From Verrucomicrobiota bacterium (lineage in GTDB: Bacteria > Verrucomicrobiota > Verrucomicrobiia > Opitutales > Opitutaceae), in the NCBI GenBank assembly GCA_019136515.1, contig JAGVUB010000025.1, positions 1-64,000 of the forward strand: a stretch of DNA of 64,000 nucleotides, given 5' to 3'. The position numbers and the translations under genes were made by a program. Below are positions 1 through 64,000 of the stretch, in pieces. Each line of letters opens with the position of its first letter. Positions within the stretch are counted from its first letter, which is position 1. The notes beneath the pieces are model-generated. The model saw only the letters and a program-made list of their open reading frames with translations. It was not told the origin of the DNA and did no database searches.

Positions 1-1602
1 CGAGAACAACCCGCGGTCGCTGAGCTTCAGGTCCGGGATCACCAGCAGCGCCATGAACGAGAGCGTCATGAACGGCGCGGCCAGCGTACAGCCGAGCGCC
101 TTCGCCGCCGCATCAATCTCCGTGTAGGCCGCCGCCACCGCCCGCCCCTCGCCGTCGGCCATCAGCCCGGCGATCGGCAACGGCAGCACCCGCGCCGCGC
201 CCGCCCCCACGGCCGCGAGTCCGCCGCGGTGCGCGATCACCAGATTCACCGCCGCGGCCAGCGCTTCATCATCCGCCCCCACCGCCACGATGTTGTGCGA
301 GTCGTGCGCCACCGACGACGCCAACGCCCCCTCGCGCAACCCGAAGCCGCGGATGAAACCCACCGCCACCGGTGCGCGCGGCGCGTAGCGGTTCACCACC
401 GCGATCTTCAACACATCCCGCGAGGGATCGGCTACCGCAGCGCCATCCTCGACCCGCGCCTTCAGCTTCCGCGACCGCGTGACCAGTTGCCCGTCGAGCG
501 CCTCGATCACGTTCAGCCGCCCCGCCTGCGCCGCCACACGGAAATCGCCCGGCCGCCGCGGTCCCGCCCGGAACGCATTCACTATCTTCGGTGCCCGCCG
601 CGGGAGCAGCGAACGCCCGTCCCGCGCCACGAGTTCTCCGTCCAAGTACGTGCGCCGCACGCGCAGCCGCCGCCAGCCCTCGAACACGATGAAGTCCGCC
701 GGATCGCCGGGCTGCAGCAGCCCCACCGCGAGCCCGTAATGGCGAATCGGGTTCAGACTGGCGCACGTCAGCACGTCCAGGCGATCCGCGCCCGCCGCCA
801 AAGCCCGCCGCACATGCTCGTCGAGGTGCCGGCGCAGCAGCAGGTCGGGATGCAGGTCGTCGCAACAGAACATGCAGTGCTCCGGATGCGTGCGCAGCAG
901 CGGCGCCAGCGCCGCGAAGTTGCGAGCCGCCGAACCCTCGCGGATGAGGATCTTCATCCCAGCGGCGATCTTCTCCCTCGCCTCGGCGAGCGTGAAACAC
1001 TCGTGGTCGGTCGCGATGCCTGCGGCCGCGTAGGCACGCGCCGGTGCGCCGCGCAGCCCCGGCGCATGGCCATCGACGACTTTCCCGTGCCGCTTCGCGG
1101 CCGCGATCTTGGCGAGCAGCGCCGGATCACCGGCCAGCACACCGGGGTAGTTCATGACCTCGGCGAGGTAGCGTACCTCGGGCAACGCGAGCAACCGCCC
1201 CACCGCCGCGGCATCGAGCACCGCCCCCGCGGTCTCTTGATCCGTCGCCGGCACGCACGATGGCGCGCCGAAGTTGAATTTCAACGGCGACCGCCGCGCG
1301 TCGTCGATCATGTAGCGCACCCCCGCCGTCCCGAGCACGTTGGCGATCTCGTGCGGGTCCGAGACCGTCGCCACCGTGCCGTGCACCACCGCCAACCGTG
1401 CGAACTCGCTCGGCGGCAGCAGCGAGCTCTCGATATGGATGTGCGCATCGACGAACCCCGGCGCGATCTGGCGCGTGTAGCGCCGCCCCGGAGTCGGCAC
1501 GATCCGCACGATGCGGCCCTCGGCCCATTCCACGCGGCCCGGGAAAATGCGGCGGTTGACCAGATCGACGATGTTGCCGGCGAGTGAGTGAGTGATCGGC
1601 AT
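1..1602 (-). CDS. ade: adenine deaminase, C-terminus beyond window
   Basis: Hydrolyses adenine to hypoxanthine and ammonia in purine salvage; cytoplasmic, metal-dependent amidohydrolase. Reading the minus strand from the ATG at 1602 gives 534 uninterrupted codons to base 1, so the 3' end lies outside the window. The start MPITHSLAGNIVDLVNRRIF is followed by the amidohydrolase metal motif PGFVDAHIHIESSL near residue 50, then HATVSDPHEI-like and VMNYPGV segments, GHAPGL, and SVAHDSHNIVAVG, which together match the adenine deaminase (Ade) family over its whole visible length. No Shine-Dalgarno is visible before the ATG. It lies 34 bp downstream of res in the same direction and might be reached by read-through, but its function is housekeeping and it probably marks the edge of the defence island. 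Confidence in the family is high; only the extreme C-terminus is unseen. Confidence 0.93.
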   Translation of the reverse strand, partial: MPITHSLAGNIVDLVNRRIFPGRVEWAEGRIVRIVPTPGRRYTRQIAPGFVDAHIHIESSLLPPSEFARLAVVHGTVATVSDPHEIANVLGTAGVRYMIDDARRSPLKFNFGAPSCVPATDQETAGAVLDAAAVGRLLALPEVRYLAEVMNYPGVLAGDPALLAKIAAAKRHGKVVDGHAPGLRGAPARAYAAAGIATDHECFTLAEAREKIAAGMKILIREGSAARNFAALAPLLRTHPEHCMFCCDDLHPDLLLRRHLDEHVRRALAAGADRLDVLTCASLNPIRHYGLAVGLLQPGDPADFIVFEGWRRLRVRRTYLDGELVARDGRSLLPRRAPKIVNAFRAGPRRPGDFRVAAQAGRLNVIEALDGQLVTRSRKLKARVEDGAAVADPSRDVLKIAVVNRYAPRAPVAVGFIRGFGLREGALASSVAHDSHNIVAVGADDEALAAAVNLVIAHRGGLAAVGAGAARVLPLPIAGLMADGEGRAVAAAYTEIDAAAKALGCTLAAPFMTLSFMALLVIPDLKLSDRGLFS

Positions 1603-1636
1603 GGAGGTAAATACAGTCTCGCAGCCGGTGGTTCGC

Positions 1637-4600
1637 TCAACAGTGGGCAAACACGTCGGTCAGCTTGGTTGCCTTGATGAATTGTGCCGCCGGTGAGTTG
1701 TGCTGGGCCAGTTCCGCGAAGTGCGCCTCGCCACACTTGATCTTCGCGCTCTCGCGGTCGCGCAGATCGTCGGTGAACAGACTGCTCTTGGTCTCGACTA
1801 CGAAGTAGAGGCGCTCCGCACCGTCGGTCTCCACGAGCACAGCCCAGTCGGGGTTGTAGGGTCCCAACGGCGTCGGCACGCGGAACCAGCCCGGCAGTTT
1901 GGCAAAGACCTTCACCGCGGGATTGCGGTTCAACTGCTCGGCAAACGTGCGCTCCACATCCGACTGGTAGATGACCTTCTCGTACACGCCGCGCGGCGAA
2001 TCGATCATCGATTTGAGGTAACCGGCGAGTTCCTCCGTCTCGAAGAGCGACTGCGCATAGTACTCCTCCGGTCCGATGCGCTGGTACTTGATGCCGTCGA
2101 CGAGCGCGAGGCGCTTGGCCCGGTTGACGATCTCGCCAACGAGCTCGATGAACTGCTGCGGGTTGCACAGGAAATCGTCCAGCCGCCCGCTCCCGGCGAG
2201 GATGCGCTGGATGCTCCGCCGCGTGAGCTGAGTCTGGTCCTGCAGCTCCGTCAGAATATCCGGCAGCTCGATGTCGCCCTCGTCCAGATTAACCGGCAGG
2301 AACGAGTCGCCCTCCTCGGCGACGACACCGGAACGACCTATCTGCATATCGGCCTTTTGCCATTGGAGCCGCGTGCGGGAGATCGGCGGGGCTTTCCGGA
2401 TCGCGGCGACGCAGTCCGCGATCAACGCCTCGTTGTCGAACTGCACTCGGTAGGTCGTCTTGTGCTTGATTCGGTCCCACAGCGCGCGGAACTCCGGGCC
2501 GTGCAGCACCGCCTGCCGGGTTTTCACGGTCTGGCGCTCGTCGGCATTCTTGACCGAGAGCTGCCCGGCGAGCTTGCGCAGGATCTCGCGCACCTGCGGC
2601 AGTTGCGCGGCGAACGCCTCGGGCAACGCCAGCGTGCCCTCCTTGAGCGCGGTCCGCAGCTTGTCCTGCACGCGGCCCTTGGCGTCGACGAACTCCTGCG
2701 AGCGCAGGTAGTCCCAGATCTCCTTCGATCTGTCGAAGCCGAGCGGGGCCGACTGGCCGTCGGCTCCCGGCACCGCGATCCCGGCGAACTCGTGGTTCCC
2801 CACGATGCCGAAGCGGATGCCGGTCTCCTGCTCGATCTCGCGTTGCAGGTTCTCGGCGAAGCGCTCGTAGCTCTCCGCCGCCACGACCGTGAGCGTGTTG
2901 GTCTCGAAACCGCGCACCCGGACAAAGTCGTTGCCCTCCGCTCTCACGCACAGGCGCAGGCCGCGGCCGATTGTCTGCCGTCGCTCCCGCTCCGTGCCCA
3001 TGGCGCGCAGCACGCAGATCTGGAAAACGTTCGGATTGTCCCACCCCTCCCGCAGCGCGGAGTGGGAGAAGATGAATTTCAGCTTCGAGTCGAAGCTCAG
3101 CAGTTTCTCCTTCTCGCGCATGATCAGGTTGTAGGCGCGTTCGGCGGCCTCGCGGCTGCTCTGGTTCTTCAACTCACCATCCTTGTCCAGCTCGGGCTCC
3201 GCCCAGCCGCCCTTCTTGTCGATCGAGAAGTAGCCGTCGTGCACCGCCTCGGCTTCCGTCGTGAGATCGACCTCTTGGAACAGGCTCTGGTAATCGGGAT
3301 GCTTGGCGAGGCGGCGGTATTCCTCCTCGAAGATGCGAGCGTAGTCGCCCTTCTGCGCGTGCCCATCCGTATCGTACCGACGATACTTCTCGACGGCGTC
3401 GATGAAGAACAGGCTGAGCACCTTGATCCCCTGCGGAGCCAGTCGCTTCTCCTTCTCGAGATGCTCTTTGATGGTGCGCTGGATCATCTGGCGCTGCACG
3501 GCCAGCGGCTCCACGTCGCCATAGGCCTGACCGAGGCGCAGGTACTGTTCGCCTCCGGGCACGCGTAGCTCGACGAACTCGTCACCCTTGGCCACGCGGA
3601 TTTCGCCGACGCGGCAATCGTGGTACACGGCACGCCCCGTGGTCATCTCCAAGTTGTCGCCATCCTGTACCAAGCGCTCGACCCGGTCGACGCGCCCCGT
3701 GGCGGTCTGCACGTCGAGCTCGACCTTGGCTGTGATCGCGCCGCGCTTGTTGGCGACGGCGAGCAGCCGCACATAGGGCTTGTTGTGCCCGCCTTCGACC
3801 GTGGCCGCGGCCACCTCGATCTGCTTCACCAACTTCCGCTCGTAGGCATCCACCGCGTCGAGCCGGTACACCATGTGATGCTTGGCCGCGTGGGTGGCCG
3901 AGTAGCGCAGCGTGCAGAGTGGGTCCATCGCGCCGAGCGCCTCCTTGCCGCGGCCTTCGAGGCCGCCATCCACGCTTTGCGGTTCGTCCACGATCAGGAT
4001 CGGGCGCGTGGCGCGGATCAGGTCGATCGGACGCTCGCCCCCCGTCGCCTCGTTGGCGCCCTTGCCGTAGATGTTGTTGACCTCCTTCTTGTTGATCGCG
4101 CCCACCGTCACAACCATGACCTGGATCTGCGGACTGGTGGCGAAATTGCGCACCTGCCCGGGCTTGGCGGAATCGTAGAGGAAGTATTCGAACGGCACCC
4201 CGGCGTAGAGCGCGCGGAAGTGCTCCTCCATGATCTCGAGGGATTTGTAGACACCCTCTTTGATCGCCACCGAAGGCACCACGACGATGAACTTCGTGAA
4301 CCCGTAGCGCTTGTTCAGCTCGAAGACAGTGCGCAGGTACACGTAGGTCTTCCCGGTGCCGGTCTCCATCTCCACCGTGAAGTCGGACGAGGCCAGCGAG
4401 GGCGAGGGAGGCAGGCCATTGCGGAGCTGCACCTCATGGAGATTCTTAAGCAGCTCGTCGTCGAGCAGCCTGAGCCGGTTGCCCACACCGAGGTCGCTCT
4501 CCATGCCGGACAAGTACGCCCCGTCGGGCGCCGTGCGCGCGACGGTGAACGTCGAGCGGCAGAGTTCCTGCCCGCGAAACAGGTCGCACACCGCTTCCAC

Positions 4601-4645
4601 GGCCTGCAGCTGGTAGTCGAGATTGGGCTCGAAGTGGAGTTTCAT
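1637..4645 (-). CDS. res: type III restriction-type DEAD/DEAH helicase-nuclease (Res)
   Basis: Predicted ATP-dependent DNA translocase with a nuclease domain, the cleavage subunit of a type III-like restriction system; 1002 aa. Walker A METGTGKT lies near residue 94-100, the type III form of motif II is DEPQ near 220-223, and a motif VI-like stretch reads RQTIGRGLRLC. Near the C-terminus PYNPDW and VVETKS give a PD-(D/E)XK triad, approximately D933, E951 and K953, so both helicase and nuclease parts look intact. I chose the ATG at 4645 (MKLHFEPNLDYQLQAVEAV) over a longer upstream extension because family members begin this way and because it overlaps the abi stop codon by ATGA (4642-4645), implying translational coupling. 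Its partner mod lies upstream across the abi gene and a spacer RNA. It could act with Mod as a restriction enzyme or in a wider antiphage complex. Confidence 0.93.
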   Translation of the reverse strand: MKLHFEPNLDYQLQAVEAVCDLFRGQELCRSTFTVARTAPDGAYLSGMESDLGVGNRLRLLDDELLKNLHEVQLRNGLPPSPSLASSDFTVEMETGTGKTYVYLRTVFELNKRYGFTKFIVVVPSVAIKEGVYKSLEIMEEHFRALYAGVPFEYFLYDSAKPGQVRNFATSPQIQVMVVTVGAINKKEVNNIYGKGANEATGGERPIDLIRATRPILIVDEPQSVDGGLEGRGKEALGAMDPLCTLRYSATHAAKHHMVYRLDAVDAYERKLVKQIEVAAATVEGGHNKPYVRLLAVANKRGAITAKVELDVQTATGRVDRVERLVQDGDNLEMTTGRAVYHDCRVGEIRVAKGDEFVELRVPGGEQYLRLGQAYGDVEPLAVQRQMIQRTIKEHLEKEKRLAPQGIKVLSLFFIDAVEKYRRYDTDGHAQKGDYARIFEEEYRRLAKHPDYQSLFQEVDLTTEAEAVHDGYFSIDKKGGWAEPELDKDGELKNQSSREAAERAYNLIMREKEKLLSFDSKLKFIFSHSALREGWDNPNVFQICVLRAMGTERERRQTIGRGLRLCVRAEGNDFVRVRGFETNTLTVVAAESYERFAENLQREIEQETGIRFGIVGNHEFAGIAVPGADGQSAPLGFDRSKEIWDYLRSQEFVDAKGRVQDKLRTALKEGTLALPEAFAAQLPQVREILRKLAGQLSVKNADERQTVKTRQAVLHGPEFRALWDRIKHKTTYRVQFDNEALIADCVAAIRKAPPISRTRLQWQKADMQIGRSGVVAEEGDSFLPVNLDEGDIELPDILTELQDQTQLTRRSIQRILAGSGRLDDFLCNPQQFIELVGEIVNRAKRLALVDGIKYQRIGPEEYYAQSLFETEELAGYLKSMIDSPRGVYEKVIYQSDVERTFAEQLNRNPAVKVFAKLPGWFRVPTPLGPYNPDWAVLVETDGAERLYFVVETKSSLFTDDLRDRESAKIKCGEAHFAELAQHNSPAAQFIKATKLTDVFAHC

Positions 4646-5562
4646 GAGGACGCAGTTTTCCAGACGGGATGGTTCCGCCAATCCTGAGGCAGCCCCATGT
4701 CCGACAAGGGGATCTCGGGAAACGAGGCGAAGAGGCTTTCGATGCGTGCGGGCCAACCGCTTCCGGGATTGATGCGCCCCATCCAGTGGCGGAACACCAG
4801 CAGGAGGAAGCCGAGCGATCTCTGCGGCAGGAGTGGCTTATGCCACTGCGGAAACTTTCTGGAGTTGGGTGCCCAGGCCGGGCTGCCGGACTTCCAGTTC
4901 CACAGCCGCGCATGATGCGCGCAGCGATTGCGCACGATGTTGAGGGCGATGAGCCAGGAGAGGATCACCTCCTCGGGCTGCCCAATCGCCGCCGCCACCG
5001 TTTTGCGAATATCGACAGCCACTCCGCGATAGAACGAAAGCGTGCCGCCGAAATCCAACAGCTCCACCATCATCCATACCGGCAGGATGTCGTGGCTGTC
5101 TCCGTACTCCTGGAAATAGCTGACCACGAATTCCTCCCGGCCTTTCGGATCGCGGCTGCGCTGCACCTGGGTGCGGATCTTCTTCTCCCAGTTTCGGAAA
5201 TCGTCCCGCTGCGAATCGAAGCCCGGCAGGTTGGACTCGGTGAGATAGGCGAACGGCCCATGCGCATGCGCGAAGTGGTAGGCCAGTTGCGTGCGCACAT
5301 GCACCTCGATGCTTTCGATCGCATCCAGACAGAGCATCCGCAGGCGATGGTCGAAGGTGTAGAGCCGCCACACCTGCTCCAGCGTCGTGCCCGGCTTGCA
5401 GAATCCGTCCGGCTGGCGGAAGTGGTGCACGTAGGCGCAGAACCGGAAGTAGTTCGTGACCCGCAGGCGCTCGATCAGCGCGCCGCGCCCGGCAAGCAGA
5501 CCTTCGCCCAGCAACTTGTCCGCCTGCGCCTCGAACGTGAACGGAGGTTTCTCGTACCTCAT
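4642..5562 (-). CDS. Abi_2 family (AbiD/AbiF-like) HEPN protein
   Basis: Predicted abortive-infection RNase of the HEPN superfamily, 306 aa, cytoplasmic. Family features visible are the N-terminal NYFRFCAYVHHF segment near residue 37, LYTFDHRLRMLCLDAIESIE near 67-86, VWMMVELLDFG near 162-172, and the HEPN active-site pattern RNRCAHHARLWNW, giving R211-x4-H216. Abi_2 proteins are known in phage exclusion and are evolutionarily linked to HEPN RNase toxins. It is sandwiched between mod and res and its stop overlaps the res start by four bases. The start at 5562 has a GGAGG 11 nt upstream, and 35 nt upstream a structured RNA ends in a run of eight U. That arrangement suggests the toxin is expressed by read-through of a small RNA that may also neutralise it. 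Family assignment is strong; toxicity and the RNA link are inference. Confidence 0.9.
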   Translation of the reverse strand: MRYEKPPFTFEAQADKLLGEGLLAGRGALIERLRVTNYFRFCAYVHHFRQPDGFCKPGTTLEQVWRLYTFDHRLRMLCLDAIESIEVHVRTQLAYHFAHAHGPFAYLTESNLPGFDSQRDDFRNWEKKIRTQVQRSRDPKGREEFVVSYFQEYGDSHDILPVWMMVELLDFGGTLSFYRGVAVDIRKTVAAAIGQPEEVILSWLIALNIVRNRCAHHARLWNWKSGSPAWAPNSRKFPQWHKPLLPQRSLGFLLLVFRHWMGRINPGSGWPARIESLFASFPEIPLSDMGLPQDWRNHPVWKTASS

Positions 5563-5597
5563 GGCCGAAACCGCCTCCGCGGGGGCACCTTCCGGAC

Positions 5598-5687
5598 AAA
5601 AAAAACACCCACCGAAGTATGCCGCACAGTTCCGAGGAGCTGTGCACTCTTCCGAGGAAGAGCGAGAGGCCCGGTGGGTCTACTGGG
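5598..5687 (-). ncRNA. candidate structured RNA upstream of abi, ends in U8
   Basis: On the minus strand an 8-bp closing stem (ACCCACCG at 5672-5679 with CGGTGGGT at 5607-5614) encloses two hairpins. One is perfect: CTCTTCC/GGAAGAG at 5647-5662. The other has one wobble: CACAGCTCC/GGAACTGTG at 5625-5644. Both have the same apex, TCCTCGGA, giving a three-way junction. The closing stem is followed by G and eight T (5598-5605), so the whole fold doubles as an intrinsic terminator. A promoter-like pair lies just upstream (5693-5720). Abi_2 genes are known to be preceded by a conserved RNA (the abiF motif); I infer this is the local equivalent, possibly an RNA antitoxin or attenuator. The 5' end is estimated. 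Confidence 0.6.
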
Positions 5688-5692
5688 GCCCA

Positions 5693-5720
5693 ATGAGAGC
5701 CCCTCGGCCGACATTGTCAA
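5693..5720 (-). promoter_or_regulatory. candidate sigma70-type promoter for the abi RNA
   Basis: The minus strand reads TTGACA at 5720-5715, a 16-bp spacer, then TCTCAT at 5698-5693. The -35 is a perfect consensus and the -10 matches four of six. The expected start near 5686-5688 falls about 8 nt before the closing stem of the structured RNA. This would give the abi-res pair a promoter separate from helicase-DUF4391-mod. Confidence 0.5.
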
Positions 5721-5838
5721 TTCTCCGCTCCGCCGGCTCGCAACGCGGTAAGCATAGCTCTGCCTGAGCTTGGAAAGTCCGGCCTGACACCGCATGCGGC
5801 TCGAGGTTCGAGCGGCCTCGTCAGCCCAGGCTTGGGAC

Positions 5839-5954
5839 ATGATCCCGAAACCGATTTCGGGATCATCCCGCCGCTTCAGCTCACTTCCTGTCCTGCAACC
5901 GAGCGCCATTTTCGTGACGCCACGAAAATGGGGTGGATCGCTCCGGAGGGAGCG
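5839..5954. repeat. three consecutive hairpins in the mod-abi spacer
   Basis: Three inverted repeats stand in a row just downstream of mod. The first has 12-bp arms ATGATCCCGAAA/TTTCGGGATCAT around CCGA (5839-5866). The second has 10-bp arms CATTTTCGTG/CACGAAAATG around ACGC (5907-5930). The third has 6-bp arms CGCTCC/GGGAGCG-like around GGAG (5939-5954). None has a U-tract, so they look like a dispersed palindromic element, perhaps protecting the mod mRNA end, more than a classical terminator. The remaining bases of the 5563-5985 spacer outside these and the RNA show no convincing gene. Confidence 0.6.
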
Positions 5955-5985
5955 GCCTGCGGTTGCGGCGAAGTCGTACATCGGC

Positions 5986-7974
5986 CTATAGGCTGCGAAC
6001 GGTTTCCAGGCCGTGCTGCTGGAGGATCGCGGCGAGGTTGGTCTTGGCGATGTCGTCGGCGAAAGCGCTGTCGCGGAAGACCACCGTGGTCTCGCCGGCG
6101 GGTTTCAGCTCCTTGTGCCAGGCGACGATCCCGAGGGCCAACGTCTCCACCTCCGCCGCGGCGATCTTCGGGCTCAAGCACACCAACAGGCTGCCCGCGC
6201 CCACGCTGGAAACGACGTGGCCGGCAAAGGGCCGCGTCTCGATCGGCACGCACAGGTCGAGGCCAAGCTTGAGGAGCAGCTCGTACAGGATGTCCTGCTC
6301 GGTGCGGTCGGTTTTGAGGTGATCGACGGCGGCTTCGAGGCTCTCGGCCAGGCGGTCGCGCTGCGGGTCCCATTCGCGGATGTTGCTGGACGCGAGCTTG
6401 AACACCCGGAAGCCCACATCCGGCGCCCGCCGCTCGCCCGCCGCGGGCGCCGGGTTGAGCAGGTCCGCCTGCTCCGCCGCCGCCTTCTGCTGGGCCTCCC
6501 ACTCTGCGCGGATCTTCGCGCCGGCCCGGCGCAGACGCTCCTTGGTCAGCTCGGCGATGGTGCGCGGTTTGCCGATTTTGTCACAGTAATCAACGGCAGC
6601 AACTTGCTCCTTATCTGTAGCATCGAGCAGCTCAGGGAGTTGAACCAAGATCACCCTTCTCTTTGCCCCATCCTCAGCATTCCGACAGAAAACAGCATGA
6701 GCTGTGGTTCCACTTCCGCTGAAGAAATCGAGTATGATGGAATCCTTATCAGCGGCTGCTAATTGGATCATTCGCTGAATCAAGGTTGTCGGCTTCGGAA
6801 AGCTAAATGGTGAGTCTTGCACGCCGAGGAGCTCTTTCAGCTCCCTACTCGCGGTGTCGTTGCTCCCAACCTCCTTGTGCGTCCACAGAGTTCTCGCTTT
6901 CACTCCGTCCCGAACCTCGGACAAGAAAAGCTTCTGATTGGGAAGAGAATCCCCAGTTCTCCCGAAGTAGATGCGGTCTTCTGAAAGTAGCTTCAAGACA
7001 TCGCTTTCAGCATAGCGCCAATGGCTATTGGCCGGAGGTTCATGTATTCGCCCGCTTGGACTGCTGATTTTGAACCGTCCGTTCGTTCTTTCGCCATCTG
7101 CATAGAGAGGTATCGCCTTCCAAGCACCACGTGGGTCACCGTCTGGGTTTGTATAGCGCGCATTCATCTCTTCGGTTCGCGGGAGCAATCCGATCACCGA
7201 TCCAGACATCTGTCGGGCATAACAAAGAACGTAATCGTGGCTGGTTGAAATGAGTGATGCGTCATTTTTCGTTGTATACATCTTTTCCCAGACCACTTGG
7301 GCTACAAAGTTCTCGGGACCGAAAACCTCATCCAACACGGTTTTCAGGTTGTTCTCTTCACCGTCATCAATGCTGACAAAAATGACTCCATCCTCGCGCA
7401 ACAGATTCCGCGCCAGCTTGAGCCGCGGGTACATCATGTTGAGCCAGTCGGTGTGGAAGCGGCCGGAGGACTCGGTGTTCGACGAGGTCTTCACCCCGCC
7501 CGCATCGGTCTGCCGGGTTTGGCGCAGGTAGTTGGCGATGTTGTCCTGGAAATCGTCGGGGTAGACGAAGTCCTTGCCGGTGTTGTAGGGCGGATCGATG
7601 TAGATGAGCTTCACCTTCCCGGCGTAGGACTTCTGGAGCAGCTTGAGCACCTCCAGGTTGTCGCCCTCGATCATGAGGTTCTTCGTCGTGGCCCACTCCA
7701 CGCTGTCCTCCGGGCAGGGGCGCAGGGTGCCCGTGCTGGGGGTGAGCGCGAGCTGGCGGGCGCGGCGTTTGCCGTGCCAGTGGAGGCCGTACTTCTCCTC
7801 GGCATCGGTCACCGTGCGGTCGCCCACGAGCTGCTTGAGCACATCGAGGTTCACCGCCGGGCCGTCCTGCGTCTCGGTGAGCAGTTCGGGGAAGAGCGAG
7901 CGCAGCGTGGCGAGGTTGGCCGCCACGAGATCGGCGGACTTCGCTGCGGGGGAATCGGCGGTGAGTTTCTGCAT
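5986..7974 (-). CDS. mod: type III-like site-specific DNA methyltransferase (Mod)
   Basis: Predicted N6-adenine methyltransferase and recognition subunit of the type III-like restriction system, 662 aa. Catalytic motif IV is YIDPPYNTGKDF with DPPY at residues 127-130; the AdoMet-binding motif I is ILDFFSGSGTTAHAV near 414-428. The order IV then I is the beta class, with the target recognition region expected between them. The ATG at 7974 (MQKLTADSPAAKSADL) fits family starts; the open frame extends upstream only because of high GC. The segment at about 6560-7420, which covers most of the part between the two motifs, is distinctly richer in A and T than both flanks, suggesting replacement of the recognition domain by recombination. 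It follows the DUF4391 gene by 17 bp. Its partner Res is two genes further on. Confidence 0.93.
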   Translation of the reverse strand: MQKLTADSPAAKSADLVAANLATLRSLFPELLTETQDGPAVNLDVLKQLVGDRTVTDAEEKYGLHWHGKRRARQLALTPSTGTLRPCPEDSVEWATTKNLMIEGDNLEVLKLLQKSYAGKVKLIYIDPPYNTGKDFVYPDDFQDNIANYLRQTRQTDAGGVKTSSNTESSGRFHTDWLNMMYPRLKLARNLLREDGVIFVSIDDGEENNLKTVLDEVFGPENFVAQVVWEKMYTTKNDASLISTSHDYVLCYARQMSGSVIGLLPRTEEMNARYTNPDGDPRGAWKAIPLYADGERTNGRFKISSPSGRIHEPPANSHWRYAESDVLKLLSEDRIYFGRTGDSLPNQKLFLSEVRDGVKARTLWTHKEVGSNDTASRELKELLGVQDSPFSFPKPTTLIQRMIQLAAADKDSIILDFFSGSGTTAHAVFCRNAEDGAKRRVILVQLPELLDATDKEQVAAVDYCDKIGKPRTIAELTKERLRRAGAKIRAEWEAQQKAAAEQADLLNPAPAAGERRAPDVGFRVFKLASSNIREWDPQRDRLAESLEAAVDHLKTDRTEQDILYELLLKLGLDLCVPIETRPFAGHVVSSVGAGSLLVCLSPKIAAAEVETLALGIVAWHKELKPAGETTVVFRDSAFADDIAKTNLAAILQQHGLETVRSL

Positions 7975-7991
7975 GATCGGAAGGGGGAAGT

Positions 7992-8741
7992 TCAGAGCAG
8001 CGCGGCGGCGGCGGCGAGGCGGGATTCGAGTTCTTTCAACCGGAGGTTGAGCTCCACGCGGCGGGCGAGCTGCGACTCCTTGGCCGCGCGGGCACGCAGG
8101 CCGGCGATCTCGCGCGCGAGCTCCTCGTGCTCCGCCAGCGCGGTGCGACGCCGCCCGGCCGCGGCGGGATCGCCCGCCAGCTCGAAGCGCCCGGTCCGGC
8201 GCGCGGCAGCGAGCGCCTCCGCGCGCTCGATCCAGCCCTGATAGAAGCCATGCAGGTGCGCGCGCGGTTGGGCGGCGACGGCAAGCGAAGCCAGGAAGGC
8301 GCACGACAGGGCGTCCTCGCCCAGCGGCGACTCGATCACCGTGCCATCGAGAACGGTCTGGCCGGCGGTGCCCTGCGATTGGCGCAGGTGCGCGAGCGAC
8401 AACACGAGGCCATCCTCCTCACGGCGCAGCAGGAGCACCGGGTACGGAATCGCGCGGTGGACCAGCTCCGCCAGCCGCGCCCCGCGCGCGCTGGGGCGCA
8501 GCGTGAGCGTGAGCACGGCGAGCTCCAGATACTCGCGCGCGGCATCGCGAAACTCCGGCACGCCGAGCGTGGCCGGCTTGAGCGCGGCCACCCAGAACAG
8601 CTCGTCGATCCCGTCGCCGATGGCGCGCTTGTCGGCGGCGGTGGGCGCGCCGTTTTCCAGCAGCAACTTTTTGGGCACGCGCTTGCCCACCCGCGCGGCG
8701 GCGGGCAGCTCCAAGGCGGCGATGGCGGCGGCAAACGGCAT
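7992..8741 (-). CDS. DUF4391 domain protein of the defence island
   Basis: A 249-aa cytoplasmic protein of unknown biochemical role. The sequence starts MPFAAAIAALELPAAARVGK, contains KKLLLENGAPTAADKRAI near residue 24 and IDELFWVAALKPATLGVP near 44, and ends in a strongly charged helical stretch from about residue 195 (RRTALAEHEELAREIAGL and onward) likely to form a coiled coil. The first two blocks are typical of DUF4391 proteins, which I know mainly as neighbours of helicase and methyltransferase genes in restriction-type loci. It lies 9 bp after the SNF2-type helicase and 17 bp before mod, so the three are almost certainly one transcript. The position suggests an adaptor between helicase and methyltransferase, but no catalytic motif is visible. 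Confidence 0.8.
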   Translation of the reverse strand: MPFAAAIAALELPAAARVGKRVPKKLLLENGAPTAADKRAIGDGIDELFWVAALKPATLGVPEFRDAAREYLELAVLTLTLRPSARGARLAELVHRAIPYPVLLLRREEDGLVLSLAHLRQSQGTAGQTVLDGTVIESPLGEDALSCAFLASLAVAAQPRAHLHGFYQGWIERAEALAAARRTGRFELAGDPAAAGRRRTALAEHEELAREIAGLRARAAKESQLARRVELNLRLKELESRLAAAAALL

Positions 8742-8750
8742 GACAACGAA

Positions 8751-11700
8751 TCAGGTCGAAGCGCCGCGCTGCACGCACTCGCCGAGGAAGCCGCAGTCGC
8801 GACAGCGCCGGGTGCGGCGATCAAGCTGCTTCTTGACTCCGAAACAGCCCGGCCGGCGCGGGTCCTGCCCCGGCTGCGGGGTGAGTCGCCAAGCGACGTG
8901 TTGCAGCCAAAGGCCCGTCTTCTGGAGGCCCGCCAGCTTCGGTTCGTAGCCGCCGCCCCAGCGCTCCAGCGCCGCGCCGAGGATGTGCAACGTGTTGGCC
9001 GGTCCACCGAGGGCTCCGGTGACCGCCAACGCTGCCACGCCGAACTCGACCCAGAAACTGCCCTCGCCGTCGCCGGCGTAGGTGATGTCGAGCTTCACGC
9101 CCTGCTCCGGGGCGAGCGAGGCGAAGAGCCGGTTGAGCGCCGCCCAGCCTTCGCGGGTGCAGGCTTGGCGCTCGTCGTCGGAGAAGGGCGCATCGCCGGG
9201 CTTCTGGAACTTCAGCGTGAAGACGGCGAGTTCGGTGCGTTCGTACTGGGGCGTCGCCACGCCGTCGCCGGGAAGCACGACGAGGAAGGAAACGACCTCG
9301 AAGTCGTCGATGCCCGCGAACTCGCCGGCGAGCGCGTGCGTGCCACCGGGCGAGAACAGGCTGGCCACCGCGCTCTCCTCCTTCCGCCCCGCCACCGAAG
9401 CCACGGCCGACGCGAGCAAACGGCGCGCCGCGGCCATATCGGCCCCGTCGCGGGTGGCGCGGGCGAAGCGCTCATAGGCGGCGCTGTCGGGCACATCGCG
9501 GTCGGCGCAAAGCCGCTTGAGGCGATCGAGCACGGTCTTGGCCTGCGTGAACGGCAGGCGCACCGCGCCATCGTCGCCCACGTGGACCAGATAATGGGGC
9601 GCGAGCGGATAGCCGGGTTCGAAGGATTTCGTCGCCGCCTCGCCCACCGCGCGCAGGCAGAAGACGATGCCCGACGGCAGGCCCGCCTCGGGTGCATTGG
9701 TGACGGCGAACAACCCGAGCGGCAGCGATTCGAGGTACCCCGGATGCGCCTTCCGGTAGCGGGAAAGATCGAGGCGGAAATCGGCGAGCGTGAGATCGGC
9801 GATGGAGACGCCGCTGGAAAGATCCTCCAGGTCGATCACGGCGTCGCGCAGCTTGAGCAACTGGGCGCGCCGGTATTCGAGGTCGTTCATCCGGTCGCCC
9901 GCCTGCTGCTCGATGAGGTTCTCCTCACCGGTGGCGGAGACATCGAGCAGCACCATGCGGCCGGACACGCGTTGCTCGAGCTTGATGTACTCCTCGAGCT
10001 CGATGTTGGGCCAGAAGTTGACGAGCTGGATGCGCGCGTTGGGCGAGCCGATGCGGTCGATGCGCCCGAAGCGCTGGATGATGCGGACCGGATTCCAGTG
10101 GATGTCGTAGTTGATGAGGAAATCGCAGTCCTGGAGGTTCTGGCCCTCGCTGATGCAGTCGGTGGCGATGAGCAGATCGATGTCGCCCTCGGCAGCGAGG
10201 TCGGCCGGGCGCTCCTTCGAGCGCGGAGAGAAGGCGGTGAGAATCCCGGCCAGATCGCGCCGCACACCGGGCAACGTGGTCTGGTTGTGCCCAGCTCCGG
10301 TGACGAGCGCGGCGTGCAAGCCCAACTCGGACTGAGCCCATGGCGCGAGCTCCGCGTAGAGGTATTTCGCGGTATCCGCAAAAGCGGTGAAGACGATGAC
10401 CTTGCGGTTTCCCGGATTGAGCGGCTGGCGCACCTTCTCCGCAATCACCGAGCGCAACTGCGCCAGCTTCGCATCGCGCGAGGCGTCGACATGGCTGGCC
10501 TGCTCGTGGAGCGAGGCCAACCGGCGGCGATCCTCCAGCAGGTCCTGTTTCCAGCGCGCGAGGTCCACATCGTCGAGCAGCACGCTCACTTTGCCGCCGA
10601 CCAGCAGCGATTCGAGCGTGGGGTCGTCCACCTCGCCCTCCTCGATCGGCAACTCCTCGACCGAGCGGGCATGCGACTCGATCCGGGCGAGCGTCGCGTC
10701 GATGTCGGCCAGTTGGCGCTGCACCGTGAGGGCGAACGACGACACGGAGCTTTCCATGCGCTTGAGGGAGTTGACGCGCAGCAGCGCGACGAGGCTCTCT
10801 TCGCGGTCGGTCTGGCGGAAGAAGCTCTCCCCTCCGCGGATCTGCGTGCTGTACTTGGCATCGTAGGCGTCGCGCTTTCCCGGGAGGACGTAGCGCAGCG
10901 GCGCGTAGACGGCGAGGGAGAGGCGCCGGATCTCGTCGTTGACCTCGCGGATCGAGCTGAAGGCGCCGGTGCGGTCGACATCGGGCTTGTGGTTGATCGG
11001 GCGCAGCCGCACGGGGAAGGTGCCGGTCTCGGCCGTGCCGTAGTACTTCTCGATGTGCTTGCGGGAGCGCGCGATCGTGAGGAGGTCGAGCAGCTTGAAG
11101 TAGTCGAAGCCCAGCATCTCGACGAGCTCCTGCGCAGTGCGCTCGGCCGCCGGCAGCTCGAGCCAGCGGTTGAACTGCCGCTGCGCGAGCCGCACCGTAG
11201 TGTCGATGCTCGGGATACCGTGCGCGTACAGGGCGTTGTCCCGCCCCTCGGTGACGAACGCGATCTGGTTCTTGAGGTCGGCCAGACGGTTGTTGACCGG
11301 CGTGGCGGAGAGCATCAACACGCGGGTCTTCACGCCCTCGCGGATCACCTTCCGCATGAGGCGGTCGTAGCGCGTCTCCCGCTCCTTGAGCGAGGCCTTG
11401 TTGCGGAAGTTGTGGGACTCGTCGATGACGACTAGGTCGTAGTTGCCCCAGTTGACGTGCGAGAGATCGATGTCGCCGGAGTGGCCGCCGTCGCGGGAGA
11501 GATCGGTGTGGTTGAGGACGTCGAAGTTGAAGCGGTCGGTGGCGAGCACGTTGCGCCGGTCGTTGGAGCGATAAAGCGTCCAGTTGTCGCGCAGGCGCTT
11601 CGGCGCCAGCACAAGTACGCGGTCGTTGCGCAGCTCGTAGTACTTGATGATCGCCAGTGCCTCGAAGGTCTTTCCGAGGCCGACGCTGTCGGCGATGATG

Positions 11701-12452
11701 CACCCGCCGAGCCGCTCGAGCTTGTCGATGGCACCGATGACGCCGTCGCGCTGGAACTTGAAGAGCTTCTGCCAGACAACGGTCTCGCGAATGCCCGTCG
11801 CCGTCTTGACGATCGTATCCTCGTCGAGCGCGTCGCCGAGTTCCGCGAATAGGTGATGGAGCGTGAGCGCGTAAAGCAGCGCGGGATCGCGGCGAGCGGC
11901 GATCTCGCCGAGCTTGAACAGCAGTTCATCCTTCGCTCCCGAGCCTGCCGGCAGCGAGGTCCAGATTTGCTCAAACCACTCGGCCAGTGCCTGTGCCTCG
12001 GAACCCGATTCGGAGACTTGGACCAAACTCAGCCGGTCGCCTGGTGCCAGACCAAGACCCTCCGCTGTGAGTGCGCAATCGCCCACCATGGCGCCTTGCG
12101 GAGAACCGTCGTCCGCGCGCGTGATCAACGCCGCCTGTTGCAAGCCGCTTGGGGCGCCCTTGATTTCGGCCCGGTCCCGCAACCAAGCAGCGCAATCCCG
12201 GGCAAGCCTTTGTGCATCGAGCTGGTTGCGCGATGCGCGCTCCGTCTCCGAACCGAGCAGAGACTGCACCGCCCGCTCCGCGCCCGGCAGTAACAGGCGA
12301 CAGGCGGACAATGAAGGCAGGCGCTCCCGCAGAGCTCGCAGGGCGAACAGGGAAAAAAACGGTGACGCCCCATCGAGCCTGCCACCGGATGGAAGCATCC
12401 CGGCCAACACATCGATCGCCCGGTCGGCGGACTGATTGGTGAGGATTCTCAT
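8751..12452 (-). CDS. large SNF2-type helicase of the defence island
   Basis: A 1233-aa superfamily 2 ATPase and predicted DNA translocase. Motif I is DSVGLGKT near residues 255-262, motif II DESH near 344-347, motif III SATPVNN near 382-388, and motifs V-VI are ATDCISEGQNLQDCDFLINY followed by QRFGRIDRIGS. The first 220 residues before the motor are not clearly assigned; similar helicases carry a phospholipase D-like module there, but I cannot see an HKD motif. The C-terminus has a cysteine group (CFGVKK, CRDCGFLGEC) that could bind metal. It is the first gene of the minus-strand island and is tightly followed by the DUF4391 gene and mod. No Shine-Dalgarno precedes the ATG at 12452. It is probably required for antiphage activity together with the modification genes. 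Confidence 0.88.
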   Translation of the reverse strand: MRILTNQSADRAIDVLAGMLPSGGRLDGASPFFSLFALRALRERLPSLSACRLLLPGAERAVQSLLGSETERASRNQLDAQRLARDCAAWLRDRAEIKGAPSGLQQAALITRADDGSPQGAMVGDCALTAEGLGLAPGDRLSLVQVSESGSEAQALAEWFEQIWTSLPAGSGAKDELLFKLGEIAARRDPALLYALTLHHLFAELGDALDEDTIVKTATGIRETVVWQKLFKFQRDGVIGAIDKLERLGGCIIADSVGLGKTFEALAIIKYYELRNDRVLVLAPKRLRDNWTLYRSNDRRNVLATDRFNFDVLNHTDLSRDGGHSGDIDLSHVNWGNYDLVVIDESHNFRNKASLKERETRYDRLMRKVIREGVKTRVLMLSATPVNNRLADLKNQIAFVTEGRDNALYAHGIPSIDTTVRLAQRQFNRWLELPAAERTAQELVEMLGFDYFKLLDLLTIARSRKHIEKYYGTAETGTFPVRLRPINHKPDVDRTGAFSSIREVNDEIRRLSLAVYAPLRYVLPGKRDAYDAKYSTQIRGGESFFRQTDREESLVALLRVNSLKRMESSVSSFALTVQRQLADIDATLARIESHARSVEELPIEEGEVDDPTLESLLVGGKVSVLLDDVDLARWKQDLLEDRRRLASLHEQASHVDASRDAKLAQLRSVIAEKVRQPLNPGNRKVIVFTAFADTAKYLYAELAPWAQSELGLHAALVTGAGHNQTTLPGVRRDLAGILTAFSPRSKERPADLAAEGDIDLLIATDCISEGQNLQDCDFLINYDIHWNPVRIIQRFGRIDRIGSPNARIQLVNFWPNIELEEYIKLEQRVSGRMVLLDVSATGEENLIEQQAGDRMNDLEYRRAQLLKLRDAVIDLEDLSSGVSIADLTLADFRLDLSRYRKAHPGYLESLPLGLFAVTNAPEAGLPSGIVFCLRAVGEAATKSFEPGYPLAPHYLVHVGDDGAVRLPFTQAKTVLDRLKRLCADRDVPDSAAYERFARATRDGADMAAARRLLASAVASVAGRKEESAVASLFSPGGTHALAGEFAGIDDFEVVSFLVVLPGDGVATPQYERTELAVFTLKFQKPGDAPFSDDERQACTREGWAALNRLFASLAPEQGVKLDITYAGDGEGSFWVEFGVAALAVTGALGGPANTLHILGAALERWGGGYEPKLAGLQKTGLWLQHVAWRLTPQPGQDPRRPGCFGVKKQLDRRTRRCRDCGFLGECVQRGAST

Positions 12453-12623
12453 ACGGGGTGGGGGCTGTGGGCTCGGAGCGTAGGGCTCAGCTGAGCACCC
12501 AATCCGAACGCCGGAACCGACCGGAGTCGAGAAAGCACTCGCACGAACTACGCGGAGCCTCGCCCAATCACGAACACCATCAACACCTACTGTTTGTTGT
12601 CCTGATTCACCGCCGATGCCGGA

Positions 12624-14294
12624 TCACTCTTTCGACGGTGGTTTCGCCGGCGCCGGTTTGAGGGCCACGAGCCGGTCCTGCCATTTTGCGGCGCGCGCGG
12701 CCTGCCCGGTCTTGAGTGCGAGCTGGATCGCCTCCTCCAGTAACGCCGCTTCGCCGATCGGCGGCGGGGTCGACAGCGCCCGTTCATAGAGGGCAAGCGC
12801 CTTCCCCTCCGCCCCCCACTCGACCAGCAGCAGCGCAGCGGAACGCACCGCCCCGAGATCGATCGCCGCATAGGTGGGCAAGAGGCCGAGAAACTCCAGC
12901 GCGCGCACCCCGGCCTCGGGCCCTTCGACTTCACGCACGAGCTGCGCCACCGAAACGCCCACCGGCACCGCCGGCGTCTCGCGGAACAGCGCGCGGGCGA
13001 GCCGCAGGGCCTCGTCCGCACGCCCGTCCCGCAGCGCCAGGCGCGCCTGCCGCAGCACGACGTGCGGCCGCAGCTCGGCGGGGAGCGCCGCGCGCTCGGC
13101 GTACTGTTCCTCCTGTGACCGCGCGAACGGCCGGTAGAGCGGGTCGCCGATCAGCGTCGCCTGCCAGCTCAGCACCGGCAGCGCATAGTAGGCCGCCGCC
13201 CCGAGCGTGTCCCCGCGCAACAACGCCTCGGCGAGCAGGTCGAGGTGATGCGTGCCGTCGATGTACGGCTCGAAGACGTTGCCCACCGTGCCCGCCACCC
13301 CGCGCGCCACCAGCGGCCCGCACCAGAACTGCCGGTCGGAGCGCAGCGACTGCGCGGAGAAGCTGTGGAGATGGACGGCGATCGCCCCCGGGGGGAAACG
13401 GAAGCCCGGCGCCAGAAACGGCCCGTCGACATTCCATGCATACCAGCCGAAGTACAGCGCCGGGGCGTCGAAGCGCGCCTGCGGCCGGAAGGTGGTCTTC
13501 GCCCGGTCGACGTCCAGGTCGAACCCGGCCGCCGCCAACTGGGCCGCGACCGACTCCAGCCATTGCTCGCCGCGCTGGTGCGGCCCGCCGATGTCGACGT
13601 AGGCGCGTCCCGCCAGCCCCAGTCGTTCGCCCGCCAGCGCGCTGTCGACCAGCGCGCGCGCATCGCGGGGCGTGGGCCCATCGAGCCGCGCCACGCGCAT
13701 GACCGCCTCGGCAAGCACCCCGTTGGCCGTGTGTTGCCGGTGGAGCGGATTGGGCACGAAGGCGATGACCGGCGGACGCGAGGCGGCCAGCAATGCCAGT
13801 TCGCCGTCGACCGAAGCCCGGTTGAAGGCAAGCGCCGGCGACATTCCCGCCGGAAGTTTCACCGGCTTCCACGCGTCGTTCTCGGCGATGCGCAACGGCA
13901 CGCCGCGCATGAGCACCAGATAGCTGATGCGGTGCCCGCCAATCATCGCCTTGCGGCGGCCGAACTCGTCGGTGAGCTCCGAAGGCAACGCGTCGATCCA
14001 GCCGCGGGAGGCGAGTTCGGCAAAAAGCGGGTTGAACACGCTGGAGACGAACTCCGGCCAGGTGATCGTCTCCGTCGTCGGCAACGGCAGCGCCACGATG
14101 TTGTCGGCCGGGATGCCGCGCGCCACCGCGTAGTAGCCGGCCAATGCCGCCGAATCGGGATCGGCGCTGTTGGCCACGATCACGACGCGCTCGCACTCGG
14201 CCGCATCGGCGGCGGGGAGCGCCGCGAGCCGGAGCGCCGACACGGCCGCCCCCGCCAGCGCCAGCACACACCGAAGCTTCGCCGGAATCGTCAC
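12624..14294 (-). CDS. exported TIGR03790 family protein
   Basis: Protein of 556 aa and unknown function. I chose the GTG at 14294 because it gives a signal peptide-like start (VTIPAKLRCVLALAGAAVSA, then LPAADAAE) directly before the conserved part VVIVANSADPDSAALAGYYA and ARGIPADNIVALPLPT; the longer frame upstream lacks any such feature. The central region holds YLVLMRGVPLRIA, RAYVDIGG and YFGWYAWNVDG, all typical of the TIGR03790 family, which I know from Verrucomicrobia and Planctomycetes. The last 130 residues look like helical repeats (LRQARLALRDGRADEALRLA) of TPR type. It stands alone, 171 bp from the helicase start, and is not obviously part of the defence island. Location is probably periplasmic or outer surface. 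Confidence 0.82.
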   Translation of the reverse strand: MTIPAKLRCVLALAGAAVSALRLAALPAADAAECERVVIVANSADPDSAALAGYYAVARGIPADNIVALPLPTTETITWPEFVSSVFNPLFAELASRGWIDALPSELTDEFGRRKAMIGGHRISYLVLMRGVPLRIAENDAWKPVKLPAGMSPALAFNRASVDGELALLAASRPPVIAFVPNPLHRQHTANGVLAEAVMRVARLDGPTPRDARALVDSALAGERLGLAGRAYVDIGGPHQRGEQWLESVAAQLAAAGFDLDVDRAKTTFRPQARFDAPALYFGWYAWNVDGPFLAPGFRFPPGAIAVHLHSFSAQSLRSDRQFWCGPLVARGVAGTVGNVFEPYIDGTHHLDLLAEALLRGDTLGAAAYYALPVLSWQATLIGDPLYRPFARSQEEQYAERAALPAELRPHVVLRQARLALRDGRADEALRLARALFRETPAVPVGVSVAQLVREVEGPEAGVRALEFLGLLPTYAAIDLGAVRSAALLLVEWGAEGKALALYERALSTPPPIGEAALLEEAIQLALKTGQAARAAKWQDRLVALKPAPAKPPSKE

Positions 14295-14665
14295 GCCGCG
14301 ATCATCGTGGTCTCCCCGCCCGGCGCAAGGCGGCAGGCGCAGTACCCGCCAATCGGCCAAGGCCACGAAGGGCGAGCCGCGGTCCGTCGCTGGCGCGATC
14401 CGGAAGATCGCGCGTTGGTGAGGGAACGCGGACTGCATAGGCCGAACGGCGGTTCAACCCAGCACCTTGCACAGTCGCTCGACTACGGCGCACTTTGGTT
14501 GGTGTTGGGCGAGGCAACTCTCCGCGCCCTTGCCCCAGCAACCACTCGCAGGCCCCAGCCTTCCCCCATGCATCGCGCAGCCTCGCCAAGACGCAAATTC
14601 CCGTCCGACCGCGACAGACTTTTGCGTCCTTGCCCGACCGACTGGATACTGCCATTGAAACACGC
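14295..14665. other. intergenic region with one 39-bp REP copy
   Basis: Divergent spacer between the TIGR03790 gene and the PaaX-like gene. It contains repeat copy 1 at 14590-14628. I see no convincing gene or promoter match otherwise. Confidence 0.6.
14590..14628. repeat. 39-bp palindromic repeat, copy 1
   Basis: Starts GACGCAAA and ends TTTGCGTC, an 8-bp outer stem around a GTCCGACCGCGAC core. The copies at 15404 and 15503 have exactly the same length. This copy has a CCC in place of the TCT at the left inner arm, so the inner stem is weaker. Confidence 0.85.
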
Positions 14666-15366
14666 ATGGCGGGATCGATCCGCTTCTTGCTGGCGTTGGG
14701 CGCCATCGGTGGAGAGGCGACGGGGGCGGTCGCGCACACCCTCTGGCACAAGTTCTCCACCACCGGACGGCGCACCGAGGCCTATCGTCGCCTTCAGGCC
14801 AGCGGCCACATCGAGATCAGCGGCAGCGGTCCGCTCGACGAGCGCATCGTCCGCCTCACCGCCCAAGGCAGCCTCGCGTGCCGAGCCAACCTCGACCCGG
14901 AGCGGCTGTGGTCACGTCCGTGGGACGGCACGTGGCGCATCGTGGCTTTCGACATCCCTGAGACCGACTCCAAGATCCGGGCGCAACTGCGACGCAAACT
15001 GCACGAACTACGTTTCGGTTGGCTGCAAAACAGTGTGTGGATCAGCCCGGACCCGACCGACGACTTCCGGGCGCTTCTCAGCGAGAAGCGGCTACTTCCG
15101 GAATCGCTCACGCTGCAGCGTGGGACTTCACCGCCCTCGACAAAGGGCACGAGCAATACCTTGAGATTCTGCGTCTACGCCCGAACCGCCTCCAGAAGCC
15201 CGCCGCTTGGCTCGCGTGGATTGAGACCGAACACCGCGCCTGGGCCCATCTCGCGCAACGGGATCCGTTCCTGCCCCGGATCCTGTTTCCGCGGTTCTAT
15301 CGCGGCCCCGCCGTCTGGGCCGCCCGGCAGGAAGCCCACGCCGCATTTCGGAACGCATTTCTCTGA
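14666..15366 (+). pseudogene. PaaX-like transcriptional regulator, frameshifted
   Basis: The first part from the ATG at 14666 (MAGSIRFLLALGAIGGEA) reads as a winged-helix N-terminal domain (TGRRTEAYRRLQASGHIEI) followed by the PaaX/Cas2-like ferredoxin fold (WRIVAFDIPETDSKIRAQL, then RFGWLQNSVWISPDP). At about 15115 the homology jumps to another frame, which continues AWDFTALDKGHEQYLEIL, LAWIETEHRAWAHL and DPFLPRILFPRFYRG to the stop at 15364-15366, the usual C-terminal domain. One extra base at about 15115 would restore a single 233-aa reading frame. The event is therefore a one-base deletion, either real decay or an assembly error; the surrounding sequence is not a homopolymer. PaaX-type proteins repress catabolic genes in response to CoA-thioesters, but no target operon lies next to it. 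It is flanked by palindromic repeats. Confidence 0.75.
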
Positions 15367-15403
15367 CTCACGCACACCGCGTCCACGCCCACCGGCCCCC
15401 GAA

Positions 15404-15442
15404 GACGCAAATTTCCGTCCGACCGCGACACGTTTTTGCGTC
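15404..15442. repeat. 39-bp palindromic repeat, copy 2
   Basis: Same outer stem GACGCAAA/TTTGCGTC as copies 1 and 3 and the same GTCCGACCGCGACA core, with CGT in place of GAC on the right inner arm. It lies 38 bp after the PaaX-like stop and 60 bp before copy 3. Confidence 0.85.
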
Positions 15443-15502
15443 CTGCGCGGCCATGACCGGAGAATCTTCCTCGTAGCGGGCCCCGCGCAGTTCGTGATTG
15501 CG

Positions 15503-15541
15503 GACGCAAATTTCTGTCCGACCGCGACAGACTTTTGCGTC
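15503..15541. repeat. 39-bp palindromic repeat, copy 3
   Basis: The most complete copy: outer arms GACGCAAA/TTTGCGTC and inner arms TCTGTC/GACAGA, giving a 14-bp stem in two parts with loop CGACCGC. Sequence from 15542 to the valS terminator at 15755 shows no gene. Confidence 0.85.
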
Positions 15542-15754
15542 TTTGTGGGAATGGCGAGCCGGGCGTCGGGGTGAGCGGACGAGCGAAAGGGGCAGGGTCT
15601 CCGAGAGACAGTCATCACTCCCCGCCGCCAAGGCAGTGAATGTGTCGTTGCCGGGCGAGATGACACAGCCGGGCCGGCCGGCGGCCGCAGGCACACCGGG
15701 ATCCCGGCGAAGCGTGGACCGCATGGTGGCGCCCGCGGGTGGAGGAAACACGAG

Positions 15755-15782
15755 GAAGGCGCGACCGGGTGGTCGCGCCTTC
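15755..15782 (-). terminator. hairpin downstream of valS
   Basis: Perfect 12-bp inverted repeat GAAGGCGCGACC/GGTCGCGCCTTC with a four-base loop, 36 bp past the valS stop. The following U-rich tract on the minus strand is weak (CTCGTGTTTCC), so termination may be partial. Confidence 0.65.
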
Positions 15783-15818
15783 GGGGAAACAGGATCCGGC
15801 CAGCAACGCAGCTGCGGC

Positions 15819-18554
15819 TCAGCCCAGCGCCTTCAGCAGGCGCTCGACTTCGGCGCGCTTGGTCTGGAGATCGGTGAGCTGCTTCTTCGCGCCTTCGAGG
15901 ACGGCCGGCGGGGCCTTGCTGGTGAACGCGGTGTTCGCCAACCGCGCCTCGGTGCCGGCGATGAGCTGGTTCAGCTTCTCGAGCTCCTTCGCCATCTTCG
16001 CCTTCTCGGCGCCGGCGTCGACGCTGGCTCCGAGATCGAGATACAGCGTGCCGAGCGGCGTGACGGTGGCCGACATCGCGGGCTCGGTCGTCGTGCGGCT
16101 GAGCTCGGCGGCGCCGACCATGCGGGTGAGCTTGGCCGAGGCGCTCTCGAGAACGGCCCACGAGGCGTCGGTGGTGAGGAAGACCAGCTTCACGTCGCGT
16201 CGCTGCGCGGCGGCCTTGTCGGCCTTCAGTGTGCGGGCGAGTTGCACGACCTTCTTGAGCTGCTCGACGGCGGCGGTGGCCGCGGCGTCGATCGTCACAC
16301 CCTTGGCCGCGAGCGCGGCGGTGAGGCCGGCGGCGGTGTCGAGGCGCGTCTGTTGGAGGTAGCTGCCCTCGGCTCCGTAACCGAGCAGGTGCCAGAGTTC
16401 CTCGGTGATGTGCGGCGCAAACGGCTCGAAGAGGAGCAGGAACTCGCGGATCACCAGATCCTGGATCGCGAGGCAGTTGGCCTTGCGCTGCGGGTCCTGG
16501 AGCTTGGCCTTCGAGACCTCGACGTACCAGTCGCAGAAGTCGCCCCAGAAGAAGCTGTAGAGCTTCTGCGTGGCGGCGGCGAATTCGAAGCCGGCGAACG
16601 ATTCCTCGAGCACGCGCATCGTGTCGGTGAGCGCGGCGAGGATGGCGTGGTCGTCCTCGTCGAAGAGGCCCGGCGTCAGCCGGCCCAGGATGGCGTCGAG
16701 CGAGCTGTTGTCGCTCATCTCGCCGCTCATCTGGCGGAAGCGCGAGGCGTTCCAGAGCTTGTTGCAGAAGTTGCGGCCACTCTCGATGCGATCCTCGTCG
16801 AACTTCACGTCCTGGCCGAGCGGCGCGATCTGGAGCAGGCCGAAGCGCAGGCCGTCGGCGCCGTACTTGTCGATCAGGATGAGCGGGTCGGGCGAGTTGC
16901 CGAGCGTCTTCGACATCTTGCGACCCTGTTTGTCGCGGACGATGCCGTTGAAGTAGACGTGCTTGAACGGGATGCGCTGCTCGACCGGCGCGCCGGGGCG
17001 GGCGAACTCGAGGCCGGCCATGATCATGCGCGCGACCCAGAAGAAGATGATGTCGGCGCCGGTGGCCAGCGTGGTGGTCGGATAGAGCGCGTCGAAGCCG
17101 AGTTTCTGCTGCGCCTCGGCGTTGGGCCAGCCGAGCGTGCCGATCGGCCAGAGCCACGAGGAGGCCCATGTGTCGAGCACGTCCTCCTCCTGGTCCCAGT
17201 TCTGCGGGTCGGCCGGGCCGTCGAGGGAAACGTGGACCTTCGTCGGATCCTTGAGGTCGGCCTCGGTGAGCTTCTCCTTGTCGATGCCCTTCCGATACCA
17301 GACCGGGATGCGGTGCCCCCACCAGAGCTGGCGGCTGATGCACCAGTCCTGGATCCCGTCGAGCCAGTTGAGGTAAACCTTGGTCCAGCGCTCCGGGTAG
17401 AACCTGATCAGGCCGTCGCGCACGACCTGCTTGGCCTCCTCGACGCGCGGGTAGCGCAGCCACCACTGCTGGGTGAGGCGCGGCTCGATCGGCACGTCGG
17501 CGCGCTCGGAGAAGCCGACGTTGTTCTCGTAGGCCTTCTCCTCGAGGAGCAGGCCGGCGTCCAGGAGGAGCTGCGACGCCTTCTTGCGGCCGGCGAAACG
17601 CTCCAGGCCGGCGAGCTCGGGGCCGGCGTTCTCGTTGAGCACGCCATCGGGGTTGAGCAGGTCGATGACCGGCAGCTTGTGGCGCTGGCCGATCTCGAAG
17701 TCGGTCTTGTCGTGGGCGGGCGTGACCTTGAGCACGCCGGCGGCGAACTTCGGATCGACCGCGGTGTCGGCAATAATCGGCAGCGGCTCACGTTTGCCGA
17801 GCGGGCGCCAGACGCACTTGCCGATGAGATGCTTGTAGCGCTCGTCGTCGGGGTGGACGGCGACGGCGACGTCGGCCGGGATGGTCTCCGGGCGGGTCGT
17901 CTCGACGGTGAGGAACTGGCCGGGCTGTTCGACGAGTTCGTAGCGCAGTTTGTAGATGAAGCCCTTCTGCGGCTTCATGATCACCTCTTCGTCGGAGAGC
18001 GCGGTGAGGCTGACCGGGCACCAGTTGACCATGCGCTTGCCGCGGTAGATGCGGCCGCTCTCGAAGAGCTTCACGAACGCCGTGAGCACGGAGCGGCTGT
18101 ACGCCGGGTCCATGGTGAAGGTGGTGCGTTCCCAATCACAGGAGCTGCCGAGCTCGCGGAGCTGCTTGAGGATGGTGTTGCCCGACTGTTCGCGCCAGGC
18201 CCACACACGCTTGAGGAACTCCTCGCGGCCGAGGTCGCGGCGCGTCTTCTTCTCGGTCTTGCGCAGGTGCTTCTCGACCATCGTCTGCGTGGCGATGCCG
18301 GCGTGGTCGGTGCCGGGGATCCAGCAGGCGGTCTTCCCTTCGAGGCGGGCGCGGCGGATGATGGCGTCCTGCAACGAATTGTTGAGGACGTGGCCCATGT
18401 GGAGGATGCCGGTGACGTTGGGCGGCGGGATGACGATGGTGTAGTTCTCGCGCCCGGCGACGGGCTGGCCACGGAAGCAGCCGGCGGACTGCCAGGCAGC
18501 ATACCACTTCTTTTCGACATCGCGCGGTTCGTAGCTCTTCGGGATCTCGCTCAT
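15819..18554 (-). CDS. valS: valyl-tRNA synthetase
   Basis: Charges tRNA-Val with valine; cytoplasmic class I synthetase, 911 aa, normal length for bacteria. The HIGH signature appears as PPPNVTGILHMGH with HMGH at residues 52-55, the KMSKS signature as GRKMSKTLGNSP near residue 545, and the editing domain contains TTRPETIPADVAVAVHPDD. WCISRQLWWGHRIPVWY lies before the CP core, and the C-terminus is the coiled-coil tRNA arm (EKAKMAKELEKLNQLIAGTE). I chose the ATG at 18554 (MSEIPKSYEPRDVEKKWY), where family homology begins; the longer open frame is intergenic. It is divergent from glnD across a 393-bp spacer and followed by a hairpin at 15755. Confidence 0.97.
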   Translation of the reverse strand: MSEIPKSYEPRDVEKKWYAAWQSAGCFRGQPVAGRENYTIVIPPPNVTGILHMGHVLNNSLQDAIIRRARLEGKTACWIPGTDHAGIATQTMVEKHLRKTEKKTRRDLGREEFLKRVWAWREQSGNTILKQLRELGSSCDWERTTFTMDPAYSRSVLTAFVKLFESGRIYRGKRMVNWCPVSLTALSDEEVIMKPQKGFIYKLRYELVEQPGQFLTVETTRPETIPADVAVAVHPDDERYKHLIGKCVWRPLGKREPLPIIADTAVDPKFAAGVLKVTPAHDKTDFEIGQRHKLPVIDLLNPDGVLNENAGPELAGLERFAGRKKASQLLLDAGLLLEEKAYENNVGFSERADVPIEPRLTQQWWLRYPRVEEAKQVVRDGLIRFYPERWTKVYLNWLDGIQDWCISRQLWWGHRIPVWYRKGIDKEKLTEADLKDPTKVHVSLDGPADPQNWDQEEDVLDTWASSWLWPIGTLGWPNAEAQQKLGFDALYPTTTLATGADIIFFWVARMIMAGLEFARPGAPVEQRIPFKHVYFNGIVRDKQGRKMSKTLGNSPDPLILIDKYGADGLRFGLLQIAPLGQDVKFDEDRIESGRNFCNKLWNASRFRQMSGEMSDNSSLDAILGRLTPGLFDEDDHAILAALTDTMRVLEESFAGFEFAAATQKLYSFFWGDFCDWYVEVSKAKLQDPQRKANCLAIQDLVIREFLLLFEPFAPHITEELWHLLGYGAEGSYLQQTRLDTAAGLTAALAAKGVTIDAAATAAVEQLKKVVQLARTLKADKAAAQRRDVKLVFLTTDASWAVLESASAKLTRMVGAAELSRTTTEPAMSATVTPLGTLYLDLGASVDAGAEKAKMAKELEKLNQLIAGTEARLANTAFTSKAPPAVLEGAKKQLTDLQTKRAEVERLLKALG

Positions 18555-18947
18555 GGGAAAAAGGGAAACGTCGAGGAAAGTTGCCCGCCCCCGGCGAGGC
18601 AACGCCGGATTCGGGTGCGGATCGCGCGTGCCGGCGGGGCTGACCGTCCCCGACCGTTTACCTTCACGGTCGTGAAGGTAAACGGTCGGCGGTGCCGAAG
18701 GAGCGCGGGGCCGTGCTCCACATCGCGGCCCGGGGCAATCCCGGACTCCGCCGCTTCGGCCGGGACGCACGGCGCACCTTCTTTCCAGGAAACGGCGGCG
18801 CGCCCAAGCCGGATTCAGGCACGCTTCCCGCTCTCCCACCCGGCATGCCATCCCGCGACTCCCCCTCCGAGCCAGCCGCCCCATCGCGCCCGCCCCTTAT
18901 TTGATTGGCGGTCCCTTCCGATTACCCCGTTATCCGGCTCTACTGCG
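18555..18947. other. valS-glnD divergent spacer with a long hairpin
   Basis: Divergent intergenic region. It holds the palindrome at 18650-18689 and no convincing gene. Promoters for valS and glnD must lie here but I cannot place them. Confidence 0.6.
18650..18689. repeat. 18-bp perfect inverted repeat
   Basis: Arms CCGACCGTTTACCTTCAC and GTGAAGGTAAACGGTCGG enclose GGTC. The stem is perfect over 18 bp. It lies about 100 bp upstream of valS and 260 bp upstream of glnD. It has no U-tract; it could be an operator, a leader hairpin or a dispersed repeat. Confidence 0.8.
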
Positions 18948-21758
18948 ATGATCCGAGGAATCCTCAAAGATGCCCGCAAACGGCTCGTGTTCACGGCCGA
19001 CCAGCCGATCGCACAACGGCTGGCCGCCGCCAAAGCGTTCCTGACGCACGTCGACGACGAGATCCTGCGGCACCACCGCGGGGGCGAGAGTGGCCTGACC
19101 GTGGCCGAGGCCCGCGCGACCGAGATCGACGCCCTCGTCGAACATCTTTTCGACTACGCCGCCGCCCAGTGGCGCCGCGCCCACACCGGCGCGCTGCCCG
19201 TGCCGGTGAGCCTCATCGCTCTCGGCGGTTACGGCCGCGGCGAACTCTGCCCGAAGAGCGACATCGACCTGATGTTCCTCTACCCGTCCGGCGTGCAGGC
19301 GGAGGCGCTCAAGCCGTTCCAGGAGTTCCTTACCCAGGAGCTGCTCTACATCCTCTGGGACTGCGGCCTGAAGGTCGGCCACTCCACCCGCACCATCGAC
19401 GAGGTCTTCGCCGAGGCCCGTCGCGACATGCAGACGAAGACCGCGCTGCTCGAGTCCCGTTTCCTCGCCGGGTCACCGCAGGTCTTCGAGAACTTCCAGG
19501 CCGCCTACCGCGCCTACTATCTCAAGGACGACCCGCGCGGCTACCTCGCCGCCCGCCTCAAGGACCAGGCCGAGCGCCGCGCCAAGAACGGCGGCACCGT
19601 CTTTCTCCAGGAACCCAACATCAAGAACGGCGTCGGCGGCCTGCGCGACTTCCAGAACACCCTCTGGATGGCCCGCGTGAAGCTCGGCCTGCTGCGCATC
19701 GAGGAGCTCAAGGAGCAGAACTACCTGCGCGAGGAGGAGCTGCGCGACTTCCAGCGCGGCTACGACTTCCTCCTCCGCGTGCGTCACGAACTCCACTACA
19801 CGGCCAACCACCCCACCGATCTCCTCAACCTCGACAACCAGCCCCGCGTCGCCCTCGGCCTCGGCTACACCGCCGAGGACGTCGTCGAGCGCGTCGAGGC
19901 GTTCATGCAGGACTACTACCGGCACGCGCAGGCCATCTACCGCATCTCCAAGCTCGTCGAGGACCGGCTCGCCCTCTCGCTCGCCGAACCCGCCCCCAGC
20001 CGCTTCTCGCTGCGCGCCCTCATCCGCTCCCGCCGCACCGAGCGCCCCAAGTCCATCGACGGCTTCATCCTCCGCGGCAACCGCCTTTCCGCCGAGCGCA
20101 ACACCGTCTTCACCGACGACCCCGAGCGCCTCGTGCGCGTGTTCCGCCACTGCCAGCAGCTCGAGTGCACGCCCGACCTCGACCTCCAGTCGCTCATCCG
20201 CGCCTCCGCCGCCCTCTGCACCGAATCCGTCCGCCGCGCCCCCGGCGCGATCGACAGCTTCAAGGCCATCCTGCAGGAGGCCGGCAACGTCTACCCGACC
20301 CTCTCGCTCATGCACGAGCTGGGCGTGCTCGGCCGCTTCGTGCCCGAATTCGAGCAGCTCAATTGCCTCGTCCAGCACGAGTTTTACCACCGCTACACGG
20401 CCGACATCCACACCCTCAACACCATCAAGGAGCTGGACGTCATCTACGCGGCCAAAGGCGACACCGAGCGGCGCTACCGCGACATCCTCCACCAGTGCGA
20501 GGATCCCACCCTCCTCTATCTCATTCTTCTCCTGCACGATATCGGCAAGGGCACCGGCATCCAGGGCCACGCCGAGTCCGGCGTCCATCTCGCGCGGCCC
20601 ATCCTCGAGCGCCTCGGCATCGACGCCGAGAACTCCGCCCTCGTCGCCTTTGTCATCCGCCACCATCTCCTGATGGCACGCTTCTGGCAGAAGCATGACC
20701 TCGACGATCCCGCGACTATCGCGCGCTTCGCGGAGCTGATGGGCGACCTCGAGAACCTCCGTTTTCTCTTCGTCCACACCTACTGCGACGCCCGCGGCAC
20801 CTCCACGGAACTCTGGAACAGCTACAAAAACACCCTCCACGCCACTCTCTACCACCGCACGGCCGAGCGCCTCACTCTCGGCCAGGCCGCCGCCGATCAA
20901 CGCAACGCCGAACGCAAAGCCATGCTCCACCGCGACCTCATCGCCCAGAAAATCCCCGGGATCAGCGCCGACGAGATCACCGCGCACTTCAATCTCCTGC
21001 CCGAACGCTACTTCGTCCAGACCGCGCCCGACGGCATCGTGCTGCACATCGGCATGGTCAACCGCCTCCTCTCGACCATCTCCGCCGCCGACTCCGTGGG
21101 CAGCCTGCGGCCCATCATCGAGTGGAAGGACGACCTCAACCGCTCCTTCACCGTCGTCAACGTCGTCACCTGGGACCGCGCCGGGCTCTTCTACCGCCTC
21201 GCCGGCGCCTTCAGCGTCGCCGGCCTGAACATTCTCAGCGCCAAGGTCATCTCCCGCGCCGATCACATCGCCATCGACACCTTCCACGTCGTCGAGCCCG
21301 GCCGCGGTCCGGTCCAGAACCAGTCGGCCCTCGAAGTCTTCCGCAAGACCGTCGAGGAATCGCTCGTCCACAACAAGGACCTGCTGCCCGACATCCTCGC
21401 GCAGGCCCGCAAGATCCGCGTCAGCCGTCTCACGCAGGAGGAGCGCGCCCTCCACGGCAACATCCCGCCCGTCGTCGAGGTGTATCACGAACTCGAGCTC
21501 AAGCGCACCATCATCGAGATCCAAGCACAGGATCAGATCGGCCTGCTCTACCGCATCGCCCGCGTGATCTTCGAGCACGGCTTCGACATCACCTTCGCCC
21601 GCATCGGCACCGAGCGCGGCATCGCCATCGACACCTTCTACGTCGAAAGCACCGACCAGCGCCCCGTGCAGGACACCGAGCGCCTCCGCGCCATGCGCGA
21701 CGCGATTACCGCGATCATCTCGCCCGCCGCCGACGAGCCCGTCGCCAAGGCGTCCTGA
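18948..21758 (+). CDS. glnD: [protein-PII] uridylyltransferase / uridylyl-removing enzyme
   Basis: Bifunctional sensor of glutamine that uridylylates and deuridylylates PII, controlling nitrogen assimilation; cytoplasmic, 936 aa, normal length. The nucleotidyltransferase signature ALGGYGRGELCPKSDIDLMF spans residues 91-110, the HD domain has LLHDIGKGTG near residue 529 and HAESGVHLA just after, and two ACT domains follow from about 734 (FTVVNVVTWDRAGLFYRLAG) and 854 (IIEIQAQDQIGLLYRIARV). The start at 18948 (MIRGILKDARKRLVF) is where homology begins; an open frame running from 15498 into it is an artefact of antisense valS. No PII (glnB), amtB or glnA is visible in the window. A hairpin downstream at 21883 may end the transcript. 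Confidence 0.96.
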   Translation: MIRGILKDARKRLVFTADQPIAQRLAAAKAFLTHVDDEILRHHRGGESGLTVAEARATEIDALVEHLFDYAAAQWRRAHTGALPVPVSLIALGGYGRGELCPKSDIDLMFLYPSGVQAEALKPFQEFLTQELLYILWDCGLKVGHSTRTIDEVFAEARRDMQTKTALLESRFLAGSPQVFENFQAAYRAYYLKDDPRGYLAARLKDQAERRAKNGGTVFLQEPNIKNGVGGLRDFQNTLWMARVKLGLLRIEELKEQNYLREEELRDFQRGYDFLLRVRHELHYTANHPTDLLNLDNQPRVALGLGYTAEDVVERVEAFMQDYYRHAQAIYRISKLVEDRLALSLAEPAPSRFSLRALIRSRRTERPKSIDGFILRGNRLSAERNTVFTDDPERLVRVFRHCQQLECTPDLDLQSLIRASAALCTESVRRAPGAIDSFKAILQEAGNVYPTLSLMHELGVLGRFVPEFEQLNCLVQHEFYHRYTADIHTLNTIKELDVIYAAKGDTERRYRDILHQCEDPTLLYLILLLHDIGKGTGIQGHAESGVHLARPILERLGIDAENSALVAFVIRHHLLMARFWQKHDLDDPATIARFAELMGDLENLRFLFVHTYCDARGTSTELWNSYKNTLHATLYHRTAERLTLGQAAADQRNAERKAMLHRDLIAQKIPGISADEITAHFNLLPERYFVQTAPDGIVLHIGMVNRLLSTISAADSVGSLRPIIEWKDDLNRSFTVVNVVTWDRAGLFYRLAGAFSVAGLNILSAKVISRADHIAIDTFHVVEPGRGPVQNQSALEVFRKTVEESLVHNKDLLPDILAQARKIRVSRLTQEERALHGNIPPVVEVYHELELKRTIIEIQAQDQIGLLYRIARVIFEHGFDITFARIGTERGIAIDTFYVESTDQRPVQDTERLRAMRDAITAIISPAADEPVAKAS

Positions 21759-21882
21759 CAGCGCCGCAGCCACCTTTGCCGGCATCGCGCTTCCGCGCTG
21801 CCTGCGAAGGCCGCGATCCGCCCGCGATTAGCGGGCGCCGACACCCCTGTTCCGGAGGCGATCAGCCGGAGGACTCGTCAAA

Positions 21883-21904
21883 GACTTCGCCCATCGGCGA
21901 AGTC
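21883..21904. terminator. hairpin between convergent glnD and hyfI
   Basis: Inverted repeat GACTTCGCC/GGCGAAGTC with loop CATC, between the ends of two converging genes. No U-tract on either strand; it may be a dispersed repeat acting as a transcript end. Confidence 0.5.
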
Positions 21905-21932
21905 CATCAGCGGTCTCTCCACTCCGAGATTC

Positions 21933-22757
21933 TCAGCCCGCCATCACCTTCCCGTCCGGCGCTTCGCCGGCGGCCTTGCCTTCAAGCCGGCCGATGATGC
22001 GCAGGAGCCCATCGAGAATCGTGAGCGGATGCGGCGGACAGCCGGGAATGTAGAGATCGATCGGCACCACCGAGTCCGCGCCCTGACACGTCTCCGCGTG
22101 GCCGACGAACGGCCCGCCGGAGATCGCACACGCACCCACGGCGATGGCGATCTTCGGACCGGGCACCGCGTCCCAGGTCTTCTTGAGCGCCAGCTCCATG
22201 CCCTTCGACACCGGCCCGGTGATGATGAGTCCGTCCGCATGCCGCGGCGACGCCACATACTGGATGCCGAAGCGGCCGAGATCCCAGCCGATGGTCCCGA
22301 GCACGTTGATGTCGGCCTCGCACGCGCCGCAGCCGCCGGCGCTCACCTGACGCAGCCGCAGCGAGCGCCCGAGCAGCTTCTTCATCTGCGCATCGAGCGC
22401 CGCGGCCAGCCGCAGCTCCTCCTGCCCCGGAGCGCCGAGCACGAGATCCTCGCGCCGCCGCACCGCCAGCCGGTGGTCGCGCGTCTGGACAATGGCCTTG
22501 CTCGGGCACGCCGCCACGCACTCTCCACAAAACAGGCACCGGCCGAGATCGAGTGCCACCGGCTTGCCGGCCTCGCGCGCGATCGCCTCCGTCGGGCACA
22601 CCGGCACACAGGCCGTGCAGCCATCGGCGCACTTCGCGCCATCGACGCGCAACGCCCCGCCATGCCGATCCGGCAACGCCGGCGCCGGCCCGTCCGGGTA
22701 CGCCATGGTCGCGCAACCGGCCTTCAATCGATGGGTGATGGTATCGAGGACGAACAT
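21933..22757 (-). CDS. hyfI: HyfI/NuoB-like subunit with N-terminal 2x[4Fe-4S] domain
   Basis: Electron-transfer subunit of a group 4 hydrogenase-related membrane complex, 274 aa. The N-terminal domain carries two ferredoxin-type motifs, CADGCTACVPVCPTEAI (with x3 in the first spacing) near residues 43-59 and CLFCGECVAACPSKAI near 74-89, equivalent to a HyfH subunit. The second half is NuoB-like and keeps four cysteines for the proximal cluster: GGCGACEADIN, VGACAISGG and PGCPPHP. The two normally separate subunits are therefore fused. It is the last gene of the minus-strand hyf operon; a DUF3592 gene lies between it and hyfG. It would accept electrons from ferredoxin or another donor and pass them towards HyfG. 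Start at 22757, MFVLDTITHRLKAGCATMAY. Confidence 0.9.
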   Translation of the reverse strand: MFVLDTITHRLKAGCATMAYPDGPAPALPDRHGGALRVDGAKCADGCTACVPVCPTEAIAREAGKPVALDLGRCLFCGECVAACPSKAIVQTRDHRLAVRRREDLVLGAPGQEELRLAAALDAQMKKLLGRSLRLRQVSAGGCGACEADINVLGTIGWDLGRFGIQYVASPRHADGLIITGPVSKGMELALKKTWDAVPGPKIAIAVGACAISGGPFVGHAETCQGADSVVPIDLYIPGCPPHPLTILDGLLRIIGRLEGKAAGEAPDGKVMAG

Positions 22758-22793
22758 GGCGGTTTGGGTTCAGCGGTTCTGAAAATCGGGAGC

Positions 22794-22819
22794 GACAGAA
22801 GGTAACGAAGCGAACGAAG
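22794..22819. repeat. left 26-bp inverted repeat flanking DUF3592 gene
   Basis: Starts GACAGAAGGTAACGAAG. The inverted copy at 23298-23323 matches it at 25 of 26 positions. It stops four bases before the DUF3592 stop codon. Confidence 0.85.
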
Positions 22820-22822
22820 GCT

Positions 22823-23260
22823 TCATCCGAGGACTCGGATCCATCCGAGGAACACGAGCGGGAACGAGAGGCAAATCCCGGAGAGGGCCTTCCATCCCCT
22901 GATCGCTCGAGGGCTCGGGAGTTCGAGAAAACTTTCACTCGGGTTGACGGGATCAAAGTGAACCGTGACCACCGCATCCTTGGGATAGCGTTTGAGATAC
23001 ACCTTGGGATTCCGGTCTTCACAGCTCGCCGGACAGATGCGAGACCCCACGTAAAGATCTGGGGTGAGGTACTCGTAAACGATGACCGCCGACCGTGCCC
23101 GCCCCCACCCAACAACTCTCGAATCAACCACGATACCTTGAGTGGACTGCCAAGCAGCAACACGCCGTCGCAGAGCCAGCAACTGGCGGACCTGGTAAGC
23201 CGAAAAAAGGCCGACCAGCGGAACCAGAATCAACGACAGGACTGAATCTCGATCGAGCAT
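22823..23260 (-). CDS. DUF3592 membrane protein inserted in hyf operon
   Basis: A 145-aa protein of unknown function. Two hydrophobic segments lie at the ends: VLSLILVPLVGLFSAYQV at residues 7-24, and LSGICLSFPLVFLGWI close to the C-terminus. Between them is a soluble domain with GIVVDSRVVGWGRARSAVIV, VGSRICP and YLKRYPKDAVVTVHFDPVNP, the typical DUF3592 pattern. It is bracketed by a 26-bp inverted repeat pair (22794 and 23298) and is less GC-rich than hyfI and hyfG. Homologous hyf-type operons do not need such a gene, so I read it as a cassette inserted between hyfG and hyfI. It faces the same way as the operon and could still be co-transcribed. Start at 23260 (MLDRDSVLSLILVPL). Confidence 0.78.
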   Translation of the reverse strand: MLDRDSVLSLILVPLVGLFSAYQVRQLLALRRRVAAWQSTQGIVVDSRVVGWGRARSAVIVYEYLTPDLYVGSRICPASCEDRNPKVYLKRYPKDAVVTVHFDPVNPSESFLELPSPRAIRGWKALSGICLSFPLVFLGWIRVLG

Positions 23261-23297
23261 GGGCAGCTTCGTGATTGGTCGAATGACAACAGTCGGT

Positions 23298-23323
23298 CTT
23301 CGTTCTCTTCGTTACCTTCTGTC
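23298..23323. repeat. right 26-bp inverted repeat flanking DUF3592 gene
   Basis: Reverse complement of the copy at 22794-22819 with one mismatch. It lies 37 bp upstream of the DUF3592 start, in a run of similar CTTC/CGTT words extending to about 23350. Confidence 0.85.
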
Positions 23324-23364
23324 GTCCGTTGTTCGTCTTCTGTCTTCCGTCGCCCGCTCGCACT

Positions 23365-24909
23365 TCACAGGTCGAAGCCGCAGTACGAGAGGTTGAAGCT
23401 CTTGTTGTTGATCGGGAAATCGGAGATCGCCTGGTTGCGCAGGGCCAGCGCGAGGCCGGTCCAGTTGTGGAACGAGGGGTCGGTGATCTTGTAGCGGCGG
23501 AAACGCCCGGCGGCATCGGTCAGCGCCACGTGGCAGACCTCGCCGCGCCAGCCCTCGACGAGCGCCACGGCGAGCGAGTCCGGCGCCGCGGGAGCAAGCT
23601 CGTCGCGGATGCCCCCCTCGGGCGGCGTCGCGATCTGTTCGCGGAGGAACTGACCCGAGCGCTGAATCTCCAGCCAGCGGACACGGGCGCGGGCGAGCAC
23701 ATCGCCGCCCGACCACACGGCCACAGGCGCCTGCGCGAAACGGTGCCAGCCGGCGGGGTGATCGTAGCGCACGTCGCGCACGAGACCGCTCGCGCGCGCC
23801 GCCGGGCCGACCATGCCGATCGCCGCAGCCTGTTGCGGATAAACACAGCCGACGTTCTCGAAACGGGCGCGCACCGATGCCGCATCCCAGAGCCACGTCG
23901 CCGCCTGCTCGGCGTCGGCCAGGTGCGTTTCCAGCCGGGCGAGCATCGTCTTGGCGCGCTCGGGCTCCAGATCGTGGCGACAGCCGCCGGGGCGCACGAG
24001 ACCGCGACCGAAGCGGTTGCCGCAGAGCAGCGCGCTCAGGTTGAGGAAATCGCCGCGGATCTTGCCGCAGGCCGACGAGGTGGGCAGAAACGCCACGTCG
24101 CCCGCCAGCGCGCCGAGATCGCCGGTATGGCAGGCGAGGCGCTCCAGTTCGAGGGCGATGGCGCGCAACCATTGCGCCCGCAGCGGCGCCTCGGTGCCGG
24201 CCAACGACTCCAGGACCGTGGCATACGCGGTGGCGTGCCCGATGGTGGTGTCGCCGGAGGCGGTCTCCATCTGCGCCATGGTCGCGCGGTGCGGTCCGCC
24301 GGCCAGCGCGCGTTCGATGCCGCGGTGCTGGTAGCCGAGCGCGATTTCGAGGTGGATCACCTCTTCGCCGGCGCACTGGAAACGGAAATGGCCGGGCTCG
24401 ATCACGCCGGCGTGCACGGGGCCGACAGCGACCTCGTGAATCTCGCCGCCATCGACGCGGAAGAACTCGCCATTCGCCGGCGCGTTGCCGGCGGTGCGGC
24501 GCACGGGCTTGAGCCAGGGATGGCCCTCGGGCTCGACTCCGAACTGCTCCCACACCTCGCGCTCGAAGAGATGCGCCTGGTGGTTGAGCAGCGTGAGCGC
24601 CGGATACTTCTCCTCGGAAAACGGCAGGCTCCGCCCGACGGCGAGCGTGTTCTCGGCGTCGAAGGCAACCACAGCGACGAGCCGGATCGCACCCTCCCCT
24701 TCGACTCCGCTCAGGGCAGGCCCTTCGGCGTGGCTCAGGGCAGGCCCTGCCGTCGGCTCGGCGACGCCGAACCACGAGCAGAGCCGACCGTTGCGCGTCA
24801 GCGCGTCGGCCACCACGCGCACGAGATCGGCCACCGGCCACTCGGGCACCTCGGCCCACGGGATGGAGGTGGCGTTGGCGATCGGAGCGAGGTTATCGGC
24901 GGCGTTCAT
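23365..24909 (-). CDS. hyfG: HyfG/HycE-like large subunit lacking NiFe ligands
   Basis: Fusion of NuoC-like (about residues 1-150) and NuoD-like (about 170-514) domains, 514 aa, part of the peripheral arm of the complex. Family landmarks are FEREVWEQFGVEPEGHPWL, HLEIALGYQHRGIERALAGG and SACGKIRGDFLNLSA. In true [NiFe] hydrogenases the first ligand motif is RxCGxC and the second DPCxxC. Here the aligned segments are METASGDTTIGHATAY (C to S and C to T) and DPSFHNW (C to S and C to N), so all four NiFe cysteines are missing. It should not make hydrogen and fits the energy-converting hydrogenase-related (Ehr) group. Residues of about 53-74, AGPALSHAEGPALSGVEGEG, come from a dispersed repeat inserted in frame. 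Start at 24909. Confidence 0.9.
   Translation of the reverse strand: MNAADNLAPIANATSIPWAEVPEWPVADLVRVVADALTRNGRLCSWFGVAEPTAGPALSHAEGPALSGVEGEGAIRLVAVVAFDAENTLAVGRSLPFSEEKYPALTLLNHQAHLFEREVWEQFGVEPEGHPWLKPVRRTAGNAPANGEFFRVDGGEIHEVAVGPVHAGVIEPGHFRFQCAGEEVIHLEIALGYQHRGIERALAGGPHRATMAQMETASGDTTIGHATAYATVLESLAGTEAPLRAQWLRAIALELERLACHTGDLGALAGDVAFLPTSSACGKIRGDFLNLSALLCGNRFGRGLVRPGGCRHDLEPERAKTMLARLETHLADAEQAATWLWDAASVRARFENVGCVYPQQAAAIGMVGPAARASGLVRDVRYDHPAGWHRFAQAPVAVWSGGDVLARARVRWLEIQRSGQFLREQIATPPEGGIRDELAPAAPDSLAVALVEGWRGEVCHVALTDAAGRFRRYKITDPSFHNWTGLALALRNQAISDFPINNKSFNLSYCGFDL
24698..24744. repeat. dispersed repeat inserted inside hyfG
   Basis: Two tandem 23-bp units, 24698-24720 and 24722-24744. 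Both begin CCTTCG and end GCTCAGGGCAGG. Translated in the hyfG frame they give the repeated peptide PALSxxEG. Such CTCAGGGCAGG elements are a known type of dispersed repeat that tolerates insertion in coding regions. Confidence 0.75.
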
Positions 24910-24925
24910 GCGTAGATCCTTTCGT

Positions 24926-24974
24926 GTAGCCGGGGGCGGTGACCCCGGCAGCCGGCCTCACCGCGGCCGGCTAC
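24926..24974. repeat. palindromic element between hyfF and hyfG
   Basis: Outer arms GTAGCCGG/CCGGCTAC enclose a GGGG..CCCC and a GCCGGCC..GGCCGGC hairpin. It occupies most of the 106-bp junction between hyfF and hyfG. Confidence 0.75.
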
Positions 24975-25015
24975 AACCGGAAGGTCCGCCCTTCCCGCTA
25001 CTATCTTCTTCGTCC

Positions 25016-26461
25016 TCATGGCGCGGGATAGAGTTGGGCGACAGCCTCGGTCCACGAGGTGCTGAGCACCTCGGGCAGCGCGAGGCCAAGCCAGAGCGAA
25101 AGGGCCATCAGGATCAGCGGCGGCACGATCACGCCGGCCGTCTCGGGGAAACGGTGACCCGTGAGCTTCGTCGCGACGCGCGGGCGGCCGTCGACGATGG
25201 CGAAGACCACGCGGGTGAGCCCGAAGAAGGCGAAGAGCAGGCAGCCGAGGAAGACCACACCGGCGATCGCACTGCCGCTCGGCGCGAAGCTCGCGCGCAC
25301 GATCCGCAGCTCGCTGAAGAACGGTCCGAACGGCGGCAGCGCCGTGACGGCGAACATGCCCGCGACGAAGATCGCCGCCGACACCGGCGTGAGCTTCGCC
25401 ATGCCGCCCACCTCGTCCATCGTGCGCGCCCCGGCGGCGCGGCGGATGTTGCCGGCGCTGAGGAAGAGCGCGCCCTTGGTGAGACTGTTGGCCCACACGT
25501 GGAAGAGCGCGGCCCACAGGCCCGGCGCGCCGAGCCCGGCCGCGAGGGCGAGAATGCCCATGTGCTCCACACTCGAGTAGGCGAGCATGCGCTTGAAGTC
25601 GCGCGTCCCGAGGAGGAACAGCGCCGCCACCACGAGCGAGAACAGGCCGATCGCGATCAGCGTGCGGTCGGCGATCGCGCCCTCCCCGGCCGCCGCCACC
25701 ACGGCACGGACACGCAGGATCGCGGTGAACGCCACAGTCGTCACACCGCCGGCCAGGATCGCACCGACGATGCCCGGGGCCTCGCCGTAGGCGTCGGGTT
25801 TCCAGGTGTGCATCGGCGCCAGTCCCATCTTGGTGCCGTAGCCGACGAGCAGCAGCACCCATGCGGTGAGCATCCAGGGTTTGGTGAGGCCCACGCCCTG
25901 CGCGAGCAGCGCGCCGAAGGTGAGATCGCCGGAGCCGCCGCCGTGCAGCGAGGCGTAGCCGAGCGCGAAGGAACCGAGCAACGACAGCGCAATGCCCGTG
26001 CCGCCGACGAGCAGGTACTTCCAGGTCGCCTCGAAAGCGCGGGGGGTGGCATTGAAATGCAGCAGCGGGATCGCGGCGAGCGTCACACCCTCGGTCGCGA
26101 TCCAGAGCAGGCCGAGGTGGCGCGCCATGTGGCCCGCGCTGAGCAGGCCGAGCACCGCGAGCATCAGGGAAACGAAGACGCGGTTCGGGCGCTCGGCGCG
26201 CACGCGGAGGTACGAGACGCCGTACGCCGCGCAGAGCACGAACAGCAACGAAACCGTCGGCAGCACGGCCCGGGCGAGCGGATCGAACCCGAACCACGAG
26301 CCCAGCGGCTGCGCGGGCGGCGCCACGAGCAGCCACAGCGAGAGCACCGCATGCGCCGCGCCGAAGACGGGCATGAGCCACGGCCGGGTGCGGTTGCCGC
26401 GCCAGACCGCCGCCAGCGCCGCGCCGGCAAGAGGCAGGAGGACGAGAAGAAGTTCTTTCAT
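25016..26461 (-). CDS. hyfF: HyfF-type antiporter-like membrane subunit
   Basis: Integral membrane subunit of 481 aa homologous to MrpD/NuoL-N antiporter proteins, expected to carry protons or sodium across the membrane. Family features include LGLLWIATEGVTLAAIPLLHF near residues 110-130, KYLLVGGTGIALSLLG, GYGTKMGLAPMHTWKPDAYGEAPG with the conserved lysines and histidine, and KRMLAYSSVEHMG. Many hydrophobic segments run through its whole length. I chose the ATG at 26461 (MKELLLVLLPLAGAALAAV) because the upstream frame is formed by a repeat-rich junction. It sits between hyfE and hyfG in the minus-strand operon. It is one of three antiporter-like subunits here, with the two HyfB proteins. Confidence 0.9.
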   Translation of the reverse strand: MKELLLVLLPLAGAALAAVWRGNRTRPWLMPVFGAAHAVLSLWLLVAPPAQPLGSWFGFDPLARAVLPTVSLLFVLCAAYGVSYLRVRAERPNRVFVSLMLAVLGLLSAGHMARHLGLLWIATEGVTLAAIPLLHFNATPRAFEATWKYLLVGGTGIALSLLGSFALGYASLHGGGSGDLTFGALLAQGVGLTKPWMLTAWVLLLVGYGTKMGLAPMHTWKPDAYGEAPGIVGAILAGGVTTVAFTAILRVRAVVAAAGEGAIADRTLIAIGLFSLVVAALFLLGTRDFKRMLAYSSVEHMGILALAAGLGAPGLWAALFHVWANSLTKGALFLSAGNIRRAAGARTMDEVGGMAKLTPVSAAIFVAGMFAVTALPPFGPFFSELRIVRASFAPSGSAIAGVVFLGCLLFAFFGLTRVVFAIVDGRPRVATKLTGHRFPETAGVIVPPLILMALSLWLGLALPEVLSTSWTEAVAQLYPAP

Positions 26462-26480
26462 GTGCGCCAAGAAGGAGTGG

Positions 26481-26636
26481 TCACAGAGAGCACAGAGGAG
26501 CAGGAGGAGAACACAGAGGCGGATTGAGACCCCTCCGTCCAAGCTCAGGCACTCCATGCAGCATCCCATCCTGACTCGTTCGGCTTCCGAGCTCCGAGCC
26601 TCCGTGCTCTCCTCCCCCTCTGTGGCCTCTGTGGCC
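26481..26636. repeat. CACAGAG-type inverted element between hyfE and hyfF
   Basis: Left part 26481-26519 is built of CACAGAG/GGAG words (TCACAGAGAGCACAGAGGAG start). The right part 26599-26636 is its imperfect reverse complement (CCCTCTGTGGCCTCTGTGG end). It fills the 198-bp junction of hyfE and hyfF. Confidence 0.7.
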
Positions 26637-26659
26637 GGTCGTGGATCTTGTCTTCGTTT

Positions 26660-27322
26660 TCATTCGCGGAGCACGGTGAGTTTGCGGGTGTCCAGCGAAT
26701 CGAACGCGCGCTGGATGTGGTCGACGATGATGCCGATGACGAAGACGCCCACAGTGAGGTCGAGGAGGATACCGGCCTCGACCAGCAGCGGCGTGGCATG
26801 GATGAGCAGCAGGCCGAAGAGGTAGATGCCGTTCTCCAGGATCAGGTAGCCGCAGACCTGCGAGATCGCCTTCGTGCGACCGATGAGGAGGACGAAGCCA
26901 GTCAGTACCGACGCCAGCGCGCCCGGCACGAGCAGCGAGCCGGCGTGTTCGGGCAGCAACGGCAGCGAGCGGGCCAACGCCATCGCGGCGATCGTGCCGC
27001 CGGCGCCAAGCAGGATCGAGGGCACATAGCCGATCAGCGGCTCCATGTCGCGGTCGATGTTGGCCGCGCGCATGGCGCGGTTGAGCAGCCGCGGGATGAC
27101 GATGCCCTTCACCGTGATCGTCGCCACCGCGACCAGCAGCACCGGCCAATGGCGCAGCATCGCCTCCCAGCCGAACAGGTGTTCGATGAGCAGCGGCATC
27201 ACGCCGAGCACCACGCCCTGCACCGACATCGCCCGGATGAGCGACGGGATGCGGCTGCTGCCCAGCGCCATGAGGTTCAGCCCCATCGTCAGGCCGATCA
27301 GGAGATTGAGGGTACCGTTCAT
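26660..27322 (-). CDS. hyfE: HyfE-like membrane subunit
   Basis: Small integral membrane subunit of 220 aa, related to HyfE and partly to NuoK. It has several hydrophobic helices (NLLIGLTMGLNLMALGSS; LGVMPLLIEHLFG; VLLVAVATITVKGIVIP) and the NuoK-like segment SQVCGYLILENGIYLFGLLL near residues 150-170 with the conserved glutamate. The C-terminus ends RAFDSLDTRKLTVLRE, a usual HyfE ending. It anchors the antiporter-like subunits to the HyfC core. I chose the ATG at 27322 because it gives a clean hydrophobic N-terminus; the longer frame comes from the CACGGAT repeat upstream. No Shine-Dalgarno is visible; the upstream sequence is CTCCTCCC. Confidence 0.88.
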   Translation of the reverse strand: MNGTLNLLIGLTMGLNLMALGSSRIPSLIRAMSVQGVVLGVMPLLIEHLFGWEAMLRHWPVLLVAVATITVKGIVIPRLLNRAMRAANIDRDMEPLIGYVPSILLGAGGTIAAMALARSLPLLPEHAGSLLVPGALASVLTGFVLLIGRTKAISQVCGYLILENGIYLFGLLLIHATPLLVEAGILLDLTVGVFVIGIIVDHIQRAFDSLDTRKLTVLRE

Positions 27323-27341
27323 GGGAGGAGAGATTGGGAGA

Positions 27342-27409
27342 CCACGGATTTCACGGATGAGCACGGATTGTCCGATCCGCCCATCCGTGACGATCCGTGT
27401 GATCCGTGG
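27342..27409. repeat. CACGGAT-type inverted element between hyfC and hyfE
   Basis: The left arm has three CACGGAT words (27342-27368) and the right arm three ATCCGTG words (27382-27409), making a long imperfect hairpin. The same family recurs at 30480-30546. Confidence 0.8.
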
Positions 27410-27431
27410 TTAACATTCAGGTCTTCGGTCC

Positions 27432-28343
27432 TCACGCCGCACCGCCTTTCCACGCCACGAGCAGCGCGAACAGGCACAGGAGAAACGCGAGCGTGAGCAG
27501 GAACGGCACCTGTTTGAACGCGAACCGCGCCAGCAGCGACTCCACCAGCCCCACACCGACCGTCGTCACCAACACGCCACCGACCAGGACACCGATGCCG
27601 GCGAGCGGCGCGAAGGCGCCGATCGGCAGCACCGCCTGCACGAGCAGCACCGAGAAGAGCAGCAGCTTCACCGAGGCCCCGTGCAGGATCGCCGCGAGCG
27701 GCGGCCCGCTGTGGTCGAGGATCATCGCCTCGTGGATCATGGTGAGCTCGAGGTGCGTGTTCGGATCGTCGAACGGCACGCGGCAGTTCTCCGCCAGCAG
27801 CACGGTGAACAAGCCCGCGGCCAGCAGCGTCGCGCCGGCCCCGGCCGAGGGCGCCAGGATCTCCGCCAGCGCCAGCCCGCGATTGTGCACGCACAGCGAG
27901 AGCACCGCCGCGAGGATCGCGGCCTCGGTCAGCACCGCGTAGCTCACCTCGCGCACCGAGCCCATGCCCTCGAAGGCCGAGCCCGTCTCCAGCGCCGCCC
28001 ACACCGTGCAGAACCGCGCGAGCGCGAGCAGATAGATCAGCAGCAGCACGTCGCCGCGGAACCCCAGCACCGAGCCCGCCGGCCCGAGCGGCAGCAGCAG
28101 CGCCGCGCCGACGATCGCCACCCACCCCACCGCCGGGCCAGCGAGGAAACCGGGCGAGGCGAGCGTGCTCAGCACCACGCCCTTCCGCCAGAGCCGCGCG
28201 AGGTCGTAGTAGAGCTGCAATACCGGCGGCCCGCGACGCCCGGCGACCCAGGCCTTCACCTTGTTGACGATGCCCGGCAGCAGGGGCGCGAGCAGCAGCC
28301 ACAGCGCGAGGCGGAGAATGCCGTAGAGAATCGTGATCAACAT
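27432..28343 (-). CDS. hyfC: HyfC/NuoH-like membrane subunit
   Basis: Membrane anchor of 303 aa that joins the peripheral arm to the antiporter-like subunits; homologous to NuoH. Motifs are GIVNKVKAWVAGRRGPPVLQ near residues 26-45, KGVVLSTLASPGFLAGP, ARFCTVWAALETGSAFEGMG near 107-126, and VPFDDPNTHLELTMIHEAMI near 190-210, which carries the conserved acidic cluster of the family. I chose the ATG at 28343 because it is preceded by a strong AAGGAGAT six bases upstream, one of the few clear ribosome binding sites in the window. It lies between hyfE and the first hyfB. A pair of GGTCC hairpins fills the junction upstream. Confidence 0.92.
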   Translation of the reverse strand: MLITILYGILRLALWLLLAPLLPGIVNKVKAWVAGRRGPPVLQLYYDLARLWRKGVVLSTLASPGFLAGPAVGWVAIVGAALLLPLGPAGSVLGFRGDVLLLIYLLALARFCTVWAALETGSAFEGMGSVREVSYAVLTEAAILAAVLSLCVHNRGLALAEILAPSAGAGATLLAAGLFTVLLAENCRVPFDDPNTHLELTMIHEAMILDHSGPPLAAILHGASVKLLLFSVLLVQAVLPIGAFAPLAGIGVLVGGVLVTTVGVGLVESLLARFAFKQVPFLLTLAFLLCLFALLVAWKGGAA

Positions 28344-28389
28344 GAGATCTCCTTCCTGAAAGCACTCCAGCGTCGGGAGCGCGCTTGCG

Positions 28390-28478
28390 GGTAGGTCCAG
28401 TCTCTGACTGGACCATTCTCGTGGGCCCCACCGCGGGTGACGCACACGCCCCGGGTCCGGTCGCAGACCGGACCTACC
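28390..28478. repeat. double GGTCC hairpin element between hyfB1 and hyfC
   Basis: Hairpin 1 is GGTCCAGTC/GACTGGACC with loop TCT (28394-28414); hairpin 2 is GGTCCGGTC/GACCGGACC with loop GCA (28454-28474). Outer words GGTAGGTCC and GGACCTACC are also complementary. A related GGTCCGG/CCGGACC pair is seen at 34231-34253. Confidence 0.8.
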
Positions 28479-28494
28479 GCGGACCGTCCGTATT

Positions 28495-30453
28495 TCATCG
28501 CGCACCTCCCGTCAGCACGAGCGCCGAGAGCGCGGCCAACCCCGCCACCAGATAAAGGATATAGGACTGCAACCGGCCGTGCTGCAGCCGCCGCACCGCC
28601 GTCGAGAGGCGCAGCACGCCCGCGCCCACCGGGCCGATCAGCTTCTCGAGCACCGTCTCCGGCACCCGCTCCACCCGCCGCGCGCCGGCCGGGAGCGGAC
28701 CGTGCGGCCTCTGCGCGGTGTTCTCGGTCCGGAACAGCCAGAAGAACCAGCCGGCGGCGATCCCGGAGAACGAACCCGCGGTGTACTGCATGCGCCCGGT
28801 CGGGGCCGCGTAGCCGCAGTCCCAGGTCAACCCGCGCCGCAGGCCGTTGGCGAGCGAACGGCGCAGGAGGAACAGCACCGCCGCCAGCACCAGCAGCGCC
28901 AGCACGACGTGCACGCCGCCGAGCGTCGCGAGTTGGACGGGCGCGGCGTCAGCCGCCGCCCAAGCGGGATTCCAGGCACCCGCCACGCGGCCGACCACCG
29001 GCCAGAGCAACGCCGGTGCGAGACCGATCGCCACGCATGCGGCGCCGAGCACGAGCATCGGGCCGATCATCCACGCGCCGCCCTCGTGCGCGTGCGCCAC
29101 GCGTTTCGTGCGCGGCGCGCCGCAGAAGGTGAGCGCGCCGGCCTTGGCGAAACTCGCCAGCGCGAGCGCGCCGGCCATGCCGAGCACGATCGCGACCGGC
29201 ATCGCCGCCCACGCCGCCGGGCTGTGCGCGATGCCCGCATCGAAGAGGCCGAGGTAGATCAGCCATTCGCTGACAAAACCGTTGAGGGGCGGCAGCCCGG
29301 AAACCGCGAGGGCGCCGAGCGCGAACAGCGACGCCGTCCAGGGCATCTTCGTCCAGAGGCCGCCGAGCCGGCTCATGTCGCGCGTACCCGTGGCATGGAG
29401 CACCGAGCCCGCGCCGAAGAACAGCAGGGCCTTGAAGAGCCCGTGGTTCCACACGTGCAGCAGCGCGCCGACCAGGGCGAGCCGCCCCCAGACCGCATCG
29501 CCGTGCGCCGCGCCGAGCAGCGCCGCGCCGAGACCGATCAGGATCACGCCGACGTTCTCCACCGAGCAGTAGGCCAGCAGGCGTTTGAGGTCGTTCTGCG
29601 CGAAGGCGAACGCGATGCCGAACAGCGCGCCCACCGCGCCGAGCGCGATGACGACCCAGCCGGCCTGCACCGGCGGCGGCAACCAACCGCTGAACCGCAC
29701 GATGCCGTACACGCCCATCTTGATCGCCACGCCCGAGAGGATCGCAGAGACGTGGCTCGGGGCGTTGGCGTGCGCGGACGGCAACCACACGTGCAGCGGG
29801 AAGACGCCGGCCTTCACGCCGAAGCCCGCCAGCGCCAGCCAGAACAGCGGCGTCAGCATCGCGCACTCGCGCAGTTGCGGACCGAGCTCCCAACTGCCCG
29901 TGCGGGAAGCCAGCAACGAGAAGAAGGCAAAGAGGCAGAGCGTGCCCGCATGCGACGCGGCGAGATAGAGCCAACCGGCCGCGCGCACCTTCCGCCCGCG
30001 ATTTTCCAGCGTGATCAGCATGTAGCCACAAAGGGTGAAGAGCTCCCACGCGATGAGGAAGTGCAGGCCGTTGGCCTCGAGGAGCACCAACCCCATCATC
30101 AGCACGAGGCCGCTCCACCAGAGCCGCCCGCGCCCGGACGACTTCGGATAGTGGTGATCGCTCCAATAATCGCGCGAGTAGGCCGCGCCGGCGCCGCCCA
30201 CGACCGACAACAGCGCGAGAAAGAGCGCACTGATCGCGTCGAGCCGCAGATGCGGCAACTCGCCGCCGAGCCGGAAGGCGCCGCTCCATTCCCAGGTCGG
30301 TTCGAAACCGAGCAGAATCGTCAACGCCGCCGCGAGCGACGCCGTCGTGGCGACGAGCGTGGCGCCGAGCCAGAACCGCGGACGGCGCGGCCCCAGAACC
30401 ATGCCGGCCAGCAGCCCCAGCGCGGCAACCGAGAGCAACGGACCGACGATCAC
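28495..30453 (-). CDS. hyfB: HyfB-type antiporter-like subunit, copy 1
   Basis: Integral membrane subunit of 652 aa, MrpA/NuoL-related, expected to translocate ions. It has FLIAWELFTLCGYMLITLEN, GVKAGVFPLHVWLPSAHANA with the conserved lysine and histidine, KRLLAYCSVENVGVILIGLG, and LHVWNHGLFKALLFFGAGS. The C-terminal part has the HyfB signature TWDCGYAAPTGRMQYTAGSF. I chose the GTG at 30453 because AGAAGGAGG stands 7 nt before it, while the longer frame starts inside a CACGGAT repeat. Copy 2 at 32071 is closely related but separated from it by a PTS gene and an ORF6N gene. Together they give the complex an extra antiporter-like subunit, unless one is a replacement. Confidence 0.9.
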   Translation of the reverse strand: MIVGPLLSVAALGLLAGMVLGPRRPRFWLGATLVATTASLAAALTILLGFEPTWEWSGAFRLGGELPHLRLDAISALFLALLSVVGGAGAAYSRDYWSDHHYPKSSGRGRLWWSGLVLMMGLVLLEANGLHFLIAWELFTLCGYMLITLENRGRKVRAAGWLYLAASHAGTLCLFAFFSLLASRTGSWELGPQLRECAMLTPLFWLALAGFGVKAGVFPLHVWLPSAHANAPSHVSAILSGVAIKMGVYGIVRFSGWLPPPVQAGWVVIALGAVGALFGIAFAFAQNDLKRLLAYCSVENVGVILIGLGAALLGAAHGDAVWGRLALVGALLHVWNHGLFKALLFFGAGSVLHATGTRDMSRLGGLWTKMPWTASLFALGALAVSGLPPLNGFVSEWLIYLGLFDAGIAHSPAAWAAMPVAIVLGMAGALALASFAKAGALTFCGAPRTKRVAHAHEGGAWMIGPMLVLGAACVAIGLAPALLWPVVGRVAGAWNPAWAAADAAPVQLATLGGVHVVLALLVLAAVLFLLRRSLANGLRRGLTWDCGYAAPTGRMQYTAGSFSGIAAGWFFWLFRTENTAQRPHGPLPAGARRVERVPETVLEKLIGPVGAGVLRLSTAVRRLQHGRLQSYILYLVAGLAALSALVLTGGAR

Positions 30454-30479
30454 CGCGTAGCCTCCTTCTGGATCAAGGA

Positions 30480-30546
30480 CCACGGATGACACGGATTCTC
30501 ACGGATCCGGAATTCCGACATCCGTGCCCATCCGTGGAATCCGTGG
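30480..30546. repeat. CACGGAT-type inverted element upstream of hyfB1
   Basis: Left words CCACGGAT, CACGGAT and CACGGAT (30480-30506) face ATCCGTG words ending in CCGTGG (30519-30546). Same family as 27342-27409, so two junctions in one operon carry it. Confidence 0.8.
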
Positions 30547-30586
30547 TTACTCCGGTTTCCTGTCTGTGGACTCCTGCGCATCGCCT

Positions 30587-31294
30587 TCACGATTTGCGCA
30601 CGTCTCCGCCCGGCGAGCCCGCCGCGGCCTCGGCCGCGGCAATGGCTTTGAAAACCTCCTCGTCCGGCGCGCCCTGAAGCACCAGTTCGCGCAATACGCC
30701 GCGGCTAAGCAGGCGGCTGAGGCGGCCGAGGAGATCGAGGTGCGCCCGCGGCGAGGGCGCGATGAAGAAGAGGAGGCGCGTCACCGGCACGTCGTCCGGC
30801 GGCGGTTCGGGCAGCGGCAAAGGCTCCCGCAGCATCAGCAGCGCGACCGTGCCGGAATCGCGACCGAGCGCGATGCGCGTCGCGGGGTGCGGCAGCGCGA
30901 ATCCGCCACCGACCGGCGCGATCACCACACCGCCGGGAGCGCGGAGCCGTTGCGCCACCAGATTCCGGATCGGTGGCGTCGCGCCCGGGAGCGCGGCCAC
31001 GACCTTCTCGAAGATCGCCTCCACTTCCGCCGCCGGCACGTCGCGCCAGATCTTCCCTGCATGCAGCAGCGCCGCCACGCCGCCACCGGCCGCCACGCTC
31101 GACGCCGTGGGCGCGAGGAAACCGGCCTGCGCCGTCAGTCCGTGCGAAGCGGCCCAGTTGGCCACCTGCGTGCGGTCGAACAGCATCCGGTCGCGGTCCG
31201 GCGTGAAGGGCAGCCCCTCGTCGCGGACCCAGCGTTCCACGACTTCTTCCGCGACGCCAAACGACTCGGCGATCTGGATAATGTTCAGGTACAT
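30587..31294 (-). CDS. PTS EIIA-like regulatory protein with N-terminal helix-turn-helix
   Basis: A 235-aa cytoplasmic protein. The first 60 residues (IIQIAESFGVAEEVVERWVR, GLPFTPDRDRMLFDRTQVAN) resemble an excisionase/MerR-like DNA-binding domain. From about residue 85 to the end it is a PTS EIIA type 2 (EIIA-Ntr-like) domain, with the phosphorylatable histidine in GGFALPHPATRIAL and VALLMLREPLPLP after it. No PTS sugar permease is adjacent; it sits in the hyf-like operon between the two hyfB genes. EIIA-Ntr proteins are known to control ion transporters by binding, so control of the complex or of its expression is plausible. I chose the ATG at 31294 (MYLNIIQIAESFGV); the longer frame has no homology. 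Confidence 0.85.
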   Translation of the reverse strand: MYLNIIQIAESFGVAEEVVERWVRDEGLPFTPDRDRMLFDRTQVANWAASHGLTAQAGFLAPTASSVAAGGGVAALLHAGKIWRDVPAAEVEAIFEKVVAALPGATPPIRNLVAQRLRAPGGVVIAPVGGGFALPHPATRIALGRDSGTVALLMLREPLPLPEPPPDDVPVTRLLFFIAPSPRAHLDLLGRLSRLLSRGVLRELVLQGAPDEEVFKAIAAAEAAAGSPGGDVRKS

Positions 31295-31473
31295 GGTTGG
31301 TGACGGGCGTGGGGTGGTCGGGCGCGCCGAGTTTAGGGGGACGGCGCGGAGAATGTCAGGCCCGAATCGACGCCTATTCGGCACCGCCCCGCGGTCCTTG
31401 CCTTCCGTAGTTGAATTTGCTTGTCTGCCCGCGGTCGTCGCCCCCCTTCCGCACTCCCCGTCGGTTCTCTCCC

Positions 31474-32010
31474 ATGCGCGACTCCAGCCTCATCCCGATC
31501 GAGCAGATCCAATCCCGCATTCTCGTCCTGCGCGGCGTGCGCGTGCTGTTGGATGCCGACCTCGCCGGGCTCTACGGCGTGCCGACAAAGCGCCTCAACG
31601 AGCAGGTGAAGCGCAACGCCCGCCGGTTCCCCGAAGATTTCGTCTTCCGGCTGACCGAGGAGGAAGCCGAAGCCGTGCTCCGTTCAAGGTCGCAAATTGC
31701 GACCTTGAAGCGCGGCCAGAACATCAAGTACCTCCCCTTCGCCTTCACCGAGCACGGCGCCATCCAGGCGTCCAACGTGATCAGCACTCCCGCGGCCGAG
31801 GAGATGGGCGTGATGGTCGTTCGGGCATTCGTCCGCCTGCGAATGCTGTTGGTGAACCACAAGGCGCTCTCGGCGAAACTGGCGGAGCTCGATCAGCGTG
31901 TCGGCGCCCACGACGACCAGATCGGGGCCATCGTCGAGGCGATCCGCCGACTCACCGCGCCCGAAGGCCCGCGCCATCGGCGCCGCATCGGTTTCCAACC
32001 CGACGCGTAG
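31474..32010 (+). CDS. ORF6N domain protein
   Basis: A 178-aa protein with the phage-type ORF6N DNA-binding domain. IQSRILVLRGVRVLLDADLA, GLYGVPTKRLNEQVKRNARR and FPEDFVFRLTEEE cover residues 10-70, and YLPFAFTEHGAI follows near 88. The C-terminal half is helical (LAELDQRVGAHDDQIGAIVE). ORF6N proteins occur in phages and as mobile-element cargo in bacterial chromosomes. It is on the opposite strand to the hyf operon and divides hyfB2 from the PTS gene, so it is probably an insertion. A 27-bp perfect palindrome (31683-31709) lies in the coding sequence, and most of it recurs just past the stop. Start at 31474 (MRDSSLIPIEQIQSRIL). Confidence 0.88.
   Translation: MRDSSLIPIEQIQSRILVLRGVRVLLDADLAGLYGVPTKRLNEQVKRNARRFPEDFVFRLTEEEAEAVLRSRSQIATLKRGQNIKYLPFAFTEHGAIQASNVISTPAAEEMGVMVVRAFVRLRMLLVNHKALSAKLAELDQRVGAHDDQIGAIVEAIRRLTAPEGPRHRRRIGFQPDA
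31683..31709. repeat. 27-bp palindrome inside ORF6N gene
   Basis: Arms TTCAAGGTCGCAA/TTGCGACCTTGAA around a single A. It encodes part of SRSQIATLK. Its first 22 bases recur at 32033-32054. Confidence 0.85.
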
Positions 32011-32032
32011 CGCTCCTCGCGCCACCGGGCTG

Positions 32033-32054
32033 TTCAAGGTCGCAAATTGCGACC
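32033..32054. repeat. second copy of ORF6N palindrome core
   Basis: Identical over 22 bases to 31683-31704, located 22 bp after the ORF6N stop and just before the hyfB2 stop codon. The inner 17 bases GGTCGCAAATTGCGACC form a palindrome. Confidence 0.85.
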
Positions 32055-32070
32055 ACCTCGCCGGCCGCGT

Positions 32071-34143
32071 TCAGCTCGCGCTCCCGATCACCAGCGCCGC
32101 CAGCGCAGCGACGCCGAGGACGAGGTAAAGGATGTACGCCTGCATCCGGCCGTGCTGGAGGCGGCGGACCGCGGTGGAGACCCGCATCACGACGGCGCCG
32201 GCCGGTGTGACAAGATGCTCCAGCACCATCTCGGGCGTGTGCTCCTCGCGGCTCGCGGCGGCCGGGAACGGCACCTCCGGCACGAGCGCGTGCTCGTGTT
32301 TCGTGGGGCGCAGAATCCAATCGAACCACTCGACGATCGTGGCCGCGAAGGAGCCGGCGGTGTACTGCATCCGGTCCGTGGGCACGACGTAGCCGCAATC
32401 CCAGGTGGGCGCACGACACAGGCCACGCTGCGCGCGGCGCCAGAGCCACACGCCGGCCACCGTCGCGACCACGGCCAGCGTCAGATGGAACCAGGTGAGC
32501 GCGACCAGCGGCGTCGCCGTCAACGCGCCGGCCCAGGCCGGCCGCCACGCCCCCACGGCGCGCGCGACGGCGGGCCAGAAGAGAACGGGGACCAGTCCGA
32601 TGGCAGCGCACAACACCGCGAGCACGACCATCGCCCCGCGCATCGCCGGGCCGCATTCGTGCGCGTGCTCGGCCGCGGCCGAACGCGGCGCGCCGAGGAA
32701 CACCACGCCGCACACCTTCGAGAAGCACGCCAGCGCCAGCGCGCCGGTGACACCGAGCGCGATCGCAGCGGGTAGCGCCGCCCAGGCGGCCTCACCGTGC
32801 GCAATCGCAGCGTCGAAGAGCCCGAGGTAGACGAGCCATTCGCTCACGAAGCCGTTGAGCGGCGGCAGGCCGCAGATCGCCACCGCGCCGAGCGTGAAGA
32901 GCGAGGCCGTCCACGGCATCGCCCGCCAGAGCCCGCCGAGCCGGCTCATCTCGCGCGTCCCCGTGGCGTGGAGCACCGAACCGGCGCCGAGGAAGAGCAG
33001 CGCCTTGAAGAGCCCGTGGTTCCAGATGTGCAGCAGGCCGCCGGCGAGCGCGAGCGCGCCCCACGGCTGGTCGCCGTACTGCACCGCCACCAACGCGAAG
33101 CCGAAGCCGAGCAGGATGATGCCGATGTTCTCCACGCTGTGGTAGGCGAGCAGCCGCTTGAGGTCGTGCTGACCGAGTGCGAAGGCCACGCCGAGCACCG
33201 CGCTGGCCGCACCGAGCGCGACGACCACCCAGCCGGCACTGTCCGGCACCGGCAGCCAGCCGCTGAAACGGATCAGCCCATAGAGTCCGATCTTGATGGT
33301 GACACCGGAGAGGATCGCGGAGACGTGGCTGGGCGCGTTCGCATGCGCGCTCGGCAGCCAGACATGAAGCGGAAACAGACCCGCCTTCAGCCCGAAGCCG
33401 ATCAGCGCGAGCCAGAACAGCGGCGCGAGCTCCTTGTGATCGAGCAACGGGCCGAGCGCCCAGCCTCCGGTGTGTTCGGCCAGCAACGCGAAGAACGCGA
33501 AGAGCGCGAGCATCGCCACGTGCGACGCTCCGAGATAGAGCCAGCCCGCCGCGCGCACTTCGGCACGTCGCCGGTCGAGCGTGACGAGGAAGTAGGCGGC
33601 GAGAGTGAAGAGTTCCCAGCCGATGAGAAAATGCAGGCCGTTGGCGACGACGAGCACGGCGCCGAGGCTGAGCAGGAGCACGCTCCACCAGAGCCGTCCG
33701 CTCCGCGCCGTGCGCGGATGCGTGGCGTGGCTCCAGTACTCGCCGCCGTAGATCGCACCCACGCCGCCGACCACGCTCGTCAGCGCGAGAAAGAGCGCAC
33801 TAAGCGCATCGAATCGGAGACGCACCTGTTCGCCGCAAACGGCGAAGGAGGGCGACCATGCCCACCCGGCCCCGTGCGGGGCTTCGGGCCAGTCGGCAGC
33901 GCCGCAGAGCACGAAAACCGCAGCCGTGAGTCCTGCGGCGCAGGACAGCAGCGTCGCGCCGAGCCAAACGCGGCGTGAGCGGTGTGCGGCGAAAAGCGCG
34001 GAGACACCGGCAATCGCGCCCACGAGAAGAAGGAGCGCAGGGGCCAAGAACTGGGCGGTAGAACCGTACGTGGCGAACAGGTCCGCGGACCACATCGGGC
34101 ACACGAGAGCGGCGAATGAAGAATGAGGGAGCGCGGCGTTCAT
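32071..34143 (-). CDS. hyfB: HyfB-type antiporter-like subunit, copy 2
   Basis: Integral membrane subunit of 690 aa, paralogous to the 28495-30453 product. Shared blocks are FLIGWELFTLAAYFLVTLD, GLKAGLFPLHVWLPSAHANA, KRLLAYHSVENIGIILLGFG, LHIWNHGLFKALLFLGAGS, and the C-terminal WDCGYVVPTDRMQYTAGSF. I chose the ATG at 34143 (MNAALPHSSFAALVCPMWSA), where hydrophobic sequence begins. It is probably the first gene of the hyf operon; the 271-bp spacer to sulP should carry the operon promoter. Both copies retain the charged residues expected in antiporter helices, so neither looks dead. A recent duplication or a two-paralog complex are both possible. Confidence 0.9.
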   Translation of the reverse strand: MNAALPHSSFAALVCPMWSADLFATYGSTAQFLAPALLLLVGAIAGVSALFAAHRSRRVWLGATLLSCAAGLTAAVFVLCGAADWPEAPHGAGWAWSPSFAVCGEQVRLRFDALSALFLALTSVVGGVGAIYGGEYWSHATHPRTARSGRLWWSVLLLSLGAVLVVANGLHFLIGWELFTLAAYFLVTLDRRRAEVRAAGWLYLGASHVAMLALFAFFALLAEHTGGWALGPLLDHKELAPLFWLALIGFGLKAGLFPLHVWLPSAHANAPSHVSAILSGVTIKIGLYGLIRFSGWLPVPDSAGWVVVALGAASAVLGVAFALGQHDLKRLLAYHSVENIGIILLGFGFALVAVQYGDQPWGALALAGGLLHIWNHGLFKALLFLGAGSVLHATGTREMSRLGGLWRAMPWTASLFTLGAVAICGLPPLNGFVSEWLVYLGLFDAAIAHGEAAWAALPAAIALGVTGALALACFSKVCGVVFLGAPRSAAAEHAHECGPAMRGAMVVLAVLCAAIGLVPVLFWPAVARAVGAWRPAWAGALTATPLVALTWFHLTLAVVATVAGVWLWRRAQRGLCRAPTWDCGYVVPTDRMQYTAGSFAATIVEWFDWILRPTKHEHALVPEVPFPAAASREEHTPEMVLEHLVTPAGAVVMRVSTAVRRLQHGRMQAYILYLVLGVAALAALVIGSAS

Positions 34144-34414
34144 CGGCACATCCCCGACTCTCCGCAAAGAGCATTCGCCGTGGCGCAGTGCTTCAGCCCG
34201 CGCCGCTCGATCCGGCTCACGTCCGGCGGTCCGGGCCGGAACACCGGACCACGACGGGCAGGCGCGGTGGCCGTCCCGACCAGTCCGCAATCTCGAAGAC
34301 TCTTCCGCAGGTAGAGCGCACTCCGAAATCCGCAATTCTCGTCGCCCTCTCCCCTCCCCGGGCCGCAGTCCGCAGGTCGCGGGCTATGGTTCCGATGGAT
34401 GGGGAGCGGCAGAC

Positions 34415-36256
34415 TCATTGTGGCCTCGGGGTGGCCGAATCGTCGCCGGAATTGCCGGACTTGCCGAGGATTTTCTGCGCCCGATCCAGCGCCGCAGAGA
34501 TCTCGCGGCGCGCGGCGTCGAGCTCCAGTTTCTCCGTCGCCAGTTTCTCGGGAGCGAGGCCGTTCTCGGGCGCGGGCGGCAGCTGGAGGATGACGCGGGC
34601 GCGGGCCAGGGCGGCAGCGATGTGGGGGCAGACGTTGTCGCGGCCGATGGCGTCGATGAAGCCGGCGTTCTCCATCACGGCGAGCGGCTGGGTGTGCGGC
34701 GCGCTGAGGATGAGGTGCTTGCCCTTCGACTTGAGCTTGTGGTGGAGGTCGATGAGCGCCTGCAGGCCGGTGGCGTCGATCGCGAGGACCTTGCGCATGC
34801 GCAGGATGAGGATCTCGGGCTCCATCTTCGCGCGCTTGAGCTCGTCGTCGAGCTTGTCGACCACGCCGAAGAAGAACGCGCCGAAGACGCGGAAGATCAG
34901 CACGCCCTTCGGCACCTCGCGGCCGACCAGCGAGTGCTGCGAGCCCTCGGTCTCGCTCGCCTCGTCGACGGCGGTGATCTGCGAGGTCTCGGAGACGCGC
35001 TTGACCATCAGCAGGCAGGCCAGGACCACGCCCACCTCGACGGCGAGCGTGAGGTTGGCGAGCACGGTGAGCAGGAAGGTGGCGAGGAAGACCGAGCTGT
35101 CGCTGAACGGCCAGCGGTGGAGCCGCAGGAACTGTTTCCAGGAAACCATGCGGTACGCGGCGACGATGAGCACGCCGCCCAGAGTCGCCAGCGGCACATG
35201 ACGCAGCAACGGCGCGGCGGCGATGAGCGCGACCAGCAACAGGAAGGAGTGAGTGAGACCCGCGACGGGCGTGCGCGCGCCGGAGCGGACGTTGACGACC
35301 GAACGGGCCACCGCCCCGGTCACCGGGATGCAACCGAAGAGCGGCCCGACGAGGTTGCCGACGCCCTGGGCGATCAGCTCCTGGTTGGAGTCGTGGCGCT
35401 CGTCGAGCACGCCGTCGGTCACCACGGCGCACATGAGCGCCTGGATCGCGACAAGCATGGCGATCGTGAAGGCCGGCTGCAGGAGGTCGCCGAGGTGGTC
35501 GAGCTCGATGCCGGGCATCTGCAACGGCGGCAGCGCGCCGGAGAAGTTCGGGAACTGCGACCCGATGGTGGCGATGCCGAAGCCGTCGCCGCCATGCAGG
35601 GCGCTCACCAGTTCGAACACCGCGGACAGCAGCACCAGGCCGACCATCGAGCCGGGGACGAAGCGGGCGAGCCGTGCGGGCCAGAGCCCGATCACCGCCA
35701 CCGAGATCACGCCGAGCGCGACCGTCGGCCAATGGATCGCGCCGAGGTTGGCGAACAACACCTGGAGCTTGCCCACGAACGCCGCGGGCATCTCGGCCTG
35801 GAGGCCGAAGAAGAACTTGATCTGCGTGCTGAGGATGAGCACGGCGATGCCCTTGGTGAACGCGCGCGACACCGGGTACGGCATGAACCGGATGATCGAG
35901 CCCAGCCGCGCGGCGCCCATGATCACGAGCATCGCGCCGGCGAGCATCGTGCAGAGCAGCAGGCCGCTCAGGCCGTACTGCGACATCACGCTGAAGGTGA
36001 TGATGACGAAAGCGCCGGTCGGGCCGCCGATCTGCACCCGCGAGCCGCCGAGGGCGGCGACGATCGCGCCGCCGATGATCGCGGTGAAGAGGCCGCGCTC
36101 GGGATTGACACCCGAGGCGATGGCGAAGGCCATCGAAAGCGGCAGCGCCATCGTGGCGACGTTGAGGCCGGCGAGCAGATCGCGGCGCAACTGGTCCTTG
36201 GTGAGACCGGAGAAACGGCCCACCAGGGCCGTGCGAACCGAAGCGATGAAGTTCAT
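34415..36256 (-). CDS. SulP/SLC26 family anion transporter with STAS domain
   Basis: Inner-membrane anion transporter of 613 aa; the family carries sulfate, bicarbonate or other anions, and the substrate cannot be told from sequence here. The N-terminal transport domain starts LRRDLLAGLNVATMALPLSM near residue 23 and contains GLFTAIIGGAIVAALGGSRV and GPTGAFVIITFSVM, all typical. QGVGNLVGPLFGCIPVTGAVARS lies in the middle. From about residue 450 a STAS domain follows (VLIFRVFGAFFFGVVDKLDD and MRKVLAIDATGLQALIDLH, with the DATG loop). The C-terminus is charged. It lies between korA (divergent) and the hyf operon (same strand). I chose the ATG at 36256 (MNFIASVRTALVGRFSGL); the longer frame adds no homology. 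Confidence 0.92.
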   Translation of the reverse strand: MNFIASVRTALVGRFSGLTKDQLRRDLLAGLNVATMALPLSMAFAIASGVNPERGLFTAIIGGAIVAALGGSRVQIGGPTGAFVIITFSVMSQYGLSGLLLCTMLAGAMLVIMGAARLGSIIRFMPYPVSRAFTKGIAVLILSTQIKFFFGLQAEMPAAFVGKLQVLFANLGAIHWPTVALGVISVAVIGLWPARLARFVPGSMVGLVLLSAVFELVSALHGGDGFGIATIGSQFPNFSGALPPLQMPGIELDHLGDLLQPAFTIAMLVAIQALMCAVVTDGVLDERHDSNQELIAQGVGNLVGPLFGCIPVTGAVARSVVNVRSGARTPVAGLTHSFLLLVALIAAAPLLRHVPLATLGGVLIVAAYRMVSWKQFLRLHRWPFSDSSVFLATFLLTVLANLTLAVEVGVVLACLLMVKRVSETSQITAVDEASETEGSQHSLVGREVPKGVLIFRVFGAFFFGVVDKLDDELKRAKMEPEILILRMRKVLAIDATGLQALIDLHHKLKSKGKHLILSAPHTQPLAVMENAGFIDAIGRDNVCPHIAAALARARVILQLPPAPENGLAPEKLATEKLELDAARREISAALDRAQKILGKSGNSGDDSATPRPQ

Positions 36257-36559
36257 GGTTCTCCGTCGACTAGCAGCCTTTCCGCGCGCCGACCGGGTCA
36301 CCGCCGACAACGCGGCGGCCGACCACGACCGGGCTGGACCCGGTCCGGGGCTGGAAAGTCTGCTCTGACGGGATGCGCGATTTCATGACCTTTCCCCGAA
36401 GGGAGGGGACGAGCTAAAACCCTCCGCCGCGCGACCGCCAGAAAGTTTCTGGCCGTTGCCCACGCCCCGATTTGTGCACCGTGGCCCGGAAAAAAACTCG
36501 ACTCCACGCACACTCATTGACTCCCGCCGCCCCGTTTCCCTACGTTCGGCCGAATTCCC
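36257..36559. other. sulP-korA divergent spacer
   Basis: About 300 bp without a gene. I see no clear promoter, repeat or RNA; regulatory sequence for both divergent genes is expected here. Confidence 0.5.
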
Positions 36560-38380
36560 ATGCCAACCGCCGGTCCCGACTCCTCCACCGCAACCTCCAC
36601 CGCACACTCCAGTCAGACCGTTCGCGACGTCGTCATCCGCCTCGCGGGCAACTCCCAGGACGGCATCCAGGCCATCGGCGGCTTCCTCGCCCGCCTCGCC
36701 GGCCGGAGTGACCAGGACGTCATGACGTTCATGACGATCCCCGCCACGATCGCCGGCGGCCCCTCGATCTTCCAGGTGCGCATGGGCAGCGGCGAGATCC
36801 TCTCCCCCGGCGACCGCTCCGACCTGCTCGTCGCCTTCCACCAGCACAGCTACGAGGCCCACCGCGCCCAACTGCGCGACGGCGGCGTGCTCCTCTACGA
36901 CGCCGACACCGTCAAGCCCGACGCCACCGACACACGCATCCGCGCCGTGGGTGCGCCGATCACCTCCGGCACCGTCGCCGCCACCGGCGGCAGCTCGAAG
37001 GACAAGGGCAAGAATATCTACGTACTCGGTCTGATCGCCCGCCTCTTCGACCTCAACGTCGAGAAGCTCAAGGGCCTCATGAAGGAGCGCTTCGGCAAGA
37101 AGTCCGAGGAGGTCTTCAACCAGAACGTCCGCATCTTCGACGCTGCCTACGCACACCCGCTCGGCGACGACGTGCGCGCCTGCTTCGAGTTCGGCCCCGC
37201 CCGTGCCGCGACCGGCGCCCGCCCGATGGTGACGATGGACGGCAACCAGGCCGTCGTCATGGGACTGGTCACCGCTGGCGTGCGTTTCGGCGCCGCCTAC
37301 CCGATCACCCCGGCCTCCAGCATCATGGAGGACCTGCGCGCCGCGCTGCCGAAGTACGGCGGCATGTACGTGCAGTGCGAGGACGAGATCGCCGCCATCG
37401 CCACCGCGCTCGGTTTCTCCTACGCCGGCCACGTCGCCGTCACCAACACCTCCGGCCCCGGCATGTCGTTGAAGATGGAGGCGCTCGGCTGGGGCATCAT
37501 GGCCGAGATGCCTCTGGTCATCGTCAACGTCCAGCGCGGCGGTCCCAGCACCGGCCTGCCGACCATGGTCGAGCAGAGCGATCTGGTCCAAGCCATCGGC
37601 GGCACGCACGGCGACGCACCGCGCATCGTGCTCGCGCCCTGCTCCGTGGGCGACTGTTTCTACGCCACCTACGAGGCGGTGCAACTGGCCCGCGAATACT
37701 CGGTGCCGGTCATCGTGCTCTCCGACCAAGCGCTCTCGACCCGCATCGAGGCCTTCCCCGAGCCCGATCTCGCCAAGCTCTACATCGAGCCCGGCGTGAA
37801 ACTCGCGCCGGTGGAGGGAGAGTACAAGGCCTACGCCTTCGACAAGCCCACCCACCACGTGCCGCCCGGCACGCCGATGCTCGGCGGCAAGTACCCGACG
37901 GTCACCGGCCTCGAGCACGACGAGACCGGCCACCCCAACGCCTCCGCGCCGAACCACCAGAAGATGACCGCCCGCCGCCGCGAGAAGATCAAGGCGCTCG
38001 CGGCCAAGCTCCCTCGCCCCGAAGTCTACGGCGACCAGGAGGGCGACGTGCTCCTCGTCGGCTGGGGCTCCACCTTCGGCCAGATTCGCGAGGCCGCGAA
38101 GAGCCTCCGCACGCAGGGTCGCAAGGTGGGCCATCTCCACATCCGCCACATCAGCCCGCTGCCGCAGGGCCTCGCCGAGATCTTCGCGAAATACCGCCAG
38201 GTCGACGTCGTCGAGATCAACGACGAAGGGCTCTACGGCTACGGCCAGCTCGCCAGCCTCCTGCGCAGCGCGCTCGCCCAGCCGCACATCCGCAGCATCT
38301 GCAAGACCGACGGCCTCACCTTCAAGGTGCAGGAGATCCTCGCCGGTGTTTCCCGACTCGACGCCACCGCCCAACGCTGA
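36560..38380 (+). CDS. korA: 2-oxoacid:acceptor oxidoreductase, gamma-alpha fused subunit
   Basis: Subunit of the ferredoxin-dependent oxidoreductase that converts a 2-oxoacid, most likely 2-oxoglutarate, and CoA to acyl-CoA, CO2 and reduced ferredoxin; 606 aa. The first 200 residues are the gamma domain (VRDVVIRLAGNSQDGIQAIG; MTIPATIAGGPSIFQVRMG). The alpha domain follows (GNQAVVMGLVTAGVRFGAAY, YPITPASSIMEDL, NTSGPGMSLKMEALG, VNVQRGGPSTGLPTMVEQSD). This fused order is usual for KorA of aerobic-type 2-oxoglutarate enzymes. It is followed by korB after 43 bp. The start ATG at 36560 has no Shine-Dalgarno. The product lacks its own [4Fe-4S] delta domain. Reduced ferredoxin made here could feed the nearby Ehr-like complex. 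Confidence 0.94.
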   Translation: MPTAGPDSSTATSTAHSSQTVRDVVIRLAGNSQDGIQAIGGFLARLAGRSDQDVMTFMTIPATIAGGPSIFQVRMGSGEILSPGDRSDLLVAFHQHSYEAHRAQLRDGGVLLYDADTVKPDATDTRIRAVGAPITSGTVAATGGSSKDKGKNIYVLGLIARLFDLNVEKLKGLMKERFGKKSEEVFNQNVRIFDAAYAHPLGDDVRACFEFGPARAATGARPMVTMDGNQAVVMGLVTAGVRFGAAYPITPASSIMEDLRAALPKYGGMYVQCEDEIAAIATALGFSYAGHVAVTNTSGPGMSLKMEALGWGIMAEMPLVIVNVQRGGPSTGLPTMVEQSDLVQAIGGTHGDAPRIVLAPCSVGDCFYATYEAVQLAREYSVPVIVLSDQALSTRIEAFPEPDLAKLYIEPGVKLAPVEGEYKAYAFDKPTHHVPPGTPMLGGKYPTVTGLEHDETGHPNASAPNHQKMTARRREKIKALAAKLPRPEVYGDQEGDVLLVGWGSTFGQIREAAKSLRTQGRKVGHLHIRHISPLPQGLAEIFAKYRQVDVVEINDEGLYGYGQLASLLRSALAQPHIRSICKTDGLTFKVQEILAGVSRLDATAQR

Positions 38381-38423
38381 CGCGCCCACCACCCCGCCCA
38401 CCAACCCGAACCACTTCCGCGTC

Positions 38424-39338
38424 ATGTTCACTCTCACCCGCCCCACTCCGGCCGCCGTTCCCGCCGCCCCGCTCACCAAGGCCACACTCAAGGCCGACAC
38501 GCCCACTTGGTGCCCCGGTTGCGGCGACTTCGCCGTGCTCGCCGCCTTCCAGCGCGTGCTCGAGAAGCTCCAGATTCCGCAGCAGAACCTCGTCACCCTC
38601 GCCGGCATCGGCTGCTCCTCGCGCCTGCCCTACTTCGTCAACACCCACGGCGGCCACTTCATCCACGGTCGCGCCCTGCCCTTCGCCGCCGGCGTCAGCC
38701 TCGGCCGCGACGACCTCCATGTCGTCGTCTTCGGCGGCGACGGCGACGGCTTCTCCATCGGCGGCAACCACCTCGACCACACCGCCCGCAAGAACATCAA
38801 GATCACCTACGTGATCATGGACAACTCGGTGTACGGCCTCACCAAGAAGCAGACCTCGCCCACCTCGCCCGTCGGCTTCAAGTCCAAGTCCGACCCCACC
38901 GGCGCACTCGACCCCGCCCTCAACCCGATGCGCCGCCTGCTCGGCACCGGCGCCACCTTCGTCGCCCGCGCCTACGTCGGCCAGCTCCAGCACATGACCG
39001 ACATGATCGAGCGCGCCATGAAACACGACGGCTTCAGCGTCGTCGAGGTGCACACCCACTGCTCGAACTTCTACGAAGACGCCTTCGACTGCTTCAACGC
39101 CCGCAAGGGCGGCCACGTCGACCTCATTGACGAGACCAAGCACGACGTGACCGACATCAACGCGGCGTTCAAACTTGCCTCACTCGAGACCCCCGGCGTG
39201 TTCGGCGTCTTCTACGAGGTCAAGGATCAGCCCAGCAAGAACGCCCGCGAAGCCGAGCTCATGGCGCGCGTCCAGGCGAAGTTCCCCACCACCGACGGCC
39301 GCACCCTCCTCCAAGCGGCGTTTGACCGGATGAAGTGA
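38424..39338 (+). CDS. korB: 2-oxoacid:ferredoxin oxidoreductase, beta subunit
   Basis: Thiamine diphosphate-binding subunit that pairs with KorA, 304 aa. The [4Fe-4S] and TPP motifs are visible: TPTWCPGCGDFAVLAAF near residues 26-42, GIGCSSRLPYF, and GDGDGFSIGGNHLDHTARKN followed by NSVYGLTKKQTSPTSP. The fourth cluster cysteine is probably in the CSNFYEDAFDCF region. I chose the ATG at 38424 (MFTLTRPTPAAVPAAP) since the frame open from 38346 overlaps the end of korA and adds only a proline-rich stretch. korA and korB form an operon ended by a hairpin at 39377-39411. Confidence 0.94.
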   Translation: MFTLTRPTPAAVPAAPLTKATLKADTPTWCPGCGDFAVLAAFQRVLEKLQIPQQNLVTLAGIGCSSRLPYFVNTHGGHFIHGRALPFAAGVSLGRDDLHVVVFGGDGDGFSIGGNHLDHTARKNIKITYVIMDNSVYGLTKKQTSPTSPVGFKSKSDPTGALDPALNPMRRLLGTGATFVARAYVGQLQHMTDMIERAMKHDGFSVVEVHTHCSNFYEDAFDCFNARKGGHVDLIDETKHDVTDINAAFKLASLETPGVFGVFYEVKDQPSKNAREAELMARVQAKFPTTDGRTLLQAAFDRMK

Positions 39339-39376
39339 GGCGCCGCCGGGCTTCGCAACCTACCAGTCCCGTTTCC

Positions 39377-39411
39377 AAAGGTCGCCCGCGCCCTGCGCCG
39401 GCGGCCTTTTT
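39377..39411 (+). terminator. intrinsic terminator after korB
   Basis: AAAGGTCGCC pairs with GGCGGCCTTT (one G-U), followed by a run of five T. It lies 38 bp downstream of the korB stop. Confidence 0.8.
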
Positions 39412-39591
39412 GTCGCCACCGCCCGAGGCAGGCGCCCCTTTCCCCCCCCGCCCGCCAGATCGCGCCAGTGGCCGCTTTCCGCCTCAAGTTCACCGGCCGC
39501 CAACCGAATTAGGAAGCCCGGTGCTCCTCGCGCGGATCTGGTGTCCCAACGCACCCGCCCCGCCGAGGTTCGCCGCTCCCTCTCCTCCTCC

Positions 39592-40125
39592 ATGGCGTCA
39601 CCCTCTCTTTCCGCAGCGGGACTCGGCACGTTGTTCGCGCAACGCGTCGTGGTTGGCGTCGGCGACATGGCGGTCTCGAACAACACCAACGCGATCCTCA
39701 CGACCTACGCCCTCGGGTCGTGCATCGGGCTGATCGCCTACGATGCGGCCACCAAGGCCGCCGGACTCCTGCACTACATGCTGCCGGACTCCACCATCTC
39801 GCCCGACAAGGCGAAGGGGCAGCCGTCGATGTTCGCCGACACCGGCCTGCCGGGTCTCATCCGCGCCTTCCAAGGCGTGAAGGGCGACATCGCCCGCGCC
39901 AAGTTCTTCGTCGCCGGTGGCGCCAGCGTGCTCAACGGCACCGATCCGTTCAAGATCGGCGAACGCAACATCCAGGCCCTCGAGACTTGGTTCCGCGCCA
40001 ACGGCCTGCGCCCCTCGATCCACGATGTCGGCGGCACGCACAACCGCACCATCAGCATCGAGGTCAAGAACGGGGCCATCGCGATGAAGACCCCGACCGG
40101 GACCCAGCAGTTCTCGCTGGCCTGA
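39592..40125 (+). CDS. cheD: chemoreceptor glutamine deamidase
   Basis: Deamidates glutamines of methyl-accepting chemotaxis proteins, tuning receptor signalling; cytoplasmic, 177 aa. The catalytic triad region is present: TTYALGSCIGLIAYDAATKA with the nucleophilic cysteine near residue 44, then GLLHYMLPDSTISP with the histidine, and FFVAGGASVL plus IHDVGGTHNRTISIEVKNG downstream, all CheD signatures. I chose the ATG at 39592 (MASPSLSAAGLGTLFAQRV) over an in-frame GTG at 39541. No chemoreceptor, cheA or cheW gene is in the window, so this is an orphan copy. The palindrome at 40154 lies 28 bp after its stop. Confidence 0.93.
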   Translation: MASPSLSAAGLGTLFAQRVVVGVGDMAVSNNTNAILTTYALGSCIGLIAYDAATKAAGLLHYMLPDSTISPDKAKGQPSMFADTGLPGLIRAFQGVKGDIARAKFFVAGGASVLNGTDPFKIGERNIQALETWFRANGLRPSIHDVGGTHNRTISIEVKNGAIAMKTPTGTQQFSLA

Positions 40126-40153
40126 GCGCGCCCCCGCGCACCCGCGCCCTCCC

Positions 40154-40201
40154 CGAACGCACACTTTTTTGTTCCGATCGGAACAAAAAAATGTGCGTTC
40201 G
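40154..40201. repeat. 48-bp near-perfect palindrome after cheD
   Basis: Two 24-bp arms with one mismatch meet at 40177/40178 with no loop. Each arm contains GAACGCACA, a T/A run and GTTCC. It could end cheD transcription, but the A/T runs lie inside the stem and not after it, so it is not a classical terminator. Confidence 0.85.
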
Positions 40202-40293
40202 GCTGCGTTCGGCTCCCGGCCTCCGTCGGTTCACGCCGTGCCCCGACTTCGGACATTGCCTCCCCGCGCCCGCTTCTGTCCTAACAACTGCCG

Positions 40294-40910
40294 ATGAGCA
40301 CCACCCCGCGCCCGACCGCTCGCCAGCCCTGGCCCCTGTGGCCGATCGCCGTGGCCATCGCCGTCAGCCTCGCCGGCTACACGTACCTGCGGCTCGCCTA
40401 CGCCAAGCCCGACAAACCTCACGAACCCTTCGCCGAACACCGCCAGCGCGCCGAGTTCGGCCGTGGACCCACTCCTCGGCGAAGTTCGATGCGGTCGTCG
40501 AGTCGCCCGATATCGACGCAGCAGTCCAACAACTGCCCACCCCTCCCGGCCCCGCCGAGGAACTGCGCCAGCTCTCGACCGGGACCTGGCACCTCCCCAT
40601 CGAGTACTCCGCGGTCTCCGCCTCCGCCCGCCAGACGCACGGCGCCGACTACACCGTGCATTTCCAGGCCGAGCTCGACCAGGCGCGCGCCCACATCGTC
40701 GGCTTCGATCTCTTCCGCAAAGGCGCCGAGCTCGTCGCGCTCCCTCGATGGGAACAATACACCGGCGAACTTGATCCGCGCCGGCCGCGCAACACCGGTC
40801 GTTTCACCATCCCCTCCGACACACTCCCGACCGGCCGCTACCGTTTGACTCTCCCGGCGCTCAAACAGTCGAGCCAGTGGGACCTCGTCGTCGAGGCGGG
40901 CAGCGATTGA
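40294..40910 (+). pseudogene. membrane-anchored protein, frameshifted
   Basis: From the ATG at 40294 the protein begins MSTTPRPTARQPWPLWPIAV with one hydrophobic segment (WPIAVAIAVSLAGYTYLRLA) and then HEPFAEHRQRAEFG. At about 40464 meaningful sequence moves to another frame: WTHSSAKFDAVVESPDIDAA, TGTWHLPIEYSAVSASARQT, VHFQAELDQARAHIVGFDLF and RFTIPSDTLPTGRYRLTLPA to the stop at 40908-40910. Adding one base near 40464 gives one frame of 205 aa, so I call it a single-base deletion, real or artefactual. The C-terminal part looks like a beta-rich periplasmic domain. I do not recognise the family. It lies between cheD and a converging exported protein. Confidence 0.65.
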
Positions 40911-40916
40911 ACATCC

Positions 40917-40950
40917 CGTGGCACGGGTCTCCAGACCCGTGTTCGCCACG
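40917..40950. repeat. CACGGGTCT hairpin at the end of the frameshifted gene
   Basis: CACGGGTCT/AGACCCGTG with loop CC, enclosed by CGTGG/CCACG. It sits between the converging genes at 40910 and 40985, so it may act as a two-way transcript end. Confidence 0.75.
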
Positions 40951-40984
40951 AACGTCCATCACCGGCTCGTGCGGCGGCGCGCGC

Positions 40985-42298
40985 TCAACCGTTCGGAGTC
41001 CCCGGGCGCGCGGCGGGCGGCGAAGCCGTACCCGCCGAGTCGGTCACCGCGGCAGGCGCCGCCGTCGCCGTCGCCTCGGCCTTGGCCGCCGAATCGGGAC
41101 TTTGGCCCGCCGGTTCGGCCGCCACGCGCTCGAGCGCCCGCAACCACGCACCGCCGGAGGTCCGCCGGTAGAGCTCGGCACCGTCGCTGCCCAGCAGGGC
41201 CACAATCCGCTCGCCCGACTCACGGGTGAGAGCCTCGAGTTCACCACGCACCGCCTCGGGGGTGCGACGGTTGTCGTCGCGCAGAGTCCGGAGTCGGGCC
41301 TGGACGCTCTGCGCCAAGCCGACGACCTCGTCGGCGCGGCGCGCCGGCAGACCAAAGCGCTCCGCAATCCGCGCCACCACGCGATAGCCGGGATCCTGCT
41401 GCCGCCGATACTCCTCGAACCGAGTGTCGCCCAGCGCGGCCTTGATGCGCCCGTTCAACTCGGCTTCGGCGGCTGCGCGCTCGCGCTGGCTCGCCTCGTC
41501 TCCGGCGCCGTTGCTCCCCGCGAAACGTTCGTCGAAGTCGCGCAGGAGGGCGAAAAGCGCCCGGAACTCCTGCTCGCTGGGCGCGAAGTTCGCCAGCCGG
41601 GCGCGCAGGGTCCGCGCCGTGGCCGACGTCCGCAGATCGAAGATATCCAGCTCCGCCGGAGTCAGGATCGCCGCCACATCCTTGCGCCGCTCCTGTTCGA
41701 GCAGCACGAGCAGCTCGCGATCGGTCGCCAGCAGCGTGCCTCCCGCCTGCGCCCGGATGCCGTCGGCCATCTCCCCGTAGTCGGCCATGAGGCGGTCGAT
41801 GCGTTCGAGCTTCGCATCGGGCAGCGGCCCGTAGAGCCGCCGCCGCCGCTCGCGCGCCTCCTCCGTGGCGGGATCGACGCCGAATAGCTCGGTCAAGAGA
41901 TCCTCGTGTTCCCGCGCCAGGCGGCGCAACACCACCTGCTTCTCGCGGTCGGCGGCCGAGGCGGACTCCCGCCAAAATGCGGCCGGATCCCCGGTCCCGA
42001 TCAGCTCGCGTTGCCGGGCGAGGTAGCGCTCGCGCAGCACATCGGCGACGAGGAGGCGGGCGGCCCGTTCCGGGGCGCCCGCCGCGCGCAACCGCGCCGC
42101 AACCGCGCGCGCATCGTCCCCCTGCAGCTGGTCCCAGAGCTTCGCCGGCGGCTCCGCGGGCGGCGGATTCGGCGCCGGCACCGTCTGCGCCACCGTCGTC
42201 CGCACATCCGCTCTTTCACGACGCAGGACTTGGGTGGCGACCAGCCCGGCGTTGGCCAACAACGAGAGCGCGAGCAGGGGCACGAGGAGGCGTTTCAT
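40985..42298 (-). CDS. exported helical protein of unknown function
   Basis: A 437-aa protein with a signal peptide-like start (MKRLLVPLLALSLLANAGLV) and no recognised domain. After a proline-rich linker (VPAPNPPPAEPPAK) the sequence is almost entirely charged helix, for example REKQVVLRRLAREHEDLLTE, LVLLEQERRKDVAAILTPAE and EFRALFALLRDFDERFAG, and repeated Arg/Glu pairs suggest coiled coil. The C-terminus is alanine/proline-rich and disordered. It is probably periplasmic or membrane-anchored through the uncleaved N-terminal segment. The ATG at 42298 was chosen because it gives this N-terminus; the open frame upstream is an artefact. A terminator at 42401 separates it from the floA operon. 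Confidence 0.72.
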   Translation of the reverse strand: MKRLLVPLLALSLLANAGLVATQVLRRERADVRTTVAQTVPAPNPPPAEPPAKLWDQLQGDDARAVAARLRAAGAPERAARLLVADVLRERYLARQRELIGTGDPAAFWRESASAADREKQVVLRRLAREHEDLLTELFGVDPATEEARERRRRLYGPLPDAKLERIDRLMADYGEMADGIRAQAGGTLLATDRELLVLLEQERRKDVAAILTPAELDIFDLRTSATARTLRARLANFAPSEQEFRALFALLRDFDERFAGSNGAGDEASQRERAAAEAELNGRIKAALGDTRFEEYRRQQDPGYRVVARIAERFGLPARRADEVVGLAQSVQARLRTLRDDNRRTPEAVRGELEALTRESGERIVALLGSDGAELYRRTSGGAWLRALERVAAEPAGQSPDSAAKAEATATAAPAAVTDSAGTASPPAARPGTPNG

Positions 42299-42400
42299 GC
42301 GCGGTGTGTTGGTCTGGGTTCGGCCGGAGTCCCGGCTGGGCGGATGATGAGTCCGGCGCGGTCGCTGACAAGTTCCGCCCGCCCCGACTCCAAAAACAAA

Positions 42401-42425
42401 CGAGCCCCGGGGAAACCGGGGCTCG
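42401..42425 (-). terminator. intrinsic terminator of the floA operon
   Basis: CGAGCCCCGG/CCGGGGCTCG with a five-base loop, followed on the minus strand by TTTGTTTTTG. It lies 36 bp after the stop at 42462. Confidence 0.88.
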
Positions 42426-42461
42426 TGCGATACTTCGGGCAGTCCGCCAGCGGCGGCACCG

Positions 42462-43046
42462 CTATTGCAGCGCCTTCGGCGCGCCGAGGACCTCGCGCAA
42501 CACAATCGCGCGCCGCAGGGCGTCGCGGTCGTGCAGCCCGGACAGCACCAAGGTCTCCGTCCGCGAGACTCTGGTCGCCGCAGCGACTTCGGGTATGGAA
42601 TACGCCGCCATTCCGGGCTGGGCGGACGCATAGTTCTTCGCCGCGCGCTCGGCGGCGGCCAGCTGGTCGAGCTGCTCGGCGTAGCGGCGCTGCTGCTCCA
42701 TGACGCGTTCAAGCTCGGCCGCGCCCGGCGCCTCCTCGGCGGAGACAAGCACGGGGCGCAGCTGGGGCAAGGGAGGCGGCACCGAAGCCGGTCCTTCGGC
42801 GTTCTCCTCCTCCTCGACAAGCGGCGGAGGAGAGACGCGGCCTTGGCGCTCCTCGATCTTGCGGCGGATCTCCTCCTGGATGCGGCGCGTGCGCTCCGCC
42901 ATCTCGTCGGCGTCGGGCGCGCGCCGGGCCTCCTCGGCCATCTCGCGGTTCTCCTTCGCCTTGCGCCGCTCGTTCAGCCAGTAGGCGATCGCGCCGGCGA
43001 TCACGAAGAGGATCTGCGGATTGTCGAGTAGCCAACGCCAGCTCAT
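42462..43046 (-). CDS. small membrane-anchored coiled-coil protein beside floA
   Basis: A 194-aa protein I do not recognise. The N-terminus (MSWRWLLDNPQILFVIAGAI, then AYWLNERRKAKENRE) is one membrane segment followed by positive charge, giving a cytoplasmic tail. Next come a charged helix (EMAERTRRIQEEIRRKIEER), a proline/glutamate linker, and a C-terminal helix block ending DRDALRRAIVLREVLGAPKA. The last block is well structured and could be a docking domain. It is the last gene of an operon with nfeD, a second nfeD-like gene and floA, 22 bp after floA, so a role as partner of the flotillin-like scaffold is a fair guess. Confidence 0.7.
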   Translation of the reverse strand: MSWRWLLDNPQILFVIAGAIAYWLNERRKAKENREMAEEARRAPDADEMAERTRRIQEEIRRKIEERQGRVSPPPLVEEEENAEGPASVPPPLPQLRPVLVSAEEAPGAAELERVMEQQRRYAEQLDQLAAAERAAKNYASAQPGMAAYSIPEVAAATRVSRTETLVLSGLHDRDALRRAIVLREVLGAPKALQ

Positions 43047-43068
43047 GGTGCGTGGTGGATGGCGACGG

Positions 43069-44073
43069 TTACTTCTTGTGCGCGTCGGGGCCGGCGATCG
43101 AGCTGCGCATGGCGGTGTCGGACTGGATGTTGTCCATGCGGTAGTAGTCCATCACGCCGAGCCGGCCGGTGCGGAAGGCCTCGGCCATCGCGAGCGGCAC
43201 CTGGGCCTGCGCCTCGACGACCTTCGCCTGCGATTCCTGCGTGCGGGCCTTCATCTCCTGCTCGAGCGCCACGGCGGCGGCGCGGCGGATTTCGGCCTGG
43301 GCTTGCGCCATGTTCTTGTTGGCGTCGGCCTGCGCGACCTGCAGCTTGGCCCCGATGTTCTCGCCGACATCGACGTCGGCGATGTCGATCGAGAGGATCT
43401 CGAACGCCGTGCCGGCGTCGAGGCCGCGGGCGAGCACGGTCTTGGAAATGCTGTCCGGATTCTCGAGCACGCTCTTGTAGCTCTCGGCCGCGCCGATGGT
43501 GGTGACGATGCCCTCGCCCACGCGGGCGATGATGGTGTTCTCCTTCGCGCCGCCGACGAACCGGTCGAGGTTGGTGCGGACCGTCACGCGGGCCTTCACC
43601 TTCACCTGGATGCCGTCCTTGGCCACGCCGTCGATGGTCGTGCGGCCGGCCTCGGGATTGGGGCAGTCGATGACCTTCGGGTCGACGGAGGTGCGCACGG
43701 CCTCGAGCACGCTCTTGCCGGAGCCCTTGGTGGCGAGGTCGATCGCGCAGGCGCGGTCCCAGTCCAGCGCGATGCCGGCCTTCTTGGCGGCGATGATCGC
43801 CTGCACGGTCGGGACGACGTTGCCGCCGGCCTGGAAGTGCGAGGCGATGAGGTCGGCGCTGACCGGGATGCCGGCGCGCACCGCGGTGATGCGGGCATCG
43901 ACGATGAGGCCGAACGGGATGCCGGCGAACTTCAGCGCGATGAGCTTCGACATCGGCACGGCCGCGCCGTTGAAGAGCGCCTTCACCCAGGCGCCGATCA
44001 ACCCGCCGACGACGACGAGCAGGATGAGACCGATGACAACAAGGACGATGATACCGACGAGTGGCAGGTTCAT
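43069..44073 (-). CDS. floA: flotillin-like protein FloA
   Basis: Membrane scaffold of the flotillin-like UPF0365 family, 334 aa, forming functional membrane microdomains. The hydrophobic N-terminus ([20 protein letters not shown]) is followed by [40 protein letters not shown] and the family-typical [16 protein letters not shown] long helical stretch near the C-terminus ([20 protein letters not shown] and onward) is the flotillin coiled coil. The length matches the family. It follows a short NfeD-type gene by 12 bp, the association expected since FloA and NfeD proteins usually occur together. Start at 44073. Confidence 0.95.
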
Positions 44074-44085
44074 GAAGCGATGGGA

Positions 44086-44553
44086 TTAGGGTTTGGTTAC
44101 GATCAATCGAAAAGCATCGAGGCCGACGACCTTCAGCGTCTCACCGACGGCGGCGTAGCCGCTGCGGCAGCTCGCCTCGTAGCGACGGCCGTCCACCTGG
44201 ACGAAACCGGTAGGCGCCAGCGTCGAAAGGGCAACCGCCTCGCGGCCGAGCACGTCGGCCTCCTTGGCGAGCGGCGGCTGGCTGACACTGTCGATGGTCG
44301 CATCCATCGAGAGGTGTTTCGCGACGCGCGACTGCGGCAGCCAGACCATCTCCAGGTAGAACGTCGCGCCGAGCAGCAGCAATGCGACGATGGTCGCGAC
44401 CATGCCGCCGGTGCCACCGAGGTTCACGAAAGCCGCGACCACGCCGCCGGTCATCAGCAACGCGCCCACCGTGCCGAGCACGGCGCCGGGCACCACGATC
44501 TCGAGCGCGAGCAGGATCACGCCGAGGATGAAGAGGACGATCACGAGGGTCAT
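44086..44553 (-). CDS. short NfeD-like membrane protein
   Basis: A 155-aa protein with four closely spaced hydrophobic segments in the first 70 residues (LVIVLFILGVILLALEIVVP, GTVGALLMTGGVVAAFVNLG, MVATIVALLLLGATFYLEMV) and a C-terminal NfeD-type OB fold (GREAVALSTLAPTGFVQVDG, RRYEAS, LKVVGLDAFRLIV). This is the short NfeD form without protease domain. Its start overlaps the stop of the long NfeD gene by ATGA (44550-44553), so the pair is translationally coupled. It probably links the protease of the long NfeD to the FloA scaffold. Confidence 0.88.
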   Translation of the reverse strand: MTLVIVLFILGVILLALEIVVPGAVLGTVGALLMTGGVVAAFVNLGGTGGMVATIVALLLLGATFYLEMVWLPQSRVAKHLSMDATIDSVSQPPLAKEADVLGREAVALSTLAPTGFVQVDGRRYEASCRSGYAAVGETLKVVGLDAFRLIVTKP

Positions 44554-46010
44554 GATTCTTTGTCGACCTCCACGATAAGGCCGAAATCGGAGACGCGCAC
44601 CACGACGACCTTCGTGCCCGCCACGGCCGTGCCGAGCTCGAGCCGCGCCTCGTAGCGCCTCCCCCCGATCTCGATCTGGCCACCCGGGAAAAGGCCCGTG
44701 GCGACGACGCCGCGCGCGCCAAGCAGCGAGCCCGTCTCCGCCGCCGCTTCCGGCGGCAAGCCGGCGACCTGGGAGGTCGAGCCCGCCTCGCCCGTGACCG
44801 CCAGCCGCGTGAAAAACCAGCCCTTCGGGATGAACTTCGCGAGCAGCAGCGCCAGCATGAGCGCAATACCGAAGCCAAGCAGGAGATTGGTGGCGGGCTT
44901 GGCGAACATCTCGCCGGAGAAATCCAGCGGCTGGTTGGGCCAGTGGTCGACCATCGACCAGAGCAGCGCGCCGAACATAAGCAGTACGCCCGTCGCCGCC
45001 GGCAGGATCACGCCCGGGAAGAAGACCAGCTCGGCGAGCAGCAGCAGCAGGCCTAGTCCGAAGACCAGCGCCGCCTCGTAGCCGGATAGTCCGGCGACAT
45101 AGTGGCCGAAGAACACGACCAACAACAACGCCCCGCCGGTGATGCCGAAGAAGCCGAAGCCGGGGGTCTTGAACTCGATGTAGAGGCAGAGGATCCCGAG
45201 CCCGAGCAGAATCGCGGAGTAGTCGGTGATGTACTGCGCGAGCTGCTCGGACCAGGTGACCTCCAGCCGTTCGATCCGGTAATTGCCGGCACCGAGCTTC
45301 TCATCGAGCAACGCCTCCAGCGACTTCGCCGAGCCGCTCGACAACAGCGGCACCGGTGGTTCACCGAAAAGCTCAGCCGCCTGGGTCGCGGTGAGCGAGA
45401 GCAGCTTGCCCTTCGGCTTGATGACCCGTTCGCCGATCTTGAACTCGAAATCCTTGTCGAACATCGCCGTGAGCACCTCGGCGCGGTAGCGTTTGCCCTC
45501 GGTATACGCGCCGACCTTCGCCTCGAGGAAGCTGTTCACCTTGAGCCGCATCGTCTCCGGGATGTCGGCCCCTTGCGAACTGACCGCCGCCGCCGCCCCG
45601 ATGATGCCCTTCGGCGCGAAGTAGATGTCGTCGGTCACCGCGGAGATGAACGCACCGGCCGAGATCGCCTCGTCGTTGACGTAGGTGGCCGTGCGCCCCT
45701 CGAACTTGTCGAGCGCATCCATCATCTCCAGCGCCGTGCCCAGCGCCCCGCCCGGCGTCTTCATATCGAGCACCACCAGGTCGTTCTTCCCAGCCGACTT
45801 GAGGCCGCGCCGGAGGATGTAGAAGACCGGATCGGCGATCTGCTCGCGCACTGGGATCACGACCACGCGCACCGGCTTCTCCGCGGTGCCCACCAACGCC
45901 GGCTCGACCGGGGTTTTCGCCGCCGCAGGAGCCACGGAGTCGCCGCCCAGATGCGCGGCCTGGGCCGCCGAGGACAGAAGGCAGAACAACACGAGGAGCA
46001 GTCGTTGCAT
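44550..46010 (-). CDS. long NfeD protein with ClpP-class serine protease domain
   Basis: Membrane-bound protease-scaffold protein, 486 aa. A signal peptide (MQRLLLVLFCLLSSAAQAAH) precedes a ClpP/crotonase-type protease domain (VVIPVREQIADPVFYILRRG, LVVLDMKTPGGALGTALEMM, NDEAISAGAFISAVTDDIYF, with a serine in AISAGAF as the expected nucleophile). Several membrane segments follow from about residue 250 (YSAILLGLGILCLYIEFKTP; GFFGITGGALLLVVFFGHYV), then an NfeD-type OB domain at the C-terminus (GQIEIGGRRYEARLELG). It is the first gene of a four-gene operon with short NfeD, FloA and a coiled-coil protein. Start at 46010. Confidence 0.9.
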   Translation of the reverse strand: MQRLLLVLFCLLSSAAQAAHLGGDSVAPAAAKTPVEPALVGTAEKPVRVVVIPVREQIADPVFYILRRGLKSAGKNDLVVLDMKTPGGALGTALEMMDALDKFEGRTATYVNDEAISAGAFISAVTDDIYFAPKGIIGAAAAVSSQGADIPETMRLKVNSFLEAKVGAYTEGKRYRAEVLTAMFDKDFEFKIGERVIKPKGKLLSLTATQAAELFGEPPVPLLSSGSAKSLEALLDEKLGAGNYRIERLEVTWSEQLAQYITDYSAILLGLGILCLYIEFKTPGFGFFGITGGALLLVVFFGHYVAGLSGYEAALVFGLGLLLLLAELVFFPGVILPAATGVLLMFGALLWSMVDHWPNQPLDFSGEMFAKPATNLLLGFGIALMLALLLAKFIPKGWFFTRLAVTGEAGSTSQVAGLPPEAAAETGSLLGARGVVATGLFPGGQIEIGGRRYEARLELGTAVAGTKVVVVRVSDFGLIVEVDKES

Positions 46011-46186
46011 GCGGGCGCTGTTATCGACGCGCGCGCGGGACGGCGCAAGCCTGCGCCCGCGTTTTCCCCTTACAAATCCCCGCGCCGTTTCAGCTCGGCG
46101 CCGCCGGCAGGCCGCCCCGCAACTTCACCGTCGCCACCGAACACAGGTTTGCACTCCGCGCCGTTTTCCCCATCACCGGATGCGGC

Positions 46187-47110
46187 ATGGAACGCATCCC
46201 GTATCTCGGCAAGGAACTGCTTCGTTGGCAGGTGGGTCGCTCGACCTTCCTCGCCCTGCCCGAGCTCGGAGCCCGGCTCATGAACTGGAACCTCGAACTG
46301 GGCGACGGTACCTTGCGCGACGTGCTCTACTGGCCCGAGATCGAGTCGCTCGAGGACTTCGCGAAAGTCCGCGGCGGCAACCCGATCCTGTTCCCTTTCG
46401 CCGGCCGTTGCTTCGAGGGTGGCGAGATGCAGTACTGGCGCGCGCCCGACGGGGCCCGCCTGCGGATGCCCATGCACGGCCTCGCCCGCCAGGGCGACTT
46501 CAGCCTCGTCCGGGCCGACGCCGGCGGCTTCAGCGCCTTGTTCCACCCGTCGGCGGCCGACTGCACGATCTATCCTTTCGACTACGAGTTCACCGTCGAC
46601 TACCGCTTCGAGCCGCTCGGCTTCTACGTCGAACTCGCGCTACGCAACCTCGGCAGCACCCCGATCCCGTGGAGCGCCGGCCACCACTTCTACTTCACCA
46701 TTCCCTGGACCGACGGTCTCACCCGCGACGACTACTCGGTGCGCATTCCCTCGCGCCGCGTCGCCAAGCAGGACCCGGCCACCGGCCAGCTCGTCGACCA
46801 GCCCCACTTCACCGCCGAGGAGAAACTCTCCAACCCGGCGCTGCTCGACACCATCCACCTCAATCTCGCCGGCAACAGCGCGATCGTCACCGAGCGCACC
46901 ACGGGCAACACGCTCCGCCTTCGCATCGGGACTTCAAGGACGCCACCGGCCGACACCGCGGTGCTCACCTGGACGGAGAAGCCCGAGTCGCCGTTTTTCT
47001 GCGTCGAACCTTGGATGGGGCCGCCCAACGCCCCGGGCAACGCCCTCGGCGTGCACCTCGTCGAACCCGGCCAGACCCAGCGTTTCCTGGTCGAGGTCTC
47101 GCTGCGCTGA
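46187..47110 (+). CDS. aldose 1-epimerase family protein
   Basis: Predicted mutarotase-type enzyme of 307 aa acting on the anomeric carbon of a sugar or sugar phosphate; cytoplasmic. Family landmarks are GARLMNWNLELGDG, NPILFPFAGRCFEGG, MPMHGLARQGDF with a likely binding histidine, IPWSAGHHFYFTIPW with the catalytic-region histidine, and FFCVEPWMGPPNA with the expected glutamate base. The start at 46187 (MERIPYLGKELLRWQVG) matches homology. It converges on xylB, from which a hairpin at 47137 separates it, and diverges from the nfeD operon. The actual sugar is not clear, but the neighbour xylulokinase suggests pentose use. Confidence 0.88.
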   Translation: MERIPYLGKELLRWQVGRSTFLALPELGARLMNWNLELGDGTLRDVLYWPEIESLEDFAKVRGGNPILFPFAGRCFEGGEMQYWRAPDGARLRMPMHGLARQGDFSLVRADAGGFSALFHPSAADCTIYPFDYEFTVDYRFEPLGFYVELALRNLGSTPIPWSAGHHFYFTIPWTDGLTRDDYSVRIPSRRVAKQDPATGQLVDQPHFTAEEKLSNPALLDTIHLNLAGNSAIVTERTTGNTLRLRIGTSRTPPADTAVLTWTEKPESPFFCVEPWMGPPNAPGNALGVHLVEPGQTQRFLVEVSLR

Positions 47111-47136
47111 CCGTCCCTGCCCCGGCGGAAATGGAA

Positions 47137-47167
47137 ACGACCGGCGTCCGCGAGGAACGCCGGTCGT
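47137..47167. terminator. bidirectional hairpin between epimerase and xylB
   Basis: Perfect 11-bp stem ACGACCGGCGT/ACGCCGGTCGT with a nine-base loop, between converging genes. U-tracts are weak on both strands. Confidence 0.7.
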
Positions 47168-47196
47168 GAGGAATCGAGAAAGCAGGCGCGGGCCGA

Positions 47197-48714
47197 TCAG
47201 CCGTTGGCGATCTTGCGCTGGACCGGGAAGACCGGGCGCAGCACCTGGCTGAGCTGGTCGTGCAGCGCCTGCATCTTGCGGTAGACGGCGACGTTGGCCT
47301 TGTTGGGCTGGCAACGGGTCGCCTCGTCGAGCGCGACGATGCGGCGGGTGATGTCCTCGAGCTTCGCCTTCGGGTTGGACTGACGGGCCACGCACCACGC
47401 GGCCTGGAGCGCACCGCCGAGCGCGGCACCCTCGTCCTCAACCATCGCAACGACGGGCACGCCGAAGACGTCGGCCATCATCTGGCGCCAGACGGGCGAC
47501 TTGGCGCCGCCGCCGGTGATGCGGATCTCCTTCGCCTTCACGCCCAGCTGGGCGAGGCGGCGCAGGCCGTAGTTCATGCCGAGCGTGGCGCCTTCCATCG
47601 CGGCGCGGGCGAAATGCGCCTGCGTGTTGGTCTTGGCGTTGAGGCCGATGAACGAGCCCGAGCCGGTGGGCACGTTGGGTGTGCGCTCGCCGGCGTAGTA
47701 CGGGAGGAGCAACAGGCCGTCGCTGCCGGCCGGCACCGTGGCCACCTGGTCGTCGAAGGTCTTCACGTCCCAGCCGAAGAGGTTGCGCATGTGCTCGGTG
47801 ACGCTGGTGACGTTCATCGTGCATAGCAGCGGGAGCCAGCCGCCCGTGGAGCTGCAGAACGCGGCGATCTCGCCATCGGGGTCGCAGACCGGCTTCTTGC
47901 TGAAGGCGTAGATGGTGCCGGAGGTGCCGAAGCTGGCGGTGACCACGCCCGACTCCACGTTTCCGGTACCAATGGCGCCCATCATGTTGTCGCCGCCGCC
48001 GGCGCTGACCACGACGGAGGTCGAGAGGCCGTATTTCTCGGCGATCTCCGGGCGGAGGGTGCCGGCCGCCTCGTGCGAGCCCGAGATTTTCGGGAGGAAC
48101 TGGGCGAGCTTCGGATCGATCGCATCGATCGCGGCCTTCGACCAGGCGGCCTTGCGCACGTCCATGAGCGCGGTGCCGGAGGCGTCGCCGAACTCCATGA
48201 AGTACTGGCCGGTGAGGTGGAAATTGAGGTAGTCGTGCGGAAGGAGCACGTGGCGGAGGCGGCGGTAGTTGGCCGGCTCCTTCTTTTTCAACCAGGCGAT
48301 CTTGCCCGCGGTGAAACCGGCGAGCACGAGGTTGCCGGTCTTCTTCAGCGTGGCCTTGGGCCCGCCGAGCTTCTTCATGATCGCCTCGCACTCGGGCACG
48401 GTGGAGGTGTCGCACCAGAGCTTGGCCGGGCGGATGACCTCGCCGTTCTCGTCGAGCGGCACGAAGCCGTGCTGCTGGCCGGAGACGCCGATGCCGGCGA
48501 CGGCCGCGCGGTCGACCTTTTCGAGCACGGCGAGAATGACCTTGTCGAGCGCCTCGGTCCAGGCGGAGGGGTGCTGCTCCATATGCCCGACCGGGAGGTT
48601 CGGGATGAGCGCGTAGGACGCGCGCGCCTCGGCGACGACCTTGCCCGACTCGAGGTCGAGCACGATGGCCTTGGTGCTCTGCGTGCCGCTATCGATGCCG
48701 ATGAAGAGACTCAT
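47197..48714 (-). CDS. xylB: xylulokinase
   Basis: FGGY-family kinase phosphorylating D-xylulose to xylulose 5-phosphate, linking xylose to the pentose phosphate pathway; 505 aa, normal length. Motifs are IGIDSGTQSTKAIVLD near residues 5-20, GVSGQQHGFVPLDENG near 80-95, KLWCDTSTVPECEAI with the catalytic-region aspartate, SAGGGDNMMGAIGTG, ASFGTSGTIYAFSKKP, RITGGGAKSPVWRQMMADVF and VEDEGAALGGALQAAW. No xylA or xylose transporter is near. The ATG at 48714 has no clear Shine-Dalgarno. Confidence 0.94.
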   Translation of the reverse strand: MSLFIGIDSGTQSTKAIVLDLESGKVVAEARASYALIPNLPVGHMEQHPSAWTEALDKVILAVLEKVDRAAVAGIGVSGQQHGFVPLDENGEVIRPAKLWCDTSTVPECEAIMKKLGGPKATLKKTGNLVLAGFTAGKIAWLKKKEPANYRRLRHVLLPHDYLNFHLTGQYFMEFGDASGTALMDVRKAAWSKAAIDAIDPKLAQFLPKISGSHEAAGTLRPEIAEKYGLSTSVVVSAGGGDNMMGAIGTGNVESGVVTASFGTSGTIYAFSKKPVCDPDGEIAAFCSSTGGWLPLLCTMNVTSVTEHMRNLFGWDVKTFDDQVATVPAGSDGLLLLPYYAGERTPNVPTGSGSFIGLNAKTNTQAHFARAAMEGATLGMNYGLRRLAQLGVKAKEIRITGGGAKSPVWRQMMADVFGVPVVAMVEDEGAALGGALQAAWCVARQSNPKAKLEDITRRIVALDEATRCQPNKANVAVYRKMQALHDQLSQVLRPVFPVQRKIANG

Positions 48715-48816
48715 GGGTGATGTGTAGTGATCTGTTGGAGGTGGTGAGCGTGTCGCACCGGGGGAGGCGGAGGCCGACGATCTTCCGGGTCGCCGCGAAC
48801 CCCGCCACAACAAAAA

Positions 48817-48840
48817 GGCCGCGGGCGCATGCCCGCGGCC
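48817..48840 (-). terminator. intrinsic terminator of the aminotransferase gene
   Basis: GGCCGCGGGC/GCCCGCGGCC with loop ATGC, followed on the minus strand by TTTTTGTTG. It lies 25 bp past the stop at 48866. Confidence 0.9.
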
Positions 48841-48865
48841 TCGGAAGTGGGTTCCTGGAGGCGGT

Positions 48866-50059
48866 TCAGCGCTTGAGCGAGGCGCAGAAGACACCGAGGC
48901 GGCGCACACCCTCGGCGATGATCTTGTCGCCGGTAGCATAGCTGAGGCGCAGGCAGGTGTCGTCGCCAAAGGCCACGCCGGGGACGGCGGCGACCTTCTC
49001 CTGGTCGAGCAGCTTCGCGCAGAACTCGCTCGAGCTCAGCCCGAACGAGGAGATCGTCGGGAAGAGGTAGAACGCGCCCTGGGATAGCCCGCAGGTGATG
49101 CCGGGGATCTTGTTGAGCTCGGCATGCAGGAAACGGCGGCGGCGATCGAACGCCTCGAGCATCGGCTTCATCGCGGCGGCGGCCTTGTCCTTCTCCTTGA
49201 GCGCGGCGAGGGCGCCGTACTGGGCGAAGGTGGTCGCGTTGGAGGAGGTCTGGCTCTGGATGTCGATGGCGGCCTTGGCGACATCCGGCGGCGCCACAAG
49301 GGTGCCGAGACGCCAGCCGGTCATCGAATAGCTCTTGCTGAAACCGGAGACAATGATCGTCGCCGCGGCGGCCTCGGGCGCGATGGTGGCGGCGCAGAAG
49401 TGTTTCTGGCCGTCATAGGTGAGATGCTCGTACATCTCGTCCGACATCAGGTAGAGGCCGTGCTTGAGCACGACGCCCACGAACGCCTCCAGTTCGGCCT
49501 TGGTGTAGACCGCCCCGGTGGGATTGGAGGGGCTGTTGAGGATGACGAGCTTGGTCCGCGGGGTGATCGCGGCCTCGAGCTGGGCGGCGGTGAGCTTGAA
49601 GCCGTTCGCGGCCGAGGCGGCCACGATCACGGGGGTGGCGCCGGCGAGCTTCACCATCTCGGGATAGCTCACCCAGTACGGAGCCGGGACGATGACCTCG
49701 TCGCCGGGCCCGACCGTGGCCATGATGGCGAGGTAGCAGGAATACTTGCCGCCGGGGCTCACGCACGTCTGCGCGGGCTTCACCTGCAGGCCGTAATCGG
49801 CGGCGTAGCGCTCGGCGATGGCGGCGCGCAGCTCGTCGATGCCGGCGGCCGGGGCGTACTTGGTCTTGCCCGCGGCGAGGGCCTTGGTGCAGGCCTCCTT
49901 GATGAATTCGGGCGTGTCGAAATCGGGTTCACCAGCGGCGAAGCCGCAGACGTCGACACCGGCGGCTTTGAGGGCCTTGGCCTTGGCATCCACCGCCAGG
50001 GTCGGCGACGGCGAGATGTTCTTGGCCCAGGGGGAGAGGGAACGGCGGTTTTGGCTCAT
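48866..50059 (-). CDS. pyridoxal phosphate-dependent aspartate-type aminotransferase
   Basis: Class I aminotransferase of 397 aa that probably moves an amino group between aspartate or a similar amino acid and 2-oxoglutarate. Features: [19 protein letters not shown] near residues 39-57, [72 protein letters not shown] with the PLP aspartate, and [20 protein letters not shown] with the PLP-binding lysine near residue 239. The start at 50059 ([20 protein letters not shown]) is where homology begins. It matches the AAT class with broad or aspartate specificity; a prephenate aminotransferase role cannot be excluded. Confidence 0.92.
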
Positions 50060-50182
50060 GGAGAGAAGTCGCAGGCTGGAAGGAGGTTTTGCGCGAGGCA
50101 AGCACGGGAGCGCCGCATCCGCCAACCCGCCACCGATGGGCCCCGACGCTCGGCCGTCGGGTCCGCAGGCGGCGACAAAAAA

Positions 50183-50204
50183 CCCCGCGGAGCGATCCGC
50201 GGGG
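50183..50204 (-). terminator. intrinsic terminator of the RHH gene
   Basis: CCCCGCGGA/TCCGCGGGG with loop TCGC (minus strand), followed by TTTTTTG. It is 26 bp past the stop at 50231. Confidence 0.9.
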
Positions 50205-50230
50205 TCGGGTAACGTTGAGTGGAGCGTTCC

Positions 50231-50548
50231 TTACTTCTTCTTCTTGGCGGCCTTCTTGGAGACCGGGAGAGCATCAATCGCGGTGCGGAGCAGCTCGCCG
50301 ACGCTCACGTCGTGCTTCTTGGCCAGCTTCACGAGACGCTGCTTGCTGTCCATGCGGAGGCGGACGGAGATCTGGCGATGCGCCTTCACCGGGGCGGAGT
50401 AGGAACCGAAGTCGAACGTCTCGATCGCGTGGCGGATCACCTCGCTGTTGGTGGCCATGTCGAGGCTGCTGCGGGCAGCTTCGATCTTGGCGAGGAGCTC
50501 TTCCTTGAGATCGAACGTGAGGGGGGAACTTTCCTGGGAGGCGGGCAT
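50231..50548 (-). CDS. protein with two tandem ribbon-helix-helix domains
   Basis: A 105-aa probable DNA-binding protein. Two similar halves each show a beta strand followed by two helices: residues of about 9-46 (LTFDLKEELLAKIEAARSSL, then TNSEVIRHAIETFDF) and about 58-94 (RQISVRLRMDSKQRLVKLAK, then DVSVGELLRTAIDAL). The C-terminus is lysine-rich (SKKAAKKKK). Single ribbon-helix-helix proteins dimerise; here one chain contains both halves. Such proteins are usually repressors or nucleoid-associated. It stands alone between terminators, with 240 bp of gene-free, comparatively AT-rich sequence upstream, which suits its own promoter and self-regulation. Start at 50548 (MPASQESSPLTFDLKEE). Confidence 0.8.
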   Translation of the reverse strand: MPASQESSPLTFDLKEELLAKIEAARSSLDMATNSEVIRHAIETFDFGSYSAPVKAHRQISVRLRMDSKQRLVKLAKKHDVSVGELLRTAIDALPVSKKAAKKKK

Positions 50549-50788
50549 ATCAGTATTCGGTTAACGGTGTTGATGTATCGCAGTTGCGGTTGAGACGAAG
50601 TAACTTTCGCGAAACGTATCCGACGGCAACTAGTTTTTTGCATCGGGGTTTCCCGGACGGCCCCTCGGGGCTCCGGCCCAGACCGCACAACGCGGGAGAA
50701 TCCCCCAGCACCGTGCTCGGGCGAGGCGGGCGCGGCGTGTCGTTGTCCCACGGACTCGCCGCACGCGCAGATTTCCGCGGCCCGCCGG

Positions 50789-51151
50789 TCAAAGCGCCAG
50801 CAACAATCCGCCGACCAGCACCAGACCGCCGAGAACGGCCGCGAGCGGCCAGAACCACCGCATCCACGGCGGGCGGGCCTGCCAGAGCTCGATCGCCGCC
50901 ACCATGCGCCGGGCGTAGGCGTGGCCGGGCTCGCGTTCGAGCAGCAGCCGCCACAGCGGCAACGCGGTGCGGTACTCGCCCGCGCCGGTGGCGAGCGCGG
51001 CGAGCGCCTGCAACAGCACCGGGTCGGCGGGCGGCAGACCGCCGGGGGCGACGACCGCCATCGCCTCCCGCAACCGGCCGCGCCGCGCCAGTTGTTGCGC
51101 CTGCAGCAGGCGCAACGACGTGTCCAGGGATTCGAGTCCGGGATCGGCCAT
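50789..51151 (-). CDS. small TPR-like membrane protein of the Hsp70 module
   Basis: A 120-aa protein. Residues of about 5-85 form helical pairs resembling tetratricopeptide repeats (SLRLLQAQQLARRGRLREAM; PVLLQALAALATGAGEYRTA; LPLWRLLLEREPGHAYARRM). The C-terminus is one membrane segment, WFWPLAAVLGGLVLVGGLLL, ending in the last residues, so it looks tail-anchored with the TPR part in the cytoplasm. It lies 9 bp after the divergent Hsp70 gene, in the same direction, and probably serves as membrane docking site or co-chaperone for that Hsp70. I know no named family. Confidence 0.75.
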   Translation of the reverse strand: MADPGLESLDTSLRLLQAQQLARRGRLREAMAVVAPGGLPPADPVLLQALAALATGAGEYRTALPLWRLLLEREPGHAYARRMVAAIELWQARPPWMRWFWPLAAVLGGLVLVGGLLLAL

Positions 51152-51160
51152 GGCGCACGC

Positions 51161-53656
51161 TCAGCCCAGGATGCCCGAGCCGTAACCGCGCTGGACTTCG
51201 CCCAGCACCTGTTGCGGCAGCAAATCCTGGAGACTGAAGACCACTTCCTTGAGCGCGGGGGTGTTGCCCTGCGCCACGGCCTCGCGGCCCTGGCGGATGA
51301 GCTCCTCGGCCCGCGCGGCATCACTCATCTGCGGCTGGCAGGCGACGAGGCTCTCGAAGTGCGTGACCCAGAAGGCGGCCTGGCGGAAGAGGATCGCCGA
51401 GGACACGTCCTCGATCTCGGCCTTCTTGGTGCGCAGGCGGGTGGCGTTCTTCTCGCCGATCAGGGCGGCAACCTGCTCGCGCAGGGTGCGGGAACGGGCC
51501 TTCTCCTCGTTGGTGCCGTTCTGGAACGCGAGGGTGTCGAGCTCGGTGAGCTTCACGTCGACCTCCTTGACCAGCGAAGGCCAGGTGGCGCGGTCCTCGA
51601 CCTCGTCGAGGCGGATCTTCCACTCGAGGATCTCGCGCTCGACGCGCAGCAGGGCGTCGAACTCGGCCTTCTCGTGGTTGAGGATGGCGTCGATCTCCTG
51701 GGTGGCGGCGGAGGTCTCGTGCTCCTGGAGCGCCTTCTGCACCGCCTGGTCCTCGGCGAGGTGCGGGTTCTCCTTGAGGCCGGTGAGGCGCTTGCGCTCG
51801 CGGGCCCACTCGGCGCGCAGCATGCCGACATCGGGCTGGCGCACCTTGCCGCCGAGCTCGATCTTGGTGGGGAACTCCTCGTCGAGCAGCGGCACGTAGG
51901 CGACCACCTTGAGCATGCGCGAGGAATCCATGGCGAAGGTGACCTCGATCTCGCAGCCGGCGGGGATGTCGCGTTTGACCTTCTCGGCGGTGATCTCGAG
52001 CGAGCCGATGAGGATGTTGCGGTCGGCAAGGTCGCGGTTGCCCTCAACGATCGGGATACGCAGCACGCTGCCGGACTCGCCGGCGCGCACGCCGACGGCG
52101 GTGCGGTAGGTGCGGGTGCTCTTGGCGGGCAGGCCCTGGCCCTTGTTGAAGTGGATGCCGATGCGGTTGTCGGCCATCGCGACGCCGACGTTGTTGATGA
52201 TCGGCTGCTCGTCGACGACGACGCCCATCGTGTAGGCGAACTCGCCCGGATCGGTCTCGCAGATGTTGCCGGTTGGGTCGCGCAGTTCGAGGGTGAAGAC
52301 GTTCTGGATGCCCGGCTCGGCGCGGACGTTGAGCTGGAAGGCGGCACTCTCGTTGAGGGTGATCTTGCCGCTGCGCCATTTCGTCTGCTGGTTGGCAAAC
52401 TCGAGGGTGTAGCCGACAACCGAGCCGCCGGCGGGCAGCGAAAACCGGCCGCCCACGAGCGGGTCCGGCTCGGAGCCGACGGGCTTGTAGATGAGCTCGA
52501 CGTTGAAACGATTGGCGCGGGCCGGGGCCTTCACGGCCGCCGGCGTGCCGGCGAGGCGCTGCGTGCCGGCGAAGACGGCCGCACCGCGCGCGACGACCGT
52601 GAGCGGATCGACATTGAAATCGAACGGGATGCCGAGGCGCTGTTTGACGATGGCGCGGAAATACGGGGCAAGCGTGGGGCCGCCCACGAAGATGAGGCGC
52701 TCGACGGCGGCGGGGCCGAGGTCGCGCTCGGTGAGCACACGCTGGGTGATCGTCACGGCCTTGTTGATGATCGGCGTGGCGGCGCGGGTGATGTCCTGCC
52801 GGGTGAGCTCGGTCTCGAAGGTGACGGTCTCGCCGGAGACGTTGCGCAGCGTGGCCTCCACGAGCGTGGCCTCCCGGCGGGAGAGGTCGATCTTCGCGGT
52901 TTCGGCAGCGGCCTTCAGGCGGGCCAAGTCGTAGCGGTAGCGTTCGACGCCGCGGCGGAAATCGGCCGCACCGAACTCCTTGGCCACGCGCGGGGCGAGC
53001 ACCTGCTCGACGATGGCCCAGTCGATGTCGGAGCCGCCGAGGAAGTTGTCGCCGCCGTGGTTGACGACGCTCATGGTGCCGTCCTCGGAGCGGATGAGGG
53101 CGGCATCGAACGTGCCGCCACCGAAGTCGAAGACCATCCAGTACGCCTTGGCCTCGACGCGCTGGAATCCGTAGGCGAGCGCGGCGGCGACGGGCTCCTG
53201 CAACAGAAGCGCGGTGCGGAAACCGGCGAGTTCGGCGGCGCGTTTGGTCGCCTCGCACTGGTGGAGCTCGAAGGCGGCCGGCACGGTGATGACGGCGGCG
53301 GAGATCTGCTCGTTGCGCTTCTGGGCAACGTCGCCGCGCAGCGATTTCAGCACCTCGGCGGAGAGATCCTCGGGGCGCATGCGCCGACCGCTGGCGCGGA
53401 AGGCGTACTCGTAGCCCGTGCCCATGCGGCGCTTGAACTCGAGGTGCAGGTCGCCCTCGGCGCGCTCGTCGCCGACCTTGGCGCGGGCACTGTGGCCGAC
53501 CCACAGGTTGCCGTTGCGATTGATGTAGACGGCCGAGGGGGTGATGTCGGCCTCGAGGTTGTTCTTGATGATCTCGGTGCCCGTGCCGGAGACGACCGCG
53601 ATGGCGCTGTTGGTCGTGCCGAGATCGATGCCGAAGTCGATGGTGTTTCTGCTCAC
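51161..53656 (-). CDS. divergent Hsp70 (DnaK-like) chaperone
   Basis: An 831-aa Hsp70, longer than the usual 610-640 of DnaK. The ATPase domain is intact: FGIDLGTTNSAIAVVSG at residues 7-23, LLLQEPVAAALAYGF, WMVFDFGGGTFDAALI, FLGGSDIDWAIVEQ and RLIFVGGPTLAPYFRAIV. After it comes a section of about 130 residues not seen in DnaK (RFNVELIYKPVGSEPDPLVG to FTLELRDPTGNICE), likely beta-rich. Then comes a substrate-binding type beta domain (VGVAMADNRIGIHFNKGQ, GLPAKSTRTYRTA, GCEIEVTFAMDSSRMLKVVA) and a long helical C-terminus ending GSGILG without the EEVD-like tail. I chose the GTG at 53656 because it overlaps the stop of the GrpE-like gene (GTGA, 53653-53656). It is not the housekeeping dnaK. Confidence 0.9.
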   Translation of the reverse strand: MSRNTIDFGIDLGTTNSAIAVVSGTGTEIIKNNLEADITPSAVYINRNGNLWVGHSARAKVGDERAEGDLHLEFKRRMGTGYEYAFRASGRRMRPEDLSAEVLKSLRGDVAQKRNEQISAAVITVPAAFELHQCEATKRAAELAGFRTALLLQEPVAAALAYGFQRVEAKAYWMVFDFGGGTFDAALIRSEDGTMSVVNHGGDNFLGGSDIDWAIVEQVLAPRVAKEFGAADFRRGVERYRYDLARLKAAAETAKIDLSRREATLVEATLRNVSGETVTFETELTRQDITRAATPIINKAVTITQRVLTERDLGPAAVERLIFVGGPTLAPYFRAIVKQRLGIPFDFNVDPLTVVARGAAVFAGTQRLAGTPAAVKAPARANRFNVELIYKPVGSEPDPLVGGRFSLPAGGSVVGYTLEFANQQTKWRSGKITLNESAAFQLNVRAEPGIQNVFTLELRDPTGNICETDPGEFAYTMGVVVDEQPIINNVGVAMADNRIGIHFNKGQGLPAKSTRTYRTAVGVRAGESGSVLRIPIVEGNRDLADRNILIGSLEITAEKVKRDIPAGCEIEVTFAMDSSRMLKVVAYVPLLDEEFPTKIELGGKVRQPDVGMLRAEWARERKRLTGLKENPHLAEDQAVQKALQEHETSAATQEIDAILNHEKAEFDALLRVEREILEWKIRLDEVEDRATWPSLVKEVDVKLTELDTLAFQNGTNEEKARSRTLREQVAALIGEKNATRLRTKKAEIEDVSSAILFRQAAFWVTHFESLVACQPQMSDAARAEELIRQGREAVAQGNTPALKEVVFSLQDLLPQQVLGEVQRGYGSGILG

Positions 53657-54198
53657 GATTGTTTGGACGGGGTTGGGGGTATGCCGACGATGACCTCGCC
53701 CACCTGCAGGAGGCGATCCTGCCAGAAGATGGCAGGGCGCACGGCCTCGACGACCGTGTCGCGGACGAGATCGGGGGTGGGCTCGAAGGAAAGGACTTTG
53801 AGCGGCAGGCCGGAGTCGTAGGGTTGGCCGATCCAATCGCTCAGGCGCACGCCCATCGTGGTGAAGGCCTCCAGGGCGCCTTCGATATGGCGATACAGGC
53901 GGCGCGTCTCCTCGCGGGGCTCGCCGGTCTTCGGGTCGAGCATCCGGGCCTGCGCGCGCCAGATATGGGTGGCGAGGGCAGCCAGGGGCCCATCGAGCGG
54001 ATTGGTGCGGTCGGCCGGCACGGTCGGACCAGTGGCCTCCGCGGGCGCGATCGGCGCGGGCGGGACGGCGGCGGGCGGCGGGCTGTGGCGGAGCGCCTCG
54101 ACCTCGGCGAGAGCCTTCTCCAAAGGAGCCTCGGGCAGGCGGGCCAGTTTCCTGGGCTCGTTCGCCATCAGCAGTTGCAGCATGCCGGGGTCGTTCAT
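53653..54198 (-). CDS. GrpE-like protein of the divergent Hsp70 module
   Basis: A 181-aa cytoplasmic protein. The N-terminal third is helix and a proline-rich linker (RHSPPPAAVPPAPIAPAEAT). Residues of about 75-115 form helices (LATHIWRAQARMLDPKTGEP, YRHIEGALEAFTTMGVRL). The last 60 residues (IGQPYDSGLPLKVLSFEPTP, VEAVRPAIFWQDRLLQVGEV) resemble the small beta domain of GrpE, in which paired strands contact Hsp70. Similarity is weak, so the call leans on position: its start and stop both overlap neighbours by four bases (ATGA at 54195-54198 and GTGA at 53653-53656). It therefore probably is the nucleotide exchange factor of this Hsp70. Confidence 0.62.
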   Translation of the reverse strand: MNDPGMLQLLMANEPRKLARLPEAPLEKALAEVEALRHSPPPAAVPPAPIAPAEATGPTVPADRTNPLDGPLAALATHIWRAQARMLDPKTGEPREETRRLYRHIEGALEAFTTMGVRLSDWIGQPYDSGLPLKVLSFEPTPDLVRDTVVEAVRPAIFWQDRLLQVGEVIVGIPPTPSKQS

Positions 54199-56534
54199 GA
54201 TTCGTCGGTGGATGGGGTGACGGAAGCGAGGGCGTCGATCACGTGGCCCGCGATGGCCGCGTTCCAGACCTCCGCCAGCGCAAAACGTTCGGTGTCGTCT
54301 TCATTCTCGGCCCGGAGGACCACGAATTCGCCGTCGTCGAGCGCATGCGCGAGTTGCGAGTAAGGCACGGCGGCGCCGCTTGGCCAGTGGAAAGTCCGGC
54401 CGGAGAATACAAGCCCGTCGGCGCGCAGCCACGCGGACCCGAGCGGCACCGCCTCGCCGCGCCGGACCCAGTCGACCAGCCGTACGATCAGGCCGGGCAC
54501 GACCACGCCGTAGAGCGTCTCCAGAATCAGGTTGTAGAGGCGCGCGGGATCCGCGGCGGCGGCGCCGAACAGATTGGTCTCGTCGAGCGTCACCACCGTC
54601 TCGGCGCTGCACCAGGCGATCCGGTGCCAGCGCACGCCCGTCGGTCCCTCGTCCCCGGCCGCAACCACGCCGTACCGCAGACCGGTGATATCGTCCGGGT
54701 TGATGTTAACTCCGTCGAAGACCAGGCGCGTCGGGTCGAGGTCGAGCACATGGCCCCCCACCTCGAAATGAAGCTGGTTGCTTCCGAAGGCGCTCAACGG
54801 CGTGCCTGCCGTCGGGAGTTCCGCCACCGGCTCGGGCGCGGCGACATTCCCCTCGGACCCCGCGGGTTCCGGGGCCGCCGGCGCGGGCTCGGTCCACAGC
54901 GGCAGCTCGCTCTGCAGCGGCGCCGGCTCTTTCGCCGGGGCGGGCGGCTCGCTGGCCACCGGCGTCTCGTTCTCCGTCGGCACGACGGCCTCGGCGAGCG
55001 CGGCCGCCTCGGCCGCCGCGGTGGCATGCTCGGCGGCCATCTCCCGGGCCTTGCGGCGCACGATCTCCAGCAACAGCTGCTCGCGCTCCCGATGGAGCGC
55101 CGCGCGCTCGGCGCCGTCCGAGATGTCGGCCGCGGTGGCGAGGGCACGAGCGGCGAGGTCGAAGTTCTCCAACTGGTAGCAGGCGGCGTGGGCGAGTTCG
55201 CGCAGGGCGCGGCGCACGTTCGCCATGTAGTCGGTCCGGGCCCGCGGTCCGAGGTTGAGCCGGTCGGCGCCGGGCACGAACTCCTCGAGCAACAGCCGGT
55301 ATGCCGCCTCGAACTCCGCCGCCTCGGCGAGCGCAGGATCGGCGTTGGGATCGGCCGGCGGCAGCTTCTCGACGATCGCGTTGCCGTGCAGGATGTCCGC
55401 CGTCTCCTCGAGCCGGCGACGCACCTCCGGGGTGGCCGCAAGCGTGGTCAGGTGAGTCAGCCAAGGGAGCACCCCGCAGCTGTCGAGCGTACGGCGCTGG
55501 TAGGCGATGATACCCTCCAACGCGGCATCGACCACGCGGGTGCTGATCTCGCGGTACACTTCGGAATCGCGCCCGCAGATGGCCTCGATCACCGCAAACT
55601 CGTCCGCCGCCTCGGCCAGCAGGCCAGCCGTGAGCGCGAGGCCGACCGAGCCGTCGCCGGTGAGACGCCGCGCCGTGTCGCGCACCAGCAGGTCGACTCC
55701 CTGCACGACGCGAACGATCGCCGCCTCGAGCGTACGCTCGGCCCGCGCGGGCACATCGTGCACCTGGCGGGCGAAACGCACATGCGCGGTGGACTCATGC
55801 CACTGCGCCTTCTGCGCGCGGTTGATCGCCAACGCGGCGTGAATCGCGCAGAGCGCATCGGGCAAAGTGGCGCGGACCCCCTCCGCGAGGCCGGCGGGCA
55901 GGCGGGCGTCGTCCAAACGATTGATACGCAGCTGGAACCGATCCCAGAACTCCTCGCTCGCCCGTACCCGCGCCCATTGGGTGATCGAGGTGTTCCACCA
56001 TTCGGCGGTCGCCTCCTCGATCGGCGCGCCGGTGCGCTCGACCGAGAGCGCGGCCAGCTGGTGGAAGACCGCGAGGTTGTGCACGGCCACGATGTTTCCC
56101 GCGGCGGCCTCGTTCTGCCAGCGCAGGAACGCGGAGTCGGCATCGCCCGCGAGCAGCGCGTCGATCGCCGCGTCGCTGCCGTCCTCCGGGTAGTTGCTCG
56201 GCCAGAACCAGAAGAACTCGTGGAGCAGGCGGGTGAGCGTGTCCTTGAGCTGCTGGGCCGCGTCGCGCAACTGCTCGCTGCCCGGGGGCGGCTGGGGCGC
56301 GAAGGCCCAGCCGAACTCGGGTGCCCCCAGTTCCACCGAGAGTCGCAGCTGCTCGAGCCGGCGCTGGATCTCCCGGGCTCCGGCCAGCGAGGACAGACCG
56401 AGCCGCCGGAACGGTGGGCACGAGTCGATCAGCTCCTTGGCGACGGCCACGAACGGCGGCCACGGGACCGGCAGCGCCTGCGGTTCGGGCCCGGCCGGGG
56501 TATCCCCCTCGGGAGCAAAGACGTCATCGGGCAT
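54195..56534 (-). CDS. large J-domain-like protein of the Hsp70 module
   Basis: A 779-aa cytoplasmic protein. Near residues 40-110 it shows a J-domain-like pattern (PPFRRLGLSSLAGAREIQRR, then LSVELGAPEFGWAFAP and LTRLLHEFFWFWPSN) but I see no HPD motif, which J proteins use to stimulate Hsp70 ATPase. The middle (WQNEAAAGNIVAVHNLAVFH; LEDTA-like helices to residue 500) is helical repeat sequence, then comes an alanine/proline linker of about 70 residues, and a C-terminal domain of about 190 residues (LHFEVGGHVLDLDPTRLVFD; SAWLRADGLVFSGRTFHWPS) which is beta-rich. It is the first gene of the operon and its stop overlaps the GrpE-like start. It probably recruits substrate to the divergent Hsp70. 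Confidence 0.68.
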   Translation of the reverse strand: MPDDVFAPEGDTPAGPEPQALPVPWPPFVAVAKELIDSCPPFRRLGLSSLAGAREIQRRLEQLRLSVELGAPEFGWAFAPQPPPGSEQLRDAAQQLKDTLTRLLHEFFWFWPSNYPEDGSDAAIDALLAGDADSAFLRWQNEAAAGNIVAVHNLAVFHQLAALSVERTGAPIEEATAEWWNTSITQWARVRASEEFWDRFQLRINRLDDARLPAGLAEGVRATLPDALCAIHAALAINRAQKAQWHESTAHVRFARQVHDVPARAERTLEAAIVRVVQGVDLLVRDTARRLTGDGSVGLALTAGLLAEAADEFAVIEAICGRDSEVYREISTRVVDAALEGIIAYQRRTLDSCGVLPWLTHLTTLAATPEVRRRLEETADILHGNAIVEKLPPADPNADPALAEAAEFEAAYRLLLEEFVPGADRLNLGPRARTDYMANVRRALRELAHAACYQLENFDLAARALATAADISDGAERAALHREREQLLLEIVRRKAREMAAEHATAAAEAAALAEAVVPTENETPVASEPPAPAKEPAPLQSELPLWTEPAPAAPEPAGSEGNVAAPEPVAELPTAGTPLSAFGSNQLHFEVGGHVLDLDPTRLVFDGVNINPDDITGLRYGVVAAGDEGPTGVRWHRIAWCSAETVVTLDETNLFGAAAADPARLYNLILETLYGVVVPGLIVRLVDWVRRGEAVPLGSAWLRADGLVFSGRTFHWPSGAAVPYSQLAHALDDGEFVVLRAENEDDTERFALAEVWNAAIAGHVIDALASVTPSTDES

Positions 56535-56621
56535 CGTGGTGGGGCGGGATCGGTCTCGTCACAGCGCGGCGGAACTCCGCGCGTGGGAATATTCTGGATG
56601 GGGGAAGGTGTGGCGGGAAAC

Positions 56622-56960
56622 TCAGCCGGGGGGCCAGCCCATCGGGCGGCGGCCCAGCAGGTGCACGTGCAGATGCGGGACCGACTCGCCGCCGTGCGGG
56701 CCGTTGTTGATCACGAGGCGGAAACCCTCCTCGAGACCGAGCTGCCGCGCGATCGCCGCGGCGGTGAGCAGCAGGTGGCCGAGCAGCGGCTGGTCCTCGG
56801 CGGCGGCGGCGGCGACTCGCGGGATCGGCTTCTTGGGAAACACGATCACGTGCACCGGCGCCTGCGGCTGGATGTCGTGGATCGCCAGGCAGAGACCGTC
56901 CTCATGCACGATGCGGGCGGGGATCTCCCGGGCGATGATACGCTCGAAAATGGTGGCCAT
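56622..56960 (-). CDS. HIT family nucleotide-binding protein
   Basis: A 112-aa cytoplasmic hydrolase of the histidine triad family, of the HinT type, which cleaves purine nucleoside phosphoramidates. The fold begins TIFERIIAREIPARIVHEDG and contains CLAIHDIQPQAPVHVIVFPK and FRLVINNGPHGGESVPHLHV, then the triad HLHVHLLGRRPMGWP. The ATG at 56960 gives the normal start MATIFERIIARE. It lies between the unknown 57027-57548 gene and the Hsp70 module, all on the minus strand; a link to either is not evident. Confidence 0.95.
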   Translation of the reverse strand: MATIFERIIAREIPARIVHEDGLCLAIHDIQPQAPVHVIVFPKKPIPRVAAAAAEDQPLLGHLLLTAAAIARQLGLEEGFRLVINNGPHGGESVPHLHVHLLGRRPMGWPPG

Positions 56961-57026
56961 GATTGGGCGACAGGGAGTCGAAACCAAACGCGGCCCGGAG
57001 TCGAGGCCGCAGCACCGCCCCGGCTG

Positions 57027-57548
57027 CTACAAAAACAGCAGAGTGAGCTGCGCGCGCTCGCGTTTGCGGGCGAGCGCCAGCGCGGCGAGGAAGTCGAGCA
57101 CCTCGCGGTAGGCGGCGCGGCGGCGCTCGGTCCAGCGTTTCCCCGGCGGGCAGAACGTGGCGTGCAGATTCGTGATGAGCAGCGTCGCCTCCTGGTACGG
57201 CGCGAGGCGCCGCAGCGCCGCGAGCACCTGCTCGCGGGTCCACAGGGAATCGGGGGCGGCCGGACCTTGGGCTGCGTCGTAATGCGCGAAGCCGTGCCGC
57301 AGGTCGTCCTCGCCGCCAGCGAACTTGCGCTGGAGCGCCTGCACCGCGGCGGCGAAGGCGGCGGGAGTCACCCCGGTCACGAGGGCGGCACCGGCGGCCG
57401 CGGTGGCCACCACCACCCCGCCCTGCTCCGCCAGCGCCTGCTCGATGCCCGCCTTCAGCTGCTCGGCCAGGTAGAGATCCTGCCCGGTCACTCCGGCGAA
57501 GACGGTGTTGAGCAGGTGCAGCGCGGGGAGATCGTGGGGCGAGCTCAT
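57027..57548 (-). CDS. conserved-looking protein of unknown function
   Basis: A 173-aa cytoplasmic protein that I do not recognise. It has an N-terminal helical part (SPHDLPALHLLNTVFAGVTG; QDLYLAEQLKAGIEQALAEQ), a glycine/alanine-rich strand-like region (GGVVVATAAAGAALVTGVTP), a central helix (FAAAVQALQRKFAGGEDDLR) and a C-terminal half with LITNLHATFCPPGKRWTERR and LDFLAALALARKRERAQLTL. No metal or nucleotide motif stands out. It stands 16 bp after nrdR and 66 bp before the HIT gene, so it is probably co-transcribed with nrdR. The start ATG at 57548 has an AT-poor upstream without a clear Shine-Dalgarno. Confidence 0.65.
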   Translation of the reverse strand: MSSPHDLPALHLLNTVFAGVTGQDLYLAEQLKAGIEQALAEQGGVVVATAAAGAALVTGVTPAAFAAAVQALQRKFAGGEDDLRHGFAHYDAAQGPAAPDSLWTREQVLAALRRLAPYQEATLLITNLHATFCPPGKRWTERRRAAYREVLDFLAALALARKRERAQLTLLFL

Positions 57549-57564
57549 GGGGCGCGGGGCGGCG

Positions 57565-58026
57565 TCAGGCCTGCTTCGGCTTCACCAACCGGTGGAGCTC
57601 GTCCATGAACTCGTTCACGTCACGAAACTCCTTGTACACGCTGGCGAAGCGCACGTAGGCGACCTTGTCGATCGTGCGCAGGCGCGCCATGCAGGCCTCG
57701 CCCACCTCGCTGCTGGGTATCTCGGTGCCGAACTTCGCCTCCAACTGGTCGACGATGTCCTCGACGGCCATGTTGATCTGCTCGAGGTCGACCGGGCGCT
57801 TGTGGCAGGCGGCGCGGATGGCGCGCACGAGCTTCTCGCGGTCGAACGGCTCGCGGCGGCCGTCGCGTTTGATCACGACCAGATCCTCGCGCACGATCAT
57901 CTCGGTCGTCGTGTAGCGGTGCCCGCACTCCAGGCATTCGCGCCGGCGGCGGATCGTGGTGCCCTCGCGGCTGATCCGCGAGTCGATCACCTTGTCCTCG
58001 ATCGAGGTGCACTTGGGGCAGCGCAT
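57565..58026 (-). CDS. nrdR: transcriptional repressor NrdR
   Basis: Represses ribonucleotide reductase genes in response to dATP/ATP; cytoplasmic, 153 aa, normal length. The zinc ribbon is MRCPKCTSIEDKVIDSR with its second pair in CLECGHRYTT (residues 3-6 and 32-35). The ATP-cone follows (VIKRDGRREPFDREKLVRAI; RAACHKRPVDLEQINMAVED; ASVYKEFRDVNEFMDELHRL). The start ATG at 58026 is fixed by the zinc ribbon. No nrdA or nrdB gene is in the window. Confidence 0.97.
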   Translation of the reverse strand: MRCPKCTSIEDKVIDSRISREGTTIRRRRECLECGHRYTTTEMIVREDLVVIKRDGRREPFDREKLVRAIRAACHKRPVDLEQINMAVEDIVDQLEAKFGTEIPSSEVGEACMARLRTIDKVAYVRFASVYKEFRDVNEFMDELHRLVKPKQA

Positions 58027-58099
58027 GGGGAATGGACGATGGAGAAGGGGCGATGGTCGCTGGCGGACGAACCGGCCGGCGGCGAGTCGACGCGCGTTC

Positions 58100-58666
58100 T
58101 CAGTTCAACGTCAGGAAATTCTTCAGGAGCGTCATGCCCTCCTGCGTGGCGATCGACTCAGGGTGGAACTGCACGCCCCAGATCGGGAGCTCGCGGTGGC
58201 GCAGCCCCATGATCTCACCCTCGGCCGTCTCGGCCGTGATCTCGAGGCAGGCCGGCAGCGAAGCGCGTTCGACGAGCAGCGAGTGGTAACGCGTCGCGTT
58301 GAAGGGATTGGGCATGCCGCGGAACACGTCGGTGTTCTTGTGCAGGATCGGCGAGGTCTTGCCGTGCATGAGCCGGTCGGCGCGCACGACCTTGCCACCG
58401 AAGTAGTGCCCGATCGACTGGTGGCCGAGGCAGACGCCGAGGATCGGCTTCACGCCCGCGAAGGCCTTGATGATGTCGAGCGTCACGCCCGCCTCCTTGG
58501 GCGAACACGGGCCGGGCGAGAGCAGCACGCGCTCCGGGTTGAGCGCCAACGCCTGCGCCGGGGTGATCTCGTCGTTGCGGAAGACCTTCTGCTCCACGCC
58601 CAGCTGGCCGAAGTACTGGACGAGGTTGAAGGTGAAGGAGTCGTAGTTGTCGATGACGAGCAGCAC
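58100..58666 (-). CDS. trpG: anthranilate/aminodeoxychorismate synthase glutamine amidotransferase
   Basis: Glutaminase subunit that supplies ammonia for anthranilate (tryptophan) or aminodeoxychorismate (folate) synthesis; 188 aa. Motifs: [20 protein letters not shown] at the start, [13 protein letters not shown] near 48-60, [17 protein letters not shown] with the catalytic cysteine near residue 78, and [16 protein letters not shown] with the histidine-glutamate pair near 168-170. I chose the GTG at 58666 ([11 protein letters not shown]) because all homology begins there; the frame upstream is spacer. No trpE or pabB is adjacent, so TrpG and PabA cannot be separated. Confidence 0.93.
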
Positions 58667-59163
58667 GGGCGGAAGGGTCGGAAGCGTTGGGAAACAGGTC
58701 AAGCGCCCGCCCGGGCGAGTTATTGACAATCGCAGGCGTCGGCCGGGCGCATCTTCCGTTCTCAACGACCGCTTCCCGCTCGATCTCAACCCCGAGCCAC
58801 TACCGCGAGGGACTTGCGGGCGGCGAGGTGCACCAGCACCAGCCGGCCAGCACAGGCCAGTGATCCTGCTGCCCTGTCCGGCGGCACCGTCAGCGCTACA
58901 GGCAACGGCCAGCGCTGTCGCGCAGGGCCCCGCCGATGCGGCGCCCCAATTTTCGCCAACGCGCCCTGCAGCCGGTCAAACCGCACCGAAGAACCACCCA
59001 GCCCAACCTATTCCACTCCGCGTAATCTCCACGTCCCCACCGACCGTTTCACCCACCGTTGGTCTTGATCGAGGCGGGAGCCATTGTCGCCGCCCCCGCC
59101 GGCGACGCCAGCTCCGCCATTTCCGCCTTGCCGTCACCAACCATCGGCGACGAGCATGCCGCC
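58667..59163. other. trpG-M16 peptidase divergent spacer
   Basis: About 500 bp without a convincing gene. A TTGACA word at 58723 on the plus strand lacks a matching -10. I see no hairpin or repeat of note. Confidence 0.5.
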
Positions 59164-61983
59164 ATGGCCAAGCTGTGGATGGTGCTCGCCTTTCTCGCGC
59201 TCAACCTGCTCGCCCGCGGAGGCGACACCGCCATCGCGCCGCCGGCCTTCCGGGCGCCCGATGACAGGAGCGCGTACCGCCGTCTCGTGCTCGAGAACGG
59301 CCTGCGCGTCCTGCTCTGCTCCGACCCCGATCTCGTCATCGCGTCCGCCGCCGTCGCCGTCGATGCGGGCTATGGCGACGATCCCCTCTCGCGTCCGGGA
59401 CTGGCTCACTATCTCGAGCACCTGCTGTTCCTCGGCTCCGAGAAATACCCCGACGACAGCGAGTTCATCCGCACGGTCACGGCGAATGGCGGCGACTTCG
59501 CAGGCGAGACGAAAAGCGACCACACTATCTTTGCCTTCACTACGCCCCGCGATGCCTTCGAATCTTCGCTCGACCGGATGGCACAGTTCTTCATCGCCCC
59601 GCGGTTCGATCTCACCGCAGCCGAGCGCGAACTCACCGCGATCGAGAACGAATTCGAACGCCACCGCGACAACGACGTCGCCCGTCGCCAGTTCGTCTCG
59701 CTCGAGCTTTACGAGCCGGGCTCGCCCGAAGCCCGCTTCCCCATCGGGAATCGCGCCACACTTGCCGGCACCTCCCGCGACGAGGTGGTCGCCTTCTACC
59801 AGGCACGCTACAGCGCCGACCACATGGCAGTGGCACTGCGCGGCCCCATGCCCTGCGAACAGCTCGAAAAGCTCGCTCGCGCCTGTTTCTCCTCTGTGCC
59901 GCGCCGGACGGTGGTCGCCAGGCAGCCCCCACCGGACACCCGCCCCGCCCAGGCAGTCGGCCGGTTTGCACAAATCGTCGCCAGTGGCGGCCAGTCCATG
60001 CTGTTCCTCGAGTTTCCAGTCGGCGCCACGCGGTCGCAGGTCGTTTCCAAGCCCGCCGAACTGGTCGCAGCGGTCCTCACCGCCCCTGGCTCCGGCAGCC
60101 TCATCGAGCACTTCCGTGCCGAAGGCCTCGCCCTCGGGTGCGAGGCCTCCATCGAACACTGCTCTGAGGACCGCAGCTCGCTCATTCTCCCAATCACGCT
60201 AACCGCCGCCGGGCGCACTCGCCCCGAGCGGGTGCTGCAATTGGTCTTCGCCCGTTGCGAACGTCTCCGCGCGGCGCCGTTTCCCACCGACGCCTTCAAC
60301 GAACAGAGTTTCCTCGCCGCCAAGCAGGAGGCGTTCCGGACCGGTCTCGCACCGCAAGCGCGAATCGCCACCCTCGCAGCCAACGCGCTGCTCCATCCCC
60401 TCGAACTCGCAGAGCGCGTCCCCTTCCTCTGGGAGGAGCCCGACGAAGAGGCTTACCGAAAGGTCCTCGCCGCACTCCGACCCGACAACGCAATCGTCTC
60501 CCTGGTTGCACCGGATGTCGCGACCGACCGCAAGGAGCCCTACTACGGGTTCGCGTACAGTTGCGCCGAGCTTGCCGCCGAGGGCCCGCACGCCCCCACT
60601 CCCACGCCGGCGGATATCGCCGCGAGCCTGCCCCCGGAGCCGAATCCTTTCATCGATGGCAACGTCCGATTGCTGGGGGAGCAGCCGGTGCGCGTCGTCG
60701 ACGAACCCGGACTCACCCTACACCATCTGGAGGTCGACAAGCCGCGCCGCCCGCTGGTGGCCTACCGCTTCGTCATCCACCCGGGCACCGGCACACTCGA
60801 CCCGCAACAGTTCTGCCAACTCGTGCTCTACCAAGGTCTGATGATCTCCCGTTTTCCCGCCCACGACCAGGCGCTCGCCGCCGGAATCACGTGCGAACTG
60901 ACGTTCACCGCCGACGGCTTGGTCGTCTCCGTCTCCGGTTTCAGCGGAGGCACCGAGCGCTTCCTCGAACGGTTGTTCGCGCGCATGGCCCAACCTACCG
61001 TGGAGCCCGCCGCTTTCGCGGAACTCCGCGAGCACCTCGAGAACATGGCGCAAGATGCCAACCGGGCCGAAGCCCTCGATCTGGTGCAGATGCGTTGCGC
61101 CGGGGTGGTGAACTCTCCGGGGATCTCGATTGCGGATTTCGCCGCGCCGGCACGCCGCACCACGCGCGAGGAGGTTCTCGCAGTTCCGCGCACGCTCTTC
61201 GGCCGCTGTCACATCGAAGCCATCGCCTGCGGCAACGTCGACGCCGACGATGCCGCGCGTCTCGCCCGATCGCTCCGAGACCAGCTTCGTGCGCGACCGG
61301 CGTCGCCGAAGAAGGTCGTCCGCTCCAGGTTCCTCCAACTGCCGGCGGGCTCCACCGTGGTCGACACCGCCACCGTGCCCGGCTCCAACTCCGCCGTGCG
61401 GCTCGCGTACCTGACCGGTGATGACACTCATGAGCTCCGGGCCGCCTTGGCGGTCGCCCATCGTTTCATCAAAGGTGATTTTTACGCCGAGCTCCGCACG
61501 CGCCAGCAACTCGGCTACCGGGTCGCAACCGGCGTGGCCAGCGAACCTTGCTTTCTTGGCATCATCGGAGATATCCAGTCGGCGGAGCACGCCAGCGACC
61601 TTCTCCGCGACCGAGTCGAAGCATATTTCAGTGACTTGCCGCGCCGTTGGGCCGCGGTGACGCCCGAGCAGTTCGAGGCCATCCGGGCTGGCGCACGCAG
61701 TTCGCTCGAGAGCAAATCGGTCGATCTCGCCGAAACAGCGGAGAAGTTTTGGGAACTCGCGTACAACTACGACCACGACTGGGATCGCGATTCGAAGATC
61801 CGTGACGCACTCGACGCCCTCACGCCCGAGCGCATCGGCCAGATTCTCACCGAGCTTGTCGCCCCCGCCACGCGCCGTCTCGTCGTCGTCCAGCTCACCG
61901 CCAAGGACCACCAGTTGAAGGAGCCGCCCGTCCCCACGTTCACCGACCGCGCGGTCTGGATGAAGACCCAGACCTACCGCTGA
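59164..61983 (+). CDS. exported M16 (pitrilysin/insulysin) family zinc peptidase
   Basis: Secreted or periplasmic peptidase of 939 aa. A signal peptide (MAKLWMVLAFLALNLLARGG) is followed by the active domain: RPGLAHYLEHLLFLGSEKYP carries the inverted zinc motif HxxEH at H82, E85, H86, and TAIENEFERHRDN carries the third ligand glutamate region. A middle domain (ILPITLTAAGRTRPERVLQL) and a C-terminal half with FAELRTRQQLGYRV-like sequence (DFYAELRTRQQLGYRVATGV) complete the family pattern. The length and the QLGYRV block indicate the pitrilysin/insulysin subgroup. I chose the ATG at 59164 over an in-frame start at 59059 because it begins the signal peptide. tgt follows 121 bp downstream. Confidence 0.92.
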   Translation: MAKLWMVLAFLALNLLARGGDTAIAPPAFRAPDDRSAYRRLVLENGLRVLLCSDPDLVIASAAVAVDAGYGDDPLSRPGLAHYLEHLLFLGSEKYPDDSEFIRTVTANGGDFAGETKSDHTIFAFTTPRDAFESSLDRMAQFFIAPRFDLTAAERELTAIENEFERHRDNDVARRQFVSLELYEPGSPEARFPIGNRATLAGTSRDEVVAFYQARYSADHMAVALRGPMPCEQLEKLARACFSSVPRRTVVARQPPPDTRPAQAVGRFAQIVASGGQSMLFLEFPVGATRSQVVSKPAELVAAVLTAPGSGSLIEHFRAEGLALGCEASIEHCSEDRSSLILPITLTAAGRTRPERVLQLVFARCERLRAAPFPTDAFNEQSFLAAKQEAFRTGLAPQARIATLAANALLHPLELAERVPFLWEEPDEEAYRKVLAALRPDNAIVSLVAPDVATDRKEPYYGFAYSCAELAAEGPHAPTPTPADIAASLPPEPNPFIDGNVRLLGEQPVRVVDEPGLTLHHLEVDKPRRPLVAYRFVIHPGTGTLDPQQFCQLVLYQGLMISRFPAHDQALAAGITCELTFTADGLVVSVSGFSGGTERFLERLFARMAQPTVEPAAFAELREHLENMAQDANRAEALDLVQMRCAGVVNSPGISIADFAAPARRTTREEVLAVPRTLFGRCHIEAIACGNVDADDAARLARSLRDQLRARPASPKKVVRSRFLQLPAGSTVVDTATVPGSNSAVRLAYLTGDDTHELRAALAVAHRFIKGDFYAELRTRQQLGYRVATGVASEPCFLGIIGDIQSAEHASDLLRDRVEAYFSDLPRRWAAVTPEQFEAIRAGARSSLESKSVDLAETAEKFWELAYNYDHDWDRDSKIRDALDALTPERIGQILTELVAPATRRLVVVQLTAKDHQLKEPPVPTFTDRAVWMKTQTYR

Positions 61984-62104
61984 GCCACGCGAGAAGCGGC
62001 ATTCGAGGCGAAGACCGCTTGCCTCTGCCTTCGCAATCCATGCGGGATCGCGCCCCGCCTTCCGCTTGCGTCCCGGCCCGGCCGCCGGTTTTGCTCTCCG
62101 GCCC

Positions 62105-63247
62105 ATGCCGTCGCATTTCGAACTCCTGCTCACCGACACCGCCACCGCCGCGCGCCGCGGCCGGCTGCGCACCCGCCACGGCACCATCGAGACGCCGATC
62201 TTCATGCCCGTCGGCACGCAGGCGACCGTGAAGGCGATCACGCCCGCCCACCTGCGCGAGATCCACGCCCAGATCATCCTCGGCAACACCTACCACCTCA
62301 ATCTTCGCCCGGGCTCCGACCTCGTCGCCAAACTCGGAGGTCTCCACAAGTTCATGGGCTGGGACGGCCCCATCCTCACCGACAGCGGCGGCTTCCAGGT
62401 CTTCTCGTTGGCGAAGCTGCGCGACATCCAGCACGACGGCATCGCCTTCCAGTCGCACCTCGACGGCGCCAACCTCTTCCTCGGCCCGCGCGAGGTCATG
62501 CGCATCCAGCAAAACCTCGGCTCCGACATCGCGATGGTCATCGACGAATGCCCGCCCTGGCCCTGCACCCGCGACGAAGCCGCCGCCGCCGTCGCCCGCA
62601 GCCGCCGCTGGGCCGGCCAATGCCTCCAGATCGCCCGCGACACCGGCTGGCTCGACGCCGGCCACCACCTCTTCGGCATCGTGCAGGGCTCGACCTTCGC
62701 CGATCTCCGCGCCGAGGCCGCCGCCGGTCTCCGCGAACTGGATTTCCCCGGCTACGCCGTGGGCGGCGTGAGCGTGGGCGAACCCGAGCCCGAGATGCTC
62801 CATCAGGTCGGCGCCACCACCCCGCACCTGCCCGCCGACCGTCCGCGCTACGCCATGGGCCTCGGCACCCCGCCGCAGTTGCTCAAGATGATCGCGCTCG
62901 GCATCGACATGTTCGACTGCGTGATGCCCACCCGCGTCGCCCGCAACGGCCTCGTCTTCACCACCGACGGCCCGATCAACCTGCGCAACGAGAAGTTCCG
63001 CGAGGACCCGCGCCCGATTGTCGACGGCCTCGACAACTACTGCTGCCGCCACTTCAGCCGCGCCTACCTGCGCCACCTGCACGTCGCCGGCGAGATGCTC
63101 GCCGGCACGTTGCTCACGATCCACAACCTCCACTTCTTCCTCGATCTCATGGCCCAGGCCCGCGCGCATATCGAAGCCGGCGACTTCGCCACGTGGTCGG
63201 CGGCATGGATCAAACGCTACGAAGCCGGCGCGGCGGAAAAGGCGTAA
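62105..63247 (+). CDS. tgt: queuine tRNA-ribosyltransferase (Tgt) with degenerate zinc site
   Basis: Exchanges guanine 34 for preQ1 in tRNA-Asp, Asn, His and Tyr; 380 aa, normal length. Motifs: IETPIFMPVGTQATVKAIT near 28-46, LGNTYHLNLRPG, ILTDSGGFQVFSLAKL with the active-site aspartate, VDECPP-like VIDECPPWPC, YAVGGVSVGEPEPEM, and DMFDCVMPTRVARNGLVF with the nucleophilic aspartate. The zinc site in E. coli is CxCxxC plus a histidine. Here the segment is GLDNYCCRHFSRAYLRHL, so the first two cysteines are L and N, the third is kept, and the histidine in LTIHNLHFF is kept. Folding could use another ligand (an extra Cys lies next to the third) or no zinc. The start at 62105 (MPSHFELLLTDT) is where homology begins. 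Confidence 0.94.
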   Translation: MPSHFELLLTDTATAARRGRLRTRHGTIETPIFMPVGTQATVKAITPAHLREIHAQIILGNTYHLNLRPGSDLVAKLGGLHKFMGWDGPILTDSGGFQVFSLAKLRDIQHDGIAFQSHLDGANLFLGPREVMRIQQNLGSDIAMVIDECPPWPCTRDEAAAAVARSRRWAGQCLQIARDTGWLDAGHHLFGIVQGSTFADLRAEAAAGLRELDFPGYAVGGVSVGEPEPEMLHQVGATTPHLPADRPRYAMGLGTPPQLLKMIALGIDMFDCVMPTRVARNGLVFTTDGPINLRNEKFREDPRPIVDGLDNYCCRHFSRAYLRHLHVAGEMLAGTLLTIHNLHFFLDLMAQARAHIEAGDFATWSAAWIKRYEAGAAEKA

Positions 63248-63373
63248 GGGAACGAGCGGCACCGCCTGACTGGAGTACTCGGTCTCGCACCCGCATCACT
63301 CCTGCATGGGCCCGGCGAGTGGACCTGCACCGGCTGGGCCTTCGTTCCCGGTCCGCCGTTCGATCCGACCTCG

Positions 63374-63400
63374 CCCTGCGAAGCCGCCGGCGAAGCAGGG
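63374..63400. repeat. CCCTGC/GCAGGG hairpin after tgt
   Basis: Stem CCCTGC/GCAGGG around a GCC/GGC-containing loop, in the gap between tgt and the converging exported protein. It may be a dispersed repeat or a transcript end. Confidence 0.5.
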
Positions 63401-63473
63401 GCTTGCTCAACGGGAGTCGTGTTCACCTTTCCGCTTCGTTCCGAGCGAACACAACTCAGTGTTGGCCCGACTT

Positions 63474-63878
63474 TCAGTCGCCTTTGATCTCCTCGAGCAA
63501 CTGCTTCGCGGCCAGAACTGCGTCGGTGGCTCTCAGCACATCAACCGAGCCCACGACACCAGTCGCCGCGTGAGCTTTCACCACGGCCAACTTCTGTTCG
63601 TACAGCTCAACGATCATCATCTGCTGCTTGAGCTTCTCCTCCTTGGTGACGGCAACATCCCGCCGGAACGAGAACAGCGCCAGCTTCGCTGCAAAGACAG
63701 CACCTTCGTCACCGACACCGCTGGCAACCCTGGCCTCCTCTTGGGATACGATCTGCGCCAGCACAACGTCGCGCTCCTTGAGCAGCTGGGCATGGGCCGC
63801 CGCATCGCCAAGGACCGCGGCGCCCGGTAGAATGAGCAACGCCACAAACGCGAGTAAACGGACGGGGGCGGTTTTCAT
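63474..63878 (-). CDS. small exported helical protein
   Basis: A 134-aa protein of unknown function. It begins with a signal peptide-like segment (MKTAPVRLLAFVALLILPGA). The mature part is helical with high charge (AHAQLLKERDVVLAQIVSQE; SFRRDVAVTKEEKLKQQMMI; VELYEQKLAVVKAHAATGVV; VDVLRATDAVLAAKQLLEEI), which suggests two long helices forming a coiled coil, somewhat like fragments of TolC-type outer membrane proteins. The repeated pattern of heptads supports a periplasmic rod or a chaperone-like fold. It converges with tgt and has no other neighbour in the window. The last 122 bases of the window upstream of it hold no visible gene. Confidence 0.72.
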   Translation of the reverse strand: MKTAPVRLLAFVALLILPGAAVLGDAAAHAQLLKERDVVLAQIVSQEEARVASGVGDEGAVFAAKLALFSFRRDVAVTKEEKLKQQMMIVELYEQKLAVVKAHAATGVVGSVDVLRATDAVLAAKQLLEEIKGD

Positions 63879-64000
63879 ATGTGTTCGGTTTACGGATGAT
63901 GGACGGGTGCCCCCTGACTCGGATCGGAAGGCAGAGCCTTCGCCGACGCTCCATCCGGCCGCTTGTTCGGCCCTCCTTCTAGCATGCTGCGTAGGCGGGC

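What the first reader, a model, noticed from the sequence alone, without database searches (positions are those of the whole stretch)
50789..56534. Self-contained divergent Hsp70 module with coupled genes
Seen: J-like, GrpE-like and Hsp70 genes overlap by four bases each, then a TPR membrane protein after 9 bp. The Hsp70 has an extra domain of about 130 residues and no EEVD-like tail, and the J-like protein has no visible HPD. Inferred: a dedicated chaperone machine for a special client, perhaps at the membrane through the TPR protein.
Basis: partly seen in the sequence, partly recalled or inferred. Interest (0 to 1): 0.6.

Follow-up and report, generated by a model that had tools for sequence, protein, structure and literature searches.

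The report
Hsp70 operon lacking its J-protein trigger
A bacterium carries, next to its normal heat-shock chaperone set, a second four-gene chaperone kit in which the contact by which helper J-proteins normally fire the Hsp70 motor is missing on both partners, and relatives of the kit elsewhere carry membrane anchors and sit on plasmids beside anti-virus genes; what it acts on is unknown.

Summary
On the minus strand lie J-like (779 aa), GrpE-like (181 aa), Hsp70 (831 aa) and TPR/one-TM (120 aa) genes, with 4-bp, 4-bp overlaps and a 9-bp gap. All four are under purifying selection. J-like, GrpE-like and Hsp70 occur together in the same 5 of 289 sampled genomes of the phylum; divergent versions occur in 2 more genomes and on plasmids of Pseudomonadota and Bacteroidota. 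Profile comparison supports both weak calls: the GrpE-like protein carries the GrpE beta domain (hhalign 93.6%), and the J-like N-terminus is a J domain (88.8%) with no HPD in 17 of 17 copies. In 17 of 17 Hsp70s the HPD acceptor site is also lost (R167, Q378, N170), and an extra ~107-residue segment separates NBD and SBD, while catalytic residues and the GrpE-signature loop are kept. Best reading: a divergent Hsp70 machine with its own exchange factor and a pseudo-J scaffold, fired by something other than HPD, usually membrane-tethered. Plasmid relatives lie beside Gabija, Zorya, BREX and a Tn7-like element, so phage defence is a live rival.

The parts
54195..56534 (-). J-like protein, 779 aa: HPD-less J-like domain (about residues 41-107), helical solenoid (122-516), low-complexity linker (517-586), C-terminal beta domain (588-770, PH-like by motif, inferred)
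   Evidence: no Pfam hit
53653..54198 (-). GrpE-like protein, 181 aa; C-terminal beta domain of GrpE at residues 109-172
   Evidence: weak Pfam GrpE, E 0.35; hhalign 93.6%, E 2e-7; profile finds canonical GrpEs next
51161..53656 (-). Divergent Hsp70, 831 aa, GTG start: NBD 1-364, extra segment about 365-475 (predicted 7-strand beta sandwich 383-477), SBD-beta about 485-600, long helical lid 610-821, tail RGYGSGILG
50789..51151 (-). TPR protein with one C-terminal hydrophobic segment (about residues 103-120), 120 aa
   Evidence: hydropathy 2.46; homologs downstream of Hsp70 in L020-L024, L088-L090; L128
56622..56987 (-). HIT-domain gene 87 bp upstream on the same strand, linked in near relatives only; probably not part of the machine

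Best explanation
The operon encodes a second, self-contained Hsp70 machine, separate from the cell's DnaK/DnaJ/GrpE. Shown from sequence: the Hsp70 keeps the ATPase residues, an SBD-beta and a GrpE-signature loop of normal length, and it travels with a protein carrying the GrpE beta domain; its J-binding site and the direct NBD-SBD linker are lost, and its J partner lacks HPD. Inferred: the GrpE-like protein resets the nucleotide as GrpE does. The J-like protein acts as scaffold and client adaptor (pseudo-J domain, helical solenoid, C-terminal beta domain) rather than as an HPD trigger, and ATP hydrolysis is coupled to client binding through a different contact, perhaps involving the inserted beta domain. 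The assembly is held at the cytoplasmic face of the membrane, here by the TPR/TM protein, in relatives by a helix in the J-like or GrpE-like subunit. It would remodel or hold an envelope-linked or otherwise specialised client; the client is unknown.
For: Operon geometry. Strict co-occurrence of J, G and H in the same 5 of 289 genomes. T homologs downstream of Hsp70 in L020-L024, L088, L089, L090 and L128. GrpE beta domain: hhalign 93.6%, E 2e-7, against best shuffled score 21.1 vs 50.9; the GrpE-like profile's next hits in genomes fall in canonical GrpEs. J fold: hhalign 88.8%, E 2.5e-6 (shuffles of the narrower alignment at most 15.0 vs 25.9); AF2 helices 41-45, 53-68, 86-97, 99-107. Loss of acceptor: R167 0/17, N170 to Q 17/17, Q378 to F/Y 17/17, E217 0/17, E206 to R/K 14/17; all DnaKs, HscA and HscC keep R167, N170 and Q378; K70, P143, E171, D194, T199 and D201 kept 17/17; GrpE-signature region 26-31 aa vs 27 in DnaK, 17 in HscA, 23 in HscC. 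These DnaK residues are the HPD contacts (PMC8215388). Membrane helices in different subunits.
Against: No biochemistry. The client is unknown and no neighbour is conserved beyond close relatives. Membrane helices rest on hydropathy only. The AF2 Hsp70 model is of moderate quality (pLDDT 67.7, SBD-beta below 50) and no complex was modelled. A linker-like hydrophobic/acidic stretch (VVVDEQP, VVIEEQP) remains between insert and SBD-beta, so linker function may be moved rather than lost. L026 has no T gene. A designed HPD-less J domain can be active (cited in PMC13254874), so absence of HPD alone does not prove an inert J domain.
Confidence: 0.5

Rival explanations
1. The family is a conflict (anti-phage or plasmid-competition) module: an ATP-driven Hsp70 switch at the membrane that senses or remodels invader components. 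The Opitutaceae operon is a chromosomal member of it.
For: Plasmid relatives lie beside BREX and SIR2 (Haliscomenobacter), Zorya ZorA and GajB (Polaromonas), complete GajA/GajB and a type IIG restriction enzyme (Sinorhizobium), GajA/GajB-like genes (Aminobacter), and in a Tn7-like element after TnsD/TnsE (Shewanella). Patchy presence, 5 of 289 genomes. Hsp70 plus GrpE themes occur in proposed conflict systems (PMC7159879).
Against: No defence gene was seen next to the window copy; its neighbours are sugar kinase, aminotransferase, HIT and NrdR genes. No PADLOC family matches the four proteins apart from an E=0.0076 hit. Plasmids are rich in defence genes anyway and no background rate was measured. 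The plasmid branch differs (extra AAA ATPase, shorter GrpE-like protein, no T).
Confidence: 0.28
2. An ordinary Hsp70 system: the genome's true J proteins (three J domains elsewhere) fire this Hsp70, and the J-like protein is only an adaptor.
For: The genome encodes HPD-type J domains; Hsp70s can share J proteins.
Against: The residues that receive HPD (R167, Q378) and helix II (E206, E217) are lost or charge-reversed in every member, whereas the specialised HscA and HscC keep R167 and Q378.
Confidence: 0.12
3. Not a chaperone: the Hsp70 works as a nucleotide-controlled assembly switch or scaffold with no peptide-folding activity.
For: Loss of the J trigger and a domain inserted between NBD and SBD.
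Against: SBD-beta and a helical lid are retained and recognisable; the tail profile finds DnaK SBDs in most genomes.
Confidence: 0.1

Closest known systems
DnaK/DnaJ/GrpE machine
   Same: Hsp70 NBD with all catalytic residues, SBD-beta, a protein with the GrpE beta domain, a J-fold domain
   Different: No HPD; R167, N170, Q378, E217 lost; ~107-residue insert between NBD and SBD; different C-terminal tail; all parts in one operon with a TPR/TM protein
HscC with DjlB/DjlC, and HscA with HscB (specialised bacterial Hsp70s)
   Same: Specialised Hsp70 with dedicated partner proteins
   Different: HscA and HscC keep the J-binding residues and have a shortened GrpE loop and no exchange factor; here the reverse
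Pam16-type pseudo-J domains (HPD replaced)
   Same: J fold without HPD, membrane-associated Hsp70 setting (PMC13254874)
   Different: Pam16 pairs with an active J protein, Pam18; no HPD protein is encoded in this operon
Hsp70/GrpE theme in GAP1-N2 GTPase-centred conflict systems (Kaur et al. 2020, PMC7159879)
   Same: Dedicated Hsp70 plus GrpE plus TPR or DnaJ-fused proteins in one neighbourhood
   Different: No GTPase or FNIII-repeat protein found in this operon

Membership tests
Hsp70 superfamily | Actin-like NBD with catalytic K70, E171, D194, T199, D201 | tested here: met
   17/17 conserved; Pfam HSP70 E 1.1e-69
Hsp70 superfamily | SBD-beta and helical lid | tested here: met
   DnaK SBD aligned from tail-profile position about 121; helices 610-821 in the AF2 model
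DnaK/HscA/HscC-type Hsp70 | J-domain acceptor residues R167, N170, Q378 | tested here: not met
   0/17 in the family; present in 18/18 DnaKs, in HscA and in HscC
DnaK/HscA/HscC-type Hsp70 | Short hydrophobic linker joining NBD directly to SBD | tested here: not met
   125-137 residues instead of 24; no LLLD after the NBD; a linker-like stretch remains before SBD-beta in near relatives
DnaK/HscA/HscC-type Hsp70 | Groups with DnaK, HscA and HscC in an NBD tree | tested here: not met
   Those three form a clade at 99/99 without the family; long branches noted, and the family's own monophyly is not resolved
J-domain proteins | Four-helix J fold | tested here: met
   hhalign 88.8%, E 2.5e-6 with diverse members; AF2 helix order.
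J-domain proteins | HPD motif between helices II and III | tested here: not met
   0/17 at that position
GrpE | C-terminal beta domain | tested here: met
   hhalign 93.6%, E 2e-7, beats 150 shuffles; Pfam gathering cut-off not reached
GrpE | Long N-terminal helical dimerisation domain | tested here: inconclusive
   Profile alignment covers only 63 C-terminal columns; Haliscomenobacter and L127 homologs have coiled coils
Known anti-phage systems in PADLOC | Match to a PADLOC family | tested here: not met
   No significant match for the four proteins, nor for the plasmid Hsp70s of Pseudomonas and Shewanella
GAP1-N2 GTPase-centred systems | Adjacent GTPase and FNIII-repeat protein | tested here: not met
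   Neighbours are HIT, HTH_62-like and RHH proteins

The most novel reading that the evidence does not exclude
A wide family of Hsp70 machines, on chromosomes and plasmids of at least three phyla, that abandoned the HPD/R167 trigger and the direct NBD-SBD linker and evolved another way to couple ATP hydrolysis to clients at the membrane; its plasmid branch is an undescribed phage-defence system.
Probability: 0.25. Interest if true: 0.85.

Novelty: new variant of a known kind. Interest (0 to 1): 0.62.

Why it matters
The HPD contact with Hsp70 is treated as near-universal: even conservative changes abolish activity in every system tested (PMC8215388). A family in which both halves of that contact are gone, while the ATPase and an exchange factor are kept, makes it directly testable whether an Hsp70 can be driven another way. 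The link to defence genes on plasmids would, if real, connect Hsp70 machines to bacterial immunity.

Tried and rejected
Pfam, NCBIfam and PDB sequence searches on the J-like protein gave nothing. Viral-contig scans with the J-like and GrpE-like profiles found no relative. A tblastn of the J-like protein on plasmids found nothing. Single-sequence Pfam GrpE hit (E 0.35) alone was judged too weak and replaced by profile-profile tests with shuffled controls. The high hydropathy peak in the window J-like protein (residues 669-687) lies in predicted helices of its C-terminal domain and was not counted as a membrane helix. Literature searches found no description of this operon; bioRxiv and most subscription journals are not held.

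Full report
Observation. The four genes lie on the minus strand exactly as described: J-like 56534-54195, GrpE-like 54198-53653, Hsp70 53656-51161, TPR/TM 51151-50789, with overlaps of 4 and 4 bp and a gap of 9 bp. The same genome has a canonical DnaK, GrpE and DnaJ elsewhere, so this is an additional set. All four genes are under purifying selection against the 92%-identical (Hsp70) ortholog in an Opitutaceae MAG, L020: Ka/Ks 0.30, 0.20, 0.14, 0.25 for J, G, H, T.

Co-occurrence. In 289 genomes drawn from the phylum, strong matches to the J-like profile, the GrpE-like profile and the Hsp70 tail profile fall in the same five genomes, G000, G140, G143, G154 and G288. Two more genomes (G194, G105) carry divergent versions. 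The TPR/TM gene follows the Hsp70 in L020-L024, L088, L089, L090 and L128. No gene outside the module is conserved beside it except HIT in close relatives.

GrpE-like protein. Pfam gives only E=0.35. Profile-profile comparison with 33 canonical GrpE sequences taken from genomes of the phylum gives 93.6%, E 2e-7 over the C-terminal beta domain; the best of 150 column-shuffled controls scored 21.1 against 50.9. In genomes without the operon, the next hits of the GrpE-like profile fall at positions 104-175, and where I could compare places (G020, G001) they overlap the canonical GrpE.

J-like protein. The first 110 residues align with true J domains over the whole domain: 46.8% with near relatives and 88.8%, E 2.5e-6 when distant members are added. 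Column shuffles of the near-relative alignment reached at most 15.0 against 25.9. AlphaFold2 (6 sequences, mean pLDDT 75.6) places helices at 41-45, 53-68, 86-97 and 99-107, the J-domain order, followed by a helical solenoid 122-516 and a beta domain 588-752. The HPD position carries no HPD in any of 17 sequences. The C-terminal domain is PH-like by motif only (inference).

Hsp70. Catalytic residues K70, P143, E171, D194, T199 and D201 are conserved in 17/17. The residues that bind the J domain in the DnaK-DnaJ structure (R167 and Q378 for HPD Asp, E206 and E217 for helix II; PMC8215388) are lost: R167 0/17, Q378 to F/Y 17/17, N170 to Q 17/17, E217 0/17, E206 to R/K in 14/17. E. coli HscA and HscC keep R167, N170, Q378 and E217. 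Between NBD and SBD there are 125-137 residues instead of 24. The tail profile finds DnaK SBDs in most genomes but only from about its position 121 onward, so the first part is an insertion. In the AF2 model (pLDDT 67.7) the insert is seven strands, 383-477, an Ig- or FN3-like sandwich by inference. A hydrophobic/acidic VVVDEQP or VVIEEQP stretch remains just before SBD-beta in near relatives, so part of the linker may be preserved at a new place. The region holding the GrpE-signature loop is of DnaK length (26-31 against 27; HscA 17, HscC 23). So ATPase and exchange-factor features are kept while both halves of the HPD contact are gone.

Membrane link. T has one hydrophobic C-terminal segment. 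In distant members the helix sits elsewhere: in the J-like protein of L090, L026, L012 and L129, and probably in Aminobacter L029, where the J-like protein also carries peptidoglycan-binding domains; and in the GrpE-like protein of Haliscomenobacter L130 and of L127. On a Pseudomonas plasmid one chain carries TPR repeats, a J-like stretch and the same C-terminal domain. These rest on hydropathy, not on a dedicated predictor.

Distant members and defence. Relatives on plasmids lie beside BREX/SIR2 (L130), Zorya and GajB (L138), GajA/GajB and a type IIG enzyme (L139), GajA/GajB-like genes (L029), and within a Tn7-like element (L136). Several have an AAA ATPase directly after the Hsp70 (L129, L130, L136-L138). 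No background rate was computed. The window copy itself lies among housekeeping genes.

Mechanism. Shown: gene content, co-occurrence, conserved ATPase, GrpE beta domain, lost HPD interface, insert. Inferred: NEF action, pseudo-J scaffold role, alternative coupling, membrane tethering in cells. The client is unknown.

Novelty. I found no description of this operon in the papers held. The nearest published idea is the Hsp70/GrpE theme in GTPase-centred conflict systems (PMC7159879), which lacks these parts. It is rated a new variant of a known kind, because every core part belongs to a known superfamily.

Noticed in passing
G000 contig C4 (L091:7546-9606, L013): A second J-like paralog (32% identical overall) stands alone, with no Hsp70 or GrpE-like gene found beside it; suggests one Hsp70 served by more than one J-like adaptor. 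G154 also has two tandem J-like genes.
   Followed up: partly
L088:2117-4107: In G140 the J-like gene is split into two overlapping reading frames (395 and 334 aa): real frameshift or sequence error.
   Followed up: no
L129:2838-4211, L130:13699-15513, L136:9414-10850, L137:9417-10769: An AAA ATPase follows the Hsp70 directly in divergent members; in Haliscomenobacter it is fused to a protein kinase-like region and followed by a TerB-like gene.
   Followed up: no
L025:2562-3758: Downstream of a family Hsp70 lies a 398-aa protein whose C-terminal half looks like a formylglycine-generating-enzyme/sulfatase-modifying domain (by eye, not searched).
   Followed up: no
Hsp70 C-termini, window 51161-51190 and L020-L024, L088, L089: Conserved tail R-G-Y-G-S-x-(I/L), unlike the acidic DnaK tail; a possible docking peptide for the TPR protein or the J-like solenoid.
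   Followed up: partly
G013, G021, G027: A second, long GrpE-domain protein (267-363 aa open frame, E about 1e-11) in genomes that also have normal GrpE.
   Followed up: no
G000:C1:12248-12571 (L003): A third, very divergent Hsp70-like protein (451 aa open frame) in the same genome.
   Followed up: no
window 50231-50548: Ribbon-helix-helix protein downstream of the TPR gene; no homolog found in L020-L026, so probably unrelated.
   Followed up: partly
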